Part shown: piece by piece, positions 1 through 64,000 of the stretch
How the letters are laid out: each line of letters opens with the position of its first letter
How positions within the stretch are numbered: position 1 is the first letter of the stretch
Notes under the pieces: model-generated
Seen by the model: the letters and a program-made list of their open reading frames with translations, nothing else
What the model was told of the DNA's origin: nothing
Databases searched by the model: none
Source of the DNA: Alistipes sp.
Lineage (GTDB): Bacteria; Bacteroidota; Bacteroidia; Bacteroidales; Rikenellaceae
NCBI GenBank assembly: GCA_017630455.1
Contig: JAGBVG010000074.1
Location: forward strand, 104,193 to 168,192
Direction of reading: 5' to 3'
Length of the DNA: 64,000 nucleotides
Program-made: the position numbers and the translations under genes

Positions 1-851
1 CGCTGGATGAAGGCGTAGGCGCGAGCAGCCTTGGCAAGGGCGATGCTGGCACGTGGTGAGCCTCCGTAGGCGATAAGTGGCTGGAGATTCTGGAGGTGAT
101 ACTCTCCTGGCTCGCGGGTAGCGAATATGATGTCGATGATGTAACGCTCGATCTTCTCGTCCATATACACCTTGTTGACAACCTCTCGTGCGCGGAGGAT
201 ATCCTCAGGCGTGATAACGCGCTTTACCTCTGGCATACCTGTGCCTGCGAGGTTCATACGTATGATGTCGAGCTCCTCGGCACGCTTAGGATATGAGATC
301 TTAGCCTTGAGCATAAAACGATCCACCTGAGCCTCGGGGAGTGGGTATGTACCCTCCTGCTCGAGTGGGTTCTGCGTAGCAAGAACGAGGAATGGCTTAG
401 GGAGAGGGTAGGTGTTGTCGCCAATTGTCACCTGCTTCTCCTGCATAGCCTCGAGGAGTGCCGACTGCACCTTTGCTGGTGAGCGGTTGATCTCATCCGC
501 GAGTACGAAGTTGGCAAAGATAGGACCTCGCTTAACGCTGAAATCCTCGTTACGCTGCGAGTAGATGAGCGTACCGATAAGGTCGGCAGGCAGCAGGTCG
601 GGCGTAAACTGTATGCGCGAGAACTTAGCATCCACGGCCTTCGAGAGTGTTGTAATGGCCAGTGTCTTAGCCAAGCCTGGAACACCCTCCAACAATATAT
701 GACCATCCGAGAGAAGACCTATGAGAAGGGTGTCGATGAGGTGCTGCTGACCTACGATGACACGCGAGATCTCCTTGCGCAAGGTGTCGACAAATACCGA
801 CTCCTCCTGAATATGAGCATTCAGCTCCTTGATGTTTACTACTTCGTTCAT
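1..851 (-). CDS. moxR: MoxR-family AAA+ ATPase (partial, runs off left edge)
   Basis: This is a MoxR-type AAA+ ATPase, a chaperone-like ATPase thought to help mature or insert cofactors into exported or membrane protein complexes. The reading frame opens at the ATG whose complement ends at 851 and stays open to the window edge, so the C-terminus is missing. Translation shows an N-terminal helical segment, a Walker A segment GVPGLAKT, a long AAA_3 core with ADEINRSPAKVQSALLEAMQ (Walker B and following helix), and the sensor segment ATQNPLEQEGTYPLPEAQ. In Bacteroidota this gene normally heads a cluster with DUF58 and BatA-E proteins; here those would lie to the left of the window, whereas batD and batE occur separately at 22.9-25.6 kb. 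The family assignment is secure; the physiological role is inferred. Confidence 0.93.
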   Translation of the reverse strand, partial: MNEVVNIKELNAHIQEESVFVDTLRKEISRVIVGQQHLIDTLLIGLLSDGHILLEGVPGLAKTLAITTLSKAVDAKFSRIQFTPDLLPADLIGTLIYSQRNEDFSVKRGPIFANFVLADEINRSPAKVQSALLEAMQEKQVTIGDNTYPLPKPFLVLATQNPLEQEGTYPLPEAQVDRFMLKAKISYPKRAEELDIIRMNLAGTGMPEVKRVITPEDILRAREVVNKVYMDEKIERYIIDIIFATREPGEYHLQNLQPLIAYGGSPRASIALAKAARAYAFIQ

Positions 852-911
852 TGTTATAGTCTAATTTATTCTTTTCTCTATTCGAAACGCCAATATGGCA
901 TACATATTATG

Positions 912-919
912 CAAAGTTA
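912..919 (-). promoter_or_regulatory. Candidate -7 element for moxR
   Basis: On the minus strand this reads TAACTTTG, matching the Bacteroidota primary sigma -7 consensus TAnnTTTG, about 60 bases before the moxR ATG. I see no clear TTG at the -33 distance, so this is a moderate call. Confidence 0.4.
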
Positions 920-939
920 CGAAATTTATTTGATAACTC

Positions 940-2376
940 CTACTCCTGATGATAGATACGTATGCCCTCAGCAGCCTTAGGTATCATCTTCACATCGCTA
1001 TATCGCGGTGCGCACTCTGTGGCGCGTGTCTCTCTCTGAGAGATACTCTTACCCGTGATATCTGCTATTGCCACCGCGAGAGCTATGTCGTGTTGCATAT
1101 CTCCCCAGTCGGCACGTGGCAGTGGGTAGTTAGCATCGCTTACCCCCGTGCCGTTGCTCTCCGATGTGAGGTCTATATCAGGTGTTATGCCCTCGCCCCA
1201 ATCGCCGAAGCCCTTGTCGTTGAAGCACATAAAGGTTATCGGTGCATACTCCAATGTCGTATTGCCTATGGTGCGACGTGTGACATCCATACCGCAGTTC
1301 TTACCCTCGGTCGTAGAGCCTATGAGTCTCACTGGAAAGTCCAAGCCGCGGAGTCCCATCACCACCAGCTCCGAAGCTGATGCCGAGTATCCCGAGCAGA
1401 TCACCGCGATACGCCCGAGGCTTAGAATCTCACCCGTGTTCTCGAGAGAGAATAGCGATGTTTGCTCCATCTTTTTATTCTTTTCGTTTCGCTCTATGTG
1501 GCACAGCACCCTCTGGTCGTAGCTCTTAGGCACAAGTGCCGAGCATAGTTTCACTGCCGAGGCCACAGAGCCACCGCCGTTGCATCGCAGGTCGAGGATA
1601 AACTCCTCGGCACCCTCTGCTGCGATCTTGGCAATGGCAGCCAGCAACTCGTCGTCGTACTCCGACTCGAAGCCTGTGTATACCAGATATCCGATCTTGG
1701 TCTCCTCCACCTCGATAACCTCGCTATGTGGCACTGGCGTTTGGCTGTATGCACCCTTTGGCAGCGTCACGCTGTATGTCTCGTCGCTACTTTGGCGGCG
1801 GAGTGTGAGCCTCAGCTCGGCTCCCGAGTTATTCTCTATGGCTGTGAAGCGGGCGTAGTAGTTGTCGGGAGTGATGTAGGAGTTGTCGAACATAGTTATG
1901 ACATCGCCGCGCACTACTCCCAACTTTGCAGCTGGAGATTCTGGGTATACCATCTCTACCACAAAGCCGTAGTGGTTGTTCGCGGGGTCAATTACCGCAA
2001 TGGTGTAGTGCAGGCCTATGCCGAAGCCCGTAACCTCGCTGCGTGTGGTGGATGAGGTCTCACGAATGTAGGAGTAGAACATTCGCTGTCCCTTGCTGTT
2101 GTAGTAGCCATCATCGGCATTTGTCGTGAGCATCCTCAGCGAGTTGTCGAGGTAGCTCTCCCACTCGAGGTTGCGGTTGAAACGGTTGCTCTTCTCTGCC
2201 ACCTCGTCCAGCCAGTAATACTCCTCCTCGAGACGCTGGTCGATGTAGTCGATTATCGAGCGGTCATTAGAGTCGCCGCCGCCGTAGTTAGGTCTGTCAA
2301 TACCTGGATAGCCTGGCGAGGTGCAGGCAACAAGAATCATCGCCGCGATATATGACAATCTCCAAAACTTATTCAT
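940..2376 (-). CDS. S41-family peptidase, lipoprotein
   Basis: A probable periplasmic or surface-anchored serine protease of family S41 (C-terminal processing peptidase type). The N-terminus is a lipoprotein signal with lipobox L-V-A-C about 19 residues in, followed by an S41 N-terminal helical region, a PDZ-like segment (roughly residues 115-205) and the catalytic domain. The nucleophile region is CSGYSASASELVVMGLRG, with the general base lysine in the following STTEGKNCG. The frame also reads through an upstream TTG, but the ATG at 2376 gives a clean signal peptide and is preferred. It overlaps the 3' end of nth by 8 bases, so it is the last gene of the leftward run. Substrate unknown. Confidence 0.88.
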   Translation of the reverse strand: MNKFWRLSYIAAMILVACTSPGYPGIDRPNYGGGDSNDRSIIDYIDQRLEEEYYWLDEVAEKSNRFNRNLEWESYLDNSLRMLTTNADDGYYNSKGQRMFYSYIRETSSTTRSEVTGFGIGLHYTIAVIDPANNHYGFVVEMVYPESPAAKLGVVRGDVITMFDNSYITPDNYYARFTAIENNSGAELRLTLRRQSSDETYSVTLPKGAYSQTPVPHSEVIEVEETKIGYLVYTGFESEYDDELLAAIAKIAAEGAEEFILDLRCNGGGSVASAVKLCSALVPKSYDQRVLCHIERNEKNKKMEQTSLFSLENTGEILSLGRIAVICSGYSASASELVVMGLRGLDFPVRLIGSTTEGKNCGMDVTRRTIGNTTLEYAPITFMCFNDKGFGDWGEGITPDIDLTSESNGTGVSDANYPLPRADWGDMQHDIALAVAIADITGKSISQRETRATECAPRYSDVKMIPKAAEGIRIYHQE

Positions 2377-3025
2377 TATCAATGGTTTTTATGCTTTTGT
2401 TGTAATGCTTGCACACTTCTGTGAGTCCGCAGTTTTTGCACTTGGGGTTACGTGCTACGCAGACATAACGACCGTGGAGTATCAGCCAGTGGTGGGCTAT
2501 CGGGAGCAGCTCCTTGGGAAATCCCTTCTCGAGTTGTCGCTCTGTGGCCAGGGGAGTCTTGGCATTTGTGGATAGTCCTATGCGTGCTGCCACACGAAAT
2601 ACGTGGGTATCCACAGGCATCACCTCCCTGCCCCATAGCACCGCACCCACAACATTTGCCGTCTTGCGTCCCACGCCCTGCAGCGACTCCAAATCTTTTG
2701 GGTCGTAGGGCACTTCGCCACCGAACTTTTCGACAAGTTGGCGAGAGAGTGTTGCAAGGTGTTTCGCTTTGTTGTTGGGGTAGGAGATGCTCTTTATGTA
2801 TTGGAAGATATCCTCCTCTGTTGCCTTGGCCATCTCGAAAGGAGTGGGGTAGCGCTCGAATAGTGCGGGGGTGGTCATATTCACCCTCTTATCGGTGCAT
2901 TGTGCCGAGAGCACCACAGCCACAAGCAGCTCAAACGGCGTGCGGTAGTTCAGCTCGCTCTCGGCCGTAGGCATCGTCTGCGAGAAGTACTCTATAACTC
3001 TCGTATATCGCTCTTTGGTAGTCAT
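2369..3025 (-). CDS. nth: Endonuclease III, DNA glycosylase/AP lyase
   Basis: Bifunctional base-excision repair enzyme removing oxidised pyrimidines and cleaving at the abasic site. At 218 residues it has the normal family length. The helix-hairpin-helix with catalytic lysine is seen as LQGVGRKTANVV, followed by the catalytic aspartate in PVDTHVFRVAARIGL. The C-terminus carries the [4Fe-4S] cluster loop with spacing C-x6-C-x2-C-x5-C (CVARNPKCKNCGLTEVC). It directly abuts the glycosyltransferase upstream and overlaps the S41 lipoprotein gene downstream, suggesting a common transcript. Confidence 0.96.
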   Translation of the reverse strand: MTTKERYTRVIEYFSQTMPTAESELNYRTPFELLVAVVLSAQCTDKRVNMTTPALFERYPTPFEMAKATEEDIFQYIKSISYPNNKAKHLATLSRQLVEKFGGEVPYDPKDLESLQGVGRKTANVVGAVLWGREVMPVDTHVFRVAARIGLSTNAKTPLATERQLEKGFPKELLPIAHHWLILHGRYVCVARNPKCKNCGLTEVCKHYNKSIKTIDNE

Positions 3026-3964
3026 TTATTTAGCTTGTTTAGTCCACATACGCCAACATATCTTCTTTACGAAGAGGCCGTATGAGGCGATGTTCTTAAT
3101 AAGCGGTCGGTATGTGCGAGTGTCGCGCCACCATCTGCGGAGATACTCGCCTATACTGCCGTTGTACGACAGCACCCACAGCGCAGTGTTGTGCTTCGAG
3201 CGTTGCAGCTCATCGTGCATACGGCTGTCGTTGTAACGCTCGTCATACCATATACTTATGTCGTATAGCGAGTCCACAAACTCTATCTTCTTGCGGTAGT
3301 CGGGGTTGTGGCTCACGCTCTCGCGTAGCACGCGATGCACGGCAATAGGGCAGTCGATACCCACATATCGGCTTTGCGCGGCAAACCATAGCCACATTGG
3401 CAGGTCGTCGGTGCGCCACTCGGGATGCTCCTCAGGGCGAATCTCCGCGTAATATTGCTCCACAAGCTCGCGGCGTGCCACCGTGGTGCAGTTCTCGGCA
3501 GGGTTGCGGCGCAGCATAGCCTCAAACGTTGTGAGACACTCGCCCTCGGGGTAGAGGGTTGTGTTTCCCGCCTCGTCGATGCGCTCCGAACGGCCGTAGC
3601 ACATACCCACCTCGGGACGTGATTCGAGGAGCTCCACCTGCATCTGCAGCTTCTTGCGATGGGTGAAGTAGTCGTCGCCATCGAGCAAGGCGATATACTT
3701 ACCGCGTGCGGCGGCTATGGTGCGGCGGTAGTTCTTGCGCCATCCCACATTCTCCGCAGAGGTTATGATGCGTATCGCCTCGGGATATTGTGTGGCGTAA
3801 TCCTCGGCTATAGCGCGTGTGCGGTCGGTGCTGCAATCCTCGCCTATGACAATCTCGATGCGGAAGTCGGTCTGCTGGCGCAGCACGCTCTCGATGGCTT
3901 GGGCGATATATCGCTCGTGGTTGTAGGTGGTCATAACGACCGAAAGCATAACCTCTTCCATCAT
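3026..3964 (-). CDS. Glycosyltransferase family 2
   Basis: A GT-A fold family 2 glycosyltransferase that would transfer a sugar from a nucleotide-sugar to a glycan or lipid acceptor on the cytoplasmic side. The N-terminus has the family signature LSVVMTTYNHERYIAQAIES, then VIGEDCSTDRT and the metal-binding DGDD in KYIALLDGDDYF. The C-terminal third is variable, with no transmembrane anchor. It sits alone among repair genes, with 5 bases to the helicase upstream and none to nth downstream, so its acceptor cannot be inferred from context; LPS/O-antigen or capsule synthesis is the usual role for such orphans. Confidence 0.9.
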   Translation of the reverse strand: MMEEVMLSVVMTTYNHERYIAQAIESVLRQQTDFRIEIVIGEDCSTDRTRAIAEDYATQYPEAIRIITSAENVGWRKNYRRTIAAARGKYIALLDGDDYFTHRKKLQMQVELLESRPEVGMCYGRSERIDEAGNTTLYPEGECLTTFEAMLRRNPAENCTTVARRELVEQYYAEIRPEEHPEWRTDDLPMWLWFAAQSRYVGIDCPIAVHRVLRESVSHNPDYRKKIEFVDSLYDISIWYDERYNDSRMHDELQRSKHNTALWVLSYNGSIGEYLRRWWRDTRTYRPLIKNIASYGLFVKKICWRMWTKQAK

Positions 3965-3969
3965 ACGTA

Positions 3970-6369
3970 TTATAGTTTTGTGAGTTTTGCGAACTGCGCT
4001 AACAGCGTCTTGGTGCCGTAGTTATCAAAGGCGATGACAACCTTGTGGTCTGTTGTCAGAGGCTCTATGCGTTCCACACGTCCCGCGCCGAACTTTGGGT
4101 GCGACACGCGGTCTCCCACGGCATACTCACACGCACCAAGTGGCTGCGCGCTGCTGCTCTGGGGTGCCACTCTACGCATTCCCGCACGCTCAGGGTCGAG
4201 AGGCTTTGGCGTAGAGATAATCTCTGGTCGCGGACGCTGCGGAGGTGTATTCGCAGGACGCTGTCCCGAGGTGTTCTGCGCACCGTAGCGGCTCTTCAGC
4301 GACTCGAAGTGTGGACGCTCCTCCTCCGATGTAGCGCGCTCCCAGCGGTTGCGACCCTTCAACTCGTCGATGTCGAAGTTCGCATCGAGCCACTCGGCAT
4401 CTATCTCAGCAAGGAAGCGGCTCGGCTTGGTATTCTCGGTCTTACCCCACACGCGGCGCATCTCCGAGAATGAGAGCATCGCGGCTCTCTTGGCGCGTGT
4501 TATTGCCACATACATCAGTCGTCGCTCCTCCTCCAAATCGGTCACCGACTCCACGGAGCGTGAGGATGGGAACAACCCCTCCTCCATACCTACAATATAT
4601 ATATAGTCATACTCCAAGCCCTTGGCTGAGTGCACGGTCATAAGCGTCACCTTATTGCCGTCATCCTCGTTATCCTGGTCGGTTTGGAGCATAATATTCT
4701 GCATCCACTCGTCGATGGTAGGTCGCTGCGACTCCTCGCGAAGACCCTCCTCCATCTCTCTGTCACACTCATCCTCATACGAACTCATCATTGCCAGCAA
4801 CTGGTCGAGGTAGTCCTTTGCGGTGTCGTTCTCGGGCTTCTTCTCCTTCTCGAGTTCGTGGAGGATTCCCGAGCGCATCATAACCTCCTTGGCGAAGTCG
4901 CAGACACCCATCTCCACGCGCATAGCTGAGAGTTCGTTTATCATCTTCACAAAGTCGGCAACCTTCCTTACGACAACCTTCTCAACCTGTCCCATAGCCT
5001 CCGTAGAGCCTACGAGGGCATTTACGGTGTGCCACATCGACGTCTGACGCTGCGCCGCTATCTCCGCGATACGTGCCACGGTGGTATCGCCAATACCTCG
5101 TGCTGGGTAGTTGATGATTCGCTTGAACGACTCATCGTCATTAGGGTTAAGAATCACACAGAGATATGCCAACATATTACGCACATCTTTATGCTCCAAG
5201 AGCGACATTCCCTTGTATACGCGGTAGGGAATGCCACGGCGTGTAAATGCCGCCTCGAAGAGACCGTGCTGCTTGTTGGTGCGGTAGAGAATCGCGAAGT
5301 CGCGCCACTCGGCACCATCGCGCACTCTATCCTTTATATCCATAGCCACCTCCACAGGCTCGTAGCTATCCTCCAAGCACCTCACAAGGCGTATCTTCTC
5401 GCCCTTGTCGGCTGCCGAGAAGCAACGCTTATCCAAACGGCGAGAGTTGTGGGCTATGAGTGAGTTTGCAGCCTCAACAATGGTCTGCGTAGAGCGGTAG
5501 TTCTGCTCCAATTTGTAGACCTTCGTAGTGGGGTAGTCGCGCTGAAACGAGAGGATATTCTCGATCTTTGCACCGCGGAAGGCGTAGATACTCTGTGCAT
5601 CATCTCCCACAACGCAGACATTGGAGTGCTTCAACGCCAAGCGACGCACGATGATATACTGCGCCATATTGGTATCCTGATACTCATCCACCAACACATA
5701 CTTAAACTTATCCTGATACTGCTCCAGCACCTCGGGGCAGTCGCGAAGCAGGATGTTGGTCTGCAGGAGCAGGTCGTCGAAGTCCATAGCTCCGTTGCGC
5801 TTACAGCGGTTGCAATACTCGATGTAGATATCTCCTACCTCGGGCATCTTTGCCTCACGGTCCTCGCCAGCCAACACAGCATTAGCCTTATAAGCTCCGG
5901 GTGTTATAAGGCAGTTCTTGGCCATTGAGATACGTGCCGCAACGGCCTGTGGTTTGTATCTCTCCTCGGGAAGATTCTTCTCCTTTACGATGGTCTTTAT
6001 AAGGTTCTTAACGTCGTTAGGTTCGTAGATGGTGAAGCTCTCGGGGAAGCCTAATTTTGCGGCATTCTCCCTCAGGATACGCGCAAAGACCGAGTGGAAC
6101 GTACCCATACGAATATACCTCGCCTCGGGGCCCACGAGTTTCTCGATACGCTCGCGCATCTCACGTGCCGCTTTGTTGGTAAACGTCAGGGCGAGGATCG
6201 AACTTGCCGCCACACCCTGAGCGAGCATATAGGCGATACGTGTGGTCAGCACACGTGTCTTGCCCGATCCTGCACCAGCTATGATCAACGAAGGACCGTT
6301 GTAGTTAGTAACGGCCTCGCGCTGCGCAGGGTTTAATCCGACTAATATATCTATATTATTGTTATTCAT
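3970..6369 (-). CDS. uvrD: UvrD/PcrA-type superfamily 1 DNA helicase
   Basis: ATP-dependent 3'-5' DNA helicase of the UvrD/PcrA/Rep group, acting in nucleotide excision repair, mismatch repair and removal of RecA filaments. Walker A is AGAGSGKTRVL near residue 35; motif II is VDEYQDTN; motif III VGDDAQSIYAFRGA; motif IV QNYRST; motif V TVHSAKGLEYDYI; motif VI VAITRAKRAAMLS. The 799-residue length fits. The extreme C-terminus, after a disordered Pro/Arg-rich linker, has a Tudor-like segment (VGDRVSHPKFGAGRVERIE) found in PcrA that binds RNA polymerase. It is 17 bases downstream of the chromate transporter gene and 5 upstream of the glycosyltransferase. Confidence 0.96.
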   Translation of the reverse strand: MNNNNIDILVGLNPAQREAVTNYNGPSLIIAGAGSGKTRVLTTRIAYMLAQGVAASSILALTFTNKAAREMRERIEKLVGPEARYIRMGTFHSVFARILRENAAKLGFPESFTIYEPNDVKNLIKTIVKEKNLPEERYKPQAVAARISMAKNCLITPGAYKANAVLAGEDREAKMPEVGDIYIEYCNRCKRNGAMDFDDLLLQTNILLRDCPEVLEQYQDKFKYVLVDEYQDTNMAQYIIVRRLALKHSNVCVVGDDAQSIYAFRGAKIENILSFQRDYPTTKVYKLEQNYRSTQTIVEAANSLIAHNSRRLDKRCFSAADKGEKIRLVRCLEDSYEPVEVAMDIKDRVRDGAEWRDFAILYRTNKQHGLFEAAFTRRGIPYRVYKGMSLLEHKDVRNMLAYLCVILNPNDDESFKRIINYPARGIGDTTVARIAEIAAQRQTSMWHTVNALVGSTEAMGQVEKVVVRKVADFVKMINELSAMRVEMGVCDFAKEVMMRSGILHELEKEKKPENDTAKDYLDQLLAMMSSYEDECDREMEEGLREESQRPTIDEWMQNIMLQTDQDNEDDGNKVTLMTVHSAKGLEYDYIYIVGMEEGLFPSSRSVESVTDLEEERRLMYVAITRAKRAAMLSFSEMRRVWGKTENTKPSRFLAEIDAEWLDANFDIDELKGRNRWERATSEEERPHFESLKSRYGAQNTSGQRPANTPPQRPRPEIISTPKPLDPERAGMRRVAPQSSSAQPLGACEYAVGDRVSHPKFGAGRVERIEPLTTDHKVVIAFDNYGTKTLLAQFAKLTKL

Positions 6370-6386
6370 AATGTTAGTGTTATCTT

Positions 6387-6932
6387 TTACAATCCATAAA
6401 TCAACGCTCCCGCAACACCCGACAGGATGATTAGCGCTATAGGGTTGACCTTACGTGCCGAGCCTATGAGGACAGCAACAAATATCGCCCAGCTCCAGCC
6501 ATCTACGAAACTCTTGCCATCCTCCGAGTGGGGGAACATAAGCAGCAGCGCCGCCGAGGCTATCATACCCACCACCACGGGGCGCATACCCCTCACCGCA
6601 CCCTGCATATAGCGATTGTCGCGTAATTTCAGGAAGAAGTGTGTTATGAGCATCATCAGCGTCAACGCAGGGAGGCACACAGCAATCGTCGCAACAACCG
6701 AACCCGCTATGCCAGCCACCTCGTAGCCTATGTATGTGGCCGAGTTGATGGCAATAGGTCCTGGTGTCATCTGCGATATGGCAACGATATCCGTGAACTC
6801 GCTATTGGTGAGCCAGGCGTGGTGTACGACAACCTCGCTATGGATGAGCGAGAGCATAGCGTAGCCACCACCAAAGCCGAAGAAGCCTATCTTCAAATAG
6901 CTGATAAAGAGGCTGATAAGCGTGTTAATCAT
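6387..6932 (-). CDS. chrA: Chromate transporter, half-size subunit (second)
   Basis: One half of a bipartite CHR-family ion transporter, usually annotated as chromate efflux but with unknown natural substrate in gut anaerobes. The 181-residue protein contains the family N-terminal signature FGFGGGYAMLSLIHSEVV and a second glycine/proline motif MTPGPIAINSATYIGY, followed by four or more hydrophobic segments. Its start overlaps the stop of the other half by 8 bases, implying translational coupling and a heterodimer. The two proteins are clear paralogues with the same motif order, as known for short-chain CHR pairs. Confidence 0.9.
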   Translation of the reverse strand: MINTLISLFISYLKIGFFGFGGGYAMLSLIHSEVVVHHAWLTNSEFTDIVAISQMTPGPIAINSATYIGYEVAGIAGSVVATIAVCLPALTLMMLITHFFLKLRDNRYMQGAVRGMRPVVVGMIASAALLLMFPHSEDGKSFVDGWSWAIFVAVLIGSARKVNPIALIILSGVAGALIYGL

Positions 6933-7470
6933 TGTCCGCCTCCTTTCCCTTTGCGGCTATCCACGCCACACCGCCAATCGCACCCGCGATAAGCAACCAG
7001 ATGGGTGAGAAGCCGAAGTGCCACACCACAACCGCAGTTGCCAAGGCGATGCTAATGCCTCTCCAGTGCATACCCTTCGTGAGGCCCACTATAGGAGCTA
7101 CGATGAGTGCCACCACTGCGGGACGCATACCCTTGAACGCCGCGTCTACCCACACATTATTGCGGATGCCAGCGAAGAATATCGCAATAAGCAGGATGAT
7201 AACAAACGAGGGTATCACAACTCCCGTTACGGCAGCCAGCGCCCCCTTGTATCGGCGAAATTTGTAGCCCACAAACACCGCAGTGTTGAGCGATATAGGT
7301 CCTGGAGCGGTCTGCGCTATGGTGAGCAGCTCTATGAACTCTTGCTCCGTGAGCCATCCGCGGCGGTTTATAACCTCGTGCTGGATGATGGGTATCATAG
7401 CGTAGCCGCCACCAAAGGTGAAGGCTCCAATCTTCAGGAACGACCAGAATATCTCAAACAGCTGCGACAT
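6925..7470 (-). CDS. chrA: Chromate transporter, half-size subunit (first)
   Basis: Partner of the following gene in a two-subunit CHR-family transporter. It has FTFGGGYAMIPIIQHEVI near the N-terminus and TAPGPISLNTAVFVGYKFR as the second conserved motif, then hydrophobic helices to the C-terminus. The frame extends to a GTG that overlaps the upstream stop codon, but the ATG at 7470 gives a normal family start (181 residues, the same as its partner). It follows the methyltransferase gene after 8 bases. Transport of chromate is family convention; the real substrate is not shown by the sequence. Confidence 0.9.
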   Translation of the reverse strand: MSQLFEIFWSFLKIGAFTFGGGYAMIPIIQHEVINRRGWLTEQEFIELLTIAQTAPGPISLNTAVFVGYKFRRYKGALAAVTGVVIPSFVIILLIAIFFAGIRNNVWVDAAFKGMRPAVVALIVAPIVGLTKGMHWRGISIALATAVVVWHFGFSPIWLLIAGAIGGVAWIAAKGKEADND

Positions 7471-7478
7471 AGTGCTCA

Positions 7479-8363
7479 CTATCTCTTGAAACGATAGTAG
7501 GTTCCGAATGGTATCTGTTTGTTGCTCCTATCCTCGAAGTATAGCTCGCCCATCTGCTCGCTCTTAGGCGCTCCAAATGCCTGATGCACAGCTGTGCGTG
7601 CCAACATCGCCGAGAGTCCCATAGAGTAGAGGTTGAAGACCAAAAAGGCATCCTCCCTCTCGAGCAACTTTCCGCAGCACTCCAGCATATTGCAGATGTC
7701 ATCCTCCAACACCCACTTCTCACCATTAGCACCGCGACCGTATGCCGGAGGATCGAGGATTATGGCATTATACTTATTGCCACGACGCACCTCACGCTCC
7801 ACAAATTTCGTGGCATCCTCCACAATCCAGCGCACGCCGTCGAGATCCGAGGCCTCCATATTCTCGCGCGACCACGTTACGACCTGCTTCACAGAGTCTA
7901 CGTGTGTGACATCCGCTCCCGCGGCACGTGCCGCAAGCGTAGCACCGCCAGTGTAGGCAAAGAGGTTCAACACCTTAGGACGCTCGATGCCCTTAGCCTT
8001 AAGCTCCTCGATGGTGTCGTAGATAAACATCCAGTTTGCCGCCTGCTCGGGGAAGATACCTACGTGCTTGAATGAGGTGAGTGCCAGACGCATACGCAGG
8101 TGCATAGCCTTGTAGTCGAAGGCCACACTCCAGCGTGACGGCATTGTAGGCTTCAGACGCCATTCGCCACGCTCCTCAGACTTCGAGTCGCGGAGAAACG
8201 AGGCATCAGCCCCCTGCCACACGCTATCCTTGAGGCTCTTACGCCAGATAGCCTGAGGCTCTGGGCGGCGCACTACATACTTGCCAAAACGCTCCAACTT
8301 CTCGCCATCGCCAGTGTCAAGAAGCTCATAATCAGGAATATTGGGTGTTAGTTGCTTTATCAT
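7479..8363 (-). CDS. Class I SAM-dependent methyltransferase, RlmI/RlmK-like
   Basis: A Rossmann-fold SAM-dependent methyltransferase similar to the RlmI/RlmL-C group of 23S rRNA methyltransferases. The SAM-binding motif I is VLNLFAYTGGATLAARAAGA, motif II/III has VTHVDSVKQVVTWSREN, and the catalytic-site segment is NAIILDPPAYGRGANGE (DPPxYG, typical of this group). The N-terminal 95 residues resemble the family's beta-rich region, but there is no clear PUA domain, making the protein shorter than E. coli RlmI (about 400 residues). It overlaps the U32 gene by 4 bases (ATGA). A ribosomal RNA target is likely but not shown. Confidence 0.85.
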   Translation of the reverse strand: MIKQLTPNIPDYELLDTGDGEKLERFGKYVVRRPEPQAIWRKSLKDSVWQGADASFLRDSKSEERGEWRLKPTMPSRWSVAFDYKAMHLRMRLALTSFKHVGIFPEQAANWMFIYDTIEELKAKGIERPKVLNLFAYTGGATLAARAAGADVTHVDSVKQVVTWSRENMEASDLDGVRWIVEDATKFVEREVRRGNKYNAIILDPPAYGRGANGEKWVLEDDICNMLECCGKLLEREDAFLVFNLYSMGLSAMLARTAVHQAFGAPKSEQMGELYFEDRSNKQIPFGTYYRFKR

Positions 8364-10201
8364 CTCTTAAATCGGTTTTCTTGTTCTGAACAGTCAATTA
8401 AGTTCATACGACAGTTTTTGCAGTCGAAATCGAGGAGATACTTATGTCGGCCGTGCTCGAGGAATAGTCGCTCGCGGATTTTAGTGCCATTCTTGAGGCA
8501 CTCGCCAATCTCTCGGCGGATGCAGTAGCTCGACTCCATAACCCTCTGGCCACGTGTCGTAGCCCAACTATCCAAGCCCTCGACAATATGCTCCACACCG
8601 TGACGCTTGTAGAACAGACGCGACAGGGAGTTTACCACGTTGTGCTGTGGCGATAGTCTGCGCTCGGGATATTGCGCTGTGCCATCGTCGCTGCGTATGT
8701 CGTGAGGTATGCTCTGCTCGGCGCGCTTCGAAGCCAATAGCGCAAGAGCCTCGCGGCGTATCTCGGCAAGGGCCTTCGCCGTTACAAACCACTCGCCACC
8801 CGTAACCTCCACCTTCGTGGTGCGGAATATGGTGTCGCCACACTTTGTCATCTGCTCCTGGGCTACGGCAACCATCTTCTCGACGTTCTTAGCCTGGTCG
8901 AGAGCCACGCTTCGTGTGACCTCAGAGGTTATGCCCTCGATATCTGTAAACTTGGCGGTGATAGATCTCTGTGTGATATCGAGGCGACACTCCACGGCTA
9001 TGGTACGTCGTGTGCGGCTGCGCTCCACGCTCTGCGAGAAGCGGTGGTCGTAGTTGCGGTATATCTCCATACCCGCCTTGATGCCCTCCATACGGTTGGG
9101 TTCTACGTTGTTGCCCTCCACACGGTTGATGTTGGTGCCTATGATGCCATCCCCTGCTATGAAGCATAGACCGTCGCCAGCGTTCAGTATCTCGCGTGTC
9201 ACGACCTTTATGTCGCGCTTGCCAACCACAGCCACCGAGCCTACATACTCACCCACGGCCTTGGGGGTGTTGAACGATGCTACACCTGGGCGTTTCCCCG
9301 AGTACATATACTCGCCGCCGTCGCGCGTAAAACTCTTCTTGGGGTCGGGCGTAAACTCCACCTCCGACTCACCAACCGACAATCGCTCGCAGTCGGGGCG
9401 GCTGCGGAGTGCCTCGTCAATAGCCTTGCGATAGTAACTTACGATATTTTTGATGTAGTTATCATCCTTTAAGCGACCCTCGATCTTGAACGACATAACG
9501 CCAGCGTCAATCATCTCGCCGATACGTGCCGAGAGGTCGAAATCCTTTACCGAGAGGAGGTGCTTGCCGCAGATAAGTCTCTCGCCGCGCTCCGTTACGA
9601 GGTCGTATGTCAGGCGGCAGGGCTGCGAACACTCACCGCGATTTCCCGAGCGTGTAGACTGTGAACGCGAGAGGTAGCAACGGCCGCTGTGACCTACGCA
9701 TATAGCGCCGTGCACGAAGCATTCGAGGTCGACGGTGGTAGCATTGCGGATAGCCTTAATCTCATCCAACGATAGCGCACGCTCCAAAATCACGCGCGTA
9801 AAACCGCTATCCTCCAGGAACTTAGCTCCCTCGGGAGTCATATTACACACCTGCGTAGAGGCGTGCAGCTCCACAGGCAGGTTCATCTCCCTGTAGGCCA
9901 TATCCTGCACTATGAGCGCATCCACGCCCACCGCTATAAGCTCGCGTGCTAAGGCCTCGGCCTCCTTCAACTCGCTCTCGTAGAGGATGGTGTTCAGCGT
10001 GACATATACTCTTACGCCATAGAGGTGGGCATAATCCACCACACGCGCTATGTCTGCTGTGCTATTTGTTGCAGCACGTCGCGCACCAAAGCCCTCTGCA
10101 CCGATATACAGAGCATCGGCACCGCAATCCACAGCAGCTATAGCAGCACGGTAATCACGTGCAGGACATAGCAACTCTATTTTACGCTTCGGGTTTATCA
10201 T
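8360..10201 (-). CDS. U32-family protein, RlhA/TrhP-like RNA hydroxylase
   Basis: Peptidase family U32 by name, but characterised members (E. coli RlhA and TrhP) are prephenate-dependent RNA hydroxylases acting on 23S rRNA C2501 or tRNA U34. The U32 signature with clustered cysteines is visible around residues 165-200: ECFVHGAICVGHSGRCYLSR followed by RGECSQPC. At 613 residues with a C-terminal extension containing CKNC and an upstream Cys near the end, it matches the long RlhA-like form better than the 450-residue TrhP form. It overlaps the downstream methyltransferase by 4 bases, so the two probably act on related RNA targets. The exact substrate is an inference. Confidence 0.85.
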   Translation of the reverse strand: MINPKRKIELLCPARDYRAAIAAVDCGADALYIGAEGFGARRAATNSTADIARVVDYAHLYGVRVYVTLNTILYESELKEAEALARELIAVGVDALIVQDMAYREMNLPVELHASTQVCNMTPEGAKFLEDSGFTRVILERALSLDEIKAIRNATTVDLECFVHGAICVGHSGRCYLSRSQSTRSGNRGECSQPCRLTYDLVTERGERLICGKHLLSVKDFDLSARIGEMIDAGVMSFKIEGRLKDDNYIKNIVSYYRKAIDEALRSRPDCERLSVGESEVEFTPDPKKSFTRDGGEYMYSGKRPGVASFNTPKAVGEYVGSVAVVGKRDIKVVTREILNAGDGLCFIAGDGIIGTNINRVEGNNVEPNRMEGIKAGMEIYRNYDHRFSQSVERSRTRRTIAVECRLDITQRSITAKFTDIEGITSEVTRSVALDQAKNVEKMVAVAQEQMTKCGDTIFRTTKVEVTGGEWFVTAKALAEIRREALALLASKRAEQSIPHDIRSDDGTAQYPERRLSPQHNVVNSLSRLFYKRHGVEHIVEGLDSWATTRGQRVMESSYCIRREIGECLKNGTKIRERLFLEHGRHKYLLDFDCKNCRMNLIDCSEQENRFKR

Positions 10202-10245
10202 ATTTTTCAGTCTATTACAATTTTATAATCTACACAACTACATAA

Positions 10246-11001
10246 CTACATAACGCCGTCCCTGTAGAAATGCAAGAACCAAGCTTTGCCAAATGCAAAG
10301 TTAAACGAATTGCTTTGTCCGTCTACTAATGCTTTGTACACATTTTCAAGATTGCGGAAGTATATGTGCAATAGTAATCCGAACATTAGTAGGAATGCCA
10401 CTCCTATAAGTATGATATATGTGATAGTCAGAGGCTTGACTATTAGATATATGGCGACACAAAAGAGTATAGATGTTAACAAAGAGATAATGATGTAATA
10501 GAGAGTCTCTGCGCTAAAGATATTCCCTTTAAAGATGCGCCAATGATCAAACGCCTTGTGTTTATCGTCCAACGAAACAATATTCTTACTCCACTTCTTA
10601 ACCATACAATGATAGAATACCGATTGTATGTTATCCTTTGTAAGAGCCTCTTTTTTAAGGTTCTTAAGTTGTGTGATGGATATACACGTAAGCCAATAGA
10701 CCTCTTTGTATACCCTGTATCGTACAACGATAATGGCAAGGATAAGTCCTACGATTGTCAAGGCAAGAACGATGCACCCCTTCATATCTGCGGAAAGTTG
10801 TTCAAGTGAGCTGAGCAACGGCACAATGAACGAGAAGATGAGGGTGTAGATATGGATAATATGATCTCTCTTTGTCTGCTGCAGTGTCAATTCAGCACAG
10901 GCCTGTTCATATAGTTTTTCTAAGTTCGGGCAGGCTGGCTCGTGACTGTAGATATCAGCCGTTGGGTCTGAAAATCTTAGTTTACCATTCTCTCCAGTCA
11001 T
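10246..11001 (-). CDS. Unrecognised four-helix inner-membrane protein
   Basis: I do not recognise the family. Taking the ATG at 11001 gives 251 residues; the frame runs further upstream to 11079 but that would lie deep inside the preceding gene. The predicted layout is a cytoplasmic N-terminus with an amphipathic stretch (ending TLQQTKRDH), a tight TM hairpin (about residues 48-68 and 73-95), a 70-residue charged cytoplasmic region rich in Lys, Trp and His, a second TM hairpin (about 168-188 and 192-214), and a short C-terminal tail. This loosely resembles small-molecule sensing or oligomeric SLATT/RipA-like membrane proteins, but no motif proves it. It overlaps the IMPase gene by 20 bases and is probably cotranslated with it. 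Confidence 0.75.
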   Translation of the reverse strand: MTGENGKLRFSDPTADIYSHEPACPNLEKLYEQACAELTLQQTKRDHIIHIYTLIFSFIVPLLSSLEQLSADMKGCIVLALTIVGLILAIIVVRYRVYKEVYWLTCISITQLKNLKKEALTKDNIQSVFYHCMVKKWSKNIVSLDDKHKAFDHWRIFKGNIFSAETLYYIIISLLTSILFCVAIYLIVKPLTITYIILIGVAFLLMFGLLLHIYFRNLENVYKALVDGQSNSFNFAFGKAWFLHFYRDGVM

Positions 11002-11794
11002 AGTTGCAGGTTTTTGGGTCAATATGAACGTTGATAATCTCTGCCAATTTAGAGTGGTTTGTTGCGCTATTGGCTCCAATAAGAAGCGTAGGCAAGTCCA
11101 TTTTTAGTGTTTCGTGGTTATATCCCGAGAGTGTGCCTCCAGCCTCACTCACGATGAGGTATCCCGCCGCATAGTCCCACGGCATAACGCGGTACTCAAA
11201 ATAGAGGTCACAAAGTCCTGCCGCCAAATAGCAAAGTTCGAGGGCGCACGATCCAAAGCGGCGCACATCATTGCATTTTAGGTATGTATCATAGATGATA
11301 TCGCTGCAAACCTTGGCGTGCTCTTTGCGATATAGGCTCATAGCTGTGCATAGTATGCCTTCATCAAAAGTGCGATTTGATACGCTGATAGCCTTGCCAT
11401 TGAGGTATGCGCCTTTGCCCTTTGTTGCATAGAAGAGCTCATCTTTTATAGGGTTGTACACAACGCCCATAATCACCTCGTGGCGATACATCAGAGCCAC
11501 CGAGATGCAGTATTCCGAGATGCCTCGAGCATAGTTGGTTGTTCCATCTATAGGGTCGATAACCCACACATATTCTGCATTGCTCCAATCGCCGATGTCA
11601 CCCTCCTCGCAAATAAAGCCACTATCGGGTATTAGCGCCAGGAATTTATTACATAGAAACTCTTGAACCGCTATGTCTGTGGTGGTCACAATGTTTTCTA
11701 CGCCAGCCTTTTTGCTTATGGAGAAGTTTCGTGCTGTGGCAATCTCTGCACCCTGTTTTATAATGCCGATTATCTCTTGAATATCTATGTTCAT
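10982..11794 (-). CDS. Inositol monophosphatase family protein
   Basis: A Mg-dependent, Li-sensitive-type sugar/nucleotide phosphatase. Metal-binding motifs are all present: the Glu pair in SGFICEEGDIG, VWVIDPIDGTTNYARG (residues about 78-93) and the C-terminal MPWDYAAGYLIVSEAGG. Substrates in this family include inositol phosphate, fructose-1,6-bisphosphate and 3'-phosphoadenosine phosphates; the sequence alone does not decide. The frame could start at 11818, but that codon falls inside the candidate promoter TATCTTTG (11816-11823), so the ATG at 11794 (270 residues) is preferred. It overlaps the unknown membrane protein gene by 20 bases. Confidence 0.9.
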   Translation of the reverse strand: MNIDIQEIIGIIKQGAEIATARNFSISKKAGVENIVTTTDIAVQEFLCNKFLALIPDSGFICEEGDIGDWSNAEYVWVIDPIDGTTNYARGISEYCISVALMYRHEVIMGVVYNPIKDELFYATKGKGAYLNGKAISVSNRTFDEGILCTAMSLYRKEHAKVCSDIIYDTYLKCNDVRRFGSCALELCYLAAGLCDLYFEYRVMPWDYAAGYLIVSEAGGTLSGYNHETLKMDLPTLLIGANSATNHSKLAEIINVHIDPKTCNYDWREW

Positions 11795-11815
11795 ACTTAA
11801 TGAGTCTATATCGCA

Positions 11816-11823
11816 CAAAGATA
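11816..11823 (-). promoter_or_regulatory. -7 promoter element for the IMPase gene
   Basis: Minus-strand TATCTTTG, a perfect TAnnTTTG -7 element. It overlaps the most upstream possible start codon of the IMPase frame and therefore argues for the internal ATG at 11794, giving a short leader of roughly 15 bases. Confidence 0.6.
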
Positions 11824-11829
11824 CGAATT

Positions 11830-11912
11830 AAAAGTGAAAAGTGAAAACTGAAAGGTGAAAAGTGTGGTCTCCGCGACGCTTTTTAATGGTAAGGTCAAAA
11901 CTGAAAAGTGTG
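11830..11912. repeat. Short degenerate repeats of AAAAGTG/AAAACTG
   Basis: Intergenic stretch with tandem imperfect copies of a seven-to-eight base unit: AAAAGTG, AAAAGTG, AAAACTG, AAAGGTG, AAAAGTG, then a second cluster AAAACTG and AAAAGTG some 35 bases later. It lies between the divergent promoters of the IMPase gene and serS. No coding function is visible. Confidence 0.6.
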
Positions 11913-11984
11913 TGCGCTTTGCACTGATTTAATATAATTCCGAAATTTTTTGTATTTAGGCGTACAACCTTATTAATAATGTTG

Positions 11985-11992
11985 TATCTTTG
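11985..11992 (+). promoter_or_regulatory. -7 promoter element for serS
   Basis: TATCTTTG located 30 bases before the serS ATG, matching TAnnTTTG. The serS frame extends upstream into this element, which supports the downstream ATG at 12023 as the real start. Confidence 0.6.
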
Positions 11993-12022
11993 TCAATCAA
12001 AAGTGAAATAAACCGAAAAATT

Positions 12023-13294
12023 ATGCTTACACTAAAGCAATTACGCGACAATACCGAGGAGGCTGTGCGCCGCCTTGCTAAGAAGGGTGTCGATGCAGCA
12101 CCTATAATCGCTCGCATCATTGAGCTTGACGACAAACGTAAGGCCTTGCAGAATGACCTTGATGGCACTCTTGCGGCTCAGAACCAGGCTGCCAAGCAGA
12201 TTGGTATGCTTATGGGTAAGGGCGAGAAGGAGGCTGCTGAGGCTATGAAGACTGAGGTTGCAACACTCAAGACCCGCTCGCAGCAGCTCAAGGAGGAGTC
12301 TGATAAGGTGGCTGAGGAGCTTCAGGCGGAGATCGTAAAACTCCCTAACTTCCCTCACGATAGTGTACCTGAGGGTCGCACTGCTGAGGATAACGTGGTG
12401 GTGAAGCTCGTGGAGAACTACACCGAGATTCCTGGCGAGGCGTTGCCACACTGGGAGTTGGCGAAGAAGTACGACATCATCGACTTCGACCTTGGTGTGA
12501 AGCTCACAGGTGCGGGATTCCCAGTCTACAAGGGCAAGGGTGCTCGTCTCCAGCGTGCCTTGATCAACTACTTCCTCGACTGCAATACACGTGCTGGTTA
12601 TCAGGAGGTTGAGCCTCCAATTATGGTTAACGAGGCTTCGGGTTTCGGTACTGGTCAGTTGCCAGATAAGGAGGGTCAGATGTATCACGCTACGGCAGAT
12701 GGCTTCTATCTTGTGCCTACGGCAGAGGTCCCTGTGACAAATATCTTCCGCGACGTAATCCTCGAGCAGAGCGAGTTGCCTGTGAAGATGACGGCATACA
12801 CGCCTTGCTTCCGTCGTGAGGCTGGCTCGTATGGTAAGGATGTGCGTGGTCTCAACCGCTTGCACCAGTTCGACAAGGTGGAGATTGTGCAGGTGGCTCA
12901 CCCCGACAACTCGTATGAGGCGTTGGAGGCTATGGTGGCTCACGTAGAGAGCATCGTGGCATCGCTCGGATTGCCATACCGCATCTTGCGCCTCTGTGGT
13001 GGCGATATGTCGTTTACGTCGGCTCTCACCTTCGACTTCGAGGTATACTCTGAGGCTCAGAAGCGTTGGTTGGAGGTGTCGTCAGTTTCGAACTTCGAGT
13101 CGTTCCAGGCTAACCGTCTTAAGCTCCGCTACCGCGATGATAACCGCAAAACGCAGTTGGCTCACACGCTAAATGGCTCGTCTCTTGCATTGCCACGTAT
13201 CGTAGCGGCACTGCTCGAAAACAATCAAACTGAGGATGGAATTCGTATCCCAGAGGTATTAATTCCTTACACAGGTTTTGATTTTATAAAATAA
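12023..13294 (+). CDS. serS: Seryl-tRNA synthetase
   Basis: Class II aminoacyl-tRNA synthetase charging tRNA-Ser (and tRNA-Sec where present). The N-terminal 110 residues form the long antiparallel coiled-coil arm rich in Lys/Glu. The catalytic core has motif 2 as PCFRREAGSYGKDVRGLNRL and motif 3 with LNGSSLALPRIVAALLENNQ. The usual N-terminal MLTLKQLRDN begins at the ATG at 12023, giving 423 residues; the open frame upstream crosses the promoter and is discounted. Confidence 0.97.
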   Translation: MLTLKQLRDNTEEAVRRLAKKGVDAAPIIARIIELDDKRKALQNDLDGTLAAQNQAAKQIGMLMGKGEKEAAEAMKTEVATLKTRSQQLKEESDKVAEELQAEIVKLPNFPHDSVPEGRTAEDNVVVKLVENYTEIPGEALPHWELAKKYDIIDFDLGVKLTGAGFPVYKGKGARLQRALINYFLDCNTRAGYQEVEPPIMVNEASGFGTGQLPDKEGQMYHATADGFYLVPTAEVPVTNIFRDVILEQSELPVKMTAYTPCFRREAGSYGKDVRGLNRLHQFDKVEIVQVAHPDNSYEALEAMVAHVESIVASLGLPYRILRLCGGDMSFTSALTFDFEVYSEAQKRWLEVSSVSNFESFQANRLKLRYRDDNRKTQLAHTLNGSSLALPRIVAALLENNQTEDGIRIPEVLIPYTGFDFIK

Positions 13295-13306
13295 TTTGTA
13301 TATTTG
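13277..13306 (+). promoter_or_regulatory. Promoter for the ferredoxin gene, overlapping the serS stop
   Basis: TTTG at 13277-13280 and TATATTTG at 13299-13306 are 18 bases apart, fitting the Bacteroidota -33/-7 pattern. The -33 lies inside the last serS codons, so the ferredoxin has its own promoter. Confidence 0.65.
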
Positions 13307-13347
13307 CGCTTGAAATTTGCTAACACTCATTAAAACTTATAAGTAAT

Positions 13348-13518
13348 ATGGCTTACAAAATTTCAGATTCTTGTGTTGCATGTGGTACATGCATCAACGA
13401 GTGCCCAGTAGAGGCTATCTCAGCAGGTGATATCTATGTTATCGACCCAAGCAAGTGTATCGATTGCGGTACTTGCGCAGGTGTTTGTCCTTCTGAGGCT
13501 ATCGCTCCTGAGGCTTAA
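13348..13518 (+). CDS. 2[4Fe-4S] bacterial-type ferredoxin
   Basis: A 56-residue clostridial-type ferredoxin carrying two [4Fe-4S] clusters, a low-potential electron carrier for anaerobic enzymes such as pyruvate:ferredoxin oxidoreductase and Rnf. The two cluster motifs are CVACGTCINECP and CIDCGTCAGVCP, each C-x2-C-x2-C-x3-C-P, placed symmetrically and separated by an acidic linker. The start ATG follows an AT-rich leader with promoter at 13277-13306; a hairpin terminator follows the stop. Too short for a 60-residue ORF cutoff but unmistakable. Confidence 0.96.
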   Translation: MAYKISDSCVACGTCINECPVEAISAGDIYVIDPSKCIDCGTCAGVCPSEAIAPEA

Positions 13519-13559
13519 TTTGTGACGATAGGGCGCCAAGGCGTCATATCACTTAAGAT

Positions 13560-13608
13560 AACCCACATAGGTTGTACTTTGGTACCATCCTATGTGGGTT
13601 ACTTTTGT
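13560..13608 (+). terminator. Terminator of the ferredoxin gene
   Basis: Perfect 12-bp inverted repeat AACCCACATAGG / CCTATGTGGGTT (13560-13571 and 13589-13600) followed by ACTTTTGTT. The 319-base gap before kbl holds this hairpin and the kbl promoter; I see nothing else in it. Confidence 0.75.
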
Positions 13609-13725
13609 TCTATGCCCCATTCTATCCCGCTCACGGACCATATATTCTCTTTGTCACGAGGGTGGCATCATCGGCTGTTTATTGCTATGAGACCAATTTG
13701 ATAGTTATTTTTTTGCCTATAACGG

Positions 13726-13756
13726 TTGCTATTTGGGCGAAAAAATCATATCTTTG
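13726..13756 (+). promoter_or_regulatory. Promoter for kbl
   Basis: TTG at 13726-13728 and TATCTTTG at 13749-13756, 20 bases apart, with about 75 bases of leader before the kbl ATG. Confidence 0.6.
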
Positions 13757-13837
13757 TAACAAATTATATATATGTGTCGACAACAGACCTGTTATTTCAA
13801 TACAAATCACATACAAACAACTTAAAACATTAAGACA

Positions 13838-15025
13838 ATGTACGGAAAATTTCAGCAGTATTTGCAGAATGAGTTGGCAGAGATTAAGGCTGCCGGCTTG
13901 TACAAGACCGAGCGTATTATCGAGTCTCCACAGCGTGCAGAGATCGACGTGGCTAACCGCCCAGTGTTGAACTTCTGCGCTAACAACTACCTCGGCCTTT
14001 CGGACAACCCTCGTCTTATCGACGCAGCTAAGAAGGCGTTGGACGAGCGCGGCTTCGGTATGTCATCAGTACGTTTCATCTGTGGTTGCCAGGATATCCA
14101 CAAGCAGCTTGAGAAGGCTATCGCTGACTACTTTGGTACTGAGGATACTATCCTCTACGCAGCGTGCTTCGATGCTAACGGTGGTGTTTTCGAGCCACTC
14201 TTCACAGCTGAGGATGCTATCATCTCTGACGCTTTGAACCACGCATCTATCATCGACGGTGTACGTCTCTGCAAGGCTCAGCGCTACCGCTATGCTAATG
14301 CCGATATGGCAGAGCTCGAGGAGTGCTTGAAGCAGGCTCAGGCACAGCGTTTCCGCATCATCGTAACCGACGGTGTGTTCTCTATGGATGGTAACGCTGC
14401 TCCACTTGACAAGATTTGCGAGCTTGCGGAGAAGTATGACGCTCTTGTAATGGTTGACGAGTGCCACTCTGCAGGTGTATTGGGTAAGACTGGTCGCGGT
14501 ATCACAGAGTTGTATGACCTCCGTGGTAAGGTTGATATCCTCACAGGTACCCTTGGTAAGGCATTTGGTGGTGCTGTAGGTGGCTTCACAACAGGTCGCA
14601 AGGAGATCATCGATATGCTCCGTCAGCGTTCACGTCCTTACTTGTTCTCTAACTCATTGCCACCAGCAGTAGTAGGTGCTTCAATTGAGATGTTCAAGAT
14701 GCTCGAGGAGAGCGACGCTTTGCACGATAAGCTCGTTGCTAACGTTGAGCACTTCCGTTCAAAGATGGTTGCTGCAGGTTTCGACATCAAGCCTACAGTA
14801 TCTGCTATTTGCGCTGTTATGCTCTACGATGCAAAGCTTTCACAGGACTTCGCAGCAGAGCTTCAGAAGGAGGGCGTATTTGTAACAGGTTTCTACTACC
14901 CAGTAGTTCCAAAGGGTCAGGCACGTATCCGTGTTCAGGTCTCTGCAGGTCACACTACCGAGCAGCTTGACCGTTGCGTTGAGGCGTTCGTTAAGGTTGG
15001 TAAGCAGCTTGGCGTCCTCAAGTAG
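13838..15025 (+). CDS. kbl: Glycine C-acetyltransferase (2-amino-3-ketobutyrate CoA ligase)
   Basis: PLP-dependent alpha-oxoamine synthase that splits 2-amino-3-ketobutyrate with CoA into glycine and acetyl-CoA in threonine breakdown. Visible features: NFCANNYLGLSDNPRLIDAA near the N-terminus, the cofactor region DGVFSMDGNAAPLDKI and VMVDECHSAGVLGKTGRG, and the PLP lysine in DILTGTLGKAFGGAVGG. The 395-residue length is standard. The related serine palmitoyltransferase of Bacteroidota is the main alternative, but the SSVRFICGCQDIHKQLE and YPVVPKGQARIRVQVSAGHT segments fit Kbl. It stands alone with its own promoter and terminator; no tdh is next to it. Confidence 0.92.
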   Translation: MYGKFQQYLQNELAEIKAAGLYKTERIIESPQRAEIDVANRPVLNFCANNYLGLSDNPRLIDAAKKALDERGFGMSSVRFICGCQDIHKQLEKAIADYFGTEDTILYAACFDANGGVFEPLFTAEDAIISDALNHASIIDGVRLCKAQRYRYANADMAELEECLKQAQAQRFRIIVTDGVFSMDGNAAPLDKICELAEKYDALVMVDECHSAGVLGKTGRGITELYDLRGKVDILTGTLGKAFGGAVGGFTTGRKEIIDMLRQRSRPYLFSNSLPPAVVGASIEMFKMLEESDALHDKLVANVEHFRSKMVAAGFDIKPTVSAICAVMLYDAKLSQDFAAELQKEGVFVTGFYYPVVPKGQARIRVQVSAGHTTEQLDRCVEAFVKVGKQLGVLK

Positions 15026-15067
15026 TTTTCGATTTATATAGGACATCTTCGTCCTATTGCAATAAGT

Positions 15068-15112
15068 AATACCCCTCGGGCTGTACGTCAGTGTACTATC
15101 CCGAGGGGTATT
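15068..15112 (+). terminator. Terminator of kbl
   Basis: 13-bp inverted repeat AATACCCCTCGGG / CCCGAGGGGTATT (15068-15080 and 15100-15112) directly after the kbl stop, with a secondary GTAC...GTAC pair in its loop. Followed by TCTTATG, a weak T tract. The following 200 bases up to the tRNA promoter are AT-rich and show nothing I can name. Confidence 0.7.
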
Positions 15113-15311
15113 CTTATGCTATAGAACAAATCTGCTCCTCTAAAATCAAAAAATTGTCAACGAAGGTAATACCACGTGCTACCGCGAATATTCACTCTTG
15201 AATGGTATAGGAGAAGCCTCTCTCTGCTAAAAATCAGATTATACATCCAGTTAACCTTCCTTATAATATATAACTAAACAGTTCAACCTCAAAAAAATAT
15301 TAATTTGGGGA

Positions 15312-15341
15312 TTGTGCATAATAATTTTTTTACTATCTTTG
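15312..15341 (+). promoter_or_regulatory. Promoter for tRNA-Met
   Basis: TTG at 15312-15314 and TATCTTTG at 15334-15341, 19 bases apart, ending 26 bases before the mature tRNA 5' end. Confidence 0.6.
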
Positions 15342-15367
15342 CACCCACGAAACGTTTTTTCAACGTT

Positions 15368-15441
<74 letters not shown>

Positions 15442-15442
15442 C

Positions 15443-15478
15443 AAAAAAGGAGTGACTGTTATGTCGCTCCTTTTTTTT
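15443..15478 (+). terminator. Terminator of tRNA-Met
   Basis: GGAGTGAC / GTCGCTCC stem (with one G-T pair) extended by A6/T8 flanks, immediately after the tRNA; a classical rho-independent terminator. A partial echo, GTCGCTCCTTTTT, follows at 15486-15498. Confidence 0.85.
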
Positions 15479-15575
15479 GTTTGCTGTCGCTCCTTTTTCT
15501 GTTTTGTGTCGCCACTTTCTGTTTTCTGTGACTTTGTGAGTGTAGGACTCGGTGGTAGATAATAGGGTGTTTCTA

Positions 15576-15606
15576 TTGTGATATTCTAAATAATTAGGTA
15601 TCTTTG
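15576..15606 (+). promoter_or_regulatory. Promoter for queD-polA
   Basis: TTG at 15576-15578 and TATCTTTG at 15599-15606, 20 bases apart. The transcript would start just before the structured leader at 15616-15649. Confidence 0.6.
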
Positions 15607-15615
15607 TAGTGAATT

Positions 15616-15649
15616 GCCCTGCGATCTGCTCTGTAGCAGAGGGTAGGGC
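15616..15649 (+). promoter_or_regulatory. Structured leader upstream of queD
   Basis: Two nested stems: outer GCCCT/AGGGC (15616-15620 with 15645-15649) enclosing the hairpin CTGCT-CTGT-AGCAG (15626-15639). It sits between promoter and queD start, about 30 bases before the ATG. It does not match the preQ1-I riboswitch sequence as I know it, so its role is open. Confidence 0.4.
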
Positions 15650-15679
15650 TGGAGTAGTAAAATTTTATACGATAGATAT

Positions 15680-16132
15680 ATGTCAGTAATACGTTTAACC
15701 AAGGAGTTTACTTTCGAGGCAGCGCATATGCTTGAGGGTTATGATGGTCTTTGTCGCGAGATTCACGGCCATTCATACAAACTTTTCGTAACCGTTAAGG
15801 GTGAGCCACAGTGCGACGAGTGCTCTCCAAAGTTGGGTATGGTTATGGACTTTGGCATCCTCAAGCGCATTGTCAACGAGCAGATTGTCTCACGTCTCGA
15901 CCACGCCTTTATGATGCGCCGCACGCCCCAGGCCGATGAGGTTGCCGAGGCTTTGGGCTACAGGCTCGAGAAGGTTGTGCTAACGGACTATCAGCCTACG
16001 TGCGAGAATATGTTGGTGGACTTTGCCGAGCGACTCTTGGGTGCATTGCCCGAGGAGATTGAGTTGCACTCACTGCGTCTGCACGAGACTGCTACGTCGT
16101 ATGCCGAGTGGTTTGCATCGGATAACTTCTAA
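15680..16132 (+). CDS. queD: 6-carboxytetrahydropterin synthase
   Basis: QueD converts 7,8-dihydroneopterin triphosphate to 6-carboxy-5,6,7,8-tetrahydropterin, the second step toward queuosine. The zinc-binding and catalytic residues are visible: AAHMLEGYDGLCREIHGHSY contains the catalytic Cys and zinc-binding histidines, followed by VMDFGILK and LDHAFMM, and the C-terminal Glu in LHETATSYAEW. 150 residues is normal for the longer form. It is 10 bases upstream of polA; no queC, queE or queF lies in the window. Confidence 0.93.
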   Translation: MSVIRLTKEFTFEAAHMLEGYDGLCREIHGHSYKLFVTVKGEPQCDECSPKLGMVMDFGILKRIVNEQIVSRLDHAFMMRRTPQADEVAEALGYRLEKVVLTDYQPTCENMLVDFAERLLGALPEEIELHSLRLHETATSYAEWFASDNF

Positions 16133-16142
16133 ACGAGAGTAA

Positions 16143-19049
16143 ATGTCGAAACGTCTCTTTTTAGTCGACGCTTATGCGTTGATATTCAAGTACTACTACG
16201 CCTTTATGGGACGCCCTATGCGTAACCGTGATGGCGTAAACACCTCTGTTGTCTTTGGCTTCACGAAGTTCCTGCGCGACATCCTTAAGCGTGAGAAGCC
16301 CGATATGCTTGGCGTTGCGTTCGATCCTCCTGGAGGCTGCTTCCGTCGTGATATTTTCGCGGAGTATAAGGCTAACCGCCCCCCAACACCCGAGGATATA
16401 AAACTCTCAGTGCCATACGTTAAGCGCCTTCTCGAGGCTATGCGTATCCCAGTTTTGGAGGTTGCGGGATATGAGGCCGATGATGTTATCGGTACGCTTG
16501 CGAAGCGTGGTGGCGAGGCGGGACATAAGGTCTTTATGGTTTCGCCCGATAAGGATTATGGGCAGCTTGTCGACGAAAATTGTGTGATATATCGCCAAAA
16601 GGGCGACAACATAGAGATCGTAGATTGCGCCGCGATAGAGGATAAGTATGGCTTTACCAACCCTGTTCTGGTGCGAGATATGTTGGCTTTGTGGGGCGAC
16701 TCGTCTGATAACATCCCTGGTGTTCCGGGCATCGGTGAGAAGGGTGCTACAAAGCTTGTCCGAGAGTGGGGCGAGGTGGAGAACATCCTTGCCAACGCCG
16801 ACAAGATTGGTGGCAAGACGGGTAAGAATATCGCCGAGTGGGGAGGTAAACTGCTGTTGGCCAAGGATTTGACCACGATTCGTCTCGATGTTCCTATAGA
16901 ACTTGATGCCGAGGCGTTGGCGCTATCGGAGCCAAACTATACGGAGCTTAAGGCGTTGTATGCCGAGTTGAACTTCTCGTCGTTCCTTCGCGATTTGGAG
17001 AATGTTGTAGTCGACGAGCCTGTGAGCGATGTACCGCAACAGGCGAAGCAGATTCAGCTGCAGGAGGTGTCGCGTGCCAAGGCCGAGGCTAAGCGCAAGG
17101 CGAAACTCGAGGGTCAGGGTGATCTCTTTGCTATGATGGGTGCGCCGGCATCTACATCTTCAACTGATTCGACCACGGCTTCTGAATCCGCAGCGGAGGA
17201 GGAGGTTTTTGTTGCAGAATCGGAGACCTTAGGTGGCACTATGCACACCATTGCCGACACGCCACACGAGTATACCATCATCGATAGTGCTGCGATGCTT
17301 CGCGAGGTGTGTACCACGATTGCCAAGTACAAAGAGTTCTGCTTCGATACCGAGACTTCGGGTCTCGATCCCCTGACCAGCGGCGTTGTGGGAGTGTCGC
17401 TCGCGGTGGAGGAGCATAAGGCGTGGTATCTGCCTTTCCACAACGCTCCTGTTGCGGAGTATGTGGAGATTATGCGCCCGATGTTTGAGAATGAGGCGAT
17501 TACGAAGATTGGTCAAAATATAAAGTTTGATATTATGGTGCTGCGTCAGCTGGGCATCGAGGTTCGTGGCCACAAGATCGATACTATGCTGCTGCACTAT
17601 CTCCTCGACGCCGAGGCTCGCCATAATATGAATTTCCTTGCGGAGCGATATCTCAACTACTCGCCCATTGCCATCGAGACCCTTATTGGCAAGGGAGCTA
17701 AGCAGTTGACGATGGATATGGTGGGTGTGGAGCGTGTTGCGGAGTATGCGGCTGAGGATGCCGATGTCACGCTGCGCCTAAAGAATATCCTCTATGCCGA
17801 GGTTGAGAAGATGGGTATGCTCGACCTCTATAACCGCATCGAGGAGCCTATGATTGATGTCTTGGCCGATATGGAACTTGCGGGTGTACGCATTGATAGT
17901 GAGGCTCTTAACAACTATGCCATTGAGCTACGTGCGTTGCTTACGCGCCTTGAGACTGAGGTGCGTGAGATGGCCGACGAGCCTGCGCTCAACATCAACT
18001 CTTCGCGCCAGTTGGGCGAGGTGCTCTTTGGTAAGTTGCGCATTAGCAACAAGCCTAAGATGACCAAGACCAAGCAGTTCTCAACCGAGGAGGAGTATCT
18101 TCAGGGCTTTGCCAAGGAGTTCCCTATCGTAGAGAAGATCTTAGAGTATCGCGGTGTAAAGAAGCTGCTCTCTACATACGTTGAGGCACTGCCTCAGCTT
18201 GTAAATAGAGTATCGGGAAAGATACATACGTCATATAATCAGGCTGTTACAGCCACAGGACGTCTATCGTCTACGAATCCTAATTTGCAGAATATCCCTA
18301 TCCGCGACCAGCTGGGTAAGCCTATCCGTGCGGCATTCGTAGCTTCCGATTCGGAGCATACGCTTGTTGCTGCCGATTACTCGCAGATTGAGCTACGTAT
18401 TATGGCGCACCTAAGTGGCGATGAGTCACTCATAGATGCCTTCCGTGGAGGCGAGGATATCCACTCTGCTACCGCTGCGCGCCTCTATGGTAAGAGTGCC
18501 GATGAGGTTAGCTCGGATGAGCGTCGCAGGGCCAAGACTGCCAACTTCGGTATTATATATGGCATCTCGGCATTCGGTCTCGCGCAGCGTCTCGATATCC
18601 CCAACCGCGAGGCTAAGGAGCTCATTGAGAGTTACTTTGCATCCTACCCTGGGGTCAAGGCATATATGGATGGTGCGATAGCGAAGGCTGCCGAGGATGG
18701 ATATGTCGAGACTATGTTTGCGCGTCGCCGCGTGCTTCACGACATCAAGTCGTCGAACCGCACCGTGCGTGGCGTGGCGGAGCGAAATGCTATCAACGCC
18801 CCTATTCAGGGCTCTGCAGCAGATATTATGAAGCTTGCAATGGCGGAGATACGCCGCCGCTTCAAGGCCGAGGGTATCCGCTCGCAGATGATTATGCAGG
18901 TGCACGACGAGGTTGTTATCGATGCCCTCAATAGCGAACTCGATACCGTGAAGCGCATCGTGAAGGAGGCTATGGAGAGTGTTGCCCAGTTGAGTGTGCC
19001 GCTCATTGCGGAGGTTAATAGTGGCGCAACTTGGTTAGAGGCGCATTAA
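16143..19049 (+). CDS. polA: DNA polymerase I
   Basis: Repair and Okazaki-fragment polymerase with all three activities. The 5' nuclease domain occupies about residues 1-290 (YEADDVIGTLAKR, GDSSDNIPGVPGIGEKGA). A linker rich in Ala/Ser/Thr/Glu follows. The 3'-5' exonuclease appears intact: Exo I FDTETSGLDP near residue 400, Exo II GQNIKFDIMVLRQL, Exo III YAAEDADVTLRL. Polymerase motifs are A (AADYSQIELRIMAHLS, about residue 745), B (RRRAKTANFGIIYG) and C (MQVHDEVVID, about 918). 968 residues is full length. It follows queD by 10 bases and ends in a bidirectional terminator. Confidence 0.97.
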   Translation: MSKRLFLVDAYALIFKYYYAFMGRPMRNRDGVNTSVVFGFTKFLRDILKREKPDMLGVAFDPPGGCFRRDIFAEYKANRPPTPEDIKLSVPYVKRLLEAMRIPVLEVAGYEADDVIGTLAKRGGEAGHKVFMVSPDKDYGQLVDENCVIYRQKGDNIEIVDCAAIEDKYGFTNPVLVRDMLALWGDSSDNIPGVPGIGEKGATKLVREWGEVENILANADKIGGKTGKNIAEWGGKLLLAKDLTTIRLDVPIELDAEALALSEPNYTELKALYAELNFSSFLRDLENVVVDEPVSDVPQQAKQIQLQEVSRAKAEAKRKAKLEGQGDLFAMMGAPASTSSTDSTTASESAAEEEVFVAESETLGGTMHTIADTPHEYTIIDSAAMLREVCTTIAKYKEFCFDTETSGLDPLTSGVVGVSLAVEEHKAWYLPFHNAPVAEYVEIMRPMFENEAITKIGQNIKFDIMVLRQLGIEVRGHKIDTMLLHYLLDAEARHNMNFLAERYLNYSPIAIETLIGKGAKQLTMDMVGVERVAEYAAEDADVTLRLKNILYAEVEKMGMLDLYNRIEEPMIDVLADMELAGVRIDSEALNNYAIELRALLTRLETEVREMADEPALNINSSRQLGEVLFGKLRISNKPKMTKTKQFSTEEEYLQGFAKEFPIVEKILEYRGVKKLLSTYVEALPQLVNRVSGKIHTSYNQAVTATGRLSSTNPNLQNIPIRDQLGKPIRAAFVASDSEHTLVAADYSQIELRIMAHLSGDESLIDAFRGGEDIHSATAARLYGKSADEVSSDERRRAKTANFGIIYGISAFGLAQRLDIPNREAKELIESYFASYPGVKAYMDGAIAKAAEDGYVETMFARRRVLHDIKSSNRTVRGVAERNAINAPIQGSAADIMKLAMAEIRRRFKAEGIRSQMIMQVHDEVVIDALNSELDTVKRIVKEAMESVAQLSVPLIAEVNSGATWLEAH

Positions 19050-19110
19050 GCAGGTTTTTCGTACTGTGTGCGCCAAAAACTAACACTTGTTATACGACTT
19101 AGTAAAAATA

Positions 19111-19142
19111 TAGGGTGTCCATAAAATTTCTTGGACACCCTA
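19111..19142. terminator. Bidirectional terminator between polA and the OMP gene
   Basis: Perfect 10-bp inverted repeat TAGGGTGTCC / GGACACCCTA flanked by AT-rich sequence, sitting between convergent genes. T-rich tracts on both sides (TCTATTTTATT on plus; TATTTTTACT on minus) suit termination in both directions. Confidence 0.75.
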
Positions 19143-19151
19143 TCTATTTTA

Positions 19152-20840
19152 TTAGAATCTCACGCCGAGCGTCACTACAGCTATGTGACGATTGGTCTTG
19201 GTGGTGAAGAGATTGCTCTGGATGTCATACTCAGGATATTCGCTATCAACGGCGTAGAAGGTCTGATATTGTGAATACTTGGTTGTGCCATACTGGTATG
19301 CCACGTCGAGATAAATATATTCGTTGAACTTGAGTCCCACACCTGCCGTTGCGTACCACTGCTCGGTAGGAAGCGGATGTGTAAAGACGGCATCCTTATA
19401 CTCATCGCGAAGTGTCGAGCCGCTCCAGATATATCCCGCGCGTAAAGAGAGGAATGGAAGGACATAGCCCTCAGCACCCACACGCACGGTGTTGCTGCCC
19501 TTGAAGCACTCCTTCATCGTATCGGTGTAGCTCAGACCATAGATAGGTGATGACTGCAGGCGGATAGACTGATACCAGCTGCGCTCGTAGTCAGCCGAGA
19601 GGATGACGCGCTTGGCAAGCGTAACTGCAACACCTGTGAGGAGTCGTGATGGAGTGCGATACTCCCAGGTATAATTTCCAGCATCCTCCCATATAGGTGT
19701 GGCAACAGGAATATCCCTAACGTAGCCATTTTTGTTGATGTCGTAATTCTCTGGATTGCTGCCCACACTCTTTGTGCCATTCCACATCTCGCCGCCATAG
19801 CGGAGTGTCATAGTGTAGAGGGTAGGGGTGTGGTATGCCACACCTATGCGCAGCCACTCCACGGGGCGTGCCGTAACACCAATCTTAAAGTTGATGCCCG
19901 TACCTGTGAGGCGTGTCCTCTGGCTGTAGTTCATATACTCGAGCTGGTATGGCATTACATCTCCCGCAGGTTCTGTGCCCGGAGCATAGCTGTAGTTCTC
20001 ACCATAGTACACCTCGCGCATATAGTTGAGGCTCTCGATGCCGAGTGTAGCACCTATATATATAAAATCCTTGATGTTCATACCCGCTGTGAGGGCATAC
20101 TCACCCAGCGAGCCTCGTGTCTCAACTGCCGAGAACTGGTCTACGGTGGCATTCTCGCCGATGCGATCTACGAACCAACCTTGATCGTCATTATTTATAA
20201 GGCCGTTCTTGTATGCAAGCACAGGACCCCAGTAGAATGGGTCGTAGCCAAAGGATAGCGATCCTGCATCCTTGCCCTCAGCAATAGGTGTTGGCATATT
20301 CTCATCAGCATTGGCGAGTGTGCAGAAGAAGTTTGCCAAGCTGTTGTTTGCGTCGTAGCCATACGATGCAAGCGAGGTGTTCTGGTTGAAGTCTGCAAGG
20401 CGGTTATAGGCAAAACCGACGTTTACGTTCGTAACAGTCCCCGAGCCTTTATAAACCGTAAAGACCGCTCCGGCGCTCGAGAGTCCGAAACGCTCGCTGT
20501 GATCCTTGAAGTTGCCAAACTTATCTGCTCCCGATGTAGGGCTCTTGGTGAACTGCATAATAGGCGATATGCTCGCATCGCTCGATACGTACATACCAAT
20601 ACCTGCGGGGTTCATTGACGCCGATACCATATCTGCTCCCAGGGCTGTGAAGGCGTTACCCATAGCCATAGAGCGCGCCGTGCCGTAGTTTCGCGATGTG
20701 AACGACATCTCGTAGAGGTCGCCCCAGCCTACGATATCATTGTTTATGGCTGTGCCGCCAAAGTCTATCTGTGCATAGCTTGTGTTGATGGTCATAAGTG
20801 CCATCGCAAGCGTCGCTGCTATAGAGTAAATTTTTCTCAT
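19152..20840 (-). CDS. FadL/OMPP1-like outer-membrane beta-barrel protein
   Basis: A probable outer-membrane channel of the OmpP1/FadL/TodX type (often called hemin receptor in Bacteroidota), which would admit hydrophobic compounds. The ATG at 20840 gives a signal peptide (MRKIYSIAATLAMALMTINT then SYAQ). The mature N-terminus has SRNYGTARSMAMGNAFTALG and SASMNPAGIGMY, the conserved hatch-region signature of this family. The rest is aromatic-rich alternating beta strands, ending in HIAVVTLGVRF with a terminal Phe typical of barrel insertion. Length is 562 residues. It lies 82 bases downstream of the low-complexity lipoprotein gene. Confidence 0.85.
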   Translation of the reverse strand: MRKIYSIAATLAMALMTINTSYAQIDFGGTAINNDIVGWGDLYEMSFTSRNYGTARSMAMGNAFTALGADMVSASMNPAGIGMYVSSDASISPIMQFTKSPTSGADKFGNFKDHSERFGLSSAGAVFTVYKGSGTVTNVNVGFAYNRLADFNQNTSLASYGYDANNSLANFFCTLANADENMPTPIAEGKDAGSLSFGYDPFYWGPVLAYKNGLINNDDQGWFVDRIGENATVDQFSAVETRGSLGEYALTAGMNIKDFIYIGATLGIESLNYMREVYYGENYSYAPGTEPAGDVMPYQLEYMNYSQRTRLTGTGINFKIGVTARPVEWLRIGVAYHTPTLYTMTLRYGGEMWNGTKSVGSNPENYDINKNGYVRDIPVATPIWEDAGNYTWEYRTPSRLLTGVAVTLAKRVILSADYERSWYQSIRLQSSPIYGLSYTDTMKECFKGSNTVRVGAEGYVLPFLSLRAGYIWSGSTLRDEYKDAVFTHPLPTEQWYATAGVGLKFNEYIYLDVAYQYGTTKYSQYQTFYAVDSEYPEYDIQSNLFTTKTNRHIAVVTLGVRF

Positions 20841-20922
20841 AGTGTTGTAGTTTATATGTTTATAACATAGGGAGTGGAGCATAGTTACCACGAGGTAATT
20901 ATCTCCCACCCCCTAATCTTTG

Positions 20923-22047
20923 CTATCGGCGTGATGATGTTCCGCCTCCGGTGCGGCCACCGCTTAAGCCGCCACCGCCACCTCTTACGCCGCTGCTGCT
21001 GCCTCCTCTGAAGCTACTGCCGGTGTTGTAGTTGTTGCCGCGTGTTGTCGACTGGCGGAAGTTGCTGTTGCTACGCTCGTGGCTCTGCTGCTGCGAAGGT
21101 CTCACAGTGGCGTTGCCGTGGTTCGCATTGTTGCTGTTATATCCTCGGTTTGTCACCGTTGTTCTACTCTTCGAGTTGTTGATACCCGTAGAGACTGCTC
21201 CTCTGCCCGAGCCGCTGCCACCATTCATATTGTGTGTGCCACCTCCGTAGTTCTTGTTCGATGTCGGAGAGGTGTAGCGCGATGCTGAGTGTCGACGGTC
21301 GCCATTCATATTTGGGCGATTTCCTGAGCCTCCAGGGTGTATGCTTGGGCCGTGACCAGGGTGTGGCGGACGTGGAGGGTAGATAGGGTGTGGATAGTAT
21401 CCCGGGTATCCTGGGTAATATGGGTAGAGACCTGGATAGAAGCCCGGACCCCAGAAGAATGGGTTGTAGCATATATTCCAGTTCCAGTCATACCACGAGT
21501 AGTGAGGATATCCCCACCAGGTGTGGAAGAATGGGTCTACGTAGATGTTCCAGCCATACATCCACGGCGATGAGTAGATGCCGTATGTCACGTTTGTTGC
21601 GCCCCACGCACCAAACATCGAGGTGATATACTTAGGCTCAACCCACACCTGATCGCCCGAAACCATAATGTTGTAGTATGCTGGGTCGTATACCGTGGCA
21701 TAGCGCATAGCATCCATAGTCTCGTAGCTGTAGTAGCTCGATGGGAGTTTGTAAGTAGGCGAGTTGAAGCCCTGAAGGCGGCGCGCGTAGGCACTTTGGT
21801 AGTCGTCTGCTACAATCGAGCTATACGATGACGATGCTTCGGAGTCGCTGTTGTAGTATGCCGAGCGATCCAGCTTTACGGGCTCTGTACGTCTCTGCAT
21901 CCTTGCTTGCTCAGCAGCTTGAATCTCCGCGCGGTTATCGTTGCGATAGAGGTCGTTGGAGCCAAATGATGTGTTCATCATCGCGGTGCAGCCTCCCAAG
22001 TGCAGGGCGATGATGGCAAGAGCAATCGTATGAAGTAGATGTCTCAT
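20923..22047 (-). CDS. Low-complexity lipoprotein of unknown function
   Basis: An exported lipoprotein with lipobox L-G-G-C about 20 residues after the ATG at 22047. Three zones can be seen: residues 20-130 polar with Ser/Tyr; about 130-240 very rich in Trp, Tyr and Pro (WMYGWNIYVDPFFHTWWGYP, then repeated YPGYP); and the last 140 residues dominated by Gly, Ser, Asn and Arg with RGG and SGG clusters and a GGGTSSRR end. No enzyme motif. Similar Bacteroidales proteins are annotated only as hypothetical or vitellogenin-like. A surface or matrix role is a guess from composition. The FadL-like gene follows on the same strand. Confidence 0.8.
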   Translation of the reverse strand: MRHLLHTIALAIIALHLGGCTAMMNTSFGSNDLYRNDNRAEIQAAEQARMQRRTEPVKLDRSAYYNSDSEASSSYSSIVADDYQSAYARRLQGFNSPTYKLPSSYYSYETMDAMRYATVYDPAYYNIMVSGDQVWVEPKYITSMFGAWGATNVTYGIYSSPWMYGWNIYVDPFFHTWWGYPHYSWYDWNWNICYNPFFWGPGFYPGLYPYYPGYPGYYPHPIYPPRPPHPGHGPSIHPGGSGNRPNMNGDRRHSASRYTSPTSNKNYGGGTHNMNGGSGSGRGAVSTGINNSKSRTTVTNRGYNSNNANHGNATVRPSQQQSHERSNSNFRQSTTRGNNYNTGSSFRGGSSSGVRGGGGGLSGGRTGGGTSSRR

Positions 22048-22090
22048 AGTGTTAGTCATACATTTGTTATATCGCTATAGCGATGTTGTG

Positions 22091-22098
22091 CAAATATA
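22091..22098 (-). promoter_or_regulatory. Candidate -7 element for the low-complexity lipoprotein
   Basis: Minus-strand TATATTTG, 43 bases before the ATG at 22047, matching TAnnTTTG. The downstream FadL-like gene may share this transcript. Confidence 0.5.
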
Positions 22099-22182
22099 GT
22101 GTTTTTTTTAATAATCTTAGCAATAAAAGTTTTGATTATGGCAAAATTCAGGGTGAATAGTATATTTTCATCGGTGAAACGA

Positions 22183-22779
22183 CTACTTCACCTCGCGGCG
22201 ATTCATCAGTGCGTGGGTGATGGTAAGCTCATCGACATACTCCAACTCATCTCCAAAGCCTATGCCACGTGCGATGGTCGTAACCTTCACATCGGGAAAT
22301 GCCTTGAGGCGGTTGAGGAGGTAGAAGAGTGTCGTCTCGCCCTCCACAGATGTCGATATTGCTATGATCACCTCCTTTACCGAGCCCGTGAGGAGCTTAT
22401 CCGAGAGGAGGTCTATCTTCAAATCCGAAGGACCTATGCCCATCATCGGAGATATAACACCGCCGAGGACGTGATACATACCGCGATACTGCCCTGTGTT
22501 TTCGATTGACATCAGATCCTGCACCTGCTCGACGATACATATCGTGGAGTGGTCGCGCGAGTGGTCGCTACATATGGGACACAAGTCATTGTCCGATAGG
22601 TTGTTGCAGCTGTGGCAGTAGCGTATGTCGTGGCGGAAACTGGCGATGCTCTTCGATAGTGAGTCCACCGTATCTGGCTCCATCTTCAGGATGTGCATCG
22701 CAAGACGCAATGCCGTACGACGACCGATGCCCGGCAGTCGCTGCAACTCACTGCATACGTTATCAAGAAGTTTCGACAT
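22183..22779 (-). CDS. recR: Recombination mediator protein RecR
   Basis: RecR works with RecO (and RecF) to load RecA at gaps. The 198-residue protein shows the helix-hairpin-helix LQRLPGIGRRTALRLAMHIL, a four-cysteine zinc finger (CHSCNNLSDNDLCPIC), the Toprim segment ICIVEQVQDLMSIENTGQY with GGVISPMMGIGPSDL, and the C-terminal Walker B-like region. Complete and of normal length. It is upstream of the lipoprotein gene on the same strand, though a promoter lies between them. Confidence 0.97.
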   Translation of the reverse strand: MSKLLDNVCSELQRLPGIGRRTALRLAMHILKMEPDTVDSLSKSIASFRHDIRYCHSCNNLSDNDLCPICSDHSRDHSTICIVEQVQDLMSIENTGQYRGMYHVLGGVISPMMGIGPSDLKIDLLSDKLLTGSVKEVIIAISTSVEGETTLFYLLNRLKAFPDVKVTTIARGIGFGDELEYVDELTITHALMNRREVK

Positions 22780-22798
22780 AAATCAATTTTCATCCTCT

Positions 22799-22889
22799 GT
22801 CATTCTGAGTGAAACGAAGGATCTCTCAGTTAGCATCGAGGTCACACAACCTACACTCCGAGAGATTCTTCACTGCGTTCAGAATGACA
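22799..22889. repeat. REP-like intergenic inverted repeat
   Basis: A long imperfect palindrome: TGTCATTCTGAGTGAAACGA at the left and its near-complement ending CAGAATGACA at the right, with GATCTCTC and GAGAGATTC in the inner arms. This TGTCATTCTGAG...CAGAATGACA type is a widespread intergenic palindromic element in many bacteria. It lies between recR (upstream) and batE (ending at 22915) and may also act as a transcription terminator for batE. Confidence 0.7.
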
Positions 22890-22914
22890 AAAACATTATT
22901 CCATACCCTTCACC

Positions 22915-23742
22915 TTATATCACCTCGATGGATGTGTTGCGAATCCAACCCATCTCGCCATCCGCAAAGATAATCTCTGTCCAGTCGCCGTGGCTGCGTG
23001 AGATACGTAGCGTAACGCCCTGCGATGGCTGGCGGACGATCTTCGAGGCACTGTCGGGCGATGCGTGTACGGGCGTTGTGTCGTTGCACACCACCACGGC
23101 GCGGTTGTCACTCTCGAGGGTGTTGCGGCTCGATATGGCGAGAGTTGTAGTGATTACATAGCCGAAAATCAGCACTATAGCCACAAAGAAGCCTATCTTT
23201 CGAAGCAGGATGTTTGCCGAGAGCAGGTAGAACATAGCAAGGATAAGCGTCGAGGCCAACATTGCTAATGAGGTTACGCACCAGCCGTTGGATGTCGTTG
23301 CGGAGCGCAGACCCTGCCACAGTGCGGCTATGAAGCTCTGCGGAATGCTCTGAGTGTCGTTCGTATGGTCTACCGCCAACTCGAGGTTGTAGCGTGCATC
23401 GGCCATCGAGGGCTCCAGTTTCAGTGCACGGTGGTAGTTGAGGATAGCCTTGCCCAACTCGCCACGGGCAAAGGCTCGTGGTGTGGTGTCGTCACTCTGT
23501 CCCAATTTGAAGTAGGCATTTGCGAGGTTGTAGTATACCTCTGCCGAGGCCTCGCCCACAGCCACAATCTGCTCAAAAGCCTCCACAGCCTTGTCATACT
23601 CGCGATTCTCATAGGCTGTGATACCCTCGTTCCAGCGTGCTGCAGCGGTGGTTGTGGCATCTGCGGCAATGGCTGCGGCGGGTGTCACGATAGCCATCAC
23701 AGCGGCCATAACGATCATTATATAATTATATGTTGCTCTCAT
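22915..23742 (-). CDS. batE: BatE-like TPR/SH3 membrane protein
   Basis: Resembles BatE of the Bacteroides aerotolerance (Bat) group. It has an N-terminal signal or anchor, two or three tetratricopeptide repeats (residues about 35-140, with ENREYDKAVEAFEQIVAVGE and EVYYNLANAYFKLGQ), two transmembrane helices (roughly 160-210) and a bacterial SH3-like domain at the C-terminus (VHASPDSASKIVRQPSQGVT to MGWIRNTSIEVI). A GTG at 23748 overlaps the batD stop by one base and could be the start; the ATG at 23742 is equally plausible. Coupling to batD is clear. Role in envelope stress or aerotolerance is from family knowledge. Confidence 0.85.
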   Translation of the reverse strand: MRATYNYIMIVMAAVMAIVTPAAAIAADATTTAAARWNEGITAYENREYDKAVEAFEQIVAVGEASAEVYYNLANAYFKLGQSDDTTPRAFARGELGKAILNYHRALKLEPSMADARYNLELAVDHTNDTQSIPQSFIAALWQGLRSATTSNGWCVTSLAMLASTLILAMFYLLSANILLRKIGFFVAIVLIFGYVITTTLAISSRNTLESDNRAVVVCNDTTPVHASPDSASKIVRQPSQGVTLRISRSHGDWTEIIFADGEMGWIRNTSIEVI

Positions 23743-23747
23743 CTTCA

Positions 23748-25565
23748 CTAACGTTTTATAGCTTCTTCGATTTTCGACATAATCTCCAATGCGCGTGTGT
23801 AGGCCTCGCTCATCTCACCCTCCGACGATGGGGAGTACTGAGCCTCCTCCGAGCGGGAGATGATCTCGCAGAACTCCTCGGCAGTGGATGTCGAGACACC
23901 GCGGCGATAGAGCTCCTCGCGGATACGCTCCTTGGTGAGGTTCGATACCGGGATGTTGAACTTATCGCTTATATATCCCCACAACGCCCTGAGAAGCTCC
24001 TCGTAGAATGCGTGGCGGTTATTCTGGTTCATATAGCTCTCTGCGGCGCGGAGACGCTGTATAGCCACCTTATCGGCGCGCTTCATACGTCGTGCCACGA
24101 TGTTGCGGTTGTCGCGGATGCGCTTGTTAAGCACCACGTATGCAACGACGAATATCGCTACCATCGCCACCACGATAAGCCAGTAGAGAGGTGTGAGAAC
24201 GAAGGTCGAAGTTGCTTTGCGAGGCATATCGCCGAGGTGTATGAAGCGTATGTCGCGGTCGAGCTGTCGCATTGTCGAACCGTAGTTATGCAGACGCTCC
24301 ACGCTCTGCACCTGTGACGATGTGCCGTCGTCGAGGACGGTTATCGTAAATGGCTCTGTAGCAAGGGTGTTGTACTCGCCTGTTGTGGGGTCGAAGTAGC
24401 TGAATCGTAGCGGATCGATGTTAAATACACCTGCGGAGCGTGCCACAAATGGGAAGGTGTAGGTGATGCTGCCCGAGGTATCTGTGGCCGTAGCCTTGAT
24501 GTTATCCACGATCTTTGTGTCATAAAGCTCGAAAGACTCGGGGAGCGATATCTTGGGCGCGGTTATAAACTTCAGGTTGCCGCTTCCCGAAATTGTCACC
24601 TCTATCTGGTCGGCAGAGTTGCTCATAATCTCCTCAGCTGGCATCTTGCTCGATAGTCGGAAGCTACCCACTGCGCCATTGAACGACGAGGGTGCGCCGC
24701 CAGGGAAATCCTTGACGTGCACAACAACAGGCTCGCTCTTGAGCTGTCGTGGCACGCGATATACCTGACCACCGCCAAAGAATGGGTCGAAGCTTCTGTT
24801 GTCCTGTATCACCACCCTTGCGCGTGCTGTAAGCGTTGCCGAGGGGATGGTGATGTTGCCCGCCTGCTGTGGCGAGAGCAGAAACTCCGAGAGTTTGTAG
24901 GTCTCGTAGATACGTCCGTTATACTCCTCTCGCGAAGGGGTGTTGTCGAACGAAAGCTCCTGAGACCAGAAACCATCAAATGCTGGGAGGTTGAAGTCCT
25001 CGAGGTTGTCGATGTTTGCGCGTGTATATAGTATCAGCGAGGCGCGTAGCGACTCACCCTTATAAAGTTCTGTGTCTGAGACCTTAAGTCGTAGCAGGAT
25101 GTCATCCTTGCCGATGTGCGACTCAGGGTTTTTGTTGCGGCTCGTGCCGTTGTTTCGCTCGGCTGCGCTGCTCTTCTCGGCAATAACCTCTATAGGCAGA
25201 GGCTTGGTGCTATATCTTTTGCCGTCGACCTTTATGGATGCTGCACCTATGGTATACTTACCAACCTCCGAGGGCATAAGAACATAGGTGTAGGTGCAGC
25301 TATAGCTTGTCGACTGCTTGCCATTGATGAATTGTATTGAGTGTCCTGTGGATACCGAAGGGCCGGCGATGACATCGAAGCCCTCGAAAGCGGGTGCTTC
25401 GAGAGAGTTAGAGTCTGGCTCGGCATCGATGGTAAACTCTACACGAAAGGGCTGCCCCATAGCCGTAAGGGCTGGAGCCTCCGCAGTAAATGACACCTGT
25501 GCCCACGCTGGTAGCGCTGTGACAAGCATCACCAAAACAAGAGATAGTTTTATTAGTCGTTTCAT
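23748..25565 (-). CDS. batD: BatD-like protein
   Basis: BatD family (oxygen-tolerance protein) with a cleavable signal peptide (MKRLIKLSLVLVMLVTALPA), a periplasmic region of beta-sandwich repeats containing the typical RVEFTIDAEPDSNSLEAPAF and RLKVSDTELYKGESLRASL segments, one transmembrane helix near residue 460 (YWLIVVAMVAIFVVAYVVL), and a cytoplasmic helical domain ending in EEAQYSPSSEGEM. The frame also opens at a TTG 15 bases upstream; the ATG at 25565 fits the signal peptide. batE follows directly. batA, batB and batC are not adjacent, and moxR is 23 kb away. Confidence 0.9.
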   Translation of the reverse strand: MKRLIKLSLVLVMLVTALPAWAQVSFTAEAPALTAMGQPFRVEFTIDAEPDSNSLEAPAFEGFDVIAGPSVSTGHSIQFINGKQSTSYSCTYTYVLMPSEVGKYTIGAASIKVDGKRYSTKPLPIEVIAEKSSAAERNNGTSRNKNPESHIGKDDILLRLKVSDTELYKGESLRASLILYTRANIDNLEDFNLPAFDGFWSQELSFDNTPSREEYNGRIYETYKLSEFLLSPQQAGNITIPSATLTARARVVIQDNRSFDPFFGGGQVYRVPRQLKSEPVVVHVKDFPGGAPSSFNGAVGSFRLSSKMPAEEIMSNSADQIEVTISGSGNLKFITAPKISLPESFELYDTKIVDNIKATATDTSGSITYTFPFVARSAGVFNIDPLRFSYFDPTTGEYNTLATEPFTITVLDDGTSSQVQSVERLHNYGSTMRQLDRDIRFIHLGDMPRKATSTFVLTPLYWLIVVAMVAIFVVAYVVLNKRIRDNRNIVARRMKRADKVAIQRLRAAESYMNQNNRHAFYEELLRALWGYISDKFNIPVSNLTKERIREELYRRGVSTSTAEEFCEIISRSEEAQYSPSSEGEMSEAYTRALEIMSKIEEAIKR

Positions 25566-25640
25566 CTTGTGGTTGTTCAACTATTTCCGATGCTTCTATA
25601 ACGCCTCGGAGAGCGTTTTTATTGTGATAATAAAACGCGG

Positions 25641-25665
25641 TGTGACGCATAAGCTATGCGCCACA
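25641..25665 (-). terminator. Terminator downstream of fumarase
   Basis: Inverted repeat TGTGACGCAT / ATGCGCCACA with one internal mismatch and a five-base loop; on the minus strand it is followed by CCGCGTTTTATT. It ends the dnaX-to-fumarase run. Confidence 0.6.
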
Positions 25666-25683
25666 CACACGTCATAATAGTTA

Positions 25684-27297
25684 TTAGTGAGCGAAATCTG
25701 CGAAGAAGTCGTTACCCTTGTCATCCACGATGATGAATGCAGGGAAGTTCTCGACGTAGATCTTACGCACTGCCTCCATACCGAGCTCCTCGAAGTCCAC
25801 AACCTCCACCTTCTTGATAGAGTTCTTCGCGAGGATCGCAGCAGGACCACCAATAGAACCGAGGTAGAAGCCACCGTTAGCCTTACAAGCGTCGGTTACC
25901 TGCTGTGAGCGGTTACCCTTAGCAACCATAACGAGTGAGCCACCAGCCTTCTGGAAGAGGTCTACGTAAGAGTCCATACGACCTGCTGTTGTAGGACCGA
26001 ACGAACCTGAAGCCATACCTGCAGGAGTCTTAGCAGGACCTGCGTAGTAAACAGGGTGATTTTTGAAATACTCTGGCATAGGCTTACCCTCGTCGAGCAT
26101 CTGCTTGATGCGGGCGTGAGCGATGTCACGAGCCACAACGAGTGTACCCTTGAGGTTGAGGCGAGTCTTGATAGGATACTGCGACAAAATCTCGCGTACC
26201 TTGTCCATACCCTCGTCGAGGTCGATGTCTACGGCTGGAGACATTGCAGGTGCCTGAGCTGGGAGGAAACGTGCTGGGTTCTTCTCCAACTGCTCGAGGA
26301 AGATACCCTCAGGGGTGATCTTAGCCTTGATGTTACGGTCTGCAGAGCAACTTACGCCGATAGCCACAGGGCAGCTTGCAGCGTGACGTGGAGCGCGGAT
26401 AACGCGAACGTCGTGAACATAGTACTTACCGCCAAACTGTGCGCCGAGGCCAATCTCCTGGCAGATCTTCTGTACCTTAGCCTCCCACTCCAAGTCGCGG
26501 AAGCAGCGGCCACCCTCATTACCAGATGTTGGAAGCTCATCGAGGTAGCCTGCCGAAGCCTTCTTAACAGTCGAAAGACACATCTCTGCCGATGTACCAC
26601 CGATGCAGAGCGCGAGGTGGTATGGAGGGCACGCTGATGTGCCGAGGTCGAGGATATGCTTCTTGATGAATGCTGTGAGCGACTCCTCGTTAAGGAGCGC
26701 TTTAGTCTGCTGATAGAGGAATGTCTTGTTTGCCGAGCCACCACCCTTGGTGATGAACAAGAACTCATACTCCATACCTGGGTGACCAGCGTAGATGTCG
26801 ATCTGTGCTGGGAGGTTGGTTGCCGAGTTCTTCTCCTCGGTCATTGTGAAAGGAACAACCTGTGAGTAACGGAGGTTACGCTCCTTGTATGTCTCGTAAA
26901 CACCGCGTGAGATGCACTCAGCGTCGTTAGCGCCTGTGTATACATCCTCGCCCTTGTGGCCGATGCAGATAGCTGTACCTGTATCCTGGCAAGTAGGAAG
27001 CTCGCCCTCGGCAGCTACGCACTGGTTCATAAGCATTGTGTATGCCACGAACTTATCGTTGTCGGTAGCCTCAGAATCCTCGAGGATGTTAGCCAACTTC
27101 TGAAGGTGTGAAGCGCGAAGGTAGAACGATACATCTGCGTATGCCTCCTTAGCCAAAAGCTCAAGACCCTTAGGGTCTACCTTCAAAATCTTGCGGCCAT
27201 CACACTCGACAACCTTTACATAATCCTTCGTGAGAAGGCGATACTCCGTCTTATCCTCCTGGATAGGAAACGGCTCCTGATAGATAAACTCTGCCAT
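25684..27297 (-). CDS. fumA: Class I fumarate hydratase (iron-sulfur)
   Basis: Oxygen-sensitive [4Fe-4S] fumarase interconverting fumarate and malate, fitting an anaerobe using fumarate respiration. The 537-residue protein fuses the alpha part (cysteines in [32 protein letters not shown] and [15 protein letters not shown]) and the beta part ([20 protein letters not shown] and [20 protein letters not shown]). Cluster-ligand cysteines appear intact. It lies 25 bases after the symporter gene on the same strand and is followed by a hairpin terminator. FumA versus FumB cannot be separated by sequence reading. Confidence 0.94.
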
Positions 27298-27322
27298 AAT
27301 TATGAGAATTATGAATGATTAT

Positions 27323-28798
27323 TTAGTTATTATTGGTTTCTACAACTTTAAGTTCCACACGCTCGAACTCCTCTGCGTCGATATCCTCACGGTCAGTACC
27401 ACCCACAACTTCGAGCTTAAACTCTGGGGTCTCAGCCTCCGCAGTCTCCACCTCCGCAGGTGTGCCGAGGCTCTGGATGAACGATGCGATGCCGAACACG
27501 AATACCACGCTCACCAACACAGGGCACACGTAGCGCAACAAGAAGCGGATAACAGGGTAGGTGGCTTTGTCCACGCCGCCCTCGGCAGTTAGCTCTGCCT
27601 CCATATCCTTCTTCTTCCACACCCAGCCTACGAATATCGCAGTCAAGATACCCAAGAGTGGTAACATCACGATGGCTGTGAAGTTGTCGAGCAGTGCAAA
27701 GAAGTTCATACCTGCAATCGTATACTCGCTCCAGTCACCCAGCGACAACGACGCTGCGGTAGCGAGGATGAGTGCGAAGAGTGTTACAAGACGTGCACCG
27801 TGCTTACGCGACATACCGCGCTTCTCAACGAAGTATGATGTTACGGCCTCGTGCATAGAGATTGTCGATGACAGCGCCGCAAGACCCAGCAACAAGAAGA
27901 ACAGTGCTGCCCACAAGTTGCCGAAAGGCATTGCCGAGAAGACCTTAGGCATCGCCACGAATGCCAACTGCATACCGCTCTCATTCTCAACACCTGCCGA
28001 GAAGATAATCACCGCAGCCATAAGCGCCACGAGGGTATCGAGCGACACCACGCTGATAGCCGTGCCGGCAATCTTGGTTCCATCCTTGAAGTACGAGCCG
28101 TAGATGAGCATAGCACCCATACCAATCGAGAGGGTGAAGAATGCCTGACCCATAGCGTCGAGGAATGTCTTGCCTGTAACCTTCGAGAAATCAGGGGTAA
28201 AGACATTTGTCAACGCCTCGCGACCCTCGGGCATCCACAGTGAGTATACTGCCAGCGCGATGAGGATAGCAAAGAGGAGTGGCATCATAATTTTCGATGC
28301 CTTCTCGATACCGCCCTGCACACCACCAGTGATGATGGCGTGGTTGGCGATGATAAAGAGATAGGTGTAGAGAAGTGGCTTCCACGTTGCTGTGGTGAAG
28401 TCGGTGAAGAATGCTCCGAAGTCACCGCCGATGGTGTTTGCTGCCGAGGCGATGGTGTAGTTGAGTGTCCAGCCTGAAATCACAAAGTAGTAGCCCATAA
28501 TGAGCGTCACAGAGATAAGACCCATAGCACCAAGCCATCCCCATCCCTTCTTAATCGTTGCAAAGGCATCGATAGGGTTCTTCTTGGTGTTGTGGCCCAC
28601 GGCAAACTCCGCAATAAGCAGCGGAAGACCGAGGAAGAGGATACATCCCAAATAGATAAGAATGAAGGCTCCGCCACCGTTTTCGGATGTGATGTATGGG
28701 AATCGCCAGATGTTGCCCAGACCGATTGCCGAGCCTGCAGCAGCGAGGATAGCGGCTACCTTACCGCCAAAGCCTCCACGATTTTCTGTATTAGCCAT
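27323..28798 (-). CDS. Neurotransmitter:sodium symporter (NSS) family transporter
   Basis: LeuT-fold sodium-coupled amino-acid transporter. The N-terminus has the family signature AAAGSAIGLGNIWRFPYITSEN region (unwound TM1 with sodium-site residues), then IYLGCILFLGLPLLIAEFAVG in TM2. TM6 has FFTLSIGMGAMLIYGSYF and TM8 the AALSSTISMHEAVTSYF serine-rich segment. I count 11-12 hydrophobic helices in 491 residues and an acidic C-terminal tail. Substrate (tryptophan, tyrosine, leucine or similar) is not evident. It lies between folB and fumarase on one strand. Confidence 0.93.
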   Translation of the reverse strand: MANTENRGGFGGKVAAILAAAGSAIGLGNIWRFPYITSENGGGAFILIYLGCILFLGLPLLIAEFAVGHNTKKNPIDAFATIKKGWGWLGAMGLISVTLIMGYYFVISGWTLNYTIASAANTIGGDFGAFFTDFTTATWKPLLYTYLFIIANHAIITGGVQGGIEKASKIMMPLLFAILIALAVYSLWMPEGREALTNVFTPDFSKVTGKTFLDAMGQAFFTLSIGMGAMLIYGSYFKDGTKIAGTAISVVSLDTLVALMAAVIIFSAGVENESGMQLAFVAMPKVFSAMPFGNLWAALFFLLLGLAALSSTISMHEAVTSYFVEKRGMSRKHGARLVTLFALILATAASLSLGDWSEYTIAGMNFFALLDNFTAIVMLPLLGILTAIFVGWVWKKKDMEAELTAEGGVDKATYPVIRFLLRYVCPVLVSVVFVFGIASFIQSLGTPAEVETAEAETPEFKLEVVGGTDREDIDAEEFERVELKVVETNNN

Positions 28799-28824
28799 AA
28801 TGTTTTCTTAATTTTATAGCTGCA

Positions 28825-29184
28825 TTAGCCTATAAGTGTTACACTTACCTTGTCGATTTTGCCACCAAGCGGAGGTGCTATCTTCGCCACGGTACACTCC
28901 ACCTCCACAACCTGAGGGAACTCCTCGCGGATAGCCTCGATGATGTTCGATGCTGCAGCCTCTATGGTGCGCTGCGTGCGCTGCATAGTGCGCTCTACGA
29001 TCTCAAATACCGTGAGGTAGTTTACCGCCTGGGTGACGTCGTCCGTCTTGGGGAGGTCGCCTAATGGTGTGCGTATTGCTAAATCCACGCGAAAGCGGTT
29101 ACCCACCTGCTGCTCAAGGTCGTAGCAGCCGTGGAACGCACGAACGTAGATGCCGTCAAGGCGTATGGTGTATAACTTTTCCAC
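28825..29184 (-). CDS. folB: Dihydroneopterin aldolase
   Basis: FolB cleaves 7,8-dihydroneopterin to 6-hydroxymethyl-dihydropterin in folate synthesis. The 119-residue protein starts with the family pattern IRLDGIYVRAFHGCYDLEQQ, has FRVDLAI and the DVTQAVNYLTVFEIVERTM region, and the conserved EAAASNIIEAIREEFPQ helix; the C-terminal KIAPPLGGKIDKVSVTL contains the catalytic lysine. One base separates it from tyrS. Confidence 0.95.
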   Translation of the reverse strand: MEKLYTIRLDGIYVRAFHGCYDLEQQVGNRFRVDLAIRTPLGDLPKTDDVTQAVNYLTVFEIVERTMQRTQRTIEAAASNIIEAIREEFPQVVEVECTVAKIAPPLGGKIDKVSVTLIG

Positions 29185-29185
29185 G

Positions 29186-30481
29186 TTACTCTACGGTGAT
29201 GAGGTAGTAGTTCTTCTTACCCTTCTGCACAAGGAGGTACTTGCCAGCGATAAGGTCACCCTCCGCCACAGCGCGCTGTGCATCGGCAACCTTCTCCTTG
29301 TTGAGCTGCACGCCGCCACCCTGAACCATCTTGCGGCACTCACCCTTTGATGGGAATACCTTGCAGATCTCCGCTACGATATCCACAAAAGGCTTCTCGA
29401 GGTCTGCGCGAGAGATTGTGAACTGTGGCACACCCTCGAATACCTGCAAGAGTGTATCCTCGTCCAACGAGCGCAAAGCCTCAGAGGTAGCATTACCGAA
29501 GAGGATGTTTGTAGCAGCCTTGGCCTTCTCCAGCTCCTCGGCAGAGTGAATCATAGTTGTGATCTCCTCAGCAAGACGCTTCTGCAATGCGCGGAGGTGT
29601 GGTGCCTCCTCGTGCTCCTTGATGAGGGTCTCGATGGTCTCGCGGTCGAGGAGCGTGAAGATCTTGATGTAACGCTTAGCATCCTCGTCGCTGACGTTCA
29701 ACCAGAACTGGTAGAACTTATATGGTGAGGTGTAGCGTGGGTCGAGCCAGATGTTACCACTCTCGGTCTTACCAAACTTCGTACCATCAGCCTTGGTGAT
29801 AAGAGGGCAGGTGATGGCGAAAGCCTCTGCCTCGCTGCCGAGCTTGCGGCGGATAAGCTCCGTACCTGTGGTGATGTTACCCCATTGATCCGCGCCACCG
29901 AGCTGAAGTTTGCAACCATACTCCTGGTAGAGGTGCAAAAAGTCGTAACCCTGAAGGAGCTGGTAGGTAAACTCGGTGAATGACATACCGTCACCCTCGC
30001 CATTAAAGCGCTTCTTAACCGAGTCCTTGGCCATCATATAGTTTACGGTGATGCACTTACCGATGTCGCGCGCGAAGTCGAGGAACGAAAACTCCTTCAT
30101 CCAGTCGTAGTTATTCACCAAGATGGCGTGGTTGTTAGCCGTAGAGTCGAAGTCGATCAACTTCGCAAGCTGACGGCCGATAGCCTCCTGGTTGTGACGA
30201 AGTGTAGCCTCGTCGAGGAGGTTACGCTCCTGTGACTTACCTGATGGGTCGCCAATCATACCTGTAGCACCTCCGATAAGGGCTATAGGGCGGTGTCCGC
30301 ACATCTGAAAATGCTTCAAGATCATAACACCCACCAAGTGACCGATATGTAGTGAGTCGGCAGTAGGATCGATACCCAAGTATGCGGATGTCATCTCCTT
30401 CTGCAACTGCTCCTTAGCGCCTGGCATAATGGTATGTATCATACCGCGCCACTCCAATTCTTCAATAAAATCCTTAATCAT
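29186..30481 (-). CDS. tyrS: Tyrosyl-tRNA synthetase
   Basis: Class I synthetase for tRNA-Tyr. The HIGH-type motif is [13 protein letters not shown], the tyrosine-binding and tRNA region follows ([18 protein letters not shown]), and the KMSKS-type loop is KFGKTESGN. The C-terminal S4-like RNA-binding domain is seen in [14 protein letters not shown] and [17 protein letters not shown]. 431 residues, complete. It is 39 bases after dnaX and 1 base before folB. Confidence 0.97.
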
Positions 30482-30520
30482 TGTTATACGTTTTTTATGT
30501 TTTATTTCAATTATTTCAAA

Positions 30521-32362
30521 CTATTCTGCGTCGAGACCCAGAACATCGAGCATCTCTATAAGACGCTCGTTGCGTGATATGAGGTGCTTCAATCTATCCT
30601 CGAGGGTTATGGGTCGCGAAACCTTTATCTGCTCGTTTACTATGACCTCCAACTCGATATATCCCACAGCCTTGCTCAGCGAGCTAAAGAGCTTCTGGAG
30701 GTCGCTCTTCTGCTGCATAATCTCGTTGTAAAGCTCCTGCGACTGCACCTCCACCTTCACGGTGTTGCCCTCCACGCTCATACTCTCCTCGAAGCGCGAG
30801 CCGATACGTGGTCGTGTCGATAGCAGTGTCTCTATGATACGCTCCTTGGCGAGGTTGAGCTTCTCCTCGCACTGAGGGTCTACCGTCACGGTGTTACGCT
30901 CCGCTTTGGCACTCTCCTCCTCGCTCTCCTCCGATACGGTTTTGGCACCACCACATAGCAACTGGCTGAGCGATACACTTCCTGTTCTTGGGCGTGTTGT
31001 TGGCGTAGGACGCTTCACCTCACTCACCTCCGTAGGCTGCGGTGTCTGCTGCGCCTGCACTGGGGTTTGTCCCTGCGCTGATGTCACTCCTTGCGCCATT
31101 GGAGTCTCCCTGACTGGTATTGGTGCGGTGCTCTGTGTCGGCGCGGCAGCTGCCTCAGGTACTACAACCTCTGGGCTCTTAGCTGCGGGTTGCGGTGCTG
31201 GCTGTGGCGTTGCGATGAGGTCGGGAAGCGAAAATGAGGTCTCGAAACTCTCAAACCCTACCTCTTCATTTTTTTTTTGGCTGAGACCTGCAATTTTCAT
31301 AAGTCCCAGCTCTACAAGTAGTCGTTGATTTGACGATTGGCGTATCTTGCCGTCCGCCTCCGTAAGGAGCGATATAGCACCGAAGAGGAACGCCTCGTCA
31401 CATTTTGTTGCCTGAGCCTTGTAACGCTCGACGAGAGTTCCCGTGAACTCCACGAGGGATATCGCAGGGCCTTTGGCCATCAGCAGGTCGCGCATATGTG
31501 CGTTGAGGCCCGAGATAAACACCTGTGGCGAGAATCCGCGCGACAGCACCTCGTCGAAGCGGATGAGTGTGTCGATATAGTTGCCGGCAAGGAGCAGCTC
31601 CGTAACCGAGAAGTAGGTGTCGTAGTCGAGGACGTTGAGCGTAGCCGCCACATCCTTGTAATTGAGTGTGTTACCACAGAACGACACAGCCTTGTCGAAC
31701 ATCGACAGTGCATCACGCATACCGCCATCAGCCTTGTGTGCTATGAGGTTTAGTGCCTCGTCATCTGCCGTAACACCCTCCTTGTCGGCGATATAGCGCA
31801 GATACTCTACACCATCCTCCACCTTTATACGGTTGAAGTCGTAGATCTGGCAACGCGACAAGATGGTAGGGATAATCTTATGCTTCTCGGTTGTTGCGAG
31901 GATGAAGATGGCGTGCTGCGGCGGCTCCTCCAAGGTTTTGAGGAAGGCGTTGAACGCTGCAGACGAGAGCATATGCACCTCGTCGATTACGAATACCGAG
32001 TAGCGACCCTGCTGAGGGATGATGCGCACCTGCTCGATGAGGTTGCGGATATCATCCACCGAGTTGTTTGACGCGGCATCGAGCTCGTGGACATTGAGCG
32101 AGCGACCCTCGTTGAACGAGCGGCACGACTCACACTCGTTGCACGCCTCGCCAGCCTGAGGATTCAGGCAGTTGATAGCCTTGGCGAAGATACGTGCGCA
32201 GGTTGTCTTACCCACGCCGCGCGGACCACAGAAGAGGTAGGCGTGAGCCAGCTGACCACGCTCGATAGCGTTCTTAAGTGTCGATGTAATATGTCGTTGT
32301 CCCACAACCGATGCAAAGGTCGCGGGGCGATACTTACGTGCTGATACTACAAAATTCTCCAT
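30521..32362 (-). CDS. dnaX: DNA polymerase III gamma/tau subunit
   Basis: Clamp-loader ATPase of the replicative polymerase. Walker A is CGPRGVGKTTCARIFAKA, followed by the zinc-binding cysteines (CLNPQAGEACNECESC), Walker B VFVIDEVHMLS and sensor 1 LATTEKHKIIPTILSRCQ. Domain III ends near residue 360. The remaining 250 residues are a Pro/Ala/Gln/Thr-rich linker and a C-terminal tau-like domain. At residue 362-365 the coding strand holds ten consecutive A (31269-31278) in frame CAA AAA AAA AAT; a -1 shift or one inserted A gives AAA TGA, i.e. a 365-residue gamma-like product. This is first in a run with tyrS and folB. Confidence 0.96.
   Translation of the reverse strand: MENFVVSARKYRPATFASVVGQRHITSTLKNAIERGQLAHAYLFCGPRGVGKTTCARIFAKAINCLNPQAGEACNECESCRSFNEGRSLNVHELDAASNNSVDDIRNLIEQVRIIPQQGRYSVFVIDEVHMLSSAAFNAFLKTLEEPPQHAIFILATTEKHKIIPTILSRCQIYDFNRIKVEDGVEYLRYIADKEGVTADDEALNLIAHKADGGMRDALSMFDKAVSFCGNTLNYKDVAATLNVLDYDTYFSVTELLLAGNYIDTLIRFDEVLSRGFSPQVFISGLNAHMRDLLMAKGPAISLVEFTGTLVERYKAQATKCDEAFLFGAISLLTEADGKIRQSSNQRLLVELGLMKIAGLSQKKNEEVGFESFETSFSLPDLIATPQPAPQPAAKSPEVVVPEAAAAPTQSTAPIPVRETPMAQGVTSAQGQTPVQAQQTPQPTEVSEVKRPTPTTRPRTGSVSLSQLLCGGAKTVSEESEEESAKAERNTVTVDPQCEEKLNLAKERIIETLLSTRPRIGSRFEESMSVEGNTVKVEVQSQELYNEIMQQKSDLQKLFSSLSKAVGYIELEVIVNEQIKVSRPITLEDRLKHLISRNERLIEMLDVLGLDAE
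31269..31278 (-). promoter_or_regulatory. A10 slippage site inside dnaX
   Basis: Ten A on the coding strand between the ATPase part and the tau linker. The zero frame continues, whereas the frame reached by -1 ribosomal slippage or by a one-base transcriptional insertion hits TGA as the very next codon. Thermus thermophilus dnaX uses an A9 run for transcriptional slippage and E. coli uses A6G for ribosomal frameshifting; function here is inferred. Confidence 0.6.
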
Positions 32363-32369
32363 AACTCGA

Positions 32370-32377
32370 CAAAGATA
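32370..32377 (-). promoter_or_regulatory. -7 promoter element for dnaX, very close to the start codon
   Basis: Minus-strand TATCTTTG ends only 7 bases before the dnaX ATG. Because the start of transcription lies a few bases beyond this element, the dnaX mRNA would have almost no leader. The divergent metallophosphoesterase promoter is 75 bases away. Confidence 0.5.
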
Positions 32378-32451
32378 GTAAAATTTTTCGTCTCACGTAT
32401 GCGCGTGAGAACAAAATTCGTCACAGAGCAGCGTTTTTCGTAATAATGTCG

Positions 32452-32459
32452 TATATTTG
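32452..32459 (+). promoter_or_regulatory. -7 promoter element for the metallophosphoesterase
   Basis: TATATTTG, 24 bases before the ATG at 32484. It lies inside the open frame that runs upstream, which supports the ATG at 32484 with the signal peptide. Confidence 0.5.
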
Positions 32460-32483
32460 TAGGCAAATAAAGTGATTTGGATT

Positions 32484-33659
32484 ATGAGAAATTTAGTACT
32501 TATATTGGTAGTTTTTGCTACACTGTATTTTAGTGGTGTGGCGTCGGCACAGCAGGGCGAGAACCGAGGGTTTAATCTTATCGTTGTAGGTGATCCGCAG
32601 CCCCAGACCGAGGCGCAGATGGCGACTCTCGAGCGCGAGATAATACCGCAAATTGGCGATATAGTCGAGGAGTATCGCGCGGAGTCCTCACTCCCCATAG
32701 CCATAATCCTTACGGGTGATGTGGTGTGGGATACTATGAAGTTTCTACCGCGTGTGAAGCGAGCCTTTGAGAGCCTCGGAGTACCGGTATATGCCGTTAT
32801 CGGCAACCACGACCACGATACGAAACGCCGCAGGGATCAGCGTCGTGCGGAACAGTGTTTTGTGGAGACGTTTGGCACGCGTAATCAGGCGTTTATGCTT
32901 GGCGAGACGCTGTTTCTTACCTTTGATAACATAGAGTACAGAGATCGCACTTCATACGATATTGGTGTCGATGCCGAGCAGCTTATATGGCTCAGCGAGC
33001 AGATGGAGGGTGTCGAGAAGGATGTGCGTGTTGCGGTGTGTATGCACGCCCTTGCGGCGGGTCGCTCGGGGGGTGTGAGACCCTACGCCAAGCCTATAGT
33101 CGATATCCTTGGTGAGCGAGATATCCACTTTATCACTGGCCACCACCATAACCACGGCACATACGCCTTTGCACCAAATGTCATCGAGCATAACGTTGCG
33201 CAGGTGAGTGGAAATCTGTGGTTTGCGCCTATATGTTCTGACGGCACGCCGCGCGGAGTATTTTGCATCGAGGAGCGTAATGGGGAGTGGCGCTGGCATC
33301 ATCGCCTTTTGGGCAAACGTGCCGATGAGGTGCTTATAGTCTGGAGCGAGGGTCGTGTGAAGGATAATGAGGAGTATGTCGTTGTTAAGGCTATCGGCTG
33401 GGATAGTGAGTGGCGCGTGGAGTGGATGGAAAATGGCGAGGCGCGAGGAGCTATGGAGCAGATTGCGATTCTCGATCCCGATTACCTCTATTACGTTGAG
33501 AATAAGGCAGATTACAGGAAGAAATATATGGAGCGTCTGCGAAAGTCGGCGCATCCTCACAGCCACTATTTCCGCCTAAGGCGCACAGTGCCCGAGAGCG
33601 AGATTCGTATAGTAGCCACCGATCGTTTCGGCCGAGAGTATGTGGCTGTTGTAGAGTAG
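32484..33659 (+). CDS. Exported calcineurin-like metallophosphoesterase
   Basis: A secreted or periplasmic two-metal phosphoesterase. The signal peptide is MRNLVLILVVFATLYFSGVA followed by SAQ. Metal-binding motifs are in order: VGDPQPQ (D-x-Q variant of D-x-H), LTGDVVWD, IGNHDHD (GNHD), and C-terminal FITGHHHNHG (GHxH). The last 130 residues form a beta-rich domain like the metallophosphoesterase C-terminal domain (RGVFCIEERNGEWRWHHRLL, ending RIVATDRFGREYVAVVE). The first motif has Gln where His is usual, as in several calcineurin-like proteins. Substrate unknown; phosphodiester or lipid head-group cleavage is possible. Confidence 0.88.
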   Translation: MRNLVLILVVFATLYFSGVASAQQGENRGFNLIVVGDPQPQTEAQMATLEREIIPQIGDIVEEYRAESSLPIAIILTGDVVWDTMKFLPRVKRAFESLGVPVYAVIGNHDHDTKRRRDQRRAEQCFVETFGTRNQAFMLGETLFLTFDNIEYRDRTSYDIGVDAEQLIWLSEQMEGVEKDVRVAVCMHALAAGRSGGVRPYAKPIVDILGERDIHFITGHHHNHGTYAFAPNVIEHNVAQVSGNLWFAPICSDGTPRGVFCIEERNGEWRWHHRLLGKRADEVLIVWSEGRVKDNEEYVVVKAIGWDSEWRVEWMENGEARGAMEQIAILDPDYLYYVENKADYRKKYMERLRKSAHPHSHYFRLRRTVPESEIRIVATDRFGREYVAVVE

Positions 33660-33692
33660 ATAGTGGTGAGTGCGAAATAGACTCTTCAAGGG

Positions 33693-34418
33693 CTAAAGAT
33701 GTGAAATATACTGTGTTACGGCGAGCGTAGCAAACGATATTCGTGCGTCGGGAACAGCCGTGTGTATAGCCAACATACAGCCATAGAGCGTCGCTCCCGA
33801 GGTCATAACATCATCCACAACGAGGATATGCTTGCCGCGCAGTCGTTCGGGCTTTGTCACACGAAATAGATCGTCGACACCCTCCCAACGTTCACGGCGT
33901 TTGCGGCGTGCCTGAGAGGGGTTGTTGCGTGTGCGGCGCACGGCGTGGCTGTCGACACTCGCGCCTAACGACTTAGCAATGCCATCGGCAAGGTATCGCG
34001 CCTGATTATAGCCGCGCTTTAGGGTCTTGATGGGGTGCAGCGGCAGCGGTATTATGACATCGATATCATCATAAAACTCCGAGGCTTTCAGCTCGGCTCC
34101 ATACCACTCTCCGAGGTTGTAGGCCATCTGCCACATACCTCCATACTTGAAGCGGTGGATAAGTGTTCGCCATAGCGAGTTCCCCCTGTAAAAGAAAAAC
34201 GACGAGCCGTGAACAATGGGCAACAGACCGTCGAAACGCTCCTTGGCGGGGTTGTCATCCCTGAGCCAGTAGTTTGTAACGGGTATCTCGAGGCGACAGC
34301 GCGGGCATATTCCGTGCATAGTGCTGCTTATGTGCTCTCCGCACACCATACAACACTCCGGAAACAGCAGCGAGCGGATGTCGTGATATAGCTCCACGAT
34401 GCTCCTAAGCGTCGACAT
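33693..34418 (-). CDS. comF: ComF-family phosphoribosyltransferase-like protein
   Basis: ComF-like protein with an N-terminal zinc ribbon (LLFPECCMVCGEHIS and CPRCRLEIP, four cysteines) and a C-terminal phosphoribosyltransferase fold containing the PRPP loop HILVVDDVMTSGATLYGC and PLPLHPIKTLKRGYNQARYL. In naturally competent bacteria ComF assists transformation, interacting with PriA/DprA; here it overlaps priA by 14 bases, which agrees with that partnership. 241 residues, complete. Whether this organism takes up DNA is not shown. Confidence 0.93.
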   Translation of the reverse strand: MSTLRSIVELYHDIRSLLFPECCMVCGEHISSTMHGICPRCRLEIPVTNYWLRDDNPAKERFDGLLPIVHGSSFFFYRGNSLWRTLIHRFKYGGMWQMAYNLGEWYGAELKASEFYDDIDVIIPLPLHPIKTLKRGYNQARYLADGIAKSLGASVDSHAVRRTRNNPSQARRKRRERWEGVDDLFRVTKPERLRGKHILVVDDVMTSGATLYGCMLAIHTAVPDARISFATLAVTQYISHL

Positions 34419-36654
34419 CGATAGATAGTTTTACGGTTTTATATCTCTCCTCCTTGCCACTCTCGGTCATAGCCTCGTTTATCATCTTGCGCGCGCGCTT
34501 CATCGATGCTCCCGCCTCTATCTTTATCATTATCTCGGCGCGATGTTCGCCGCGAAGCATCTCCAGAGCCGAGGATACAGGACCCATAACACGTCCGCCG
34601 AACTTCTTACGCATAAGCGTTGCGAGGTGGTGTGCTGCGTGGCGCAGTAGCTCATAGTCGGCGTGGCGCAGCATAATGCGTATAAGGTGTGAATATGGTG
34701 GATAGCCGAATGTGTGGCGCTCCTCCAGCTCCTTGCGTGCCATAGCGTGGTAGTCGCCTGAGGCAACGTAGGTTATCACGGGGTGCTTGGGTTGCGAGGT
34801 CTGTATTATCACACGTCCTCTGTCGTTGTGGCGTCCGGCGCGTCCTGCTACCTGCATCATAAGCTGAAAGGCTCGCTCCGAGGCTCTAAAATCGGGAATC
34901 GAGAGGAGGTTGTCTGCGTTGAGGATACCCACGGTCGAGACACCCTTGAAGTCGAAGCCTTTGGTGATGATCTGCGTACCCACGAGGATGTCGGTGTTGC
35001 CAGCTTCGAAGTCGTGGACTATCTGCTTGAATGCGCGCTCCGAGGTCGAGGTGTCGCTGTCGAGTCGTTCGACACGCGCATCGGGGTAGAGACGTGATAT
35101 CTCCTCTGCAGCCTTCTCTGTTCCGAAGCCCATAAGTGCCATATCCTGAATCTCGCAGTTGGGGCATACCTTGGGCGTAGGCATAGTATATCCGCAGTAG
35201 TGACACTCCATACGCGACGAGGCTTTATGCTCGGTGAGCGTGACGTTGCAGTGCGGACATCGTGGCGAGTAGCCGCAGGTGCGACACTGTATGTATGGCG
35301 AGTAGCCGCGACGATTCTGAAAGAGCATAACCTGCTCCTTAGCCGCTAAGGTGCGTGATATGTCGTTGAGGAGGTCGTGGTTGAAGTGTGTCTTACGCTC
35401 GCCGCGCTTCACGGCACGTATGGTGTCCGATATCACAATCTCGGGGAGTACGCCATCGCCCCATCGCTCCGTAAGCTCCACATAGTGATACTTGCCTGAC
35501 AGGGTGTTTGTATAGCTCTCGAGGGATGGTGTGGCACTGCCGAGAACCACCTTCGCATCGTAGAGTTGTCCCATAACCACGGCGCAGTCGCGGGCGTGGT
35601 AGCGTGGTGCTAGGTCGCTCTGCTTGTAGTTGCTGTCGTGCTCCTCGTCGACGATTATAAGACCTAAGTTTTTGGTTGGTAGGAATATAGAGGAGCGAAC
35701 ACCAACTACCAACTCGCCACCGCTGCTTGTCGCCAGGCGCAGGAATGTCTGTCCGCGGCGTAGTGGCGTAAGGCGTGAGTGGTAGGTTGTTGTGCGACCC
35801 TCGAAGATGCGCTCTAAGCGCTCCACAAGTTGCGAGGTTATGACAATCTCGGGTACAAGCATCAGCACATCCTTGCCCGCTGCTAAGGCCTCGGCAATGA
35901 GGTGGATATAGATCTCGGTCTTTCCCGAGCCTGTGACGCCGTGCAGCAGCGCCACACGCTTGTCGCTGTGTGCCTCGCGGATGCTCTCTAACGCACTGTT
36001 TTGCGCCTCGGAGAGCGTCGGGCATAGGAAGTCGGAGCTACTCTCCACACGCTGCACCACACGCTCCTCGCTACGTATAAGCTCCTTCTTGCGCAGGGCA
36101 GAGATGTCGTCGTTGTCGATGCTGAGGAGGCGGCGTGGCACAAAGCCATCTTTGGCGTTGCGCTCTATGGCCAATGCTGCTATGGCATCGAGATTCTCGC
36201 AGCGGCGTGGTGCGCGGCGTGAGTTTTTTGCCACATACTCCGACAGAGTATCCTCCGAGCGTAGCTCCTCCGCGAGGGCTATATATCGCTCCGTTGGTGG
36301 CTCTATGCTTCGCTCATCGAGATCCGATAGTGATGTTGCTGAGGGCTTGGCAAGCGACGGCAGTGCCATACGCATAACCTCGCCAACTGTGCACATATAA
36401 TACTCCGCGATCCACTCCCACAGCCTCTGCATTGTGGGTGTCAGTAGCGGCGTGCTGTATAACCTCTTGAGAATAGGTTTCAGGCGGGGATAGTCTGGCT
36501 TCTCATCGGTGATGCTCCACACTATACCCGTATAAAAACGACTGCTGCCAAATTGCACCACCACAGCATCACCTACCTGCACTCCCAACCCTTCATTTAA
36601 TGAGAAGGTATACATTGGTTGTGCCAATGGTAGAACTACCTGTGCGTACAACAT
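34405..36654 (-). CDS. priA: Primosomal protein N', replication restart helicase
   Basis: PriA recognises stalled forks and reloads the replisome. The N-terminal DNA-binding part is QVVLPLAQPMYTFSLNEGLG; the helicase core has Walker A LLHGVTGSGKTEIYIHL, DEEH in LIIVDEEHDSNYKQSD, and TATPSLES-like GSATPSLESYTN. Zinc-binding cysteines are clustered in CRTCGYSPRCPHCNVTL and CHYCGYTMPTPKVCPNC. Motifs V and VI include GTQIITKGFDFKGVSTVG and QVAGRAGRHNDRGRVIIQT. 749 residues. It is 35 bases downstream of the YitT gene and overlaps comF. Confidence 0.96.
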   Translation of the reverse strand: MLYAQVVLPLAQPMYTFSLNEGLGVQVGDAVVVQFGSSRFYTGIVWSITDEKPDYPRLKPILKRLYSTPLLTPTMQRLWEWIAEYYMCTVGEVMRMALPSLAKPSATSLSDLDERSIEPPTERYIALAEELRSEDTLSEYVAKNSRRAPRRCENLDAIAALAIERNAKDGFVPRRLLSIDNDDISALRKKELIRSEERVVQRVESSSDFLCPTLSEAQNSALESIREAHSDKRVALLHGVTGSGKTEIYIHLIAEALAAGKDVLMLVPEIVITSQLVERLERIFEGRTTTYHSRLTPLRRGQTFLRLATSSGGELVVGVRSSIFLPTKNLGLIIVDEEHDSNYKQSDLAPRYHARDCAVVMGQLYDAKVVLGSATPSLESYTNTLSGKYHYVELTERWGDGVLPEIVISDTIRAVKRGERKTHFNHDLLNDISRTLAAKEQVMLFQNRRGYSPYIQCRTCGYSPRCPHCNVTLTEHKASSRMECHYCGYTMPTPKVCPNCEIQDMALMGFGTEKAAEEISRLYPDARVERLDSDTSTSERAFKQIVHDFEAGNTDILVGTQIITKGFDFKGVSTVGILNADNLLSIPDFRASERAFQLMMQVAGRAGRHNDRGRVIIQTSQPKHPVITYVASGDYHAMARKELEERHTFGYPPYSHLIRIMLRHADYELLRHAAHHLATLMRKKFGGRVMGPVSSALEMLRGEHRAEIMIKIEAGASMKRARKMINEAMTESGKEERYKTVKLSIDVDA

Positions 36655-36689
36655 CGCAGCAGTCGTTTAGTATGTTATAATATGCTCTA

Positions 36690-37673
36690 TTAGAGCTTGT
36701 TCAAAGCATCGAAACCCTGACCATAAACACCCATTACCGAACCTACGGTGAGGAATGCCTGTGGATCCTGCTCGCGAATAAGCTTGAGGATGGTAGATGT
36801 GTCGCGCTTACGGCAAACAACCATAACGGCCTTTGAAGGGGTCTTAGAGTATGAACCCATAGCGTCGATGAGCGTAGCACCGCGGTTAGCCTTGGTCATA
36901 ATCATATTAGCCATAGCCTCGTAGTCCTTACAGAAGATCAAAATCTGATTAGACTGCTGGTTGCCAGACTGCACCAAATCCACAGTGTAGCCAATAACGG
37001 CAATCATCATAAAACCATAGACCATACGCGCAAAGGCATCTGGAGCCAAAGGCTGGATGTTCATAATCTCGATAACACCAGCGTCGTTGGCCATCTGAAC
37101 AGTGGTTGAGAGGAATACAGATGAGATAAGGATACCGCAGTCGGTCATAAGCAACACCTTACCGTAGCTTACGGTGCGGAACTTATTGATGATCATAGCA
37201 ACGATATCTGTACCACCTGTTGAGCCACCCTGCATAAACGACACTGCGATACCCACACCGCAAGATGCAGCACCCATAGCTACCAACAAGAGTCGCCAAG
37301 CGTCAACACCCTTCAACATATCTACCATCAACGCAGGGTCGAGGAACTCCACGAGGTTGAACATCACCGACATCATAAGGATGCAGTAGAGAGTCTTGAT
37401 ACCGAACTTCCAACCTACGATCATAACACCGAGGATAAGAAGGATGCAGTTGATGATGAAGATAAGGTTACCAATGGTCAAGAAACCACCAGCGAGTGCC
37501 TCAGGAAGGATGGCGTTGATAAGTGTTGCCAAACCTGCAGCACCACCACCCATACCACCTGCGGGCAATACACACATCTGCCAACCAAACGCATAGCAGA
37601 ACATACCAAAGGTCATAAGGATATACTCCTTGATGCCAACAAGAATGTCACGAGAAGATAATTTCATACCCAT
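36690..37673 (-). CDS. YitT-family membrane protein (DUF161/DUF2179)
   Basis: A YitT-type polytopic inner-membrane protein of unknown transport activity. The first 210 residues contain five or six hydrophobic helices with a conserved glycine-rich loop LPAGGMGGGAAGLATLINAI and FMQGGSTGGTDIVAMIINKF. The last 90 residues form the cytoplasmic DUF2179 domain (IMTKANRGATLIDAMGSYSK, KAVMVVCRKRDTSTILKLI). The ATG at 37673 is chosen over the long upstream extension, which crosses the promoter at 37728-37760; 37667 is the alternative. Confidence 0.9.
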   Translation of the reverse strand: MGMKLSSRDILVGIKEYILMTFGMFCYAFGWQMCVLPAGGMGGGAAGLATLINAILPEALAGGFLTIGNLIFIINCILLILGVMIVGWKFGIKTLYCILMMSVMFNLVEFLDPALMVDMLKGVDAWRLLLVAMGAASCGVGIAVSFMQGGSTGGTDIVAMIINKFRTVSYGKVLLMTDCGILISSVFLSTTVQMANDAGVIEIMNIQPLAPDAFARMVYGFMMIAVIGYTVDLVQSGNQQSNQILIFCKDYEAMANMIMTKANRGATLIDAMGSYSKTPSKAVMVVCRKRDTSTILKLIREQDPQAFLTVGSVMGVYGQGFDALNKL

Positions 37674-37727
37674 ATAAGTTTGTATTTGATAAAAGTTCAG
37701 GTGAATAATTTTATTCGAATTTCGCGA

Positions 37728-37760
37728 CAAATGTACAAACTTTCCACCGAAAAGTGCAAA
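37728..37760 (-). promoter_or_regulatory. Promoter for yitT-priA-comF
   Basis: Minus strand TTTG (37757-37760) and TACATTTG (37728-37735), 21 bases apart, fitting the Bacteroidota consensus. Leader of about 50 bases to the ATG at 37673. Confidence 0.6.
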
Positions 37761-37783
37761 AAATCGCAATTATTTTATAACGT

Positions 37784-37820
37784 TATGCGCAAGAGGTTAA
37801 TATTCAACCCCTTGCGCATA
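37784..37820. terminator. Inverted repeat after the GH92 gene
   Basis: TATGCGCAAGAGGTT / AACCCCTTGCGCATA with one non-Watson-Crick position and a seven-base loop, 9 bases after the GH92 stop. T tracts are weak, so termination is likely but not certain. Confidence 0.5.
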
Positions 37821-37828
37821 AAGCCTTT

Positions 37829-40018
37829 TTAGAGGTTTACCTCATACCAGAGGCTCTTCTCAGCACCCATAGTGAAGGTAAGTGTGCCACCTGCTACGAC
37901 CTCCTCGTGGGTGATGTAGCAGCGGTCGAGGTTCACGCCGTTGAGCGCGACGCTCTGAACATAGCGGTTCTCCTCGCTGTAGCCCTCACGAACTACGGTG
38001 AATACACCGCCAGCAACGTCGATCTCTGCCTTGTCGACCATAGGCACGCCCAAGACGTAAGTGCCAGCAGCTGGCTCAACAGGGTAGAAGCCGAGGGTAG
38101 TCATAATATACCACGCTGACATCTGACCTACATCCTCGTTACCCGAGAGACCGTCAACATCCGTAGAGTACATCGTATCCATAACCTCGTACAAGCGGTC
38201 GGCGCCCTTCCAAGGCTGGCCGAGCATAGTGTAGAAGTAGATGATATGGTGGCTTGGCTCGTTGCCGTGAACATACTGACCAATAAGGCCCGAGATATCT
38301 GGAGTTACATCCTCGCCCTCCATCTTTGTATCTGCGGTGAAGAGACCATCGAGCTTCTCGATAGTCTGCTCTACGCCGCCGAAGCACTCTACCAACTTGT
38401 CGAGATCCTGAGGTACAAGCCACAAATACTGCCAAGCGTTACCCTCACAATACTCGTTGTTGATGCGCGATGCGTTGAAAGGGTTGAAATCCTCACGCCA
38501 CTGGCCTGTAGAGGACTTGCCACGTGGGTAGCCCACCGTAGGGTCGAAGTAGTTTAACCACGAGTGGCTGCGGTTCTCGAGGTATGCAGCCTCCTCCTTG
38601 CCGAGCATCTTGGCAACCTCATATGCTGCAGCATCGGCAATGGCAAACTCCATATCGTGGGCGATAGACTCACCCTGCAGGTCATTAGGCATAAAGCCAT
38701 ACTGCTTACGATAGCGACCACCACGAATGTCGTGCATAGCAGAGCCATAGATAGCCTCCCACGCACGCTCAGCGTCGATACCCTCGATACCCTTGGTTAC
38801 GGCATCCGATACGGCGATGATACCTGGAGAGCCTACCATACAGCCGTTATCCCAGCCCCACAAGTGCCAGATAGGCAAGAAGCCCTGCTCGAAGTAGATG
38901 TTAATCATAGTGTTGATAACATCGTCCATACGCTCAGGATGTGTGATGGTCATAAGAGGCAACTTAGCACGATAGGTATCCCACAACGAGAATGTGGTGT
39001 AGGTGTCGTGACCAGGGTTTGCGTGAATCTCGTTATCAGCACCACGGTATGTGCCATCAACGTCCGAGAAGAGCGATGGTGCTACATACATATGATATAT
39101 GCCTGTGTAGAATATCTCGTTCTGCTCCTCCGAAGCGCCATAAATGCGTATCTTGCGCAACTCGTTCTGCCACTTTGCGAGGGTCTCCTTACGCACTGTG
39201 TCGAAATCCTTGTTGGCTACCTCGGTGTTGAAGTTGAGCTCTGCGCCCTCTGGTGATGTGGATGAGAGGGCTACCTTAACGCCAATCTGCTCACCCTTCT
39301 CGGTCTTGAAATGGATGCGGTAGTAGAAGCCATACTCGCCAATAGGCTCGAACTTGTCAAATGGCTTCGAGAACTCGATTACGAAGTACACCTTCTGGTT
39401 GTTAGACCAGCCCCAGCTGTGACGGCGACCCACAACGCGGGTATCGCTAACAGCCTCGGCATAGAGATCCTCGGGACGGTCGAAGCATCCGCCGTGTACA
39501 AGGTCGAGGATGATGGCAGCCTCGTCGCTGGCTGGGAAGGTGTAGCGGTGGAGTCCACCACGCTCCGTAGCTGTCATCTCCGCGAGGATGTTGTAGCGTG
39601 TAAGAGGCACAGCATAGTAGCCAGGCTCTACAACCTCCTGCGAGCGGTCAGCCTCCGACCAGAAGCCTGTGGTGTAGTCACCCAAGCGGCCACGACCATA
39701 CTCCACCTCGCCCGTTACAGGCATAAGTGTAACGTCGAACAAGTCGCCACAGCCCGTTCCTGAGAGGTGGGTGTGCGAGAAGCCGATAACCGAGTTCTCA
39801 GAGTCGTGGTATCCCGAGCACCAGTCCCACTCTTGGGTGATGCTTGTAGGGCCTACCTGAGTCATACCAAATGGTGCATTGGCACCCACGAAGACGTGTC
39901 CGTGACCGCCAGAGCCGATCTTTGGGTTCACCATAGCTGTGTAGTCGGTCTCTGGTGTTGCACAGCCAAACATCATTGCTGCGGCTGCAAACAAAGATAG
40001 AAGAGTGATTTTTTTCAT
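37829..40018 (-). CDS. GH92 alpha-mannosidase, lipoprotein
   Basis: Calcium-dependent exo-acting alpha-mannosidase of glycoside hydrolase family 92, cutting alpha-1,2 (or alpha-1,3/1,6) linked mannose of N-glycans or mannan. The signal ends in a lipobox (MMFGCATPE), placing it on the outer membrane or periplasmic face. Family landmarks: VNPKIGSGGHGHVFVGANAP, SHTHLSGTGCGDLFDV, the catalytic acid region YCEGNAWQYLWLVPQDL, GQYVHGNEPSHH, and the base region LSGNEDVGQMSAWYIMTTLG. 729 residues. The HGNEPSHH motif is the common form of the family. It follows the second GH92 gene by 12 bases, forming an operon with GH97. Confidence 0.94.
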   Translation of the reverse strand: MKKITLLSLFAAAAMMFGCATPETDYTAMVNPKIGSGGHGHVFVGANAPFGMTQVGPTSITQEWDWCSGYHDSENSVIGFSHTHLSGTGCGDLFDVTLMPVTGEVEYGRGRLGDYTTGFWSEADRSQEVVEPGYYAVPLTRYNILAEMTATERGGLHRYTFPASDEAAIILDLVHGGCFDRPEDLYAEAVSDTRVVGRRHSWGWSNNQKVYFVIEFSKPFDKFEPIGEYGFYYRIHFKTEKGEQIGVKVALSSTSPEGAELNFNTEVANKDFDTVRKETLAKWQNELRKIRIYGASEEQNEIFYTGIYHMYVAPSLFSDVDGTYRGADNEIHANPGHDTYTTFSLWDTYRAKLPLMTITHPERMDDVINTMINIYFEQGFLPIWHLWGWDNGCMVGSPGIIAVSDAVTKGIEGIDAERAWEAIYGSAMHDIRGGRYRKQYGFMPNDLQGESIAHDMEFAIADAAAYEVAKMLGKEEAAYLENRSHSWLNYFDPTVGYPRGKSSTGQWREDFNPFNASRINNEYCEGNAWQYLWLVPQDLDKLVECFGGVEQTIEKLDGLFTADTKMEGEDVTPDISGLIGQYVHGNEPSHHIIYFYTMLGQPWKGADRLYEVMDTMYSTDVDGLSGNEDVGQMSAWYIMTTLGFYPVEPAAGTYVLGVPMVDKAEIDVAGGVFTVVREGYSEENRYVQSVALNGVNLDRCYITHEEVVAGGTLTFTMGAEKSLWYEVNL

Positions 40019-40030
40019 ATAATTTGAGTT

Positions 40031-42283
40031 TTAGTTTCTGTTCTTACGCTTGATGTTCAGGTGTTTAGCCTTTGTAAGCTCGTCGTGTGAGATACGATAT
40101 TTGTTGATATTTTTGCCCCCGAGTGTTATGCCTGCGATGTAGTCACCCTCGCCCTCGGTGGTGATTTGCAAAGTGCCATACTGCGTATCTATCTCTACGC
40201 TCTTGAAGCGTGGCGTGGTGATGGTGTAGTATGGCTCACCAGGGCAGTCGGGGTAGATGCCGAGCATCGAGAATACCGCCCACGCCGACATAGTGCCTGT
40301 GTCATCATTACCCGGCAGACCATCAGGTGTTGTGGAGTAGTTCGCGTTGAGAAGCTGCTTCACAAGGTGTTGTGTGCGCCACTCCTCGCCCTTGATGCGC
40401 GCAAAGAGATATGGGTAGGCGATATCTGGCTCGTTGGTAGGGTCGTAGTGTCCCTCCTCGAAGATCATCCATAGCTTCTCGGTAAATGGCTTTTTGCCAC
40501 CCATAGCCTTCATAAGTCCCTCGATGTCGTGGGGTACGAAGAAGGTGTAGTTCCACGAACTTCCCTCGTGGAAGCCTATGGTGTTGGAGAAGTTAGCGCC
40601 TGCCGTAGGGTCGAACTCGCCAACATACTCTCCATCCTCGCCAATAGGGCGCATAGCACCATCGGCCTTCGAGTAGTAGAGCCTCCATCCCGCTGCACGT
40701 CTATTGAGCTCCTCGGCAAATGCCTCATCGCCCATCTCGCGGGCAAAGAGTGCGAGGGCGTGGTCAGCGACGTAGTACTCCAAGGCGTGCGACACGGAGT
40801 TGTCGCCCGACATATCTTGTGCGAAGATGCCCACAGGGATATAGCCTCGCTCGATGTATGGGTCTATGTCGCGGCGGATAGGGTTGTGCTTACCCTCGGT
40901 GGTTGCCGAACGCTTCATCGCCTCGTATGCCGCCTCGATGTCGAAGTCGCGGAGCCCCTTGAGGTAGCTATCCACGATGACAGGTATCGCAGGGTCGCCC
41001 TCCATAGTATATGTCTCGCGGCCGTATAGCTCCCAGCGTGGCAGCCATCCCCACTCTTCGGACATCGCCACCATAGAGCGCACCATATCTATCTGTATCT
41101 CGGGGTATACGAGGGTCAGCAGTTGGTGAAGATTGCGGTAGGTGTCCCACAATGAGAATACGGTGTAGCGGTTGTAGTCCTTTGCCACACCCGTCGCACC
41201 ACTCTCCATCGCTGGGTACTCGCCATTGATGTCGCTAAGGAGGTTAGGGTGCAAGAGTGCGTGGTATAGTGCGGTGTAGAAGATGGTCTTGTCATCCTCC
41301 GAGCCATCATCCACGCGGATGCGCCCGAGGGTCTCGTTCCAAGTGCTGTGTGCCTTATGGCGAATCTCATCGAATGTGCGGTTGCCGACCTCTACTTCGA
41401 GGTTTCGGCGCGCATTCTCGATAGAGGTATACGAGATACCCACCTTAACCTCTACCTCGGTACCTGGTGCTACCTCGCCCAATGAGAAGAAGAAACCTAT
41501 ATCGTTACCCATCATCTCGCGTGCGTAGTTTTTGTAGAGTTTGTACTCACCGCTGTCGCCCGACCACGCAGCCTCCACGCCAGTCATCTCGGGCTGTAGC
41601 TTCCAGTAACCCGTCTCTTTTGCGGGGTGTGAGATACGCGCCACGAAGTATACGGGGAATACGGCTTGGTTGGTGTAGCAGAATGTGCCCAAGAGACGCA
41701 TACCCTCCACCTCGGTGTCGCTCACGCGGCGAAGCATAGCTCCCGACTCGTTCGAAAGCGCAGTGCCCAAATCTACAATAATATTAGCCTCTCCGCCATA
41801 CTTGAAGGTGTAGCGCTCTATGGATGCGCGCTCCGTTGCTGTAGCCTCAGCGCGTATGGCAAAGTTGTCGTATGTCGTAGCGTAGTAGCCAGGTGTGGCA
41901 ACCTCGTCGGTGTATGTAGAGCCGTGGTCATAGCGGTCGGGCATAACATCGCCTGTGGTGGCCATAGTGATTATCGCACCCATCTCAGGGCATCCCACAC
42001 CGCTGAGGGCGTTGTGTGCAAAGCCCACAGAATACTTATTGCGAATGTCGTAGGGGGCTGACCACCAGCGGTTATCCTTGTCGAAGCGGTTGAGCTCCGA
42101 GCCTGTGACGTTGAAAGGTACAACAGCCATCATACCGTGAGGTACGACGGCTCCGGGGTGTGTCACCGAGTAGTCGGCAGTGCCGATAAAGGGGTCTACC
42201 CACTCGGTGTAATCCTTCGCTTCCTGAGCCGAGAGTGTGGCGCAGAACGTGAGAAGTGCTATTATTGTAAGTCGTAGTTTCAT
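40031..42283 (-). CDS. GH92 alpha-mannosidase, secreted
   Basis: Second GH92 enzyme, with a type I signal peptide (MKLRLTIIALLTFCATLSAQ) rather than a lipobox, so probably periplasmic. Conserved regions: WVDPFIGTADYSVTHPGAVV, the catalytic acid region FHEGSSWNYTFFVPHDIEGL and the base region PGNDDTGTMSAWAVFSMLG. The segment equivalent to HGNEPSHH in its neighbour reads YDPTNEPDIAYPYLF, lacking the histidines, which suggests a different mannosidic linkage or aglycone preference. The ATG at 42283 is chosen for the signal peptide; an in-frame ATG lies 24 bases upstream. 750 residues. Confidence 0.93.
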   Translation of the reverse strand: MKLRLTIIALLTFCATLSAQEAKDYTEWVDPFIGTADYSVTHPGAVVPHGMMAVVPFNVTGSELNRFDKDNRWWSAPYDIRNKYSVGFAHNALSGVGCPEMGAIITMATTGDVMPDRYDHGSTYTDEVATPGYYATTYDNFAIRAEATATERASIERYTFKYGGEANIIVDLGTALSNESGAMLRRVSDTEVEGMRLLGTFCYTNQAVFPVYFVARISHPAKETGYWKLQPEMTGVEAAWSGDSGEYKLYKNYAREMMGNDIGFFFSLGEVAPGTEVEVKVGISYTSIENARRNLEVEVGNRTFDEIRHKAHSTWNETLGRIRVDDGSEDDKTIFYTALYHALLHPNLLSDINGEYPAMESGATGVAKDYNRYTVFSLWDTYRNLHQLLTLVYPEIQIDMVRSMVAMSEEWGWLPRWELYGRETYTMEGDPAIPVIVDSYLKGLRDFDIEAAYEAMKRSATTEGKHNPIRRDIDPYIERGYIPVGIFAQDMSGDNSVSHALEYYVADHALALFAREMGDEAFAEELNRRAAGWRLYYSKADGAMRPIGEDGEYVGEFDPTAGANFSNTIGFHEGSSWNYTFFVPHDIEGLMKAMGGKKPFTEKLWMIFEEGHYDPTNEPDIAYPYLFARIKGEEWRTQHLVKQLLNANYSTTPDGLPGNDDTGTMSAWAVFSMLGIYPDCPGEPYYTITTPRFKSVEIDTQYGTLQITTEGEGDYIAGITLGGKNINKYRISHDELTKAKHLNIKRKNRN

Positions 42284-42294
42284 AGAGTTGAGGT

Positions 42295-44325
42295 TTACCA
42301 TTCCCATTTTTCGTGACGCACAAAGTCGCCTGTAAGTCTTATCACAAAGCCACCTCCGGGGGCCATTTTAACCTTTATAACGCCCTTATTTTTGTTGTAC
42401 TCCTCTTCGGAAATGGTGTAGTGCTTGTAGTCTGAGCCATCACGCTTTGCATTGTCGCCATCTACATAGACTTCAACGCTTTTGACCCTATACATGGGTG
42501 ACAGTTGAATGGTTGCTTTGCGTGCCTTATGGCCATTAAGACCTGCGATATACCACTCGCGACTTGCCTCGTCGGTGTCGATGTGATTATCTGCCATAAC
42601 CTGCACATATTCACCTATCTTGCTGTCCTTCGAGAATTGCTTGCCAAGGTTCCATTTGGTGGGTATCTCGGCGAGGAACTTGGTGAACTCGGGCTCTTTC
42701 TCGTAGTTGGTAGGCGAGTCGCAGAGCATCGTTAGTGGTGCATAGTAGGCGATATACATCGCAAGCTGATGACAGCGCGTACCCTGGCTCATTGGGCGTG
42801 AGTAGTCGGGGTAGTAGTGACCCTTTGCGGCATTGCGCATAGCACCCGGTGTGTAGTCCACAGGGCCTGCTGCACCACGAATAAATGGGAGCGTAACGTC
42901 GTAGGTTATCTGGTCGTGCTCCGCACCGAGCCACTTCATCGTCTCAAGGCCGTGTACACCTTCAAAATTTATGGCATTGGGGTAGGTGCGCTGTAAGCCC
43001 GTGGGTTTGTAAACACCGTGATAATCAACGAGCATATGGTATTTTGCCGCTATCTCCGCCAAGTCGTAGACAAACTCCACCATCTCCTGGTCGTCGCGGT
43101 CGAGGAAGTCAACCTTCCAGCCCTTAACGCCCATCTCGGAGTAGTGCTTACATAAGCCCTCAATATCTCTGTTTAGTGCCCAGTAGCCCGCCCAAAGTAT
43201 AATGCCAACATTGCGCTCGGCAGCGTAGTCAACCAACTCCTTAATATCTATTTCGGGCACAACTTGCATAAGGTCGGCAGTGAGATTTACCGCCCAACCT
43301 TCGTCAAGAATAACGTACTCGATGCCGTAGCGTGATGCGAAATCTATATAATACTTATATGTCTCATTGTTGATGCCAGGTGTGAAGTCTACGCCCTCCA
43401 AGCCCCAGTCGTTCCACCACTCCCAGGCTACCTTGCCAGGCTTAATCCACGAGGTGTCCTCCAAGCGGCACTCGTCAGCAAGCTCCCACACGAGGGCGTT
43501 GCTTACCAAATCTCTGTCCTCTTTGCCCATAGCTACAACTCGCCAAGGGAAGGTGCGAGAGCCGTGGCAATCGGCGATATAGTCGTGGCGCGACTTTACC
43601 ATGCCCTGCAACATGTTGTGACCGCCCTGCTCCACCTCCTTGGGGCGTGGTGCAAACTCGGTGTCGAGGATGCCATCGCCATCTCTATTTGATAGGAACA
43701 TGCCTGGATAATCTTCGAGATTAGCCTCTGATATCCACGCCTTTATGCCTTTATGTTCTACAACCATTGGCGCAAAGATGAGTCTGCGCCAGTCGATATC
43801 CTTGAGGGTTGTATGGGTGTAGGTATTCTCGAATGATGTCTCGTATTGCGTTGCGTAGTCCGATGTTGCATCGGGGCGGTAGTTGACGTATGGAATCCAC
43901 GCCTTATCCCTCTTGTTGAACGAGAACTCGGCCAACTCATCTATAATTTTATAGTCGCCATCAATGTTTGAGATAAAACGGTAGGCAACACCTTTGAGAT
44001 ATGCACGAAGTTCTACGCTATAATCGCCAAAGTCAACAACTGCACTGTTATAATGTATGTAGCTGATATGTTTAATTTCGGCTTCCGTGATATTCTCGCC
44101 CCATACGCCCGCGGAGGTCTCCATCTTTAGGCGCGATGGCGCAACTACTATGTTGCCATTCATCGTTGCCGACCAGCGTAGTGAGCCATCGCTCCAGTCG
44201 AGGGTGATACTCTGTTCGCGTCCAATATATCTTGCATTGAATTTGAGCTGCACACACTTCTCTTGGCCAAAGGCAAAACCTACGGAAAATAGTAATAGTG
44301 TAAATATGATAAAAAGTTTTCTCAT
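42295..44325 (-). CDS. GH97 glycoside hydrolase (retaining type, alpha-galactosidase-like)
   Basis: Calcium-dependent family 97 enzyme with a signal peptide (MRKLFIIFTLLLFSVGFAFG). The N-terminal beta-super-sandwich precedes a TIM barrel (WEWWNDWGLEGVDFTPGINN, YVILDEGWAVN). The segment KGWKVDFLDRDDQEMVEFVY near residue 405 holds an Asp at the position of the nucleophile of retaining GH97 members, and NFEGVHGLE (Glu near 461) the acid/base; inverting SusB-type enzymes differ here. This favours alpha-galactosidase-like activity over starch-active SusB. It is 21 bases downstream of rlmN and 12 upstream of the GH92 gene. Confidence 0.9.
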   Translation of the reverse strand: MRKLFIIFTLLLFSVGFAFGQEKCVQLKFNARYIGREQSITLDWSDGSLRWSATMNGNIVVAPSRLKMETSAGVWGENITEAEIKHISYIHYNSAVVDFGDYSVELRAYLKGVAYRFISNIDGDYKIIDELAEFSFNKRDKAWIPYVNYRPDATSDYATQYETSFENTYTHTTLKDIDWRRLIFAPMVVEHKGIKAWISEANLEDYPGMFLSNRDGDGILDTEFAPRPKEVEQGGHNMLQGMVKSRHDYIADCHGSRTFPWRVVAMGKEDRDLVSNALVWELADECRLEDTSWIKPGKVAWEWWNDWGLEGVDFTPGINNETYKYYIDFASRYGIEYVILDEGWAVNLTADLMQVVPEIDIKELVDYAAERNVGIILWAGYWALNRDIEGLCKHYSEMGVKGWKVDFLDRDDQEMVEFVYDLAEIAAKYHMLVDYHGVYKPTGLQRTYPNAINFEGVHGLETMKWLGAEHDQITYDVTLPFIRGAAGPVDYTPGAMRNAAKGHYYPDYSRPMSQGTRCHQLAMYIAYYAPLTMLCDSPTNYEKEPEFTKFLAEIPTKWNLGKQFSKDSKIGEYVQVMADNHIDTDEASREWYIAGLNGHKARKATIQLSPMYRVKSVEVYVDGDNAKRDGSDYKHYTISEEEYNKNKGVIKVKMAPGGGFVIRLTGDFVRHEKWEW

Positions 44326-44346
44326 AGCCGATTGTGCCTTAGGTAG

Positions 44347-45375
44347 TTACTTCTTCTCTGCAGTTGATAGGAGTCCGCATGCCGCCTCGATATCCTCGCC
44401 ACGTGAGGCGCGCAGAGTGGTCTGAATGCCGCGCTTCGTTAGTGTGTCGCGGAACTCGATAATCTTCTCTAACTCAGGAGAGTAGAATGGCGAGTCGGGA
44501 ATCTTGTGGAAGCGGATAAGGTTGATGCGACACTTGATGCCGTCCAGGAGGCGCGAAAGCTCCTTGATATGGCGCATAGAGCAGTTCATACCCTCCAAGA
44601 CGATATACTCGAACGACACGCGGCGCTGGTGGGTGAAGTCGTAGCGACGCAAGATGTCGCACACCTCCTTAATCGAATATGAGTTCTCGATAGGCATAAT
44701 CTCCTTGCGCTCCTCGGGGAAGGGGTTGTGGAGCGACACGGCGATATGCACCTTCGACTCGTCGAGGAGTCGTGGTAGTGTGCGTGCAACACCCGCCGTA
44801 GATACGGTTATGCGCGTTGGTGACCACGCCAAACCCCACTCCGAGGTGAGGATCGTGAGTGTGCGCATAAGGTTGTCGATGTTGTCGAGCGGCTCTCCCA
44901 TACCCATAAATACGAGGTTGGTGAGTTTGTCACGCTCGGGGATCGATATTATCTGGTTGATGATCTCGGTAGAGCTGAGGTGGTGGCGGAATCCCATACG
45001 TCCCGTAGCGCAGAATTTACAACCCATTTTGCAGCCCGCCTGCGACGATACGCAGAGCGTCATACGCTCACCATCAGGTATCAATGCCGACTCGATATAC
45101 TCGCCCTGCAGGGTGCGGAAGAGATACTTCTTGGTGCCATCCGCAGACTCCGAAACCTTGAGCGGCGCGGAGAGTCCCAAGTCGCAATGCTCTTTGAGGG
45201 TCTGGCGCGCTGCCTTCGAGAGATCGGTCATAGCGTCGATGTCGGTAACAAAGCGCGAGTATAGCCACTTGGCTATCTGTTTGTGTGCAAAACGTGGCAG
45301 TCCAAGCATCCCGCAGATGCCCTTAAGCTCCTCGAGAGATGCACCATATAGTTGATATCTTATCGAATTTGTCAT
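44347..45375 (-). CDS. rlmN: 23S rRNA/tRNA adenine C2-methyltransferase
   Basis: Radical-SAM enzyme methylating C2 of A2503 in 23S rRNA and A37 of some tRNAs. The radical SAM cysteines are in SSQAGCKMGCKFCATGRMGF (C-x3-C-x2-C). The methyl-transfer cysteine is in the C-terminal EDIEAACGLLS, and the other conserved Cys in RLDGIKCRINLIRFH. 342 residues, complete. Its stop is 21 bases from the GH97 start, so the glycosidase genes may be read through from it. Confidence 0.95.
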   Translation of the reverse strand: MTNSIRYQLYGASLEELKGICGMLGLPRFAHKQIAKWLYSRFVTDIDAMTDLSKAARQTLKEHCDLGLSAPLKVSESADGTKKYLFRTLQGEYIESALIPDGERMTLCVSSQAGCKMGCKFCATGRMGFRHHLSSTEIINQIISIPERDKLTNLVFMGMGEPLDNIDNLMRTLTILTSEWGLAWSPTRITVSTAGVARTLPRLLDESKVHIAVSLHNPFPEERKEIMPIENSYSIKEVCDILRRYDFTHQRRVSFEYIVLEGMNCSMRHIKELSRLLDGIKCRINLIRFHKIPDSPFYSPELEKIIEFRDTLTKRGIQTTLRASRGEDIEAACGLLSTAEKK

Positions 45376-45460
45376 ATTTTTCTAATCATATCCCGACTAC
45401 AAAATTAATAAAAATTAAATATTTTTTAGTCTAAAACTACTTTTTTTGAAATTTTATACA

Positions 45461-45468
45461 TATCTTTG
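45461..45468 (+). promoter_or_regulatory. -7 promoter element for tonB
   Basis: TATCTTTG, about 70 bases before the tonB ATG. The upstream region is T-rich (TTTTTTTG at 45441-45448) but the spacing to it is short. Confidence 0.5.
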
Positions 45469-45538
45469 CGTAGTGTAGTACGTGTACGTACGCAGATATC
45501 CAACGCTAAGTTACTAAAAACTAAAAAATTAGATATAA

Positions 45539-46240
45539 ATGGAGATTAAAAAATCACCAAAAGCAGACCTCCAAAATAAGAGGATGCTTTTCCTACTATT
45601 TGGTCTTGTAGTTGCATTGGGCATCACAGGCCTTGCATTTTCGCTAAGTTCAAAGCCTGAGGCTGGTGAGTATACACCACCTAAGCGTGAGACTACCGAG
45701 ATGGAGCAGATTGACAACACCCGTCAGGATCAGCCAGAGACTCCACCTGAGCAGCAGAAGGTTCAGGCTCAGGTTGTAACCGATGTGTTGAATATCGTAT
45801 CTAACGACCAGAAGATCGAGACAAACATCGTATTCGTTGAGGATGCTGATGAGTTCGCAGATTTCGAGATGGTTATCGAGGATAAGGAGGAAGAGGTTGT
45901 CGAGGAGGAGATCTTCTTCACCGTAGAGGAGATGCCTAAGTTCCGTGGCGGCGGTCTTCCAGAGTTCCGTAACTGGGTGCAGCAGAACGTAAAGTACCCA
46001 CAGATCGCTCTCGAGAATGGTATCCAGGGTAACGTTGTTATCCAGTTCGTTGTAGGTCCTGATGGCAAGATGACTAACTTCAAGGTTCTCCAGTCTCCTG
46101 ATAAGACATTGTCTGATGCTACTATCGACGTGTTGAAGAAGGCTAACGAGATGAAGAATGGTTGGAAGCCTGGTAAGCAGCGCGGTAAGCCTGTAAAGGT
46201 ATCATTTACACTGCCTGTTGCGTTCAAGATTCAGAACTAA
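45539..46240 (+). CDS. tonB: TonB-like energy transducer
   Basis: Couples the inner-membrane proton-motive force (through ExbB/ExbD, not in this window) to TonB-dependent outer-membrane receptors. One N-terminal anchor helix (MLFLLFGLVVALGITGLAFS) is followed by a Pro/Glu/Gln-rich periplasmic spacer with an acidic VIEDKEEEVVEEEIFF stretch. The C-terminal 90 residues form the TonB domain: RNWVQQNVKYPQIALENGIQ, VVIQFVVGPDGKMTNFKVLQ, ending VSFTLPVAFKIQN. 233 residues. Own promoter; a hairpin follows at 46261. Confidence 0.93.
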   Translation: MEIKKSPKADLQNKRMLFLLFGLVVALGITGLAFSLSSKPEAGEYTPPKRETTEMEQIDNTRQDQPETPPEQQKVQAQVVTDVLNIVSNDQKIETNIVFVEDADEFADFEMVIEDKEEEVVEEEIFFTVEEMPKFRGGGLPEFRNWVQQNVKYPQIALENGIQGNVVIQFVVGPDGKMTNFKVLQSPDKTLSDATIDVLKKANEMKNGWKPGKQRGKPVKVSFTLPVAFKIQN

Positions 46241-46260
46241 TCTGCTGAACAAAATAAATT

Positions 46261-46290
46261 AAGGGTTTCACTAATAAGTGGAGCCCTTTA
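46261..46290 (+). terminator. Hairpin after tonB
   Basis: AAGGGTTTCAC / GTGGAGCCCTT stem with two G-T pairs and a six-base loop, followed by TATTATCTAAT. Probably a weak terminator that separates tonB from hflX. Confidence 0.5.
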
Positions 46291-46328
46291 TTATCTAATA
46301 TGGAGCCCCTTACTATACTAATATTGTT

Positions 46329-47561
46329 ATGAGAGAGGAGAACGAGAAGCCTAAAGGCAAGAGCAAAGAGCCTATTCCTACGGTCGAGGAGCGCGAGACA
46401 CGTGCCGTGTTGGTGGCTGTGATTCGTGATAGCCAAAACCCAGCTACCGCAGTGGAGTATCTCGATGAGCTCGAGTTCTTGGCCGAAACAGCAAATATTA
46501 AGAGCGTGAAGCGCTTTACACAGCGTCTGCCACAACCTATGTCGAAGATCTATGTCGGCCCTGGAAAACTCGAGGAGATTGCAGAGTGGTGTAAGGAGAA
46601 TGAGATTGATATCGCCATCTTCGACGATGAGCTGTCGCCCGCGCAGACACGCAACATCGAGGCTGCTATGCCGTGCAAGATTATGGACCGCACGCGCCTA
46701 ATCCTCGATATCTTTATGTCGCGCGCGCAAACGGCATACGCCAAGACTCAGGTAGAGCTGGCACAGTTTGAGTATCTCTATCCGCGCCTTACTGGTATGT
46801 GGACCCACCTTGAGCGTCAGCGTGGTGGTACGGGAACTCGTGGAGGTGCTGGTGAGCGCGAGATCGAGACCGACCGCCGTATTGTGCGTAACCGCATATC
46901 GAAACTCAAGGAGGATCTCAAGAAGATCGACCGTCAGATGGCTGTGCAGCGTTCGAATCGTGGTCAGATGGTGCGCGTGGCGTTGGTGGGATATACCAAC
47001 GTTGGTAAGTCTACGCTTATGAATCTTATCTCCAAGAGTGAGGTCTTTGCCGAGAATAAGCTCTTCGCGACACTCGACACCACGGTGCGCAAGGTCGTTT
47101 TCGACAACCTTCCGTTCCTTATGTCCGACACCGTAGGATTCATCCGTAAGCTCCCTACCGAGCTTATCGAGTCGTTCAAGTCTACGCTCGACGAGGTGCG
47201 CGAGGCAGATTTGCTGCTCCACGTGGTCGATATCTCGCACCCAGGCTTCGAGGATCAGATTGCCGTTGTGAAGCAGACATTGGCTGATATTGGTGCGGGT
47301 GATAAGCCTACGTTCTTGGTATTCAACAAGATTGATGCTTATACCTATACACCAAAGGAGGAGGACGACCTCACGCCTGTGACCAAGGAGAATCTCTCGC
47401 TCGAGGATTTGAAGAAGAGTTGGATTGCTAAGGCTAACACACCTTGTATCTTTATCTCTGCGCGCGAGAAGATTGGCGTCGACAAGCTTCGCTCCGACCT
47501 CTATGGTATGGTTCGTGAGATACACGCCGGACGCTATCCGTTCAACAATTTCCTATACTAA
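46329..47561 (+). CDS. hflX: GTPase HflX
   Basis: Ribosome-splitting GTPase involved in rescue of stalled ribosomes under heat stress. The N-terminal HflX domain has PTVEERETRAVLVAVIRD, and the glycine-rich segment RGGTGTRGGAGEREIETDRR follows. The G domain has G1 GYTNVGKSTLMN, G3 DTVGFIRKLPTELIESFKST and G4 NKID. 410 residues. The upp gene follows after 18 bases. Confidence 0.95.
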   Translation: MREENEKPKGKSKEPIPTVEERETRAVLVAVIRDSQNPATAVEYLDELEFLAETANIKSVKRFTQRLPQPMSKIYVGPGKLEEIAEWCKENEIDIAIFDDELSPAQTRNIEAAMPCKIMDRTRLILDIFMSRAQTAYAKTQVELAQFEYLYPRLTGMWTHLERQRGGTGTRGGAGEREIETDRRIVRNRISKLKEDLKKIDRQMAVQRSNRGQMVRVALVGYTNVGKSTLMNLISKSEVFAENKLFATLDTTVRKVVFDNLPFLMSDTVGFIRKLPTELIESFKSTLDEVREADLLLHVVDISHPGFEDQIAVVKQTLADIGAGDKPTFLVFNKIDAYTYTPKEEDDLTPVTKENLSLEDLKKSWIAKANTPCIFISAREKIGVDKLRSDLYGMVREIHAGRYPFNNFLY

Positions 47562-47579
47562 CCTCAAAACAGGAGTATT

Positions 47580-48233
47580 ATGGTAAAGATTCTTAATAAG
47601 GAGAATACTATTCTCAATAAGTTTGTCGCACAGATGCGCGATAAGAATATCCAGCGCGACCCTATGCGCTTCCGTCGTAATATGGAGCGTGTGGCGGAGG
47701 TAATGGCGTATGAGATATCAAAGAAGCTAAACTATGCTACACGTATGGTCGAGACCCCTCTGGGCGTCGCAGCAGTGGAGGAGATCTCGGATAAGATAGT
47801 CATAGCCACCATCCTACGTGCTGGATTGCCATTCCACCAGGGCTTCCTAAACTACTTCGATGATGCTGAGAATGGCTTTGTGTCGGCATACCGCAAGAGC
47901 CGTCCTGATGGTAGTTTTATCGTCGACGTGGAGTATGTATCGACCTCGGCACTCTCGGGTAAGACGCTGATTCTTGTAGATCCTATGCTTGCAACGGGTA
48001 CATCGCTGATGCTTGTTTATGATGCTTTGGTGCGCCGTGCTGGCGAGCCTGAGCATACTCACTTTGCTGCGGCATTCGCCTCGGAGCTGGGTGTCGACTA
48101 TGTGCTTAAGCATACCAACCCTGAGAAGTGTACCTTGTGGTGCGCGACGGTAGATCCAGAGCTGACGTCGAAGTCCTATATAGTTCCTGGAATCGGTGAT
48201 GCTGGTGACTTGGCTTATGGTGTTAAGCTTTAG
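47580..48233 (+). CDS. upp: Uracil phosphoribosyltransferase
   Basis: Salvages uracil with PRPP to UMP. The 217-residue protein has VIATILRAGLPFHQGFLNYF and the PRPP-binding loop LILVDPMLATGTSLMLVYDA, plus the C-terminal IVPGIGDAGDLAYGVKL, the uracil-binding region. A rare clear ribosome-binding site (AGGAG) lies 5 bases before the ATG. Follows hflX; ends at a strong bidirectional terminator. Confidence 0.94.
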   Translation: MVKILNKENTILNKFVAQMRDKNIQRDPMRFRRNMERVAEVMAYEISKKLNYATRMVETPLGVAAVEEISDKIVIATILRAGLPFHQGFLNYFDDAENGFVSAYRKSRPDGSFIVDVEYVSTSALSGKTLILVDPMLATGTSLMLVYDALVRRAGEPEHTHFAAAFASELGVDYVLKHTNPEKCTLWCATVDPELTSKSYIVPGIGDAGDLAYGVKL

Positions 48234-48250
48234 GGGCGATGGACAATAGT

Positions 48251-48296
48251 GGTAAATAAAAAAGTCTGACTTTCGAGTCAGACTTTTTTATTTACC
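48251..48296. terminator. Bidirectional terminator between upp and pth
   Basis: A perfect 20-bp inverted repeat (48251-48270 with 48277-48296) around a six-base loop, core AAGTCTGAC / GTCAGACTT with A6/T6 flanks. It overlaps the last codons of pth and serves both convergent genes. Confidence 0.9.
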
Positions 48297-48851
48297 ATTG
48301 TATGAATTCATAGTCCTGTCAGCACCCACAGATACGAATGAGAGTATCGCGTCGCCAAAGAGCTTCAGGCGCTCGGGCATTGCCTTGTTCTCCTCGTCGC
48401 TGAAGGGTCCCAATACATAATCTACCTGATGCCCCTTTGGGAAGTCGCCGCCTACGCCAAAGCGCATACGTGTGTACTGGTTGTCACCCAAAAGCTCGGT
48501 GATGTTGCGAAGTCCGTTGTGGCCGCCCTCGCTACCATTCTTACGCATTCGGAACGTGCCGAATGGAAGAGCTATATCGTCCGAGATAACCAAAAGATTC
48601 TCGCGCGGTATGCGCTCCTGCTCCATCCAGTAGCGTACTGCCTTGCCCGAGAGGTTCATATATGTCGAGGGCTTGAGCAGAAAGATGGTGCGACCACGGT
48701 GCTTGAGTGTTGCCATAGCTCCGTAACGCACCGTCGTAAAAGAGATATTGGATGCCTCGGCTAAGGCATCCAACACTCTGAATCCTATGTTGTGGCGGGT
48801 ATCGGCGTATTCAGCACCGATGTTGCCCAGCCCGACAACAAGATATTTCAT
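48288..48851 (-). CDS. pth: Peptidyl-tRNA hydrolase
   Basis: Releases peptides from prematurely dropped peptidyl-tRNA. The 187-residue protein begins with KYLVVGLGNIGAEYADTRHN (catalytic His region), then FLLKPSTYMNLSGKAVRYW (conserved Asn), LLVISDDIALPFGTFRMRKN (Asp) and GSEGGHNGLRNITELLG. It follows rplY by 24 bases, the common order in this phylum. Confidence 0.96.
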   Translation of the reverse strand: MKYLVVGLGNIGAEYADTRHNIGFRVLDALAEASNISFTTVRYGAMATLKHRGRTIFLLKPSTYMNLSGKAVRYWMEQERIPRENLLVISDDIALPFGTFRMRKNGSEGGHNGLRNITELLGDNQYTRMRFGVGGDFPKGHQVDYVLGPFSDEENKAMPERLKLFGDAILSFVSVGADRTMNSYNGK

Positions 48852-48875
48852 ATTCGATTTGCTATTATCCAGCTA

Positions 48876-49436
48876 TTACTTCGCTGCGCGTGATGCACGT
48901 GTTACACGAACTGCGCAAACTGCTGTAGTTGCAGGAGTTACGAATGTGAGGTTCTCGTGCTTGAGGTCACCTACGAAGATTGTCTGACCAACGTTCAATG
49001 GAGTAACGTCAACAACGATCTCATCTGGAATATACTCAACAAGAGCCTTAACTGTGAGCTTACGAGCTGAAAGAGCAAGCTTACCACCAATCTTAACACC
49101 CTCAGCGTTACCTGTAAGGCGAACCGGTACGTTAACAGCTACTGGCTTACCCTCCTGAACACGGTAGAAGTCTACGTGGAGAATCTGCTCGCGAACTGGG
49201 TGGAACTGAACCTCGCGCATAACTGCCTTCTCGATCTTACCGTCGATGTTAAGCTCAACGATGTATGAGTTTGGAGTGTAAATCAACTGACCGAGCTCCT
49301 TAGCGTCGATAGTGAAAGCTACCTCCTCGCCACCACCGTAGATGATGCAAGGTACCTGACCCTCGCGGCGTGCTGCCTTTGCGAACTTCTTACCGAAATC
49401 CTGACGTGCAGTACCCTTAATCTGAATTGTCTGCAT
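48876..49436 (-). CDS. rplY: 50S ribosomal protein L25 (CTC/TL5 form)
   Basis: 5S-rRNA-binding protein of the general-stress CTC type. The N-terminal L25 domain (GTARQDFGKKFAKAARREGQ, VPCIIYGGGEEVAFTIDAKE) is followed by a C-terminal beta domain (LTVKALVEYIPDEIVVDVTP), making the two-domain 186-residue form. Encoded upstream of pth. A promoter 119 bases upstream leaves an unusually long leader. Confidence 0.95.
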   Translation of the reverse strand: MQTIQIKGTARQDFGKKFAKAARREGQVPCIIYGGGEEVAFTIDAKELGQLIYTPNSYIVELNIDGKIEKAVMREVQFHPVREQILHVDFYRVQEGKPVAVNVPVRLTGNAEGVKIGGKLALSARKLTVKALVEYIPDEIVVDVTPLNVGQTIFVGDLKHENLTFVTPATTAVCAVRVTRASRAAK

Positions 49437-49554
49437 AATTGTTTAAATATTAATAGTTTAACTTCAGCACTACTCAATCACGTCCATAGCATTCTCCGCC
49501 TCTATGTTGGCATAAACGCCATCCCGTGACCCCATAAGTGCCTGCTTGGGAGCG

Positions 49555-49583
49555 CAAAGATAGCAAAAATTTCTAAGACACAA
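49555..49583 (-). promoter_or_regulatory. Promoter for rplY-pth
   Basis: Minus-strand TATCTTTG (49555-49562) with a TTG 18 bases further upstream (49581-49583). The resulting leader of about 110 bases contains a possible 21-codon upstream ORF (49470-49535). Confidence 0.55.
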
Positions 49584-49618
49584 CCCAAAAATCGGAAAAA
49601 TATTTGATTATTATATGA

Positions 49619-49852
49619 TTATGGCACAGGATCATAGCCCGAACCGCCCCAGGGATGGCAGCGCAAGATGCGTCGCACGGCAAGATAGAGACCCTTCACA
49701 GGACCATATTTGCGCAGTGCCTCGAGGGTATATTGCGAGCAGGTGGGGGTGAAGCGGCAGCACGGCGGCTTCAGCGGCGAAATGCAGAGTTGGTAGAAGC
49801 GAACAAGAAGAATAAACGGCAATGAGATGATGCGTTTCACCACCCTTGACAT
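49619..49852 (-). CDS. yidD: Membrane protein insertion efficiency factor YidD
   Basis: Small protein associated with YidC/Sec-mediated membrane protein insertion. The conserved core is visible: [40 protein letters not shown], ending in [14 protein letters not shown]. The ATG at 49852 (77 residues) is preferred because it leaves 4 bases after rnpA; an ATG at 49900 would overlap rnpA by 44 bases. The rnpA-yidD order is conserved across bacteria, usually followed by yidC, which is absent here. Confidence 0.94.
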
Positions 49853-49856
49853 CCAT

Positions 49857-50237
49857 TTAGCAGCCTCTTGCAATTTCGTTGAGAATGCGTGTTGTGGCAT
49901 TATTAATCGTGCTATAAGGGAGCTCCTCCTTTGTGATATAGATAAATGCTATGCGCACGGCGAGACCTCGCTCCTTGGCTAAGGCAATCAGGGGTGCTTT
50001 GGCAAGACGATAGCTCTCGCGCATACGGCGCTTGAGGAGATTGCGGCGATTGGCACGCTTGTGGAATCGCTTAGGGACAGAGAAGAGTACCTCCACCGTT
50101 GGCGAGGTACTCTCTTCCACTATAAGTTTGTATTTGAGTGGAAACGCAAAGCCCGAGTCGCAGTCGCCGAAGAGGCGGCCTACGGTAGTGCGAGACTTCA
50201 CACGTTCGCAACTCGGAAAGCTGTTTCCCACCGACAT
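49857..50237 (-). CDS. rnpA: Ribonuclease P protein component
   Basis: Protein subunit of RNase P, which processes tRNA 5' ends. The family signature is in [20 protein letters not shown] (the RNR motif region), after a conserved [20 protein letters not shown]-terminal part. 126 residues with high Arg/Lys content. Located 14 bases after hemD and 4 before yidD. Confidence 0.93.
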
Positions 50238-50251
50238 AATACGCAGATTTA

Positions 50252-51109
50252 CTACTCGCTCTTCTTGGTAGTGCGAGTGCGGGTCTTCTTCTGGAGCTTA
50301 GACTGCTGTGCGCGGATAAACTCCTCCTTGTTGTTATCCTCCTGAATCTCAGCATCCTCGATATTCTGGCCACTTGCTACCTTGCTGCAGTAGATATCCA
50401 GAGCCTTAACCATAGATGGAGCCTCGGGGGTAGGGGCCATAGCCTTAACCTTCAGGCCAGCCTCCTTTGCAGCGCGGAGCGTAGCCTCGCCAAAGGTTGC
50501 TACAACAGGCAACTTCTCGACATCGAAGTTCTCGGTGAGAGCCTTAACGTCGTTTGGTGAGTAGAGGGCAATGATATCGTAATCCGCAGGGTTTGTATCC
50601 TTCAAGTCGGCAGATACGGTGCGGGCGAATACCACTGGTGACACCTTCAACTTCAACTTCGCCAAAGCATCAGGGAGCTCAGGCTTGAAAGGCTCGGTGA
50701 GGGCCAACATAAACTTCTCGTCCTTATGCTTTACGATAAGCTCGAGCAGGGAGTTGAATGTGCCGTCGGCAAACGAGATCTTGCGTTTGCGGTATACGAT
50801 GTACTTCTGCAGGTAGAGGGCTACGGCCTCGGTGTTGCAGATATACTTCATAGTCTCAGGGACGGTGATACGTGCCTCCTCGCAGATGCGGAAGAAGCTG
50901 TCGATGGTCATACGCGATGAGAAGATCATCGTGGTGTGGTCGAGGATCTCTGAGCGCTGTGCGCGGAACTCCTTGAGGGTTACGCCGTCAACACGTATCA
51001 GCGGTTTGTAGTCGATGTTAAGTTCGTTCTTCTGAGAGAACTCATAAAAGGGGGACTTCTCCATTACAGCCGGGCGTGGCTGTGATACCAAAATCTTATT
51101 AACTTTCAA
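50252..51109 (-). CDS. hemD: Uroporphyrinogen-III synthase, TTG start
   Basis: Cyclises hydroxymethylbilane to uroporphyrinogen III in tetrapyrrole synthesis. The protein shows the Bacteroidales form of HemD: an N-terminal KILVSQPRPAVMEKSPFYEF, DYKPLIRVDGVTLKEFRAQR, HTTMIFSSRMTIDSFFRIC and a C-terminal VATFGEATLRAAKEAGLKVK. Sequence divergence is high in this family. The start is a TTG at 51109, because the conserved KILVSQP segment precedes the first ATG (51064). A K/R-rich C-terminal tail (KLQKKTRTRTTKKSE) is unusual. Other tetrapyrrole genes are not in the window. Confidence 0.88.
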   Translation of the reverse strand: MKVNKILVSQPRPAVMEKSPFYEFSQKNELNIDYKPLIRVDGVTLKEFRAQRSEILDHTTMIFSSRMTIDSFFRICEEARITVPETMKYICNTEAVALYLQKYIVYRKRKISFADGTFNSLLELIVKHKDEKFMLALTEPFKPELPDALAKLKLKVSPVVFARTVSADLKDTNPADYDIIALYSPNDVKALTENFDVEKLPVVATFGEATLRAAKEAGLKVKAMAPTPEAPSMVKALDIYCSKVASGQNIEDAEIQEDNNKEEFIRAQQSKLQKKTRTRTTKKSE

Positions 51110-51178
51110 CTTACCTATATTTTTTATAAATACTCATTTCTGCAATTTGCTTATAATCAGGCGTATACTGAAAATAAT

Positions 51179-52048
51179 TCACCCAAGATGTGCTGGTAAA
51201 AGATGCAGCACAAAGCTCAAGGGTAGCAAAATTGCGGTGCAAAGGTACAAAATCCAATACAAAATCGAAATTTTTTTACCAATAAAGAGCAAAAAAGTCT
51301 CTTTTAGATATAGTAGTACTATGGGTAATGCGCAGACGATCAGTGCTATAGTGCTAATTTTGTAGACATCGCTATCGGCCAAAAGCCACACTGCCGCGAT
51401 AGGGTATAGCAAAACCACCATACGCACGAAGTTCATAGAGCCTATCGAGAGCAGTGTTTGCGCACCGTCGGATGCCGTGAGCCACTCGATGACCTGATGT
51501 AGCGCGTAGAGCCACGCCCAGAGTACGATGACCGCCACGATGCCGAATACTACGGAGAGCTCCCCTATACCTTTTATATATATAGGTGAGGTCGCGGGGA
51601 TGATGTTGTCGCCGAGGCGCACGAAGATAAGTGCAACGACCAAAGCTCCAATAATCATAGCTCCGCGCTTGAAGTGTTGTAGGGGAAGTGCGCCGCCCTG
51701 GCTCTCCATTCGTCGCTCGCTATGGTTGTTGAGCATATCGCCGTAGATCACATTTATAAACTTCCACGAGCGCAGAAGCATATAGAGGTAGGCTATCAGT
51801 GTGATGGCTATAACTATGTGAAAAACTGGCTCTGCGGTGAGGTGGGGTGTAGCTGGCTCTACGGAGCTTCCGCCATCGAGAGTTGTGAAGTAGCCATACA
51901 CCTCCTCGGCCGATGCCTCGCGGTAGCCACCGTTATACTCCACGACACCTGTCTCGAGGCGCGAGCTGCGGCCATACACCGCGGCGGGGCTTGCAACATT
52001 GTAGCCCTCAGCTTCGTATATATCTATCAGCGTCCTACTCATCGCCAT
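51179..52048 (-). CDS. DUF4271-type polytopic membrane protein
   Basis: Uncharacterised integral membrane protein of the Bacteroidota-specific DUF4271 type, 289 residues. An N-terminal soluble part (about 85 residues) precedes seven or so hydrophobic helices, including VFHIVIAITLIAYLYMLLRS, GAMIIGALVVALIFVRLG and a C-terminal YWILYLCTAILLPLSFVLHL. It overlaps the histidine kinase gene by 14 bases and precedes hemD by 69. This gene order (DUF4271, hemD, rnpA, yidD) is common in the phylum. Function unknown. Confidence 0.85.
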   Translation of the reverse strand: MAMSRTLIDIYEAEGYNVASPAAVYGRSSRLETGVVEYNGGYREASAEEVYGYFTTLDGGSSVEPATPHLTAEPVFHIVIAITLIAYLYMLLRSWKFINVIYGDMLNNHSERRMESQGGALPLQHFKRGAMIIGALVVALIFVRLGDNIIPATSPIYIKGIGELSVVFGIVAVIVLWAWLYALHQVIEWLTASDGAQTLLSIGSMNFVRMVVLLYPIAAVWLLADSDVYKISTIALIVCALPIVLLYLKETFLLFIGKKISILYWILYLCTAILLPLSFVLHLLPAHLG

Positions 52049-53279
52049 CTCTGCGTTTTAGTGTTACTCGTATCGTTGTGCCATTGCCGGGTTCTGAGCG
52101 CACAACAGCTATCTTTCCCTTGTGATACTCCTCGATGATGCGTCGCGAGAGTGATAGTCCCAATCCCCAGCCACGTGTCTTGGTGGTAAATCCAGGCTCG
52201 AAGATGCGTGTCCAGTTGCTCTTGGGTATTCCCTTACCCGTGTCGCTGACCTCCACGTAGACCTCATCGCCGCTCTCGCCGATGGTGACATCTATAGCTC
52301 CCTGACCCTGTAACGCATCGAGCGAGTTTTTCAGGAGATTCTCGATTACCCACTCGAAGAGCGCCGAGTTTATAGCCACGCGAATCGGAGCTATGGCAAG
52401 GCCGTTATAGTTGAGTGTCACGTTGCGGGGTATGCGGCGGTGGAAGTACATCACCGTGTCGCCCACGACCTCGTTGATGTTCATCGGTGTGAGCTGCGTC
52501 TCGGAGCCAATCTTCGAGAAGCGGTCGACAATCTTCATCAGGTGTGCTAAATCTTTCGACATCTCATCCACAGCCATCTTGTCCACAGGCTGGTCGCGGA
52601 GATACTCTATCCATCCCAGCAGCGATGATGTCGGTGTGCCGAGTTGGTGTGCAGTCTCCTTTGCTAAACCCACCCACACGCGATTCTGCTCGTTCTGCTT
52701 TGTCGAGGCGAAGGCTATGTAGGCGAAGATGGCAAAGAGAATGACGATTATCAGCTGCACGTATGGGAAGAAGACCAGAGCCTTGCTATGTGCGCTTGAG
52801 ACAAGATTCTCATAGTCGGTAGTTCCGAAGTAGATGGTAAATACCGTGCGGTTCATCATACCATACGACACCGATATAGGTTTGTTCTTCTCGCTCATCA
52901 GCATAATCTCCTCGCGCAGACGCTCCGGGTTGCCGACAATCTCCTCGGGGAGATTTGTAACCCATACGTTCAGACGCTCGTCGGCGATGATAAGCGGCAC
53001 GTTGGTATGCTCCGCAAGTTGGTTCATCAGCTCGGGATTGTAGATCATCTGGCCTCCGATATTTGTGGTGTGGAGGATATCCTCCCACATCTCCACGGCG
53101 TTACGCTCGTCGTGTCGGAGCTTCTCGATGGCCATATCGTCCTCGTGCTTCATATCTACCGAGATACGCCACGTGTAGAATAGCGACAGCGCAACAAGCA
53201 CCAACCCCACCACAATCACTATGGTGCGGCGGCGTGTTGAGAAGAGCCCTGCGGGGAGTGTTATTCGCGGTAGTTTCAT
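52035..53279 (-). CDS. Sensor histidine kinase (orphan)
   Basis: Membrane histidine kinase of 414 residues. An N-terminal TM helix (TIVIVVGLVLVALSLFYTWR), a periplasmic sensor of about 120 residues and a second TM helix (YVQLIIVILFAIFAYIAFAS) are followed by the dimerisation H-box AKETAHQLGTPTSSLLGWIE (His) and an ATPase domain with N box VIENLLKNSLDALQG, G1 VSDTGKGIPKSNWTRIFEPG and G2 TRGWGLGLSLSRRIIEEYH. No response regulator is adjacent. It is 15 bases downstream of the S41 protease and overlaps DUF4271. Confidence 0.92.
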   Translation of the reverse strand: MKLPRITLPAGLFSTRRRTIVIVVGLVLVALSLFYTWRISVDMKHEDDMAIEKLRHDERNAVEMWEDILHTTNIGGQMIYNPELMNQLAEHTNVPLIIADERLNVWVTNLPEEIVGNPERLREEIMLMSEKNKPISVSYGMMNRTVFTIYFGTTDYENLVSSAHSKALVFFPYVQLIIVILFAIFAYIAFASTKQNEQNRVWVGLAKETAHQLGTPTSSLLGWIEYLRDQPVDKMAVDEMSKDLAHLMKIVDRFSKIGSETQLTPMNINEVVGDTVMYFHRRIPRNVTLNYNGLAIAPIRVAINSALFEWVIENLLKNSLDALQGQGAIDVTIGESGDEVYVEVSDTGKGIPKSNWTRIFEPGFTTKTRGWGLGLSLSRRIIEEYHKGKIAVVRSEPGNGTTIRVTLKRRDGDE

Positions 53280-53294
53280 CCGAGGAGGTGATTA

Positions 53295-54977
53295 TTAGTG
53301 CATCTCGAGGTGCTGCTCGCGCAGTATGCGGTCATACTCCTCGCGGTTGAGAAGCAACTCTACAGCCTTGTCCACAACCTCGTCATTCGCCGCGGCATTC
53401 TGCAGCACTCCGCTGTTGTAGGCGTAGCGAAGTATTATGTCGCCATTGAGGGCATCTTGGATATCCTTGCGGTAGGTACGCAGATTCGACATCTTGTCAT
53501 CGTGGATAAGAGCCTTCAAAGTATCGAGCGTCTCACCGATATTCTCGTCATAAAGTTCTCGCTCGGCAGCACTCTCCAAGGCCTTCAGTGCCTTGCGGGT
53601 CTCCGATTCGTAGACAACATCCTTATCCTCCATAAATCGGCAGAAATCCTCGTAGTCGTCATCGCTGATCGAGAATGTCTCGATGTCGATGCTCCGTGTG
53701 TGGTTCTTGCGCATATACTCGTCAGCCCAATCCTCGATGTAGCCTTGTGTGTACAGAGCTATGGCAAAGCGACTTACGTATGAGGGTTCAATCTTCACGT
53801 CGGGAACAATACCGCCACCATCGTAGACTCTGCGACCTCCGCGTGTCGAAAATTCGGAGATCAGTGAGTCGGGAACATCGGTTATCGTGCCATCGCTGCG
53901 CAGGGAGGTGTAGCTGCGCGACTGTATACATCGTCCCGAAGGGATGTAGTACTTGGCGGTGGTGTACTTGAGGTAGTTGTTGTAGCCCAAGTAGCGCGTG
54001 CCCTGCACCAAGCCCTTGCCGTATGTTCTACTACCCATCACCACCGCGCGGTCGAGATCCTGAAGTGCACCTGCCAAGATCTCCGATGCCGAGGCTGATG
54101 AGCCGCCGACGAGGATTACAATAGGAAGGTTCTCGGCTATGGGGGTATGGGTGGTGGTGTAGTGTTTCAGTGACGAGGAGTCGCGACCCATAATCGACAC
54201 TATCTGCTCGCCGCGTGGCACGAAGAGCGAGGCGATATCTACCGCCTCCTGCATCACACCGCCACCATTGGAGCGGTAGTCCAGCACCAAGCCCTTAAGG
54301 CTATCCTGTGCCATAAGGCCTTCCACGGCGCGGCGCATCTCGTCGTAGCTACCCTCGATAAAGTCGTTGTGGGAGATATATCCTATGCCGTTGCGAAGCA
54401 TACCCGCATAATTGACACTCGGAACCGTAATGCGCTGACGGCGAATGTGAAGCGTGTCGACAGAGCTATCTATGTTGCGCTCTATGACCACCTCTACGTC
54501 GGTCTCGGCCTCACCTCTTAGGCGTGAGCTTACCTCCTGCGTAGTCGCACCACGCATATCCTTGCCTCCGATGGCGAGAATCTTGTCGCCGATCTTCACA
54601 CCTGCGATATCTGCCGGAGAGTCCTTATATGGCTGTGCGAAGATGATATAGTCGCCCTTTTTGCGTATGAGCGAACCCACGCCGCCATAACGTCCCGTGG
54701 TCAGCATCTCGAAATTCTCCATCGACTCCTCGGGGAGATACTCCGTGTAGGGGTCGGAGGTGATGAGTAGTCCGCGAGCAGCAGCCTTGAGAAGATCATC
54801 GGCAGAGATCTCATCAACATAACCCTGCTCCAGTTCGCGCATCATATTCACAAGAATCTCCGTAGCGCGACCCAAGTCGAAATCTCGCTTGTCGCTCTGA
54901 GTCTCCTGCTGTGCCGATGCGGCGGTTGTCACGACAATAGCCGCAGCAACCAAAATATATCTTCCAACTGCTGTCAT
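53295..54977 (-). CDS. C-terminal processing peptidase (S41), exported
   Basis: CtpA/Prc-like periplasmic protease, 560 residues from the ATG at 54977 (a TTG 21 bases upstream is the alternative). The signal peptide is TAVGRYILVAAAIVVTTAAS. N-terminal helices, a PDZ domain (RYGGVGSLIRKKGDYIIFAQ, VKIGDKILAIGGKDMRGATT), then the catalytic core: VLDYRSNGGGVMQEAVDIAS, the nucleophile serine in VGGSSASASEILAGALQD and lysine in GSRTYGKGLVQG. It precedes the histidine kinase gene by 15 bases, an arrangement that could reflect envelope-stress signalling. Confidence 0.92.
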   Translation of the reverse strand: MTAVGRYILVAAAIVVTTAASAQQETQSDKRDFDLGRATEILVNMMRELEQGYVDEISADDLLKAAARGLLITSDPYTEYLPEESMENFEMLTTGRYGGVGSLIRKKGDYIIFAQPYKDSPADIAGVKIGDKILAIGGKDMRGATTQEVSSRLRGEAETDVEVVIERNIDSSVDTLHIRRQRITVPSVNYAGMLRNGIGYISHNDFIEGSYDEMRRAVEGLMAQDSLKGLVLDYRSNGGGVMQEAVDIASLFVPRGEQIVSIMGRDSSSLKHYTTTHTPIAENLPIVILVGGSSASASEILAGALQDLDRAVVMGSRTYGKGLVQGTRYLGYNNYLKYTTAKYYIPSGRCIQSRSYTSLRSDGTITDVPDSLISEFSTRGGRRVYDGGGIVPDVKIEPSYVSRFAIALYTQGYIEDWADEYMRKNHTRSIDIETFSISDDDYEDFCRFMEDKDVVYESETRKALKALESAAERELYDENIGETLDTLKALIHDDKMSNLRTYRKDIQDALNGDIILRYAYNSGVLQNAAANDEVVDKAVELLLNREEYDRILREQHLEMH

Positions 54978-54981
54978 AAGC

Positions 54982-55467
54982 CTACTCCTTATCCTCAAAT
55001 CTGCTGTTTGTGATGTATGCGCTGAGCTGAAAAGCTATGCGAGCTACGGCGCGGCGGATGCCTCGAAGCTCCACGCCACCAGCTACAGCACGCACCTCGA
55101 TTCTATCCTCGAAGAGGTAAGTGATGCGGCCGAAGAGACCTCTTGCCTTGTAGATGAGCGCGTCGCCCTCTGTGGCTACATACTCGAAGCCATACACACG
55201 CATAGCGTTGTCGATGCGTACTCTATCCTCAATATTTGCCCCCTCGATAGTGCGGCGCATAAAGCCAAATAGCGGGTAGAGGAGCGACAATATCACAAAA
55301 GCTGTAACAAGCCACAGACCCTGCTCGGAGTATAGCTGAGCCTTGAGAAGCATCTGCAGATCGATATGCTCGGGGTATGCCGTAACCGACATCAACCATA
55401 CAAGTCCTATGTATAAGATGCTGATAAACACAAGATATTTCAGCGAGCGAATAATATGTCTGTTCAT
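54982..55467 (-). CDS. Small membrane protein of unknown function
   Basis: 161 residues with two N-terminal TM helices (YLVFISILYIGLVWLMSVTA and LWLVTAFVILSLLYPLFGFM) and a cytoplasmic C-terminal domain of about 85 residues with an alternating pattern (IEDRVRIDNAMRVYGFEYVA, ALIYKARGLFGRITYLFEDR) suggestive of a small beta domain. I do not recognise the family. It is 11 bases after ispH and 4 bases before the S41 protease gene, in the middle of a long same-strand run. Confidence 0.8.
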   Translation of the reverse strand: MNRHIIRSLKYLVFISILYIGLVWLMSVTAYPEHIDLQMLLKAQLYSEQGLWLVTAFVILSLLYPLFGFMRRTIEGANIEDRVRIDNAMRVYGFEYVATEGDALIYKARGLFGRITYLFEDRIEVRAVAGGVELRGIRRAVARIAFQLSAYITNSRFEDKE

Positions 55468-55478
55468 AATATTTTCGG

Positions 55479-56357
55479 TTATTTATTGTTACACATTGCC
55501 TCCACAGCCTGCGCCACATTCTCCATCAGCCAGCGTGGGGTGGAGGTAGCACCGCAGATACCTACGCTCTCGGCGTCAGCTAACCACGTTATATCAACGT
55601 CCGCAGCCTCCTCAATATTGTAGCATCGTGGATTTGCCTTGCGGCACACCTCCGAAAGCACCTTGCCATTCGAGCTCTTGCGGCCACAGACAAAGAGCAC
55701 CACATCCACACTCGCGGAGAACTCTGCCAATAAAGCCTCGCGGCCTGCCACACGGCGGCAGATAGTGTCGTTCACCGTAAGCTCTGCGCCACCTGTCATA
55801 CGTCCGCGGATGATCTCGGCGAGGTGGTTGAAGAGTTCGATGCTCTGGGTGGTCTGCGACAGAAAGTATATCGGGTGGCTGTAGTCGAGCATCTCGAGAT
55901 CCTCCTCGCGCTCCACAACGATGACATCATCGGCAACCTGACCTGTGAGGCCTATGACCTCGGCGTGACCACGCTTACCCAGAAGCACCACGCGGCCATC
56001 TACCGTTGCCATTTTTGCGTATGCCTCGCGCACAACACGCTGCAGGCGCGCAACAACAGGACACGTAGCATCGACAATCTCTATGCCTAACTCCTCGGCG
56101 TGGGCGTATGTGCGTGGTGGCTCGCCGTGTGCGCGGATGAGGAGGGTTTTACCTCTCAATACGGCCATATCATCTTGGGTTACGGTGTGCAACCCTAAAG
56201 CCTCGAGACGCTGCACCTCGATGCGGTTATGGACGATATCGCCCAACGAGTAGACCTCGCCTACGCGACGTAGCGACTCCTCGGCAACATCTATAGCTCG
56301 CACAACGCCGAAGCAGAATCCCGAATTATCGTCGATCGTGATACGCATATTAGCCAT
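55479..56357 (-). CDS. ispH: 4-hydroxy-3-methylbut-2-enyl diphosphate reductase
   Basis: [4Fe-4S] enzyme making IPP and DMAPP in the last step of the MEP isoprenoid pathway. Cluster cysteines are in NSGFCFGVVRAI, VDATCPVVARLQ and the last in GICGATSTPRWLMENV. The TVNDTICRRVAGREA segment fits. 292 residues. Overlaps cmk by 8 bases; dxs, the first MEP gene, lies elsewhere in the window at 60.5 kb. Confidence 0.95.
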   Translation of the reverse strand: MANMRITIDDNSGFCFGVVRAIDVAEESLRRVGEVYSLGDIVHNRIEVQRLEALGLHTVTQDDMAVLRGKTLLIRAHGEPPRTYAHAEELGIEIVDATCPVVARLQRVVREAYAKMATVDGRVVLLGKRGHAEVIGLTGQVADDVIVVEREEDLEMLDYSHPIYFLSQTTQSIELFNHLAEIIRGRMTGGAELTVNDTICRRVAGREALLAEFSASVDVVLFVCGRKSSNGKVLSEVCRKANPRCYNIEEAADVDITWLADAESVGICGATSTPRWLMENVAQAVEAMCNNK

Positions 56358-57045
56358 TTATTACACGTTGGTACTGCTCGTCGAACCACGTCATCTGCTC
56401 CTCGACACTCATATATGAGTTATCCAAGACAATGGCGTCATCAGCCTTGCGAAGTGGTGATATGGCGCGTGACATATCTGCCTTGTCGCGAGATACCACA
56501 TTCTCGTATATCTCGTCGAGGGTTACGTTGTCACCCTTGGCGGTAAGCTCCTTGTAACGACGCTCGGCGCGAACCATAGCATCGGCAGTCATATAGATCT
56601 TCAACTCGGCATTGGGGAATACGACAGTGCCGATATCTCGGCCATCCATCACCACGCCGCCCTTGCGACCCATCTGCTGCTGCATAGCCACCAACATCTG
56701 GCGTACAGCACCGATGGAGCTTACGGCGCTCACGGAGTTGCTCACCTCAATAGTGCGAATCTTACCCTCCACGAGGTCGCCGTTGACATATATGTCACTT
56801 GCGCCGCGCTGAGCGTTGAAGCGGAAGTCGATCTCTATATCTTTGAGCATAGCCTCCACGCGCTCCTCGTCGACGATGCCATTTAGGATAGCACCATTCT
56901 CCTGAGCATAGAGCGTCACGGCGCGATACATAGCTCCTGTGTCGATAAATATGTAGCCGAGGCGTGCTGCGATAGCCTTGGCAAAGGTGCTCTTACCACA
57001 CGACGAGTGTCCGTCGATGGCGATAATAATTCTCTTGTTATCCAT
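56350..57045 (-). CDS. cmk: Cytidylate kinase
   Basis: Phosphorylates CMP and dCMP. The P-loop is AIDGHSSCGKSTFAKAIA, followed by the CMP-binding FIDTGAMYRAVTLYA and the NMP-binding insert. The lid has MDGRDIGTVVFPNAELKIYM and ERRYKELTAKG. 231 residues. Lies between the LysE exporter (6 bases) and ispH (8-base overlap). Confidence 0.95.
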   Translation of the reverse strand: MDNKRIIIAIDGHSSCGKSTFAKAIAARLGYIFIDTGAMYRAVTLYAQENGAILNGIVDEERVEAMLKDIEIDFRFNAQRGASDIYVNGDLVEGKIRTIEVSNSVSAVSSIGAVRQMLVAMQQQMGRKGGVVMDGRDIGTVVFPNAELKIYMTADAMVRAERRYKELTAKGDNVTLDEIYENVVSRDKADMSRAISPLRKADDAIVLDNSYMSVEEQMTWFDEQYQRVING

Positions 57046-57051
57046 CTATTT

Positions 57052-57735
57052 TTATCCTATTATTACTGAGATAAGGGTTATGATGCCCAGGGCGCAGATC
57101 ACCACACCTGCGATGCGGTTGATGGTGAGCATATGGCGAGGTCGGAATCCCTTGCGGAAGATGTTGATGAGGGATGTCAGCGCAAGCCACCACGATGTAG
57201 CTCCTAAAAGGAAGCCCCCGAGTACCAGTACGTTATTCATCCAGCGTCCCACGTATGTGTATGTTGTGGCCACGGTATCGGCGTCGGGATTATCGAGAAC
57301 AAGGTCGATGTTAAACATCGTGAAGAACGCAAGGATGTAGGGTATGATAACCACAAAATTGGCAAGCGTGAAGCCGAACATCGAGGCGAAATCTTGCCAC
57401 AAAGCACTCTTTCCTGCGCGGTTCTTGCGAATCTGAGGCACAGGGTTCTTGAAGAATATGAGAATACCCACGATAACCACAAAGACTCCGCCGCACGACT
57501 GGATGATGGTGCTATACTCGTCGATATAGCTCTTCAGAAGTGCGTATACCGAGAAGGCGAGGATCGCCATAAGTGTGTCGGCGCAGGCGATGCCTAAGCC
57601 CGAAAGCAGACCCGAAAGATGTCCCTTGCTCAGCGTGCGCTGTATGCACAGCACCGCCACAGGGCCCACCGTTACCGATGAGGCAAGACCCACACAGAAG
57701 CCTCCAAAAAGTATCTTAATAATCTCGAGCAACAT
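57052..57735 (-). CDS. LysE-family amino-acid exporter
   Basis: Polytopic membrane protein of the LysE/RhtB translocator family, 227 residues with five or six hydrophobic helices. The N-terminal signature GLASSVTVGPVAVLCIQRTL followed by GLLSGLGIACADTLMAILAF is typical, with the conserved Gly-Pro pair. It heads the long leftward run and is preceded by a -7 element at 57800. The exported compound is not evident. Confidence 0.88.
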   Translation of the reverse strand: MLLEIIKILFGGFCVGLASSVTVGPVAVLCIQRTLSKGHLSGLLSGLGIACADTLMAILAFSVYALLKSYIDEYSTIIQSCGGVFVVIVGILIFFKNPVPQIRKNRAGKSALWQDFASMFGFTLANFVVIIPYILAFFTMFNIDLVLDNPDADTVATTYTYVGRWMNNVLVLGGFLLGATSWWLALTSLINIFRKGFRPRHMLTINRIAGVVICALGIITLISVIIG

Positions 57736-57799
57736 ATCCTAAATCTCAATCAAGCTCTATGCCCTTGTCTCGGGCTACAGAACAATAAACATATCGTGG

Positions 57800-57807
57800 C
57801 AAAGATA
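57800..57807 (-). promoter_or_regulatory. -7 promoter element for the LysE-cmk-ispH run
   Basis: Minus-strand TATCTTTG, 64 bases before the ATG at 57735. The gaps downstream are mostly under 20 bases, so several genes may share this transcript; DUF4271 to hemD leaves 69 bases. Confidence 0.5.
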
Positions 57808-57955
57808 CGACAATTTGTGAAATTTTTAGGGCTTCGGGGGTGAATATTTTACGCGAAAAGAGATTTTTTTATGGTGTGGTTTTTGTGTTTTTTGGTGGTT
57901 CGCAAATATTTTATTACTTTTACAAAGTAATTCTAAATCTTTAACACTATTAATT

Positions 57956-58261
57956 ATGAACGAGACTAAGAGACAGGAGATTGAGATACAGCTCGACGAA
58001 CAGGTGGGTCAGGGTAACTACTGCAACCTCGCAATCATCACACACTCTACTTCGGAGTTTATTCTCGACTTTGCAACTATGCTTCCGGGACTTCCAAAGG
58101 CACGTGTCCGCAGCCGTATTGTCCTCACACCAGAGCACGCAAAGCGTCTGCTACTATCGCTGCAGGAGAACATAACACGTTATGAGAGTGCTTTGGGTCC
58201 TATCAATGTGCGTGCTAAGCAGCCTATGGTAGATCCATTCGGCGGTAAGGGTAACGCATAA
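57956..58261 (+). CDS. DUF3467 protein
   Basis: A 101-residue protein matching the DUF3467 pattern: IQLDEQVGQGNYCNLAIITH, EFILDFATMLPGLPKARVRS, RIVLTPEHAKRLLLSLQENI. Such proteins occur widely in Bacteroidota and some other phyla without known function. Acidic N-terminus and basic central segment; no membrane segment. It has its own AT-rich upstream region and a strong hairpin terminator, and stands alone. Confidence 0.88.
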   Translation: MNETKRQEIEIQLDEQVGQGNYCNLAIITHSTSEFILDFATMLPGLPKARVRSRIVLTPEHAKRLLLSLQENITRYESALGPINVRAKQPMVDPFGGKGNA

Positions 58262-58269
58262 CAAAAAAG

Positions 58270-58317
58270 TATCCCACTTGGAGTAGTACAAAGCGTACAC
58301 CCAAGTGGGATAACTTT
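58270..58317. terminator. Bidirectional terminator between DUF3467 and frr
   Basis: 12-bp inverted repeat TATCCCACTTGG / CCAAGTGGGATA (58270-58281 and 58301-58312) with ACTTTTTG on the plus side and ACTTTTTTG on the minus side; serves both convergent genes. Confidence 0.85.
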
Positions 58318-58354
58318 TTGAAATGCGAAGCAGAGTGCTGCTCGCTACTTCAAA

Positions 58355-58912
58355 TTACACGGTCATTACCTCTTTTTCCTTCTTCTCCAATTCGCTGTCT
58401 ATGAGCTTGGTGAACTTCTCAAGAAGCTTCTGTACTTGTGCCTCGCCATCTTTCTGCTCATCCTCGGACATACCCTCCTTCTGAGCCTTCTTGAATGCCT
58501 CGACAGCATCGCGACGTGCGTTACGGAGGCTGATACGTGCAGTCTCGCCCTCGCCCTTAACGTTCTTAACGATCTCCTTACGACGCTCCTCGGTGAGTGG
58601 TGGAATAGAGAGACGGATATGCTCGCCGTTGTTTGATGGAGTGAGGCCGATGTTCGAATCGATAATAGCCTTCTCGATAGGGCGGATCATATTCTTGTCC
58701 CAAGGCTGAATAAGCACGGTCTTAGCATCGGGAACAGTAACGCTTGCAACAGCCGAAACAGGGCTCTGTGAGCCATAGTAATCTACAAATACGCCATTGA
58801 GGACGTTTACCGACGCCTTGCCTGCGCGGATGTTTAGAAGCTCCTCTGCGAGGTGGTCTACAGCGCGCTGCATACGATCTGTAGCCTCAGCCAAAATAGT
58901 CTTGGTATCCAT
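58355..58912 (-). CDS. frr: Ribosome recycling factor
   Basis: Dissociates post-termination ribosomes together with EF-G. The 185-residue protein shows EELLNIRAGKASVNVLNGVF, VDYYGSQSPVSAVASVTVPD, PWDKNMIRPIEKAIIDSNIG and the long C-terminal coiled coil (GMSEDEQKDGEAQVQKLLEK). Normally next to pyrH; here a TlpA-like gene lies between them. Confidence 0.96.
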   Translation of the reverse strand: MDTKTILAEATDRMQRAVDHLAEELLNIRAGKASVNVLNGVFVDYYGSQSPVSAVASVTVPDAKTVLIQPWDKNMIRPIEKAIIDSNIGLTPSNNGEHIRLSIPPLTEERRKEIVKNVKGEGETARISLRNARRDAVEAFKKAQKEGMSEDEQKDGEAQVQKLLEKFTKLIDSELEKKEKEVMTV

Positions 58913-58947
58913 ACTTTTATCTTTATTTAGTTTATATCCTTGAAATG

Positions 58948-59547
58948 CTACTTCTGAAGTGCCTCGGCGATAGCTGTCTCTATCTCCTTGGCAATAGCCT
59001 CGTCGTAACCCACACCGACATACTTAACCACGCCGTCGCGACCTACAACGATGCTGCGTGGGATGTAGTTTGAGGCATACTTGCGATAGATCTCCTGGGT
59101 GGTGTCGAGACCGATAGGGAATTTGTAGCCCATCTTCTTGATGTAATCCTCGACCTTGCTGCGCTCCTCACCACGCGAGATAGGGAGTACTACAAGATCC
59201 TCACCCGCAAAGCGGTCAATGACATCCTTCTGTAGGTGAGAGAGCTCCAAACGGCAAGGAGGGCACCACGTAGCCCAGAACGAGATGAGGACAACCTTGC
59301 CACGCTGCTGTGAGAGCGTGATCTTCTTGCCATCGAGCATCTTAACGGTGAAGTCTGGAGCAACGTCGCCAGCATTGATAAGCGTAGTCGCTGCGATGTC
59401 ATCCTGCTGCGATGGGTAGTTGGTGTGTGATGCGTTGGCATCCACAGGCCAAAGTATGATAGCCACAACAAGGGCTATAAGGGCTGCGAGCATCACCACG
59501 AGGGAGAGCGTTGAGCCACGTTTCTTATGCTTTGATTTAATTGCCAT
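58948..59547 (-). CDS. TlpA-like membrane-anchored thioredoxin
   Basis: Thioredoxin-fold thiol reductase with a single N-terminal anchor helix (LSLVVMLAALIALVVAIILW), so facing the periplasm. The active site is WATWCPPCRLELSH (C-P-P-C, the TlpA type). The segment FTVKMLDGKKITLSQQRGKV and the cis-Pro region SNYIPRSIVVGRDG fit the family. 199 residues. It lies between pyrH (23 bases) and frr (35 bases), an unusual insertion into that pair. Confidence 0.92.
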   Translation of the reverse strand: MAIKSKHKKRGSTLSLVVMLAALIALVVAIILWPVDANASHTNYPSQQDDIAATTLINAGDVAPDFTVKMLDGKKITLSQQRGKVVLISFWATWCPPCRLELSHLQKDVIDRFAGEDLVVLPISRGEERSKVEDYIKKMGYKFPIGLDTTQEIYRKYASNYIPRSIVVGRDGVVKYVGVGYDEAIAKEIETAIAEALQK

Positions 59548-59570
59548 AACTTATTGATTTTAAAGGTTTG

Positions 59571-60287
59571 TTACTCTGTTACTACGGTTCCGATGTTCTC
59601 GCCAGCGATAACCTTCTCGAGGTTGCCCACAGTGTCCATATCGAATACGATGAGCGAGAGGTGGTTCTCGCGGCAGAGCGTGAATGCTGTCTGATCCATA
59701 ACCTTCAGGCGACGTGCGATGACCTCATCGAAGGTGATGGTGTCGAACTTCGTAGCCGTAGGGTCCTTCTCAGGGTCGGCGGTGTAGATGCCATCCACAC
59801 GTGTGCCCTTGAACATAACCTCTGCTTCAATCTCTATGCCGCGCAGTGCCGAGGCTGTGTCGGTAGAGAAATATGGGTTTGAGGTGCCGCCGCCGATGAT
59901 GACTACATATCCCGCCTCGAGGTACTCGATAGCCTTTGCCTTGGAGTAGTACTCGCCGATAGGCTCCATACGAATCGATGTCAACACTTTGGCCTTTACG
60001 CCTGCTGACTCGAGTGCCGACTGGAGAGCCAAGGAGTTGATGATTGTTGCAAGCATACCCATCTGGTCGCCCTTAACACGGTCGAAGCCGCGTCCTGCGC
60101 CCTGGATACCGCGGAAGATGTTGCCACCGCCGATGACGATGCCGATCTCCACACCCATCTCCTTGATATGCTTAATCTGCTCTGCGTAAGCATTCAAGAC
60201 CTCCACATCGTGGCCATAGTTCTGCTTACCCTGCAATGACTCACCACTGAGCTTTAATAATATTCTGCGATACTTCGATGTTGCCAT
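59571..60287 (-). CDS. pyrH: UMP kinase
   Basis: Uridylate kinase of the amino-acid-kinase fold, distinct from NMP kinases. N-terminal LLKLSGESLQGKQNYGHDVE, the glycine-rich IGIVIGGGNIFRGIQGAGRG, KGDQMGMLATIINSLAL, and AYVVIIGGGTSNPYFSTDT-like segment with SALRGIEIEAEVMFKGTRVD. 238 residues, complete. Followed by tlpA-like and frr. Confidence 0.97.
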   Translation of the reverse strand: MATSKYRRILLKLSGESLQGKQNYGHDVEVLNAYAEQIKHIKEMGVEIGIVIGGGNIFRGIQGAGRGFDRVKGDQMGMLATIINSLALQSALESAGVKAKVLTSIRMEPIGEYYSKAKAIEYLEAGYVVIIGGGTSNPYFSTDTASALRGIEIEAEVMFKGTRVDGIYTADPEKDPTATKFDTITFDEVIARRLKVMDQTAFTLCRENHLSLIVFDMDTVGNLEKVIAGENIGTVVTE

Positions 60288-60435
60288 AACTATATAGATA
60301 TGCTATTGTGAGTTTAAATTATGCGAAGATAGATATTTTTGCTGAAATATACAATCTTTTAGCCGTAGTTTTTAAATTTTAGGCCGTGGCGTATGGTTTT
60401 TGAGGCAAGAGCGGGATTACCTTAAAAAAAATAGT

Positions 60436-60443
60436 TATCTTTG
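60436..60443 (+). promoter_or_regulatory. -7 promoter element for dxs-dapD
   Basis: TATCTTTG, 28 bases before the chosen dxs ATG. The open frame extends upstream to a TTG at 60448, practically at the transcription start, so a downstream ATG is favoured. Confidence 0.6.
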
Positions 60444-60471
60444 TTGATTGATTGTAATGTGCAAAATGGCG

Positions 60472-62337
60472 ATGAACGATAACAAATATAAATATCTAAC
60501 ACGTGTCAATACTCCTCGGGAGCTGCGAGAGCTGAGTGTCGAGGAGTTAAAGGTCTATGCCCAGGAGCTGCGTCGTTATATTGTCGAGTGTTGTGCCGTG
60601 AATCCAGGACACCTCGGTTCGAGTCTCGGTGCTGTGGAGCTTACCGTGGCGTTACACTACATCTACGATACGCCACAGGATAGTATAGTGTGGGATGTGG
60701 GACATCAGGCATATCCGCATAAGATCATTACCGAGCGTCGCGATGCGTTTGTCGGCAACCGTAAGTATGGCGGTATCAGTGGCTTTCCGCGTATGAGTGA
60801 GAGTCGCTACGATGCTTTTGGAGGTGGCCACGCCTCGGTGAGCATATCTGCGGCATTCGGTATTGCCAAGGCGCAGGAGTTGCAGCAGAAGCCTCACCAC
60901 GTGGTGGCAGTAATAGGTGATGGTGCGCTGACGGGAGGTCTCGCATTCGAGGGTCTGAACAATGCCGGAGCATCACCAAAGACCGATATCCTTGTGGTGC
61001 TGAACGACAACGAGATGTCTATCGACAAGCCTGCGGGGGCGTTGGATAGCTACCTTGTGCGTATGTCCACATCGCGATGGTACAACTCCCTAAAACGAAC
61101 ATTGTGGCGAGGTCTCTCGGTGGTGCCTCCGCTTCACCGCCTTGTGCGAAAGACGGGTAATGCCATAAAACACGGATTGCTGCAAAATAGCAACCTCTTT
61201 GAGAGTCTCAATTTCCGCTATTTCGGCCCGGTGGATGGTCACGACATTGAGGAGCTGATACGCACGTTTAAGGCTCTGAAGGAGATTGGTGGCCCGAAGT
61301 TGCTTCACATAAAGACCACGAAGGGTAAGGGTTATGCTCCTGCCGAGGCAGATCCAGCTGTATGGCACGCTCCGGGACGCTTCGATGTGGAGACGGGAGA
61401 GCGCGTGAAGAGCAACTATCCTGCCGACCGCTATCAGGATGTCTTTGGTGTGACGCTCCTCGACCTTGCGCGCCAGAATGATAAGATTGTGGGTATCACA
61501 CCAGCTATGCCTTCGGGATGCTCGATGAATATCGTTATGCGCGAGATGCCAGATAGGTGCTTCGATGTGGGTATTGCTGAGGGTCACGCCGTGACATTCT
61601 CGGCAGGTCTTGCAGCGGGAGGCAGCCGCCCATTCTGTAATATCTATTCGTCGTTTATGCAGCGCGCCTACGATAATGTGATTCACGATGTTGCACTTCA
61701 AAAACTCCCTGTTGTGATGTGCCTCGACCGTGCGGGTATCGTGGGTGAGGATGGCGCTACGCACCACGGAGCCTTCGACCTTGCATACTTCGGCTGTCTG
61801 CCTAATATTACCATAGCCGCGCCGCGTAACGAGTGGATGCTCAGGCAGATGATGTATACGGCATCTATGGCCGACCATCCAACCGTCATCCGTTATCCTC
61901 GAGGTATTGGTGAGGGTGTGCAGTGGCGCGACACAGCGTTTGAGATTGTAGAGGAGGGTCGTGGCGAGGTGCTGCGCGAGGGCGACGAGGTGGCTATTGT
62001 GGCTGTGGGTACTATGGCCAATGTCGCTTTGCGTGCTGCCGAGCGATCGCAGCGCAGCGTAGCGGTCTACGATTTGCGCTATGCCAAGCCGCTTGACGCC
62101 GAACTCATAGAGAAGATAGGTGTGAAATTCGCACGCATCATAACCGTCGAGGATGGCATCATTCGTGGCGGTGTTGGCGAGGCTGTGGTGGCACATCTGG
62201 TGCGCAAGGGCTTTGCTCCGAAGGTTAAAAACTTGGGCATAGATGACTATTTTGTGCATCACGGCAAGCCTACGGAGTTGTACTCGGAGTGTGGCTACGA
62301 CGAGGAGGCGATTTTGAGAGAGATTAATAATATATAA
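60472..62337 (+). CDS. dxs: 1-deoxy-D-xylulose-5-phosphate synthase
   Basis: Thiamine-diphosphate enzyme joining pyruvate and glyceraldehyde-3-phosphate in the first MEP step. ThDP/Mg motif: VVAVIGDGALTGGLAFEGLN followed by LNDNEMSIDKPAGALD; N-terminal NPGHLGSSLGAVELTVALHY; second domain has GEDGATHHGAFDLAYFGCLP and DHPTVIRYPRGIGEG; C-terminal transketolase domain ends with GIDDYFVHHGKPTELYSECG. ATGs at 60457, 60466 and 60472 are all possible; 60472 is chosen for distance from the promoter. dapD follows by 10 bases. Confidence 0.96.
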   Translation: MNDNKYKYLTRVNTPRELRELSVEELKVYAQELRRYIVECCAVNPGHLGSSLGAVELTVALHYIYDTPQDSIVWDVGHQAYPHKIITERRDAFVGNRKYGGISGFPRMSESRYDAFGGGHASVSISAAFGIAKAQELQQKPHHVVAVIGDGALTGGLAFEGLNNAGASPKTDILVVLNDNEMSIDKPAGALDSYLVRMSTSRWYNSLKRTLWRGLSVVPPLHRLVRKTGNAIKHGLLQNSNLFESLNFRYFGPVDGHDIEELIRTFKALKEIGGPKLLHIKTTKGKGYAPAEADPAVWHAPGRFDVETGERVKSNYPADRYQDVFGVTLLDLARQNDKIVGITPAMPSGCSMNIVMREMPDRCFDVGIAEGHAVTFSAGLAAGGSRPFCNIYSSFMQRAYDNVIHDVALQKLPVVMCLDRAGIVGEDGATHHGAFDLAYFGCLPNITIAAPRNEWMLRQMMYTASMADHPTVIRYPRGIGEGVQWRDTAFEIVEEGRGEVLREGDEVAIVAVGTMANVALRAAERSQRSVAVYDLRYAKPLDAELIEKIGVKFARIITVEDGIIRGGVGEAVVAHLVRKGFAPKVKNLGIDDYFVHHGKPTELYSECGYDEEAILREINNI

Positions 62338-62347
62338 ATATATAGTT

Positions 62348-63172
62348 ATGTTTGAGTTGGAAAGAGATATAGTTGAGCAGGCGTGGCAGAACCGCGAGAT
62401 GCTCAAGGATGAGAGTGTCAAGGATGCTATACGTCGCATCGTCGAGGCTGTAGATAAGGGTGTGGTGCGTTGCGCCGAGCCTCTCGACCTCGAGAACAGC
62501 AAGTGGCAGGTGAATGAGTGGGTCAAGAAGGCTATTATTATGTACTTCCCGATCCAGACTATGCGCACTATGCGAGCTGGCGAGTTGGAGTGGTACGACA
62601 AGATGGAGCTGAAGCGTGGCTATGAGGAGCTCGGAGTTCGTGTTGTGCCTCACGCCGTGGCACGCTATGGCGCTTATATCGCCCCAGGAGCGATCCTTAT
62701 GCCTTCGTATGTGAACATTGGTGCGTATGTCGATAGCGGCACTATGGTCGATACGTGGGCTACCGTGGGCTCGTGCGCTCAGATTGGCAAGAACGTACAC
62801 CTCTCTGGTGGCGTGGGTATCGGCGGCGTGCTTGAGCCTGTGCAGGCGTCGCCTGTGATTATCGAGGATAACTGCTTCATCGGCTCGCGCTCTATCGTCG
62901 TGGAGGGTGCGCATATATGCCGCGAGGCGGTGCTTGGCTCTAATACTGTTATCACCGGCTCTACGCACATCATTGATGTTACGGGCGAGGAGCCTGTGGA
63001 GTATAAGGGTTACGTCCCTCCGCGCTCGGTTGTCGTATCAGGAACATATACCAAGAAGTTCCCTGCGGGAGAGTATGGCGTTCAGTGCGCACTTATCATC
63101 GGCCACAGAAAGGAGTCTACAGATAAGAAAACGTCGTTAAATGATGCGTTGCGCGACTTCGCGATATCATAA
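62348..63172 (+). CDS. dapD: Tetrahydrodipicolinate N-succinyltransferase
   Basis: Trimeric hexapeptide-repeat acyltransferase of the succinylase branch of lysine/diaminopimelate synthesis, which supplies the peptidoglycan crosslink. N-terminal helical part (LERDIVEQAWQNREMLKDES), then the left-handed beta-helix: GAYIAPGAILMPSYVNIGAY, VDSGTMVDTWATVGSCAQIG, VHLSGGVGIGGVLEPVQASP. 274 residues. Follows dxs after 10 bases, and a terminator follows. Confidence 0.95.
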   Translation: MFELERDIVEQAWQNREMLKDESVKDAIRRIVEAVDKGVVRCAEPLDLENSKWQVNEWVKKAIIMYFPIQTMRTMRAGELEWYDKMELKRGYEELGVRVVPHAVARYGAYIAPGAILMPSYVNIGAYVDSGTMVDTWATVGSCAQIGKNVHLSGGVGIGGVLEPVQASPVIIEDNCFIGSRSIVVEGAHICREAVLGSNTVITGSTHIIDVTGEEPVEYKGYVPPRSVVVSGTYTKKFPAGEYGVQCALIIGHRKESTDKKTSLNDALRDFAIS

Positions 63173-63248
63173 TGAGAGTGCAAAGTAGGCGGTTTTATCA
63201 CACTTTTTGCTGCCGAATAGTGGCTTTCTCTGTGAAAATTTGCAGTAT

Positions 63249-63292
63249 GGGCTGACTGGGAAATAGATCTCGGTCAGCTCCTTTTTTTTATT
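63249..63292 (+). terminator. Terminator of dxs-dapD
   Basis: GCTGAC / GTCAGC stem (63251-63256 and 63273-63278) with AGATCT in the loop, followed by CTCCTTTTTTTT. The rest of the 63173-63451 gap is AT-rich with nothing I can name. Confidence 0.75.
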
Positions 63293-63451
63293 TTTTCACT
63301 CTTTGTTGCCAATAAAATACCATTTTTATTATAAAATTTTACATTGCCAAAGCGAAAGTGTAATACGCAGATATACAGTAAGATGTGGTGTTGGAAATAG
63401 TCGAGTGGTGAAAATAGATTGCGGTTTTTTCTGAAAAAAGTTGCGAAAAAA

Positions 63452-63482
63452 TTTGGAGAATAAAAAAAAAGTAGTACCTTTG
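63452..63482 (+). promoter_or_regulatory. Promoter for the tRNA-Gly pair
   Basis: TTTG (63452-63455) and TACCTTTG (63475-63482), 19 bases apart, with an A9 tract between; 50 bases before the first tRNA. Confidence 0.65.
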
Positions 63483-63532
63483 CACTCGCAATCGAAAAGG
63501 TTGTAGTCGTAAAATTTTAAGATGTTAGTGTT

Positions 63533-63605
63533 GCGGAAATAGCTCAGTTGGTAGAGCACAACCTTGCCAAGGTTGGGGTCGCGAGTTCGAGTCTCGTTTT
63601 CCGCT
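63533..63605 (+). tRNA. tRNA-Gly (GCC), copy 1
   Basis: Acceptor GCGGAAA / TTTCCGC, D arm GCTC-AGTTGGTA-GAGC, anticodon arm CAACC-TTGCCAA-GGTTG with anticodon GCC, and canonical T arm GCGAG-TTCGAGT-CTCGT. No encoded CCA. Identical to copy 2. Confidence 0.96.
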
Positions 63606-63670
63606 CAAAATTAGACAGTTGCGTGAGTGATTGTCTTTTTTTATGCTAAAGACGCCAGTCGCATTTTATT

Positions 63671-63743
63671 GCGGAAATAGCTCAGTTGGTAGAGCACAAC
63701 CTTGCCAAGGTTGGGGTCGCGAGTTCGAGTCTCGTTTTCCGCT
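63671..63743 (+). tRNA. tRNA-Gly (GCC), copy 2
   Basis: Same 73-base sequence as copy 1, repeated 138 bases on. It is followed by a hairpin (63778-63815), so the two tRNAs probably share one transcript. Confidence 0.96.
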
Positions 63744-63777
63744 CCAAGAGTCCAAAATAAAAAGGACAAAGTAATGT

Positions 63778-63815
63778 AAAACCTCTTTGAAACGCTGTTT
63801 CAGAGAGGTTTTCTC
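63778..63815 (+). terminator. Terminator after the tRNA-Gly pair
   Basis: AACCTCT...TGAAA / TTTCA...AGAGGTT inverted repeat followed by TTCTCGTTTTT. Confidence 0.75.
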
Positions 63816-63870
63816 GTTTTTGGTCCGTAAGCCGAATCCCCTGAAAACACCTATTTCCGCTGTACATTTC

Positions 63871-63940
63871 GTTACGAAGTGTTACGAATTAACCCGAAAA
63901 CAAAAAGTCGTAACGGTTGTAATGAAAAGTCGTAACGGTT
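63871..63940. repeat. GTTACGA heptamer cluster at the right edge
   Basis: Two direct copies GTTACGA (63871 and 63881, 10 bases apart) are followed by two inverted copies TCGTAAC (63908 and 63930, 22 bases apart) inside two 16-base repeats AAAAGTCGTAACGGTT (63903-63918, 63925-63940). The two pairs face each other. The DNA beyond belongs to the neighbouring region outside the window. Confidence 0.75.
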
Positions 63941-64000
63941 ATTGGGGTTAATAAACTTTCTGTCTGTGGTTTACCTATACTTTTCCTGTACGCCAAATGC

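Follow-up and report, generated by a model that had tools for sequence, protein, structure and literature searches.

Why bacteria make a short form of the clamp-loader subunit has long been debated, and the dnaX gene in the stretch of Alistipes DNA analysed here (64,000 nucleotides, called the window below) raises the question of whether a run of ten A at the end of its domain III coding part serves to make such a form and, if so, at which step of gene expression. The gene product matches NCBIfam NF011531 at 705.7 bits (cut-off 685), and further matches are to TIGR02397 (dnaX_nterm), Pfam DNA_pol3_delta2 and Pfam domain III (PF12169; 24.6 bits with a cut-off of 24.4, C-terminal limit at residue 365). 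The features of the gene and its tract are the following.

30521..32362, minus strand: dnaX, clamp-loader subunit tau of 613 aa, stop codon included (NCBIfam, Pfam)
31269..31278, minus strand: putative A10 slippage tract, codons 362-365 (coding-strand A10)
31266..31268, minus strand: TGA closing the frame of an A11 transcript (or of a -1 shift), predicted 365-aa gamma-like protein
31258..31260, minus strand: TAG closing the frame of an A9 transcript (or of a +1 shift), predicted 367-aa gamma-like protein
30524..31268, minus strand: linker and C-terminus specific to tau, which the predicted short product would lack

Ten T stand at 31269-31278 of the plus strand, and the dnaX coding strand accordingly reads AGC CAA AAA AAA AAT GAA around its A10, with CAA as codon 362. 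A preliminary description had placed an A10 run from codon 362 onward, and both its coordinates and its reading are exact; its claim that a -1 shift or an added A leads to AAA TGA after 365 residues agrees with the computed frame, which ends ...SQKKK and then stops at once at TGA (predicted product 365 aa, 40.5 kDa). Exact as it was on the A run and on the stop after an added A, that account missed the second closed frame and a hairpin on the 5' side. The A9 or +1 frame reads ATG AAG AGG before TAG, for a predicted product of 367 aa and 40.8 kDa; full-length tau has 613 aa and 67.6 kDa. Two sequence marks of the Thermus type are present in the window, namely a homopolymeric tract of at least nine A in the dnaX coding strand and nearby stops in both non-zero frames; the type is further marked by mRNAs of mixed A length and by comparable amounts of the short and the long protein.

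We propose that RNA polymerase undergoes programmed slippage at the A10 tract, with the hairpin most likely setting how often or in which direction it slips, a reading that we consider likely, and we hold with still more confidence that slippage makes a short DnaX form. RNA polymerase would lose register on the rA:dT tract, giving mRNAs with A10, A11, A9 and other lengths. Those with A10 (or A10 plus or minus 3) would be translated into tau, and the other lengths would run into TGA or TAG within a few codons, yielding a gamma-like subunit that lacks the C-terminus of tau and is about 365-367 aa long. The hairpin would form in the nascent RNA and, as in an intrinsic terminator, end a single base short of the tract; it could affect how often or which way the polymerase slips, by pulling on the RNA or by preventing backtracking. 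From the comparisons that follow we infer that slippage occurs, that a stable gamma is made and that the hairpin has a part in it.

Relatives were sampled at several depths. For the genus, 61 genomes were searched and dnaX was taken from 59. Named records comprised the best 80 of 578 matches, mostly Alistipes and also other Rikenellaceae, from a search with six peptides; because one of these spans the run, the named-record set could lean to run-bearing genes. The 54 clusters found without the run-spanning peptide all carry the run (54/54). The closest relatives that bear a name are assemblies of gut Alistipes, which suggests an Alistipes-like member of the Rikenellaceae. For the family 70 of 97 matching genomes were taken and for the order 70 of 74; 106 genomes matched in the class, 26 of them left out, and 78 in the phylum, 28 of them left out. 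The class and phylum regions were partly hand-picked, leaning partly to short open frames, so that the shares of run-bearing and split genes at these two depths are biased and rough. Sequences were clustered at 97% identity over 300 nt upstream for the near set (genus and named records) and at 90% for distant lineages. One locus whose contig ends before the site (L306) and ten loci of other classes with no tblastn match (L402-L409, L413 and L414) were left out of the counts, and clusters with a contig end near the run were marked '?' or 'contig end'. Gap and shuffle tests used 60 of the 122 run-bearing near clusters and the position profile 50.

A run of this kind is rare in the genome and nearly universal at this place in the relatives. 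Within the window 0.20 matches to A9 were expected and 3 found, two of them being overlapping matches of the dnaX run; in the whole assembly (2.0 Mb in 93 contigs, 90% complete, 7% contaminated) there are 37 A9 matches at 35 sites, with A10 at two sites, the other of which appears intergenic. Of 123 near clusters, counting that of the window, 122 have A9-A12 (genus 54/54, named records 68/69), the sole exception being L102. The run is A10 in 97 of the 122 (window included), A9 in 3 and A11 or A12 in 22, and the 192,755 nt of near-cluster dnaX genes hold no second run of at least nine A. A chance origin is ruled out because the run is conserved in relatives, and the genome's A9 and A10 counts tell against it as well. 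Further away, a run of at least nine A is present in 35 of 43 clusters from other genera of the family and in 115 of 171 distant clusters (order 32/70, class 74/81, phylum 9/20), and in other families its position within the linker varies.

Another coding A9 of the genome served as a specificity control. None of 24 relatives examined exceeds A6 near that place; the own genome was left aside in this count, five of 30 matching genomes gave no locus, and several alignments start well inside the protein. The gene (L143, 312-2471; genome G000, contig C10, about 58281-58289) is a 719-aa frame that joins a radical SAM, CofH/MqnC-like part to PASTA domains, with the A9 exactly at the junction, where A8 or A10 would close the frame within about 10 codons. 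Since it is kept in 0 of the 24 relatives, this A9 is probably due to chance or recent.

The distribution at greater depth has some structure of its own. Within the order, the run lies near domain III in 32 of 70 sampled clusters from other families (L242-L310, L377, L430), and in other orders of the class, partly hand-picked, it is found in 74 of 81; a repeated loss inside the order is suggested. Five loci (L235, L238, L254, L278 and L436) have no run near domain III and carry A9-A10 about 130-315 nt past the expected domain III end; these may be displaced slippage sites. Among the run-less dnaX genes no consistent T, G or C run was found as a substitute.

Immediately upstream of the tract lies the hairpin, with these parts.

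31301..31310, minus strand: hairpin 5' arm, GCTGGGACTT (10-bp stem, covariation)
31290..31300, minus strand: hairpin loop of 11 nt, ATGAAAATTGC
31280..31289, minus strand: hairpin 3' arm, AGGTCTCAGC (stem fold, pair counts, position profile)
31279..31279, minus strand: single-base spacer between hairpin and A tract, the C of CAA

Together GCTGGGACTT ATGAAAATTGC AGGTCTCAGC (31280-31310) form a 10-bp stem (-13.2 kcal/mol) with a single base left between it and the A10, and the gap between hairpin and run is likewise 1 nt in 44 of the 60 sampled near clusters. All ten pairs form in 55 of the 122 near clusters, at least eight in 101 and at most six in 18; the mean of 8.76 pairs formed drops to 1.75-5.80 when the partners are slid by 1-6 columns. 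In the position profile (50 of 122 near clusters) the hairpin energy peaks at -10.5 with a one-base gap to the run and reaches -4.7 at best outside the last 12 positions before it, and in synonymous shuffles of 60 of the 122 near clusters the mean was -7.78 at most in 100 trials, as against -11.11 observed.

Because the helix sets third codon positions opposite each other, synonymous covariation could be tested, and this bears on the reading that competes best with a role for the hairpin, which is that GC content or codon bias of the lineages accounts for its covariation and that the A tract slips without it. We regard this reading as unlikely, while giving it more weight than any other rival. 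The helix diagonal (i+j=40) ranks first of 61 in the 120 nt with a mean excess pairing of 0.192, whereas the next reaches 0.061, so that the other third-third pairs of the same stretch show no such excess. The third-third pairs of the helix, 11-29, 14-26, 5-35 and 8-32, rank 1, 2, 17 and 39 of 703, and a tree simulation with independent sites gave p values of 0.0003, 0.0027, 0.0007 and 0.005, respectively; of nine non-helix pairs put through the same simulation, two chosen for high rank gave p of about 0.006 and the rest at least 0.05. Pair 11-29 is found as A-U, C-G, U-A and G-C. RNAalifold, run on all 122, recovered only 5 hairpin pairs at -1.21 kcal/mol, the covariation term being 0.47 (of seven control blocks, six yielded no structure and one a 3-pair structure), and because this consensus is weak the case for covariation rests on the third-position tests. 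On these tests, comparison of the near relatives establishes a covarying hairpin.

The competing reading draws on those lineages in which the hairpin is weak or missing, and on accounts of A9 slippage in Thermus that leave a hairpin unmentioned in the portion of the review at hand (PMC5009743). The shuffle test gives a weak result for the family's other genera, where the observed -8.31 compares with a null mean of -6.62 and the null extends to -8.55. Run-less members of the family fold less at this place (-3.33, n=9) than those with the run (-8.31, n=35), and three of the nine run-less relatives still fold a hairpin there. Against bias as the cause stands the position of the signal in distant lineages, where hairpin sequences are unrelated (for example L282, L284, L245 and L420) and the energy nonetheless peaks next to the run. 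In 115 distant clusters the abutting hairpin has a mean of -5.51, with a mean of -3.81 for synonymous shuffles and none of 200 shuffles reaching -5.51, and the signal by position of the hairpin 3' end is strongest 1-3 nt ahead of the run, at -2.2 to -2.7, beyond all 186 other positions (mean -0.87, best -1.58). A hairpin individually significant at 0.05 was found in only 16 of the 115, and the nine phylum-level clusters taken alone gave no distinct peak. The hairpin is enriched in distant lineages, though weak in many of them, and on balance we lean toward its stimulating slippage.

The sequence 3' of the run is highly variable among near relatives, and what is kept in it is the closure of both off-frames. 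Both stop within 7 codons after the run in 118 of 120 measurable near clusters, compared with 3.5% (upstream) and 5.2% (downstream) of control sites in the same genes. On the +A side the frame meets a stop within 7 codons in every one of the 120 measurable clusters, and the A-1 frame does so in 98% of them, its stops falling into 52 different position-and-context types. The preliminary description had proposed, as its own check, that the run and the stop after an added A be conserved, and the relatives bear this out, with the run in 122 of 123 and the +A-side stop within 7 codons in 120 of 120, despite highly variable sequence 3' of the run. Comparison across relatives thus establishes the tract, the two closed frames and the selection on them.

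The frame of tau itself moves. Of 272 run-bearing clusters, 215 have tau in frame 0, 41 in the +A frame and 8 in the -A frame, 8 being undecided, and of the distant clusters with a decided tau frame 107 of 111 have both others closed within 10 codons. With the two remaining frames closed so early, tau would be able to move among phases 0, +1 and -1 in the course of evolution. A stop closes frame 0 behind the run in 51 of the 272 run-bearing clusters, where tau would accordingly need recoding, as opposed to 1 of the 65 clusters without a run; in the window, by comparison, tau is one 613-codon frame. Among near relatives the tau frame changes at least four times on the tree, with both arrangements mixed. 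Homopolymer assembly errors could explain single cases, among them single -A ones; they do not easily explain the +A arrangement common to L311, L312, L314 and L315, whose four genomes belong to a single genus and are each listed as 100% complete. As a separate matter, three loci from three other Bacteroidales families (L274, L299 and L279) have a frame 0 that closes after 40, 45 and 18 codons, respectively, and no long frame is opened there by either +A or -A; L274 and L299 have A10 and L279 has no run, and either a second shift site may lie further on or the gene may be damaged.

These frames bear on the possibility that gamma arises as in E. coli, by programmed -1 ribosomal frameshifting on A AAA AAA with a faithful mRNA, which we judge improbable. 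The heptamer A AAA AAA lies within the run, the -1 frame stops immediately, and a single tRNA-Lys(UUU) was found in the genome (about 90% complete; 35 tRNA hits, 30 hit loci typed). E. coli likewise has one tRNA-Lys (UUU) only. With this single tRNA, shifting on A AAA AAA is physically possible and could contribute. The heptamer A AAA AAG of the E. coli type is absent from the window, which has A AAA AAA followed by AAT. At least four of six matches to AGGAGG occur upstream in 76 of 122 near clusters and in 269 of 976 control sites, four of six being the score that the AGGGAG of E. coli itself attains by the same measure; loose matches to a Shine-Dalgarno motif are common here, and the comparison is not a clean one. 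Within the 22 nt upstream, however, AGGAG, GGAGG, GAGG and AGGGAG are found in 0 of 122 and GGAG in 2, and downstream folding is no stronger than at control sites (mean MFE -14.28, n=120, versus -15.92), while the same analysis of E. coli dnaX recovers AGGGAG and a downstream fold of -23.2. The closure of the +1-side frame is not needed for -1 shifting, and in E. coli that frame runs for 12 codons; in 8 of the 272 clusters tau would need one A less. A hairpin juxtaposed upstream of a shift site, as here, attenuates -1 shifting on 70S ribosomes, according to the parts of the report available to us (PMC6321510), which argues against such a mechanism.

We favour slippage over a ribosomal shift because the A-1 frame is also closed, tau occurs in three phases among relatives, and the Shine-Dalgarno motif of E. 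coli and a strong 3' structure are missing. On the same grounds the choice of slippage in the preliminary description appears well founded.

Ribosomes may also slide on poly-A and terminate in either frame with no signal at the level of RNA polymerase, as in the work of Koutmou, and the closure of both off-frames in dnaX would suit this, since sliding of E. coli ribosomes on iterated AAA ends at out-of-frame stops in the sections of that study at hand (PMC4363877). The minimum run given there for E. coli is A11, which 22 of the 122 near clusters attain (A11 or A12) and which exceeds the runs of the other 100 (97 A10, window included, and 3 A9); sliding also leaves the abutting 5' hairpin unexplained, and we consider it very improbable here. 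Conservation of the run for its amino acids (Gln/Lys-Lys-Lys-Asn after domain III) with no decoding role, to which we give almost no credence, would fit residues that are largely conserved in near relatives, but it is rejected by codon choice, the first two full codons of the run being AAA in all 244 cases, whereas Lys upstream in the same near-cluster genes is encoded 3.3 times more often by AAG (776) than by AAA (235), and it does not account for off-frame stops strongly enriched in both frames, for a tau needing recoding where frame 0 closes after the run (51/272), or for a run at varying linker places in other families.

The slippage element proposed here is present in 106 of 151 sampled clusters from other families and orders of the class (the class partly hand-picked), and its retention in these and in 122 of 123 near clusters argues for strong selection on gamma, or on its ratio to tau, in a large phylum. 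More broadly, dnaX of Bacteroidota may carry a composite element, a terminator-like hairpin plus A9-A13, that sets the gamma:tau ratio at RNA polymerase while the tau phase drifts among 0, +1 and -1; we put the chances of this wider reading at about even. If it is true, this would be, to our knowledge, the first cellular housekeeping gene known with hairpin-stimulated slippage. A design indifferent to frame would explain how split dnaX genes stay functional, and such genes may be taken for broken ones in annotation. A hairpin beside the tract is also a testable signal of programmed slippage, and other genes could be screened for it.

Slippage on A runs in dnaX is already known, from Thermus and from the GeneTack survey of 2013; what seems new is a hairpin abutting the dnaX slippage run. 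Among the titles and abstract openings listed from the open-licence literature, none pointed to a paper on slippage in dnaX of Alistipes or of the Bacteroidota in general, or to one on a hairpin beside such a run in dnaX.

The closest known counterpart is dnaX of Thermus thermophilus, which slips in transcription on A9 with stops nearby in both other frames, as described in the available portions of two papers (PMC1088944, PMC5009743). The Alistipes gene shares with it a coding tract of at least nine A, tau in frame 0 and close stops in both other frames; unlike the Thermus gene it has A10 and a covarying, abutting 5' hairpin, belongs to another phylum, and is known here from its sequence. In the 'reversed' dnaX genes of GeneTack, gamma is in frame 0 and tau needs recoding; the accessible part of that report (PMC3711429) counts 17 such genes in 12 genera, nine with A10, and names three Chlorobi; the nine A10 species may include Bacteroidota. 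Tract kind and gene are the same as ours, and 49 of our 272 run-bearing clusters have tau in the +A or -A frame, whereas in the window tau is in frame 0 and the GeneTack description, in that same part, mentions no 5' hairpin.

With the -1 frameshifting of E. coli dnaX the window has in common that tau and gamma are expected from one gene and that a stop comes right after the shift site; it differs in having neither AGGGAG nor a strong 3' stem-loop, and in having both frames closed and an upstream hairpin instead. For the hairpin, the nearest parallel is the IS630-type element of Roseiflexus, where a nascent RNA stem-loop directly 5' of the motif enables slippage, as summarised in the consulted part of a review (PMC5009743). 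Both have an adjacent 5' stem-loop, which in the window is 10 bp long, 1 nt away and covarying. The Roseiflexus type, as presented in that part, is a T5C5 motif with a single-base deletion in an insertion sequence, whereas the window has, in a cellular replication gene, a pure A10 that is closed in both directions.
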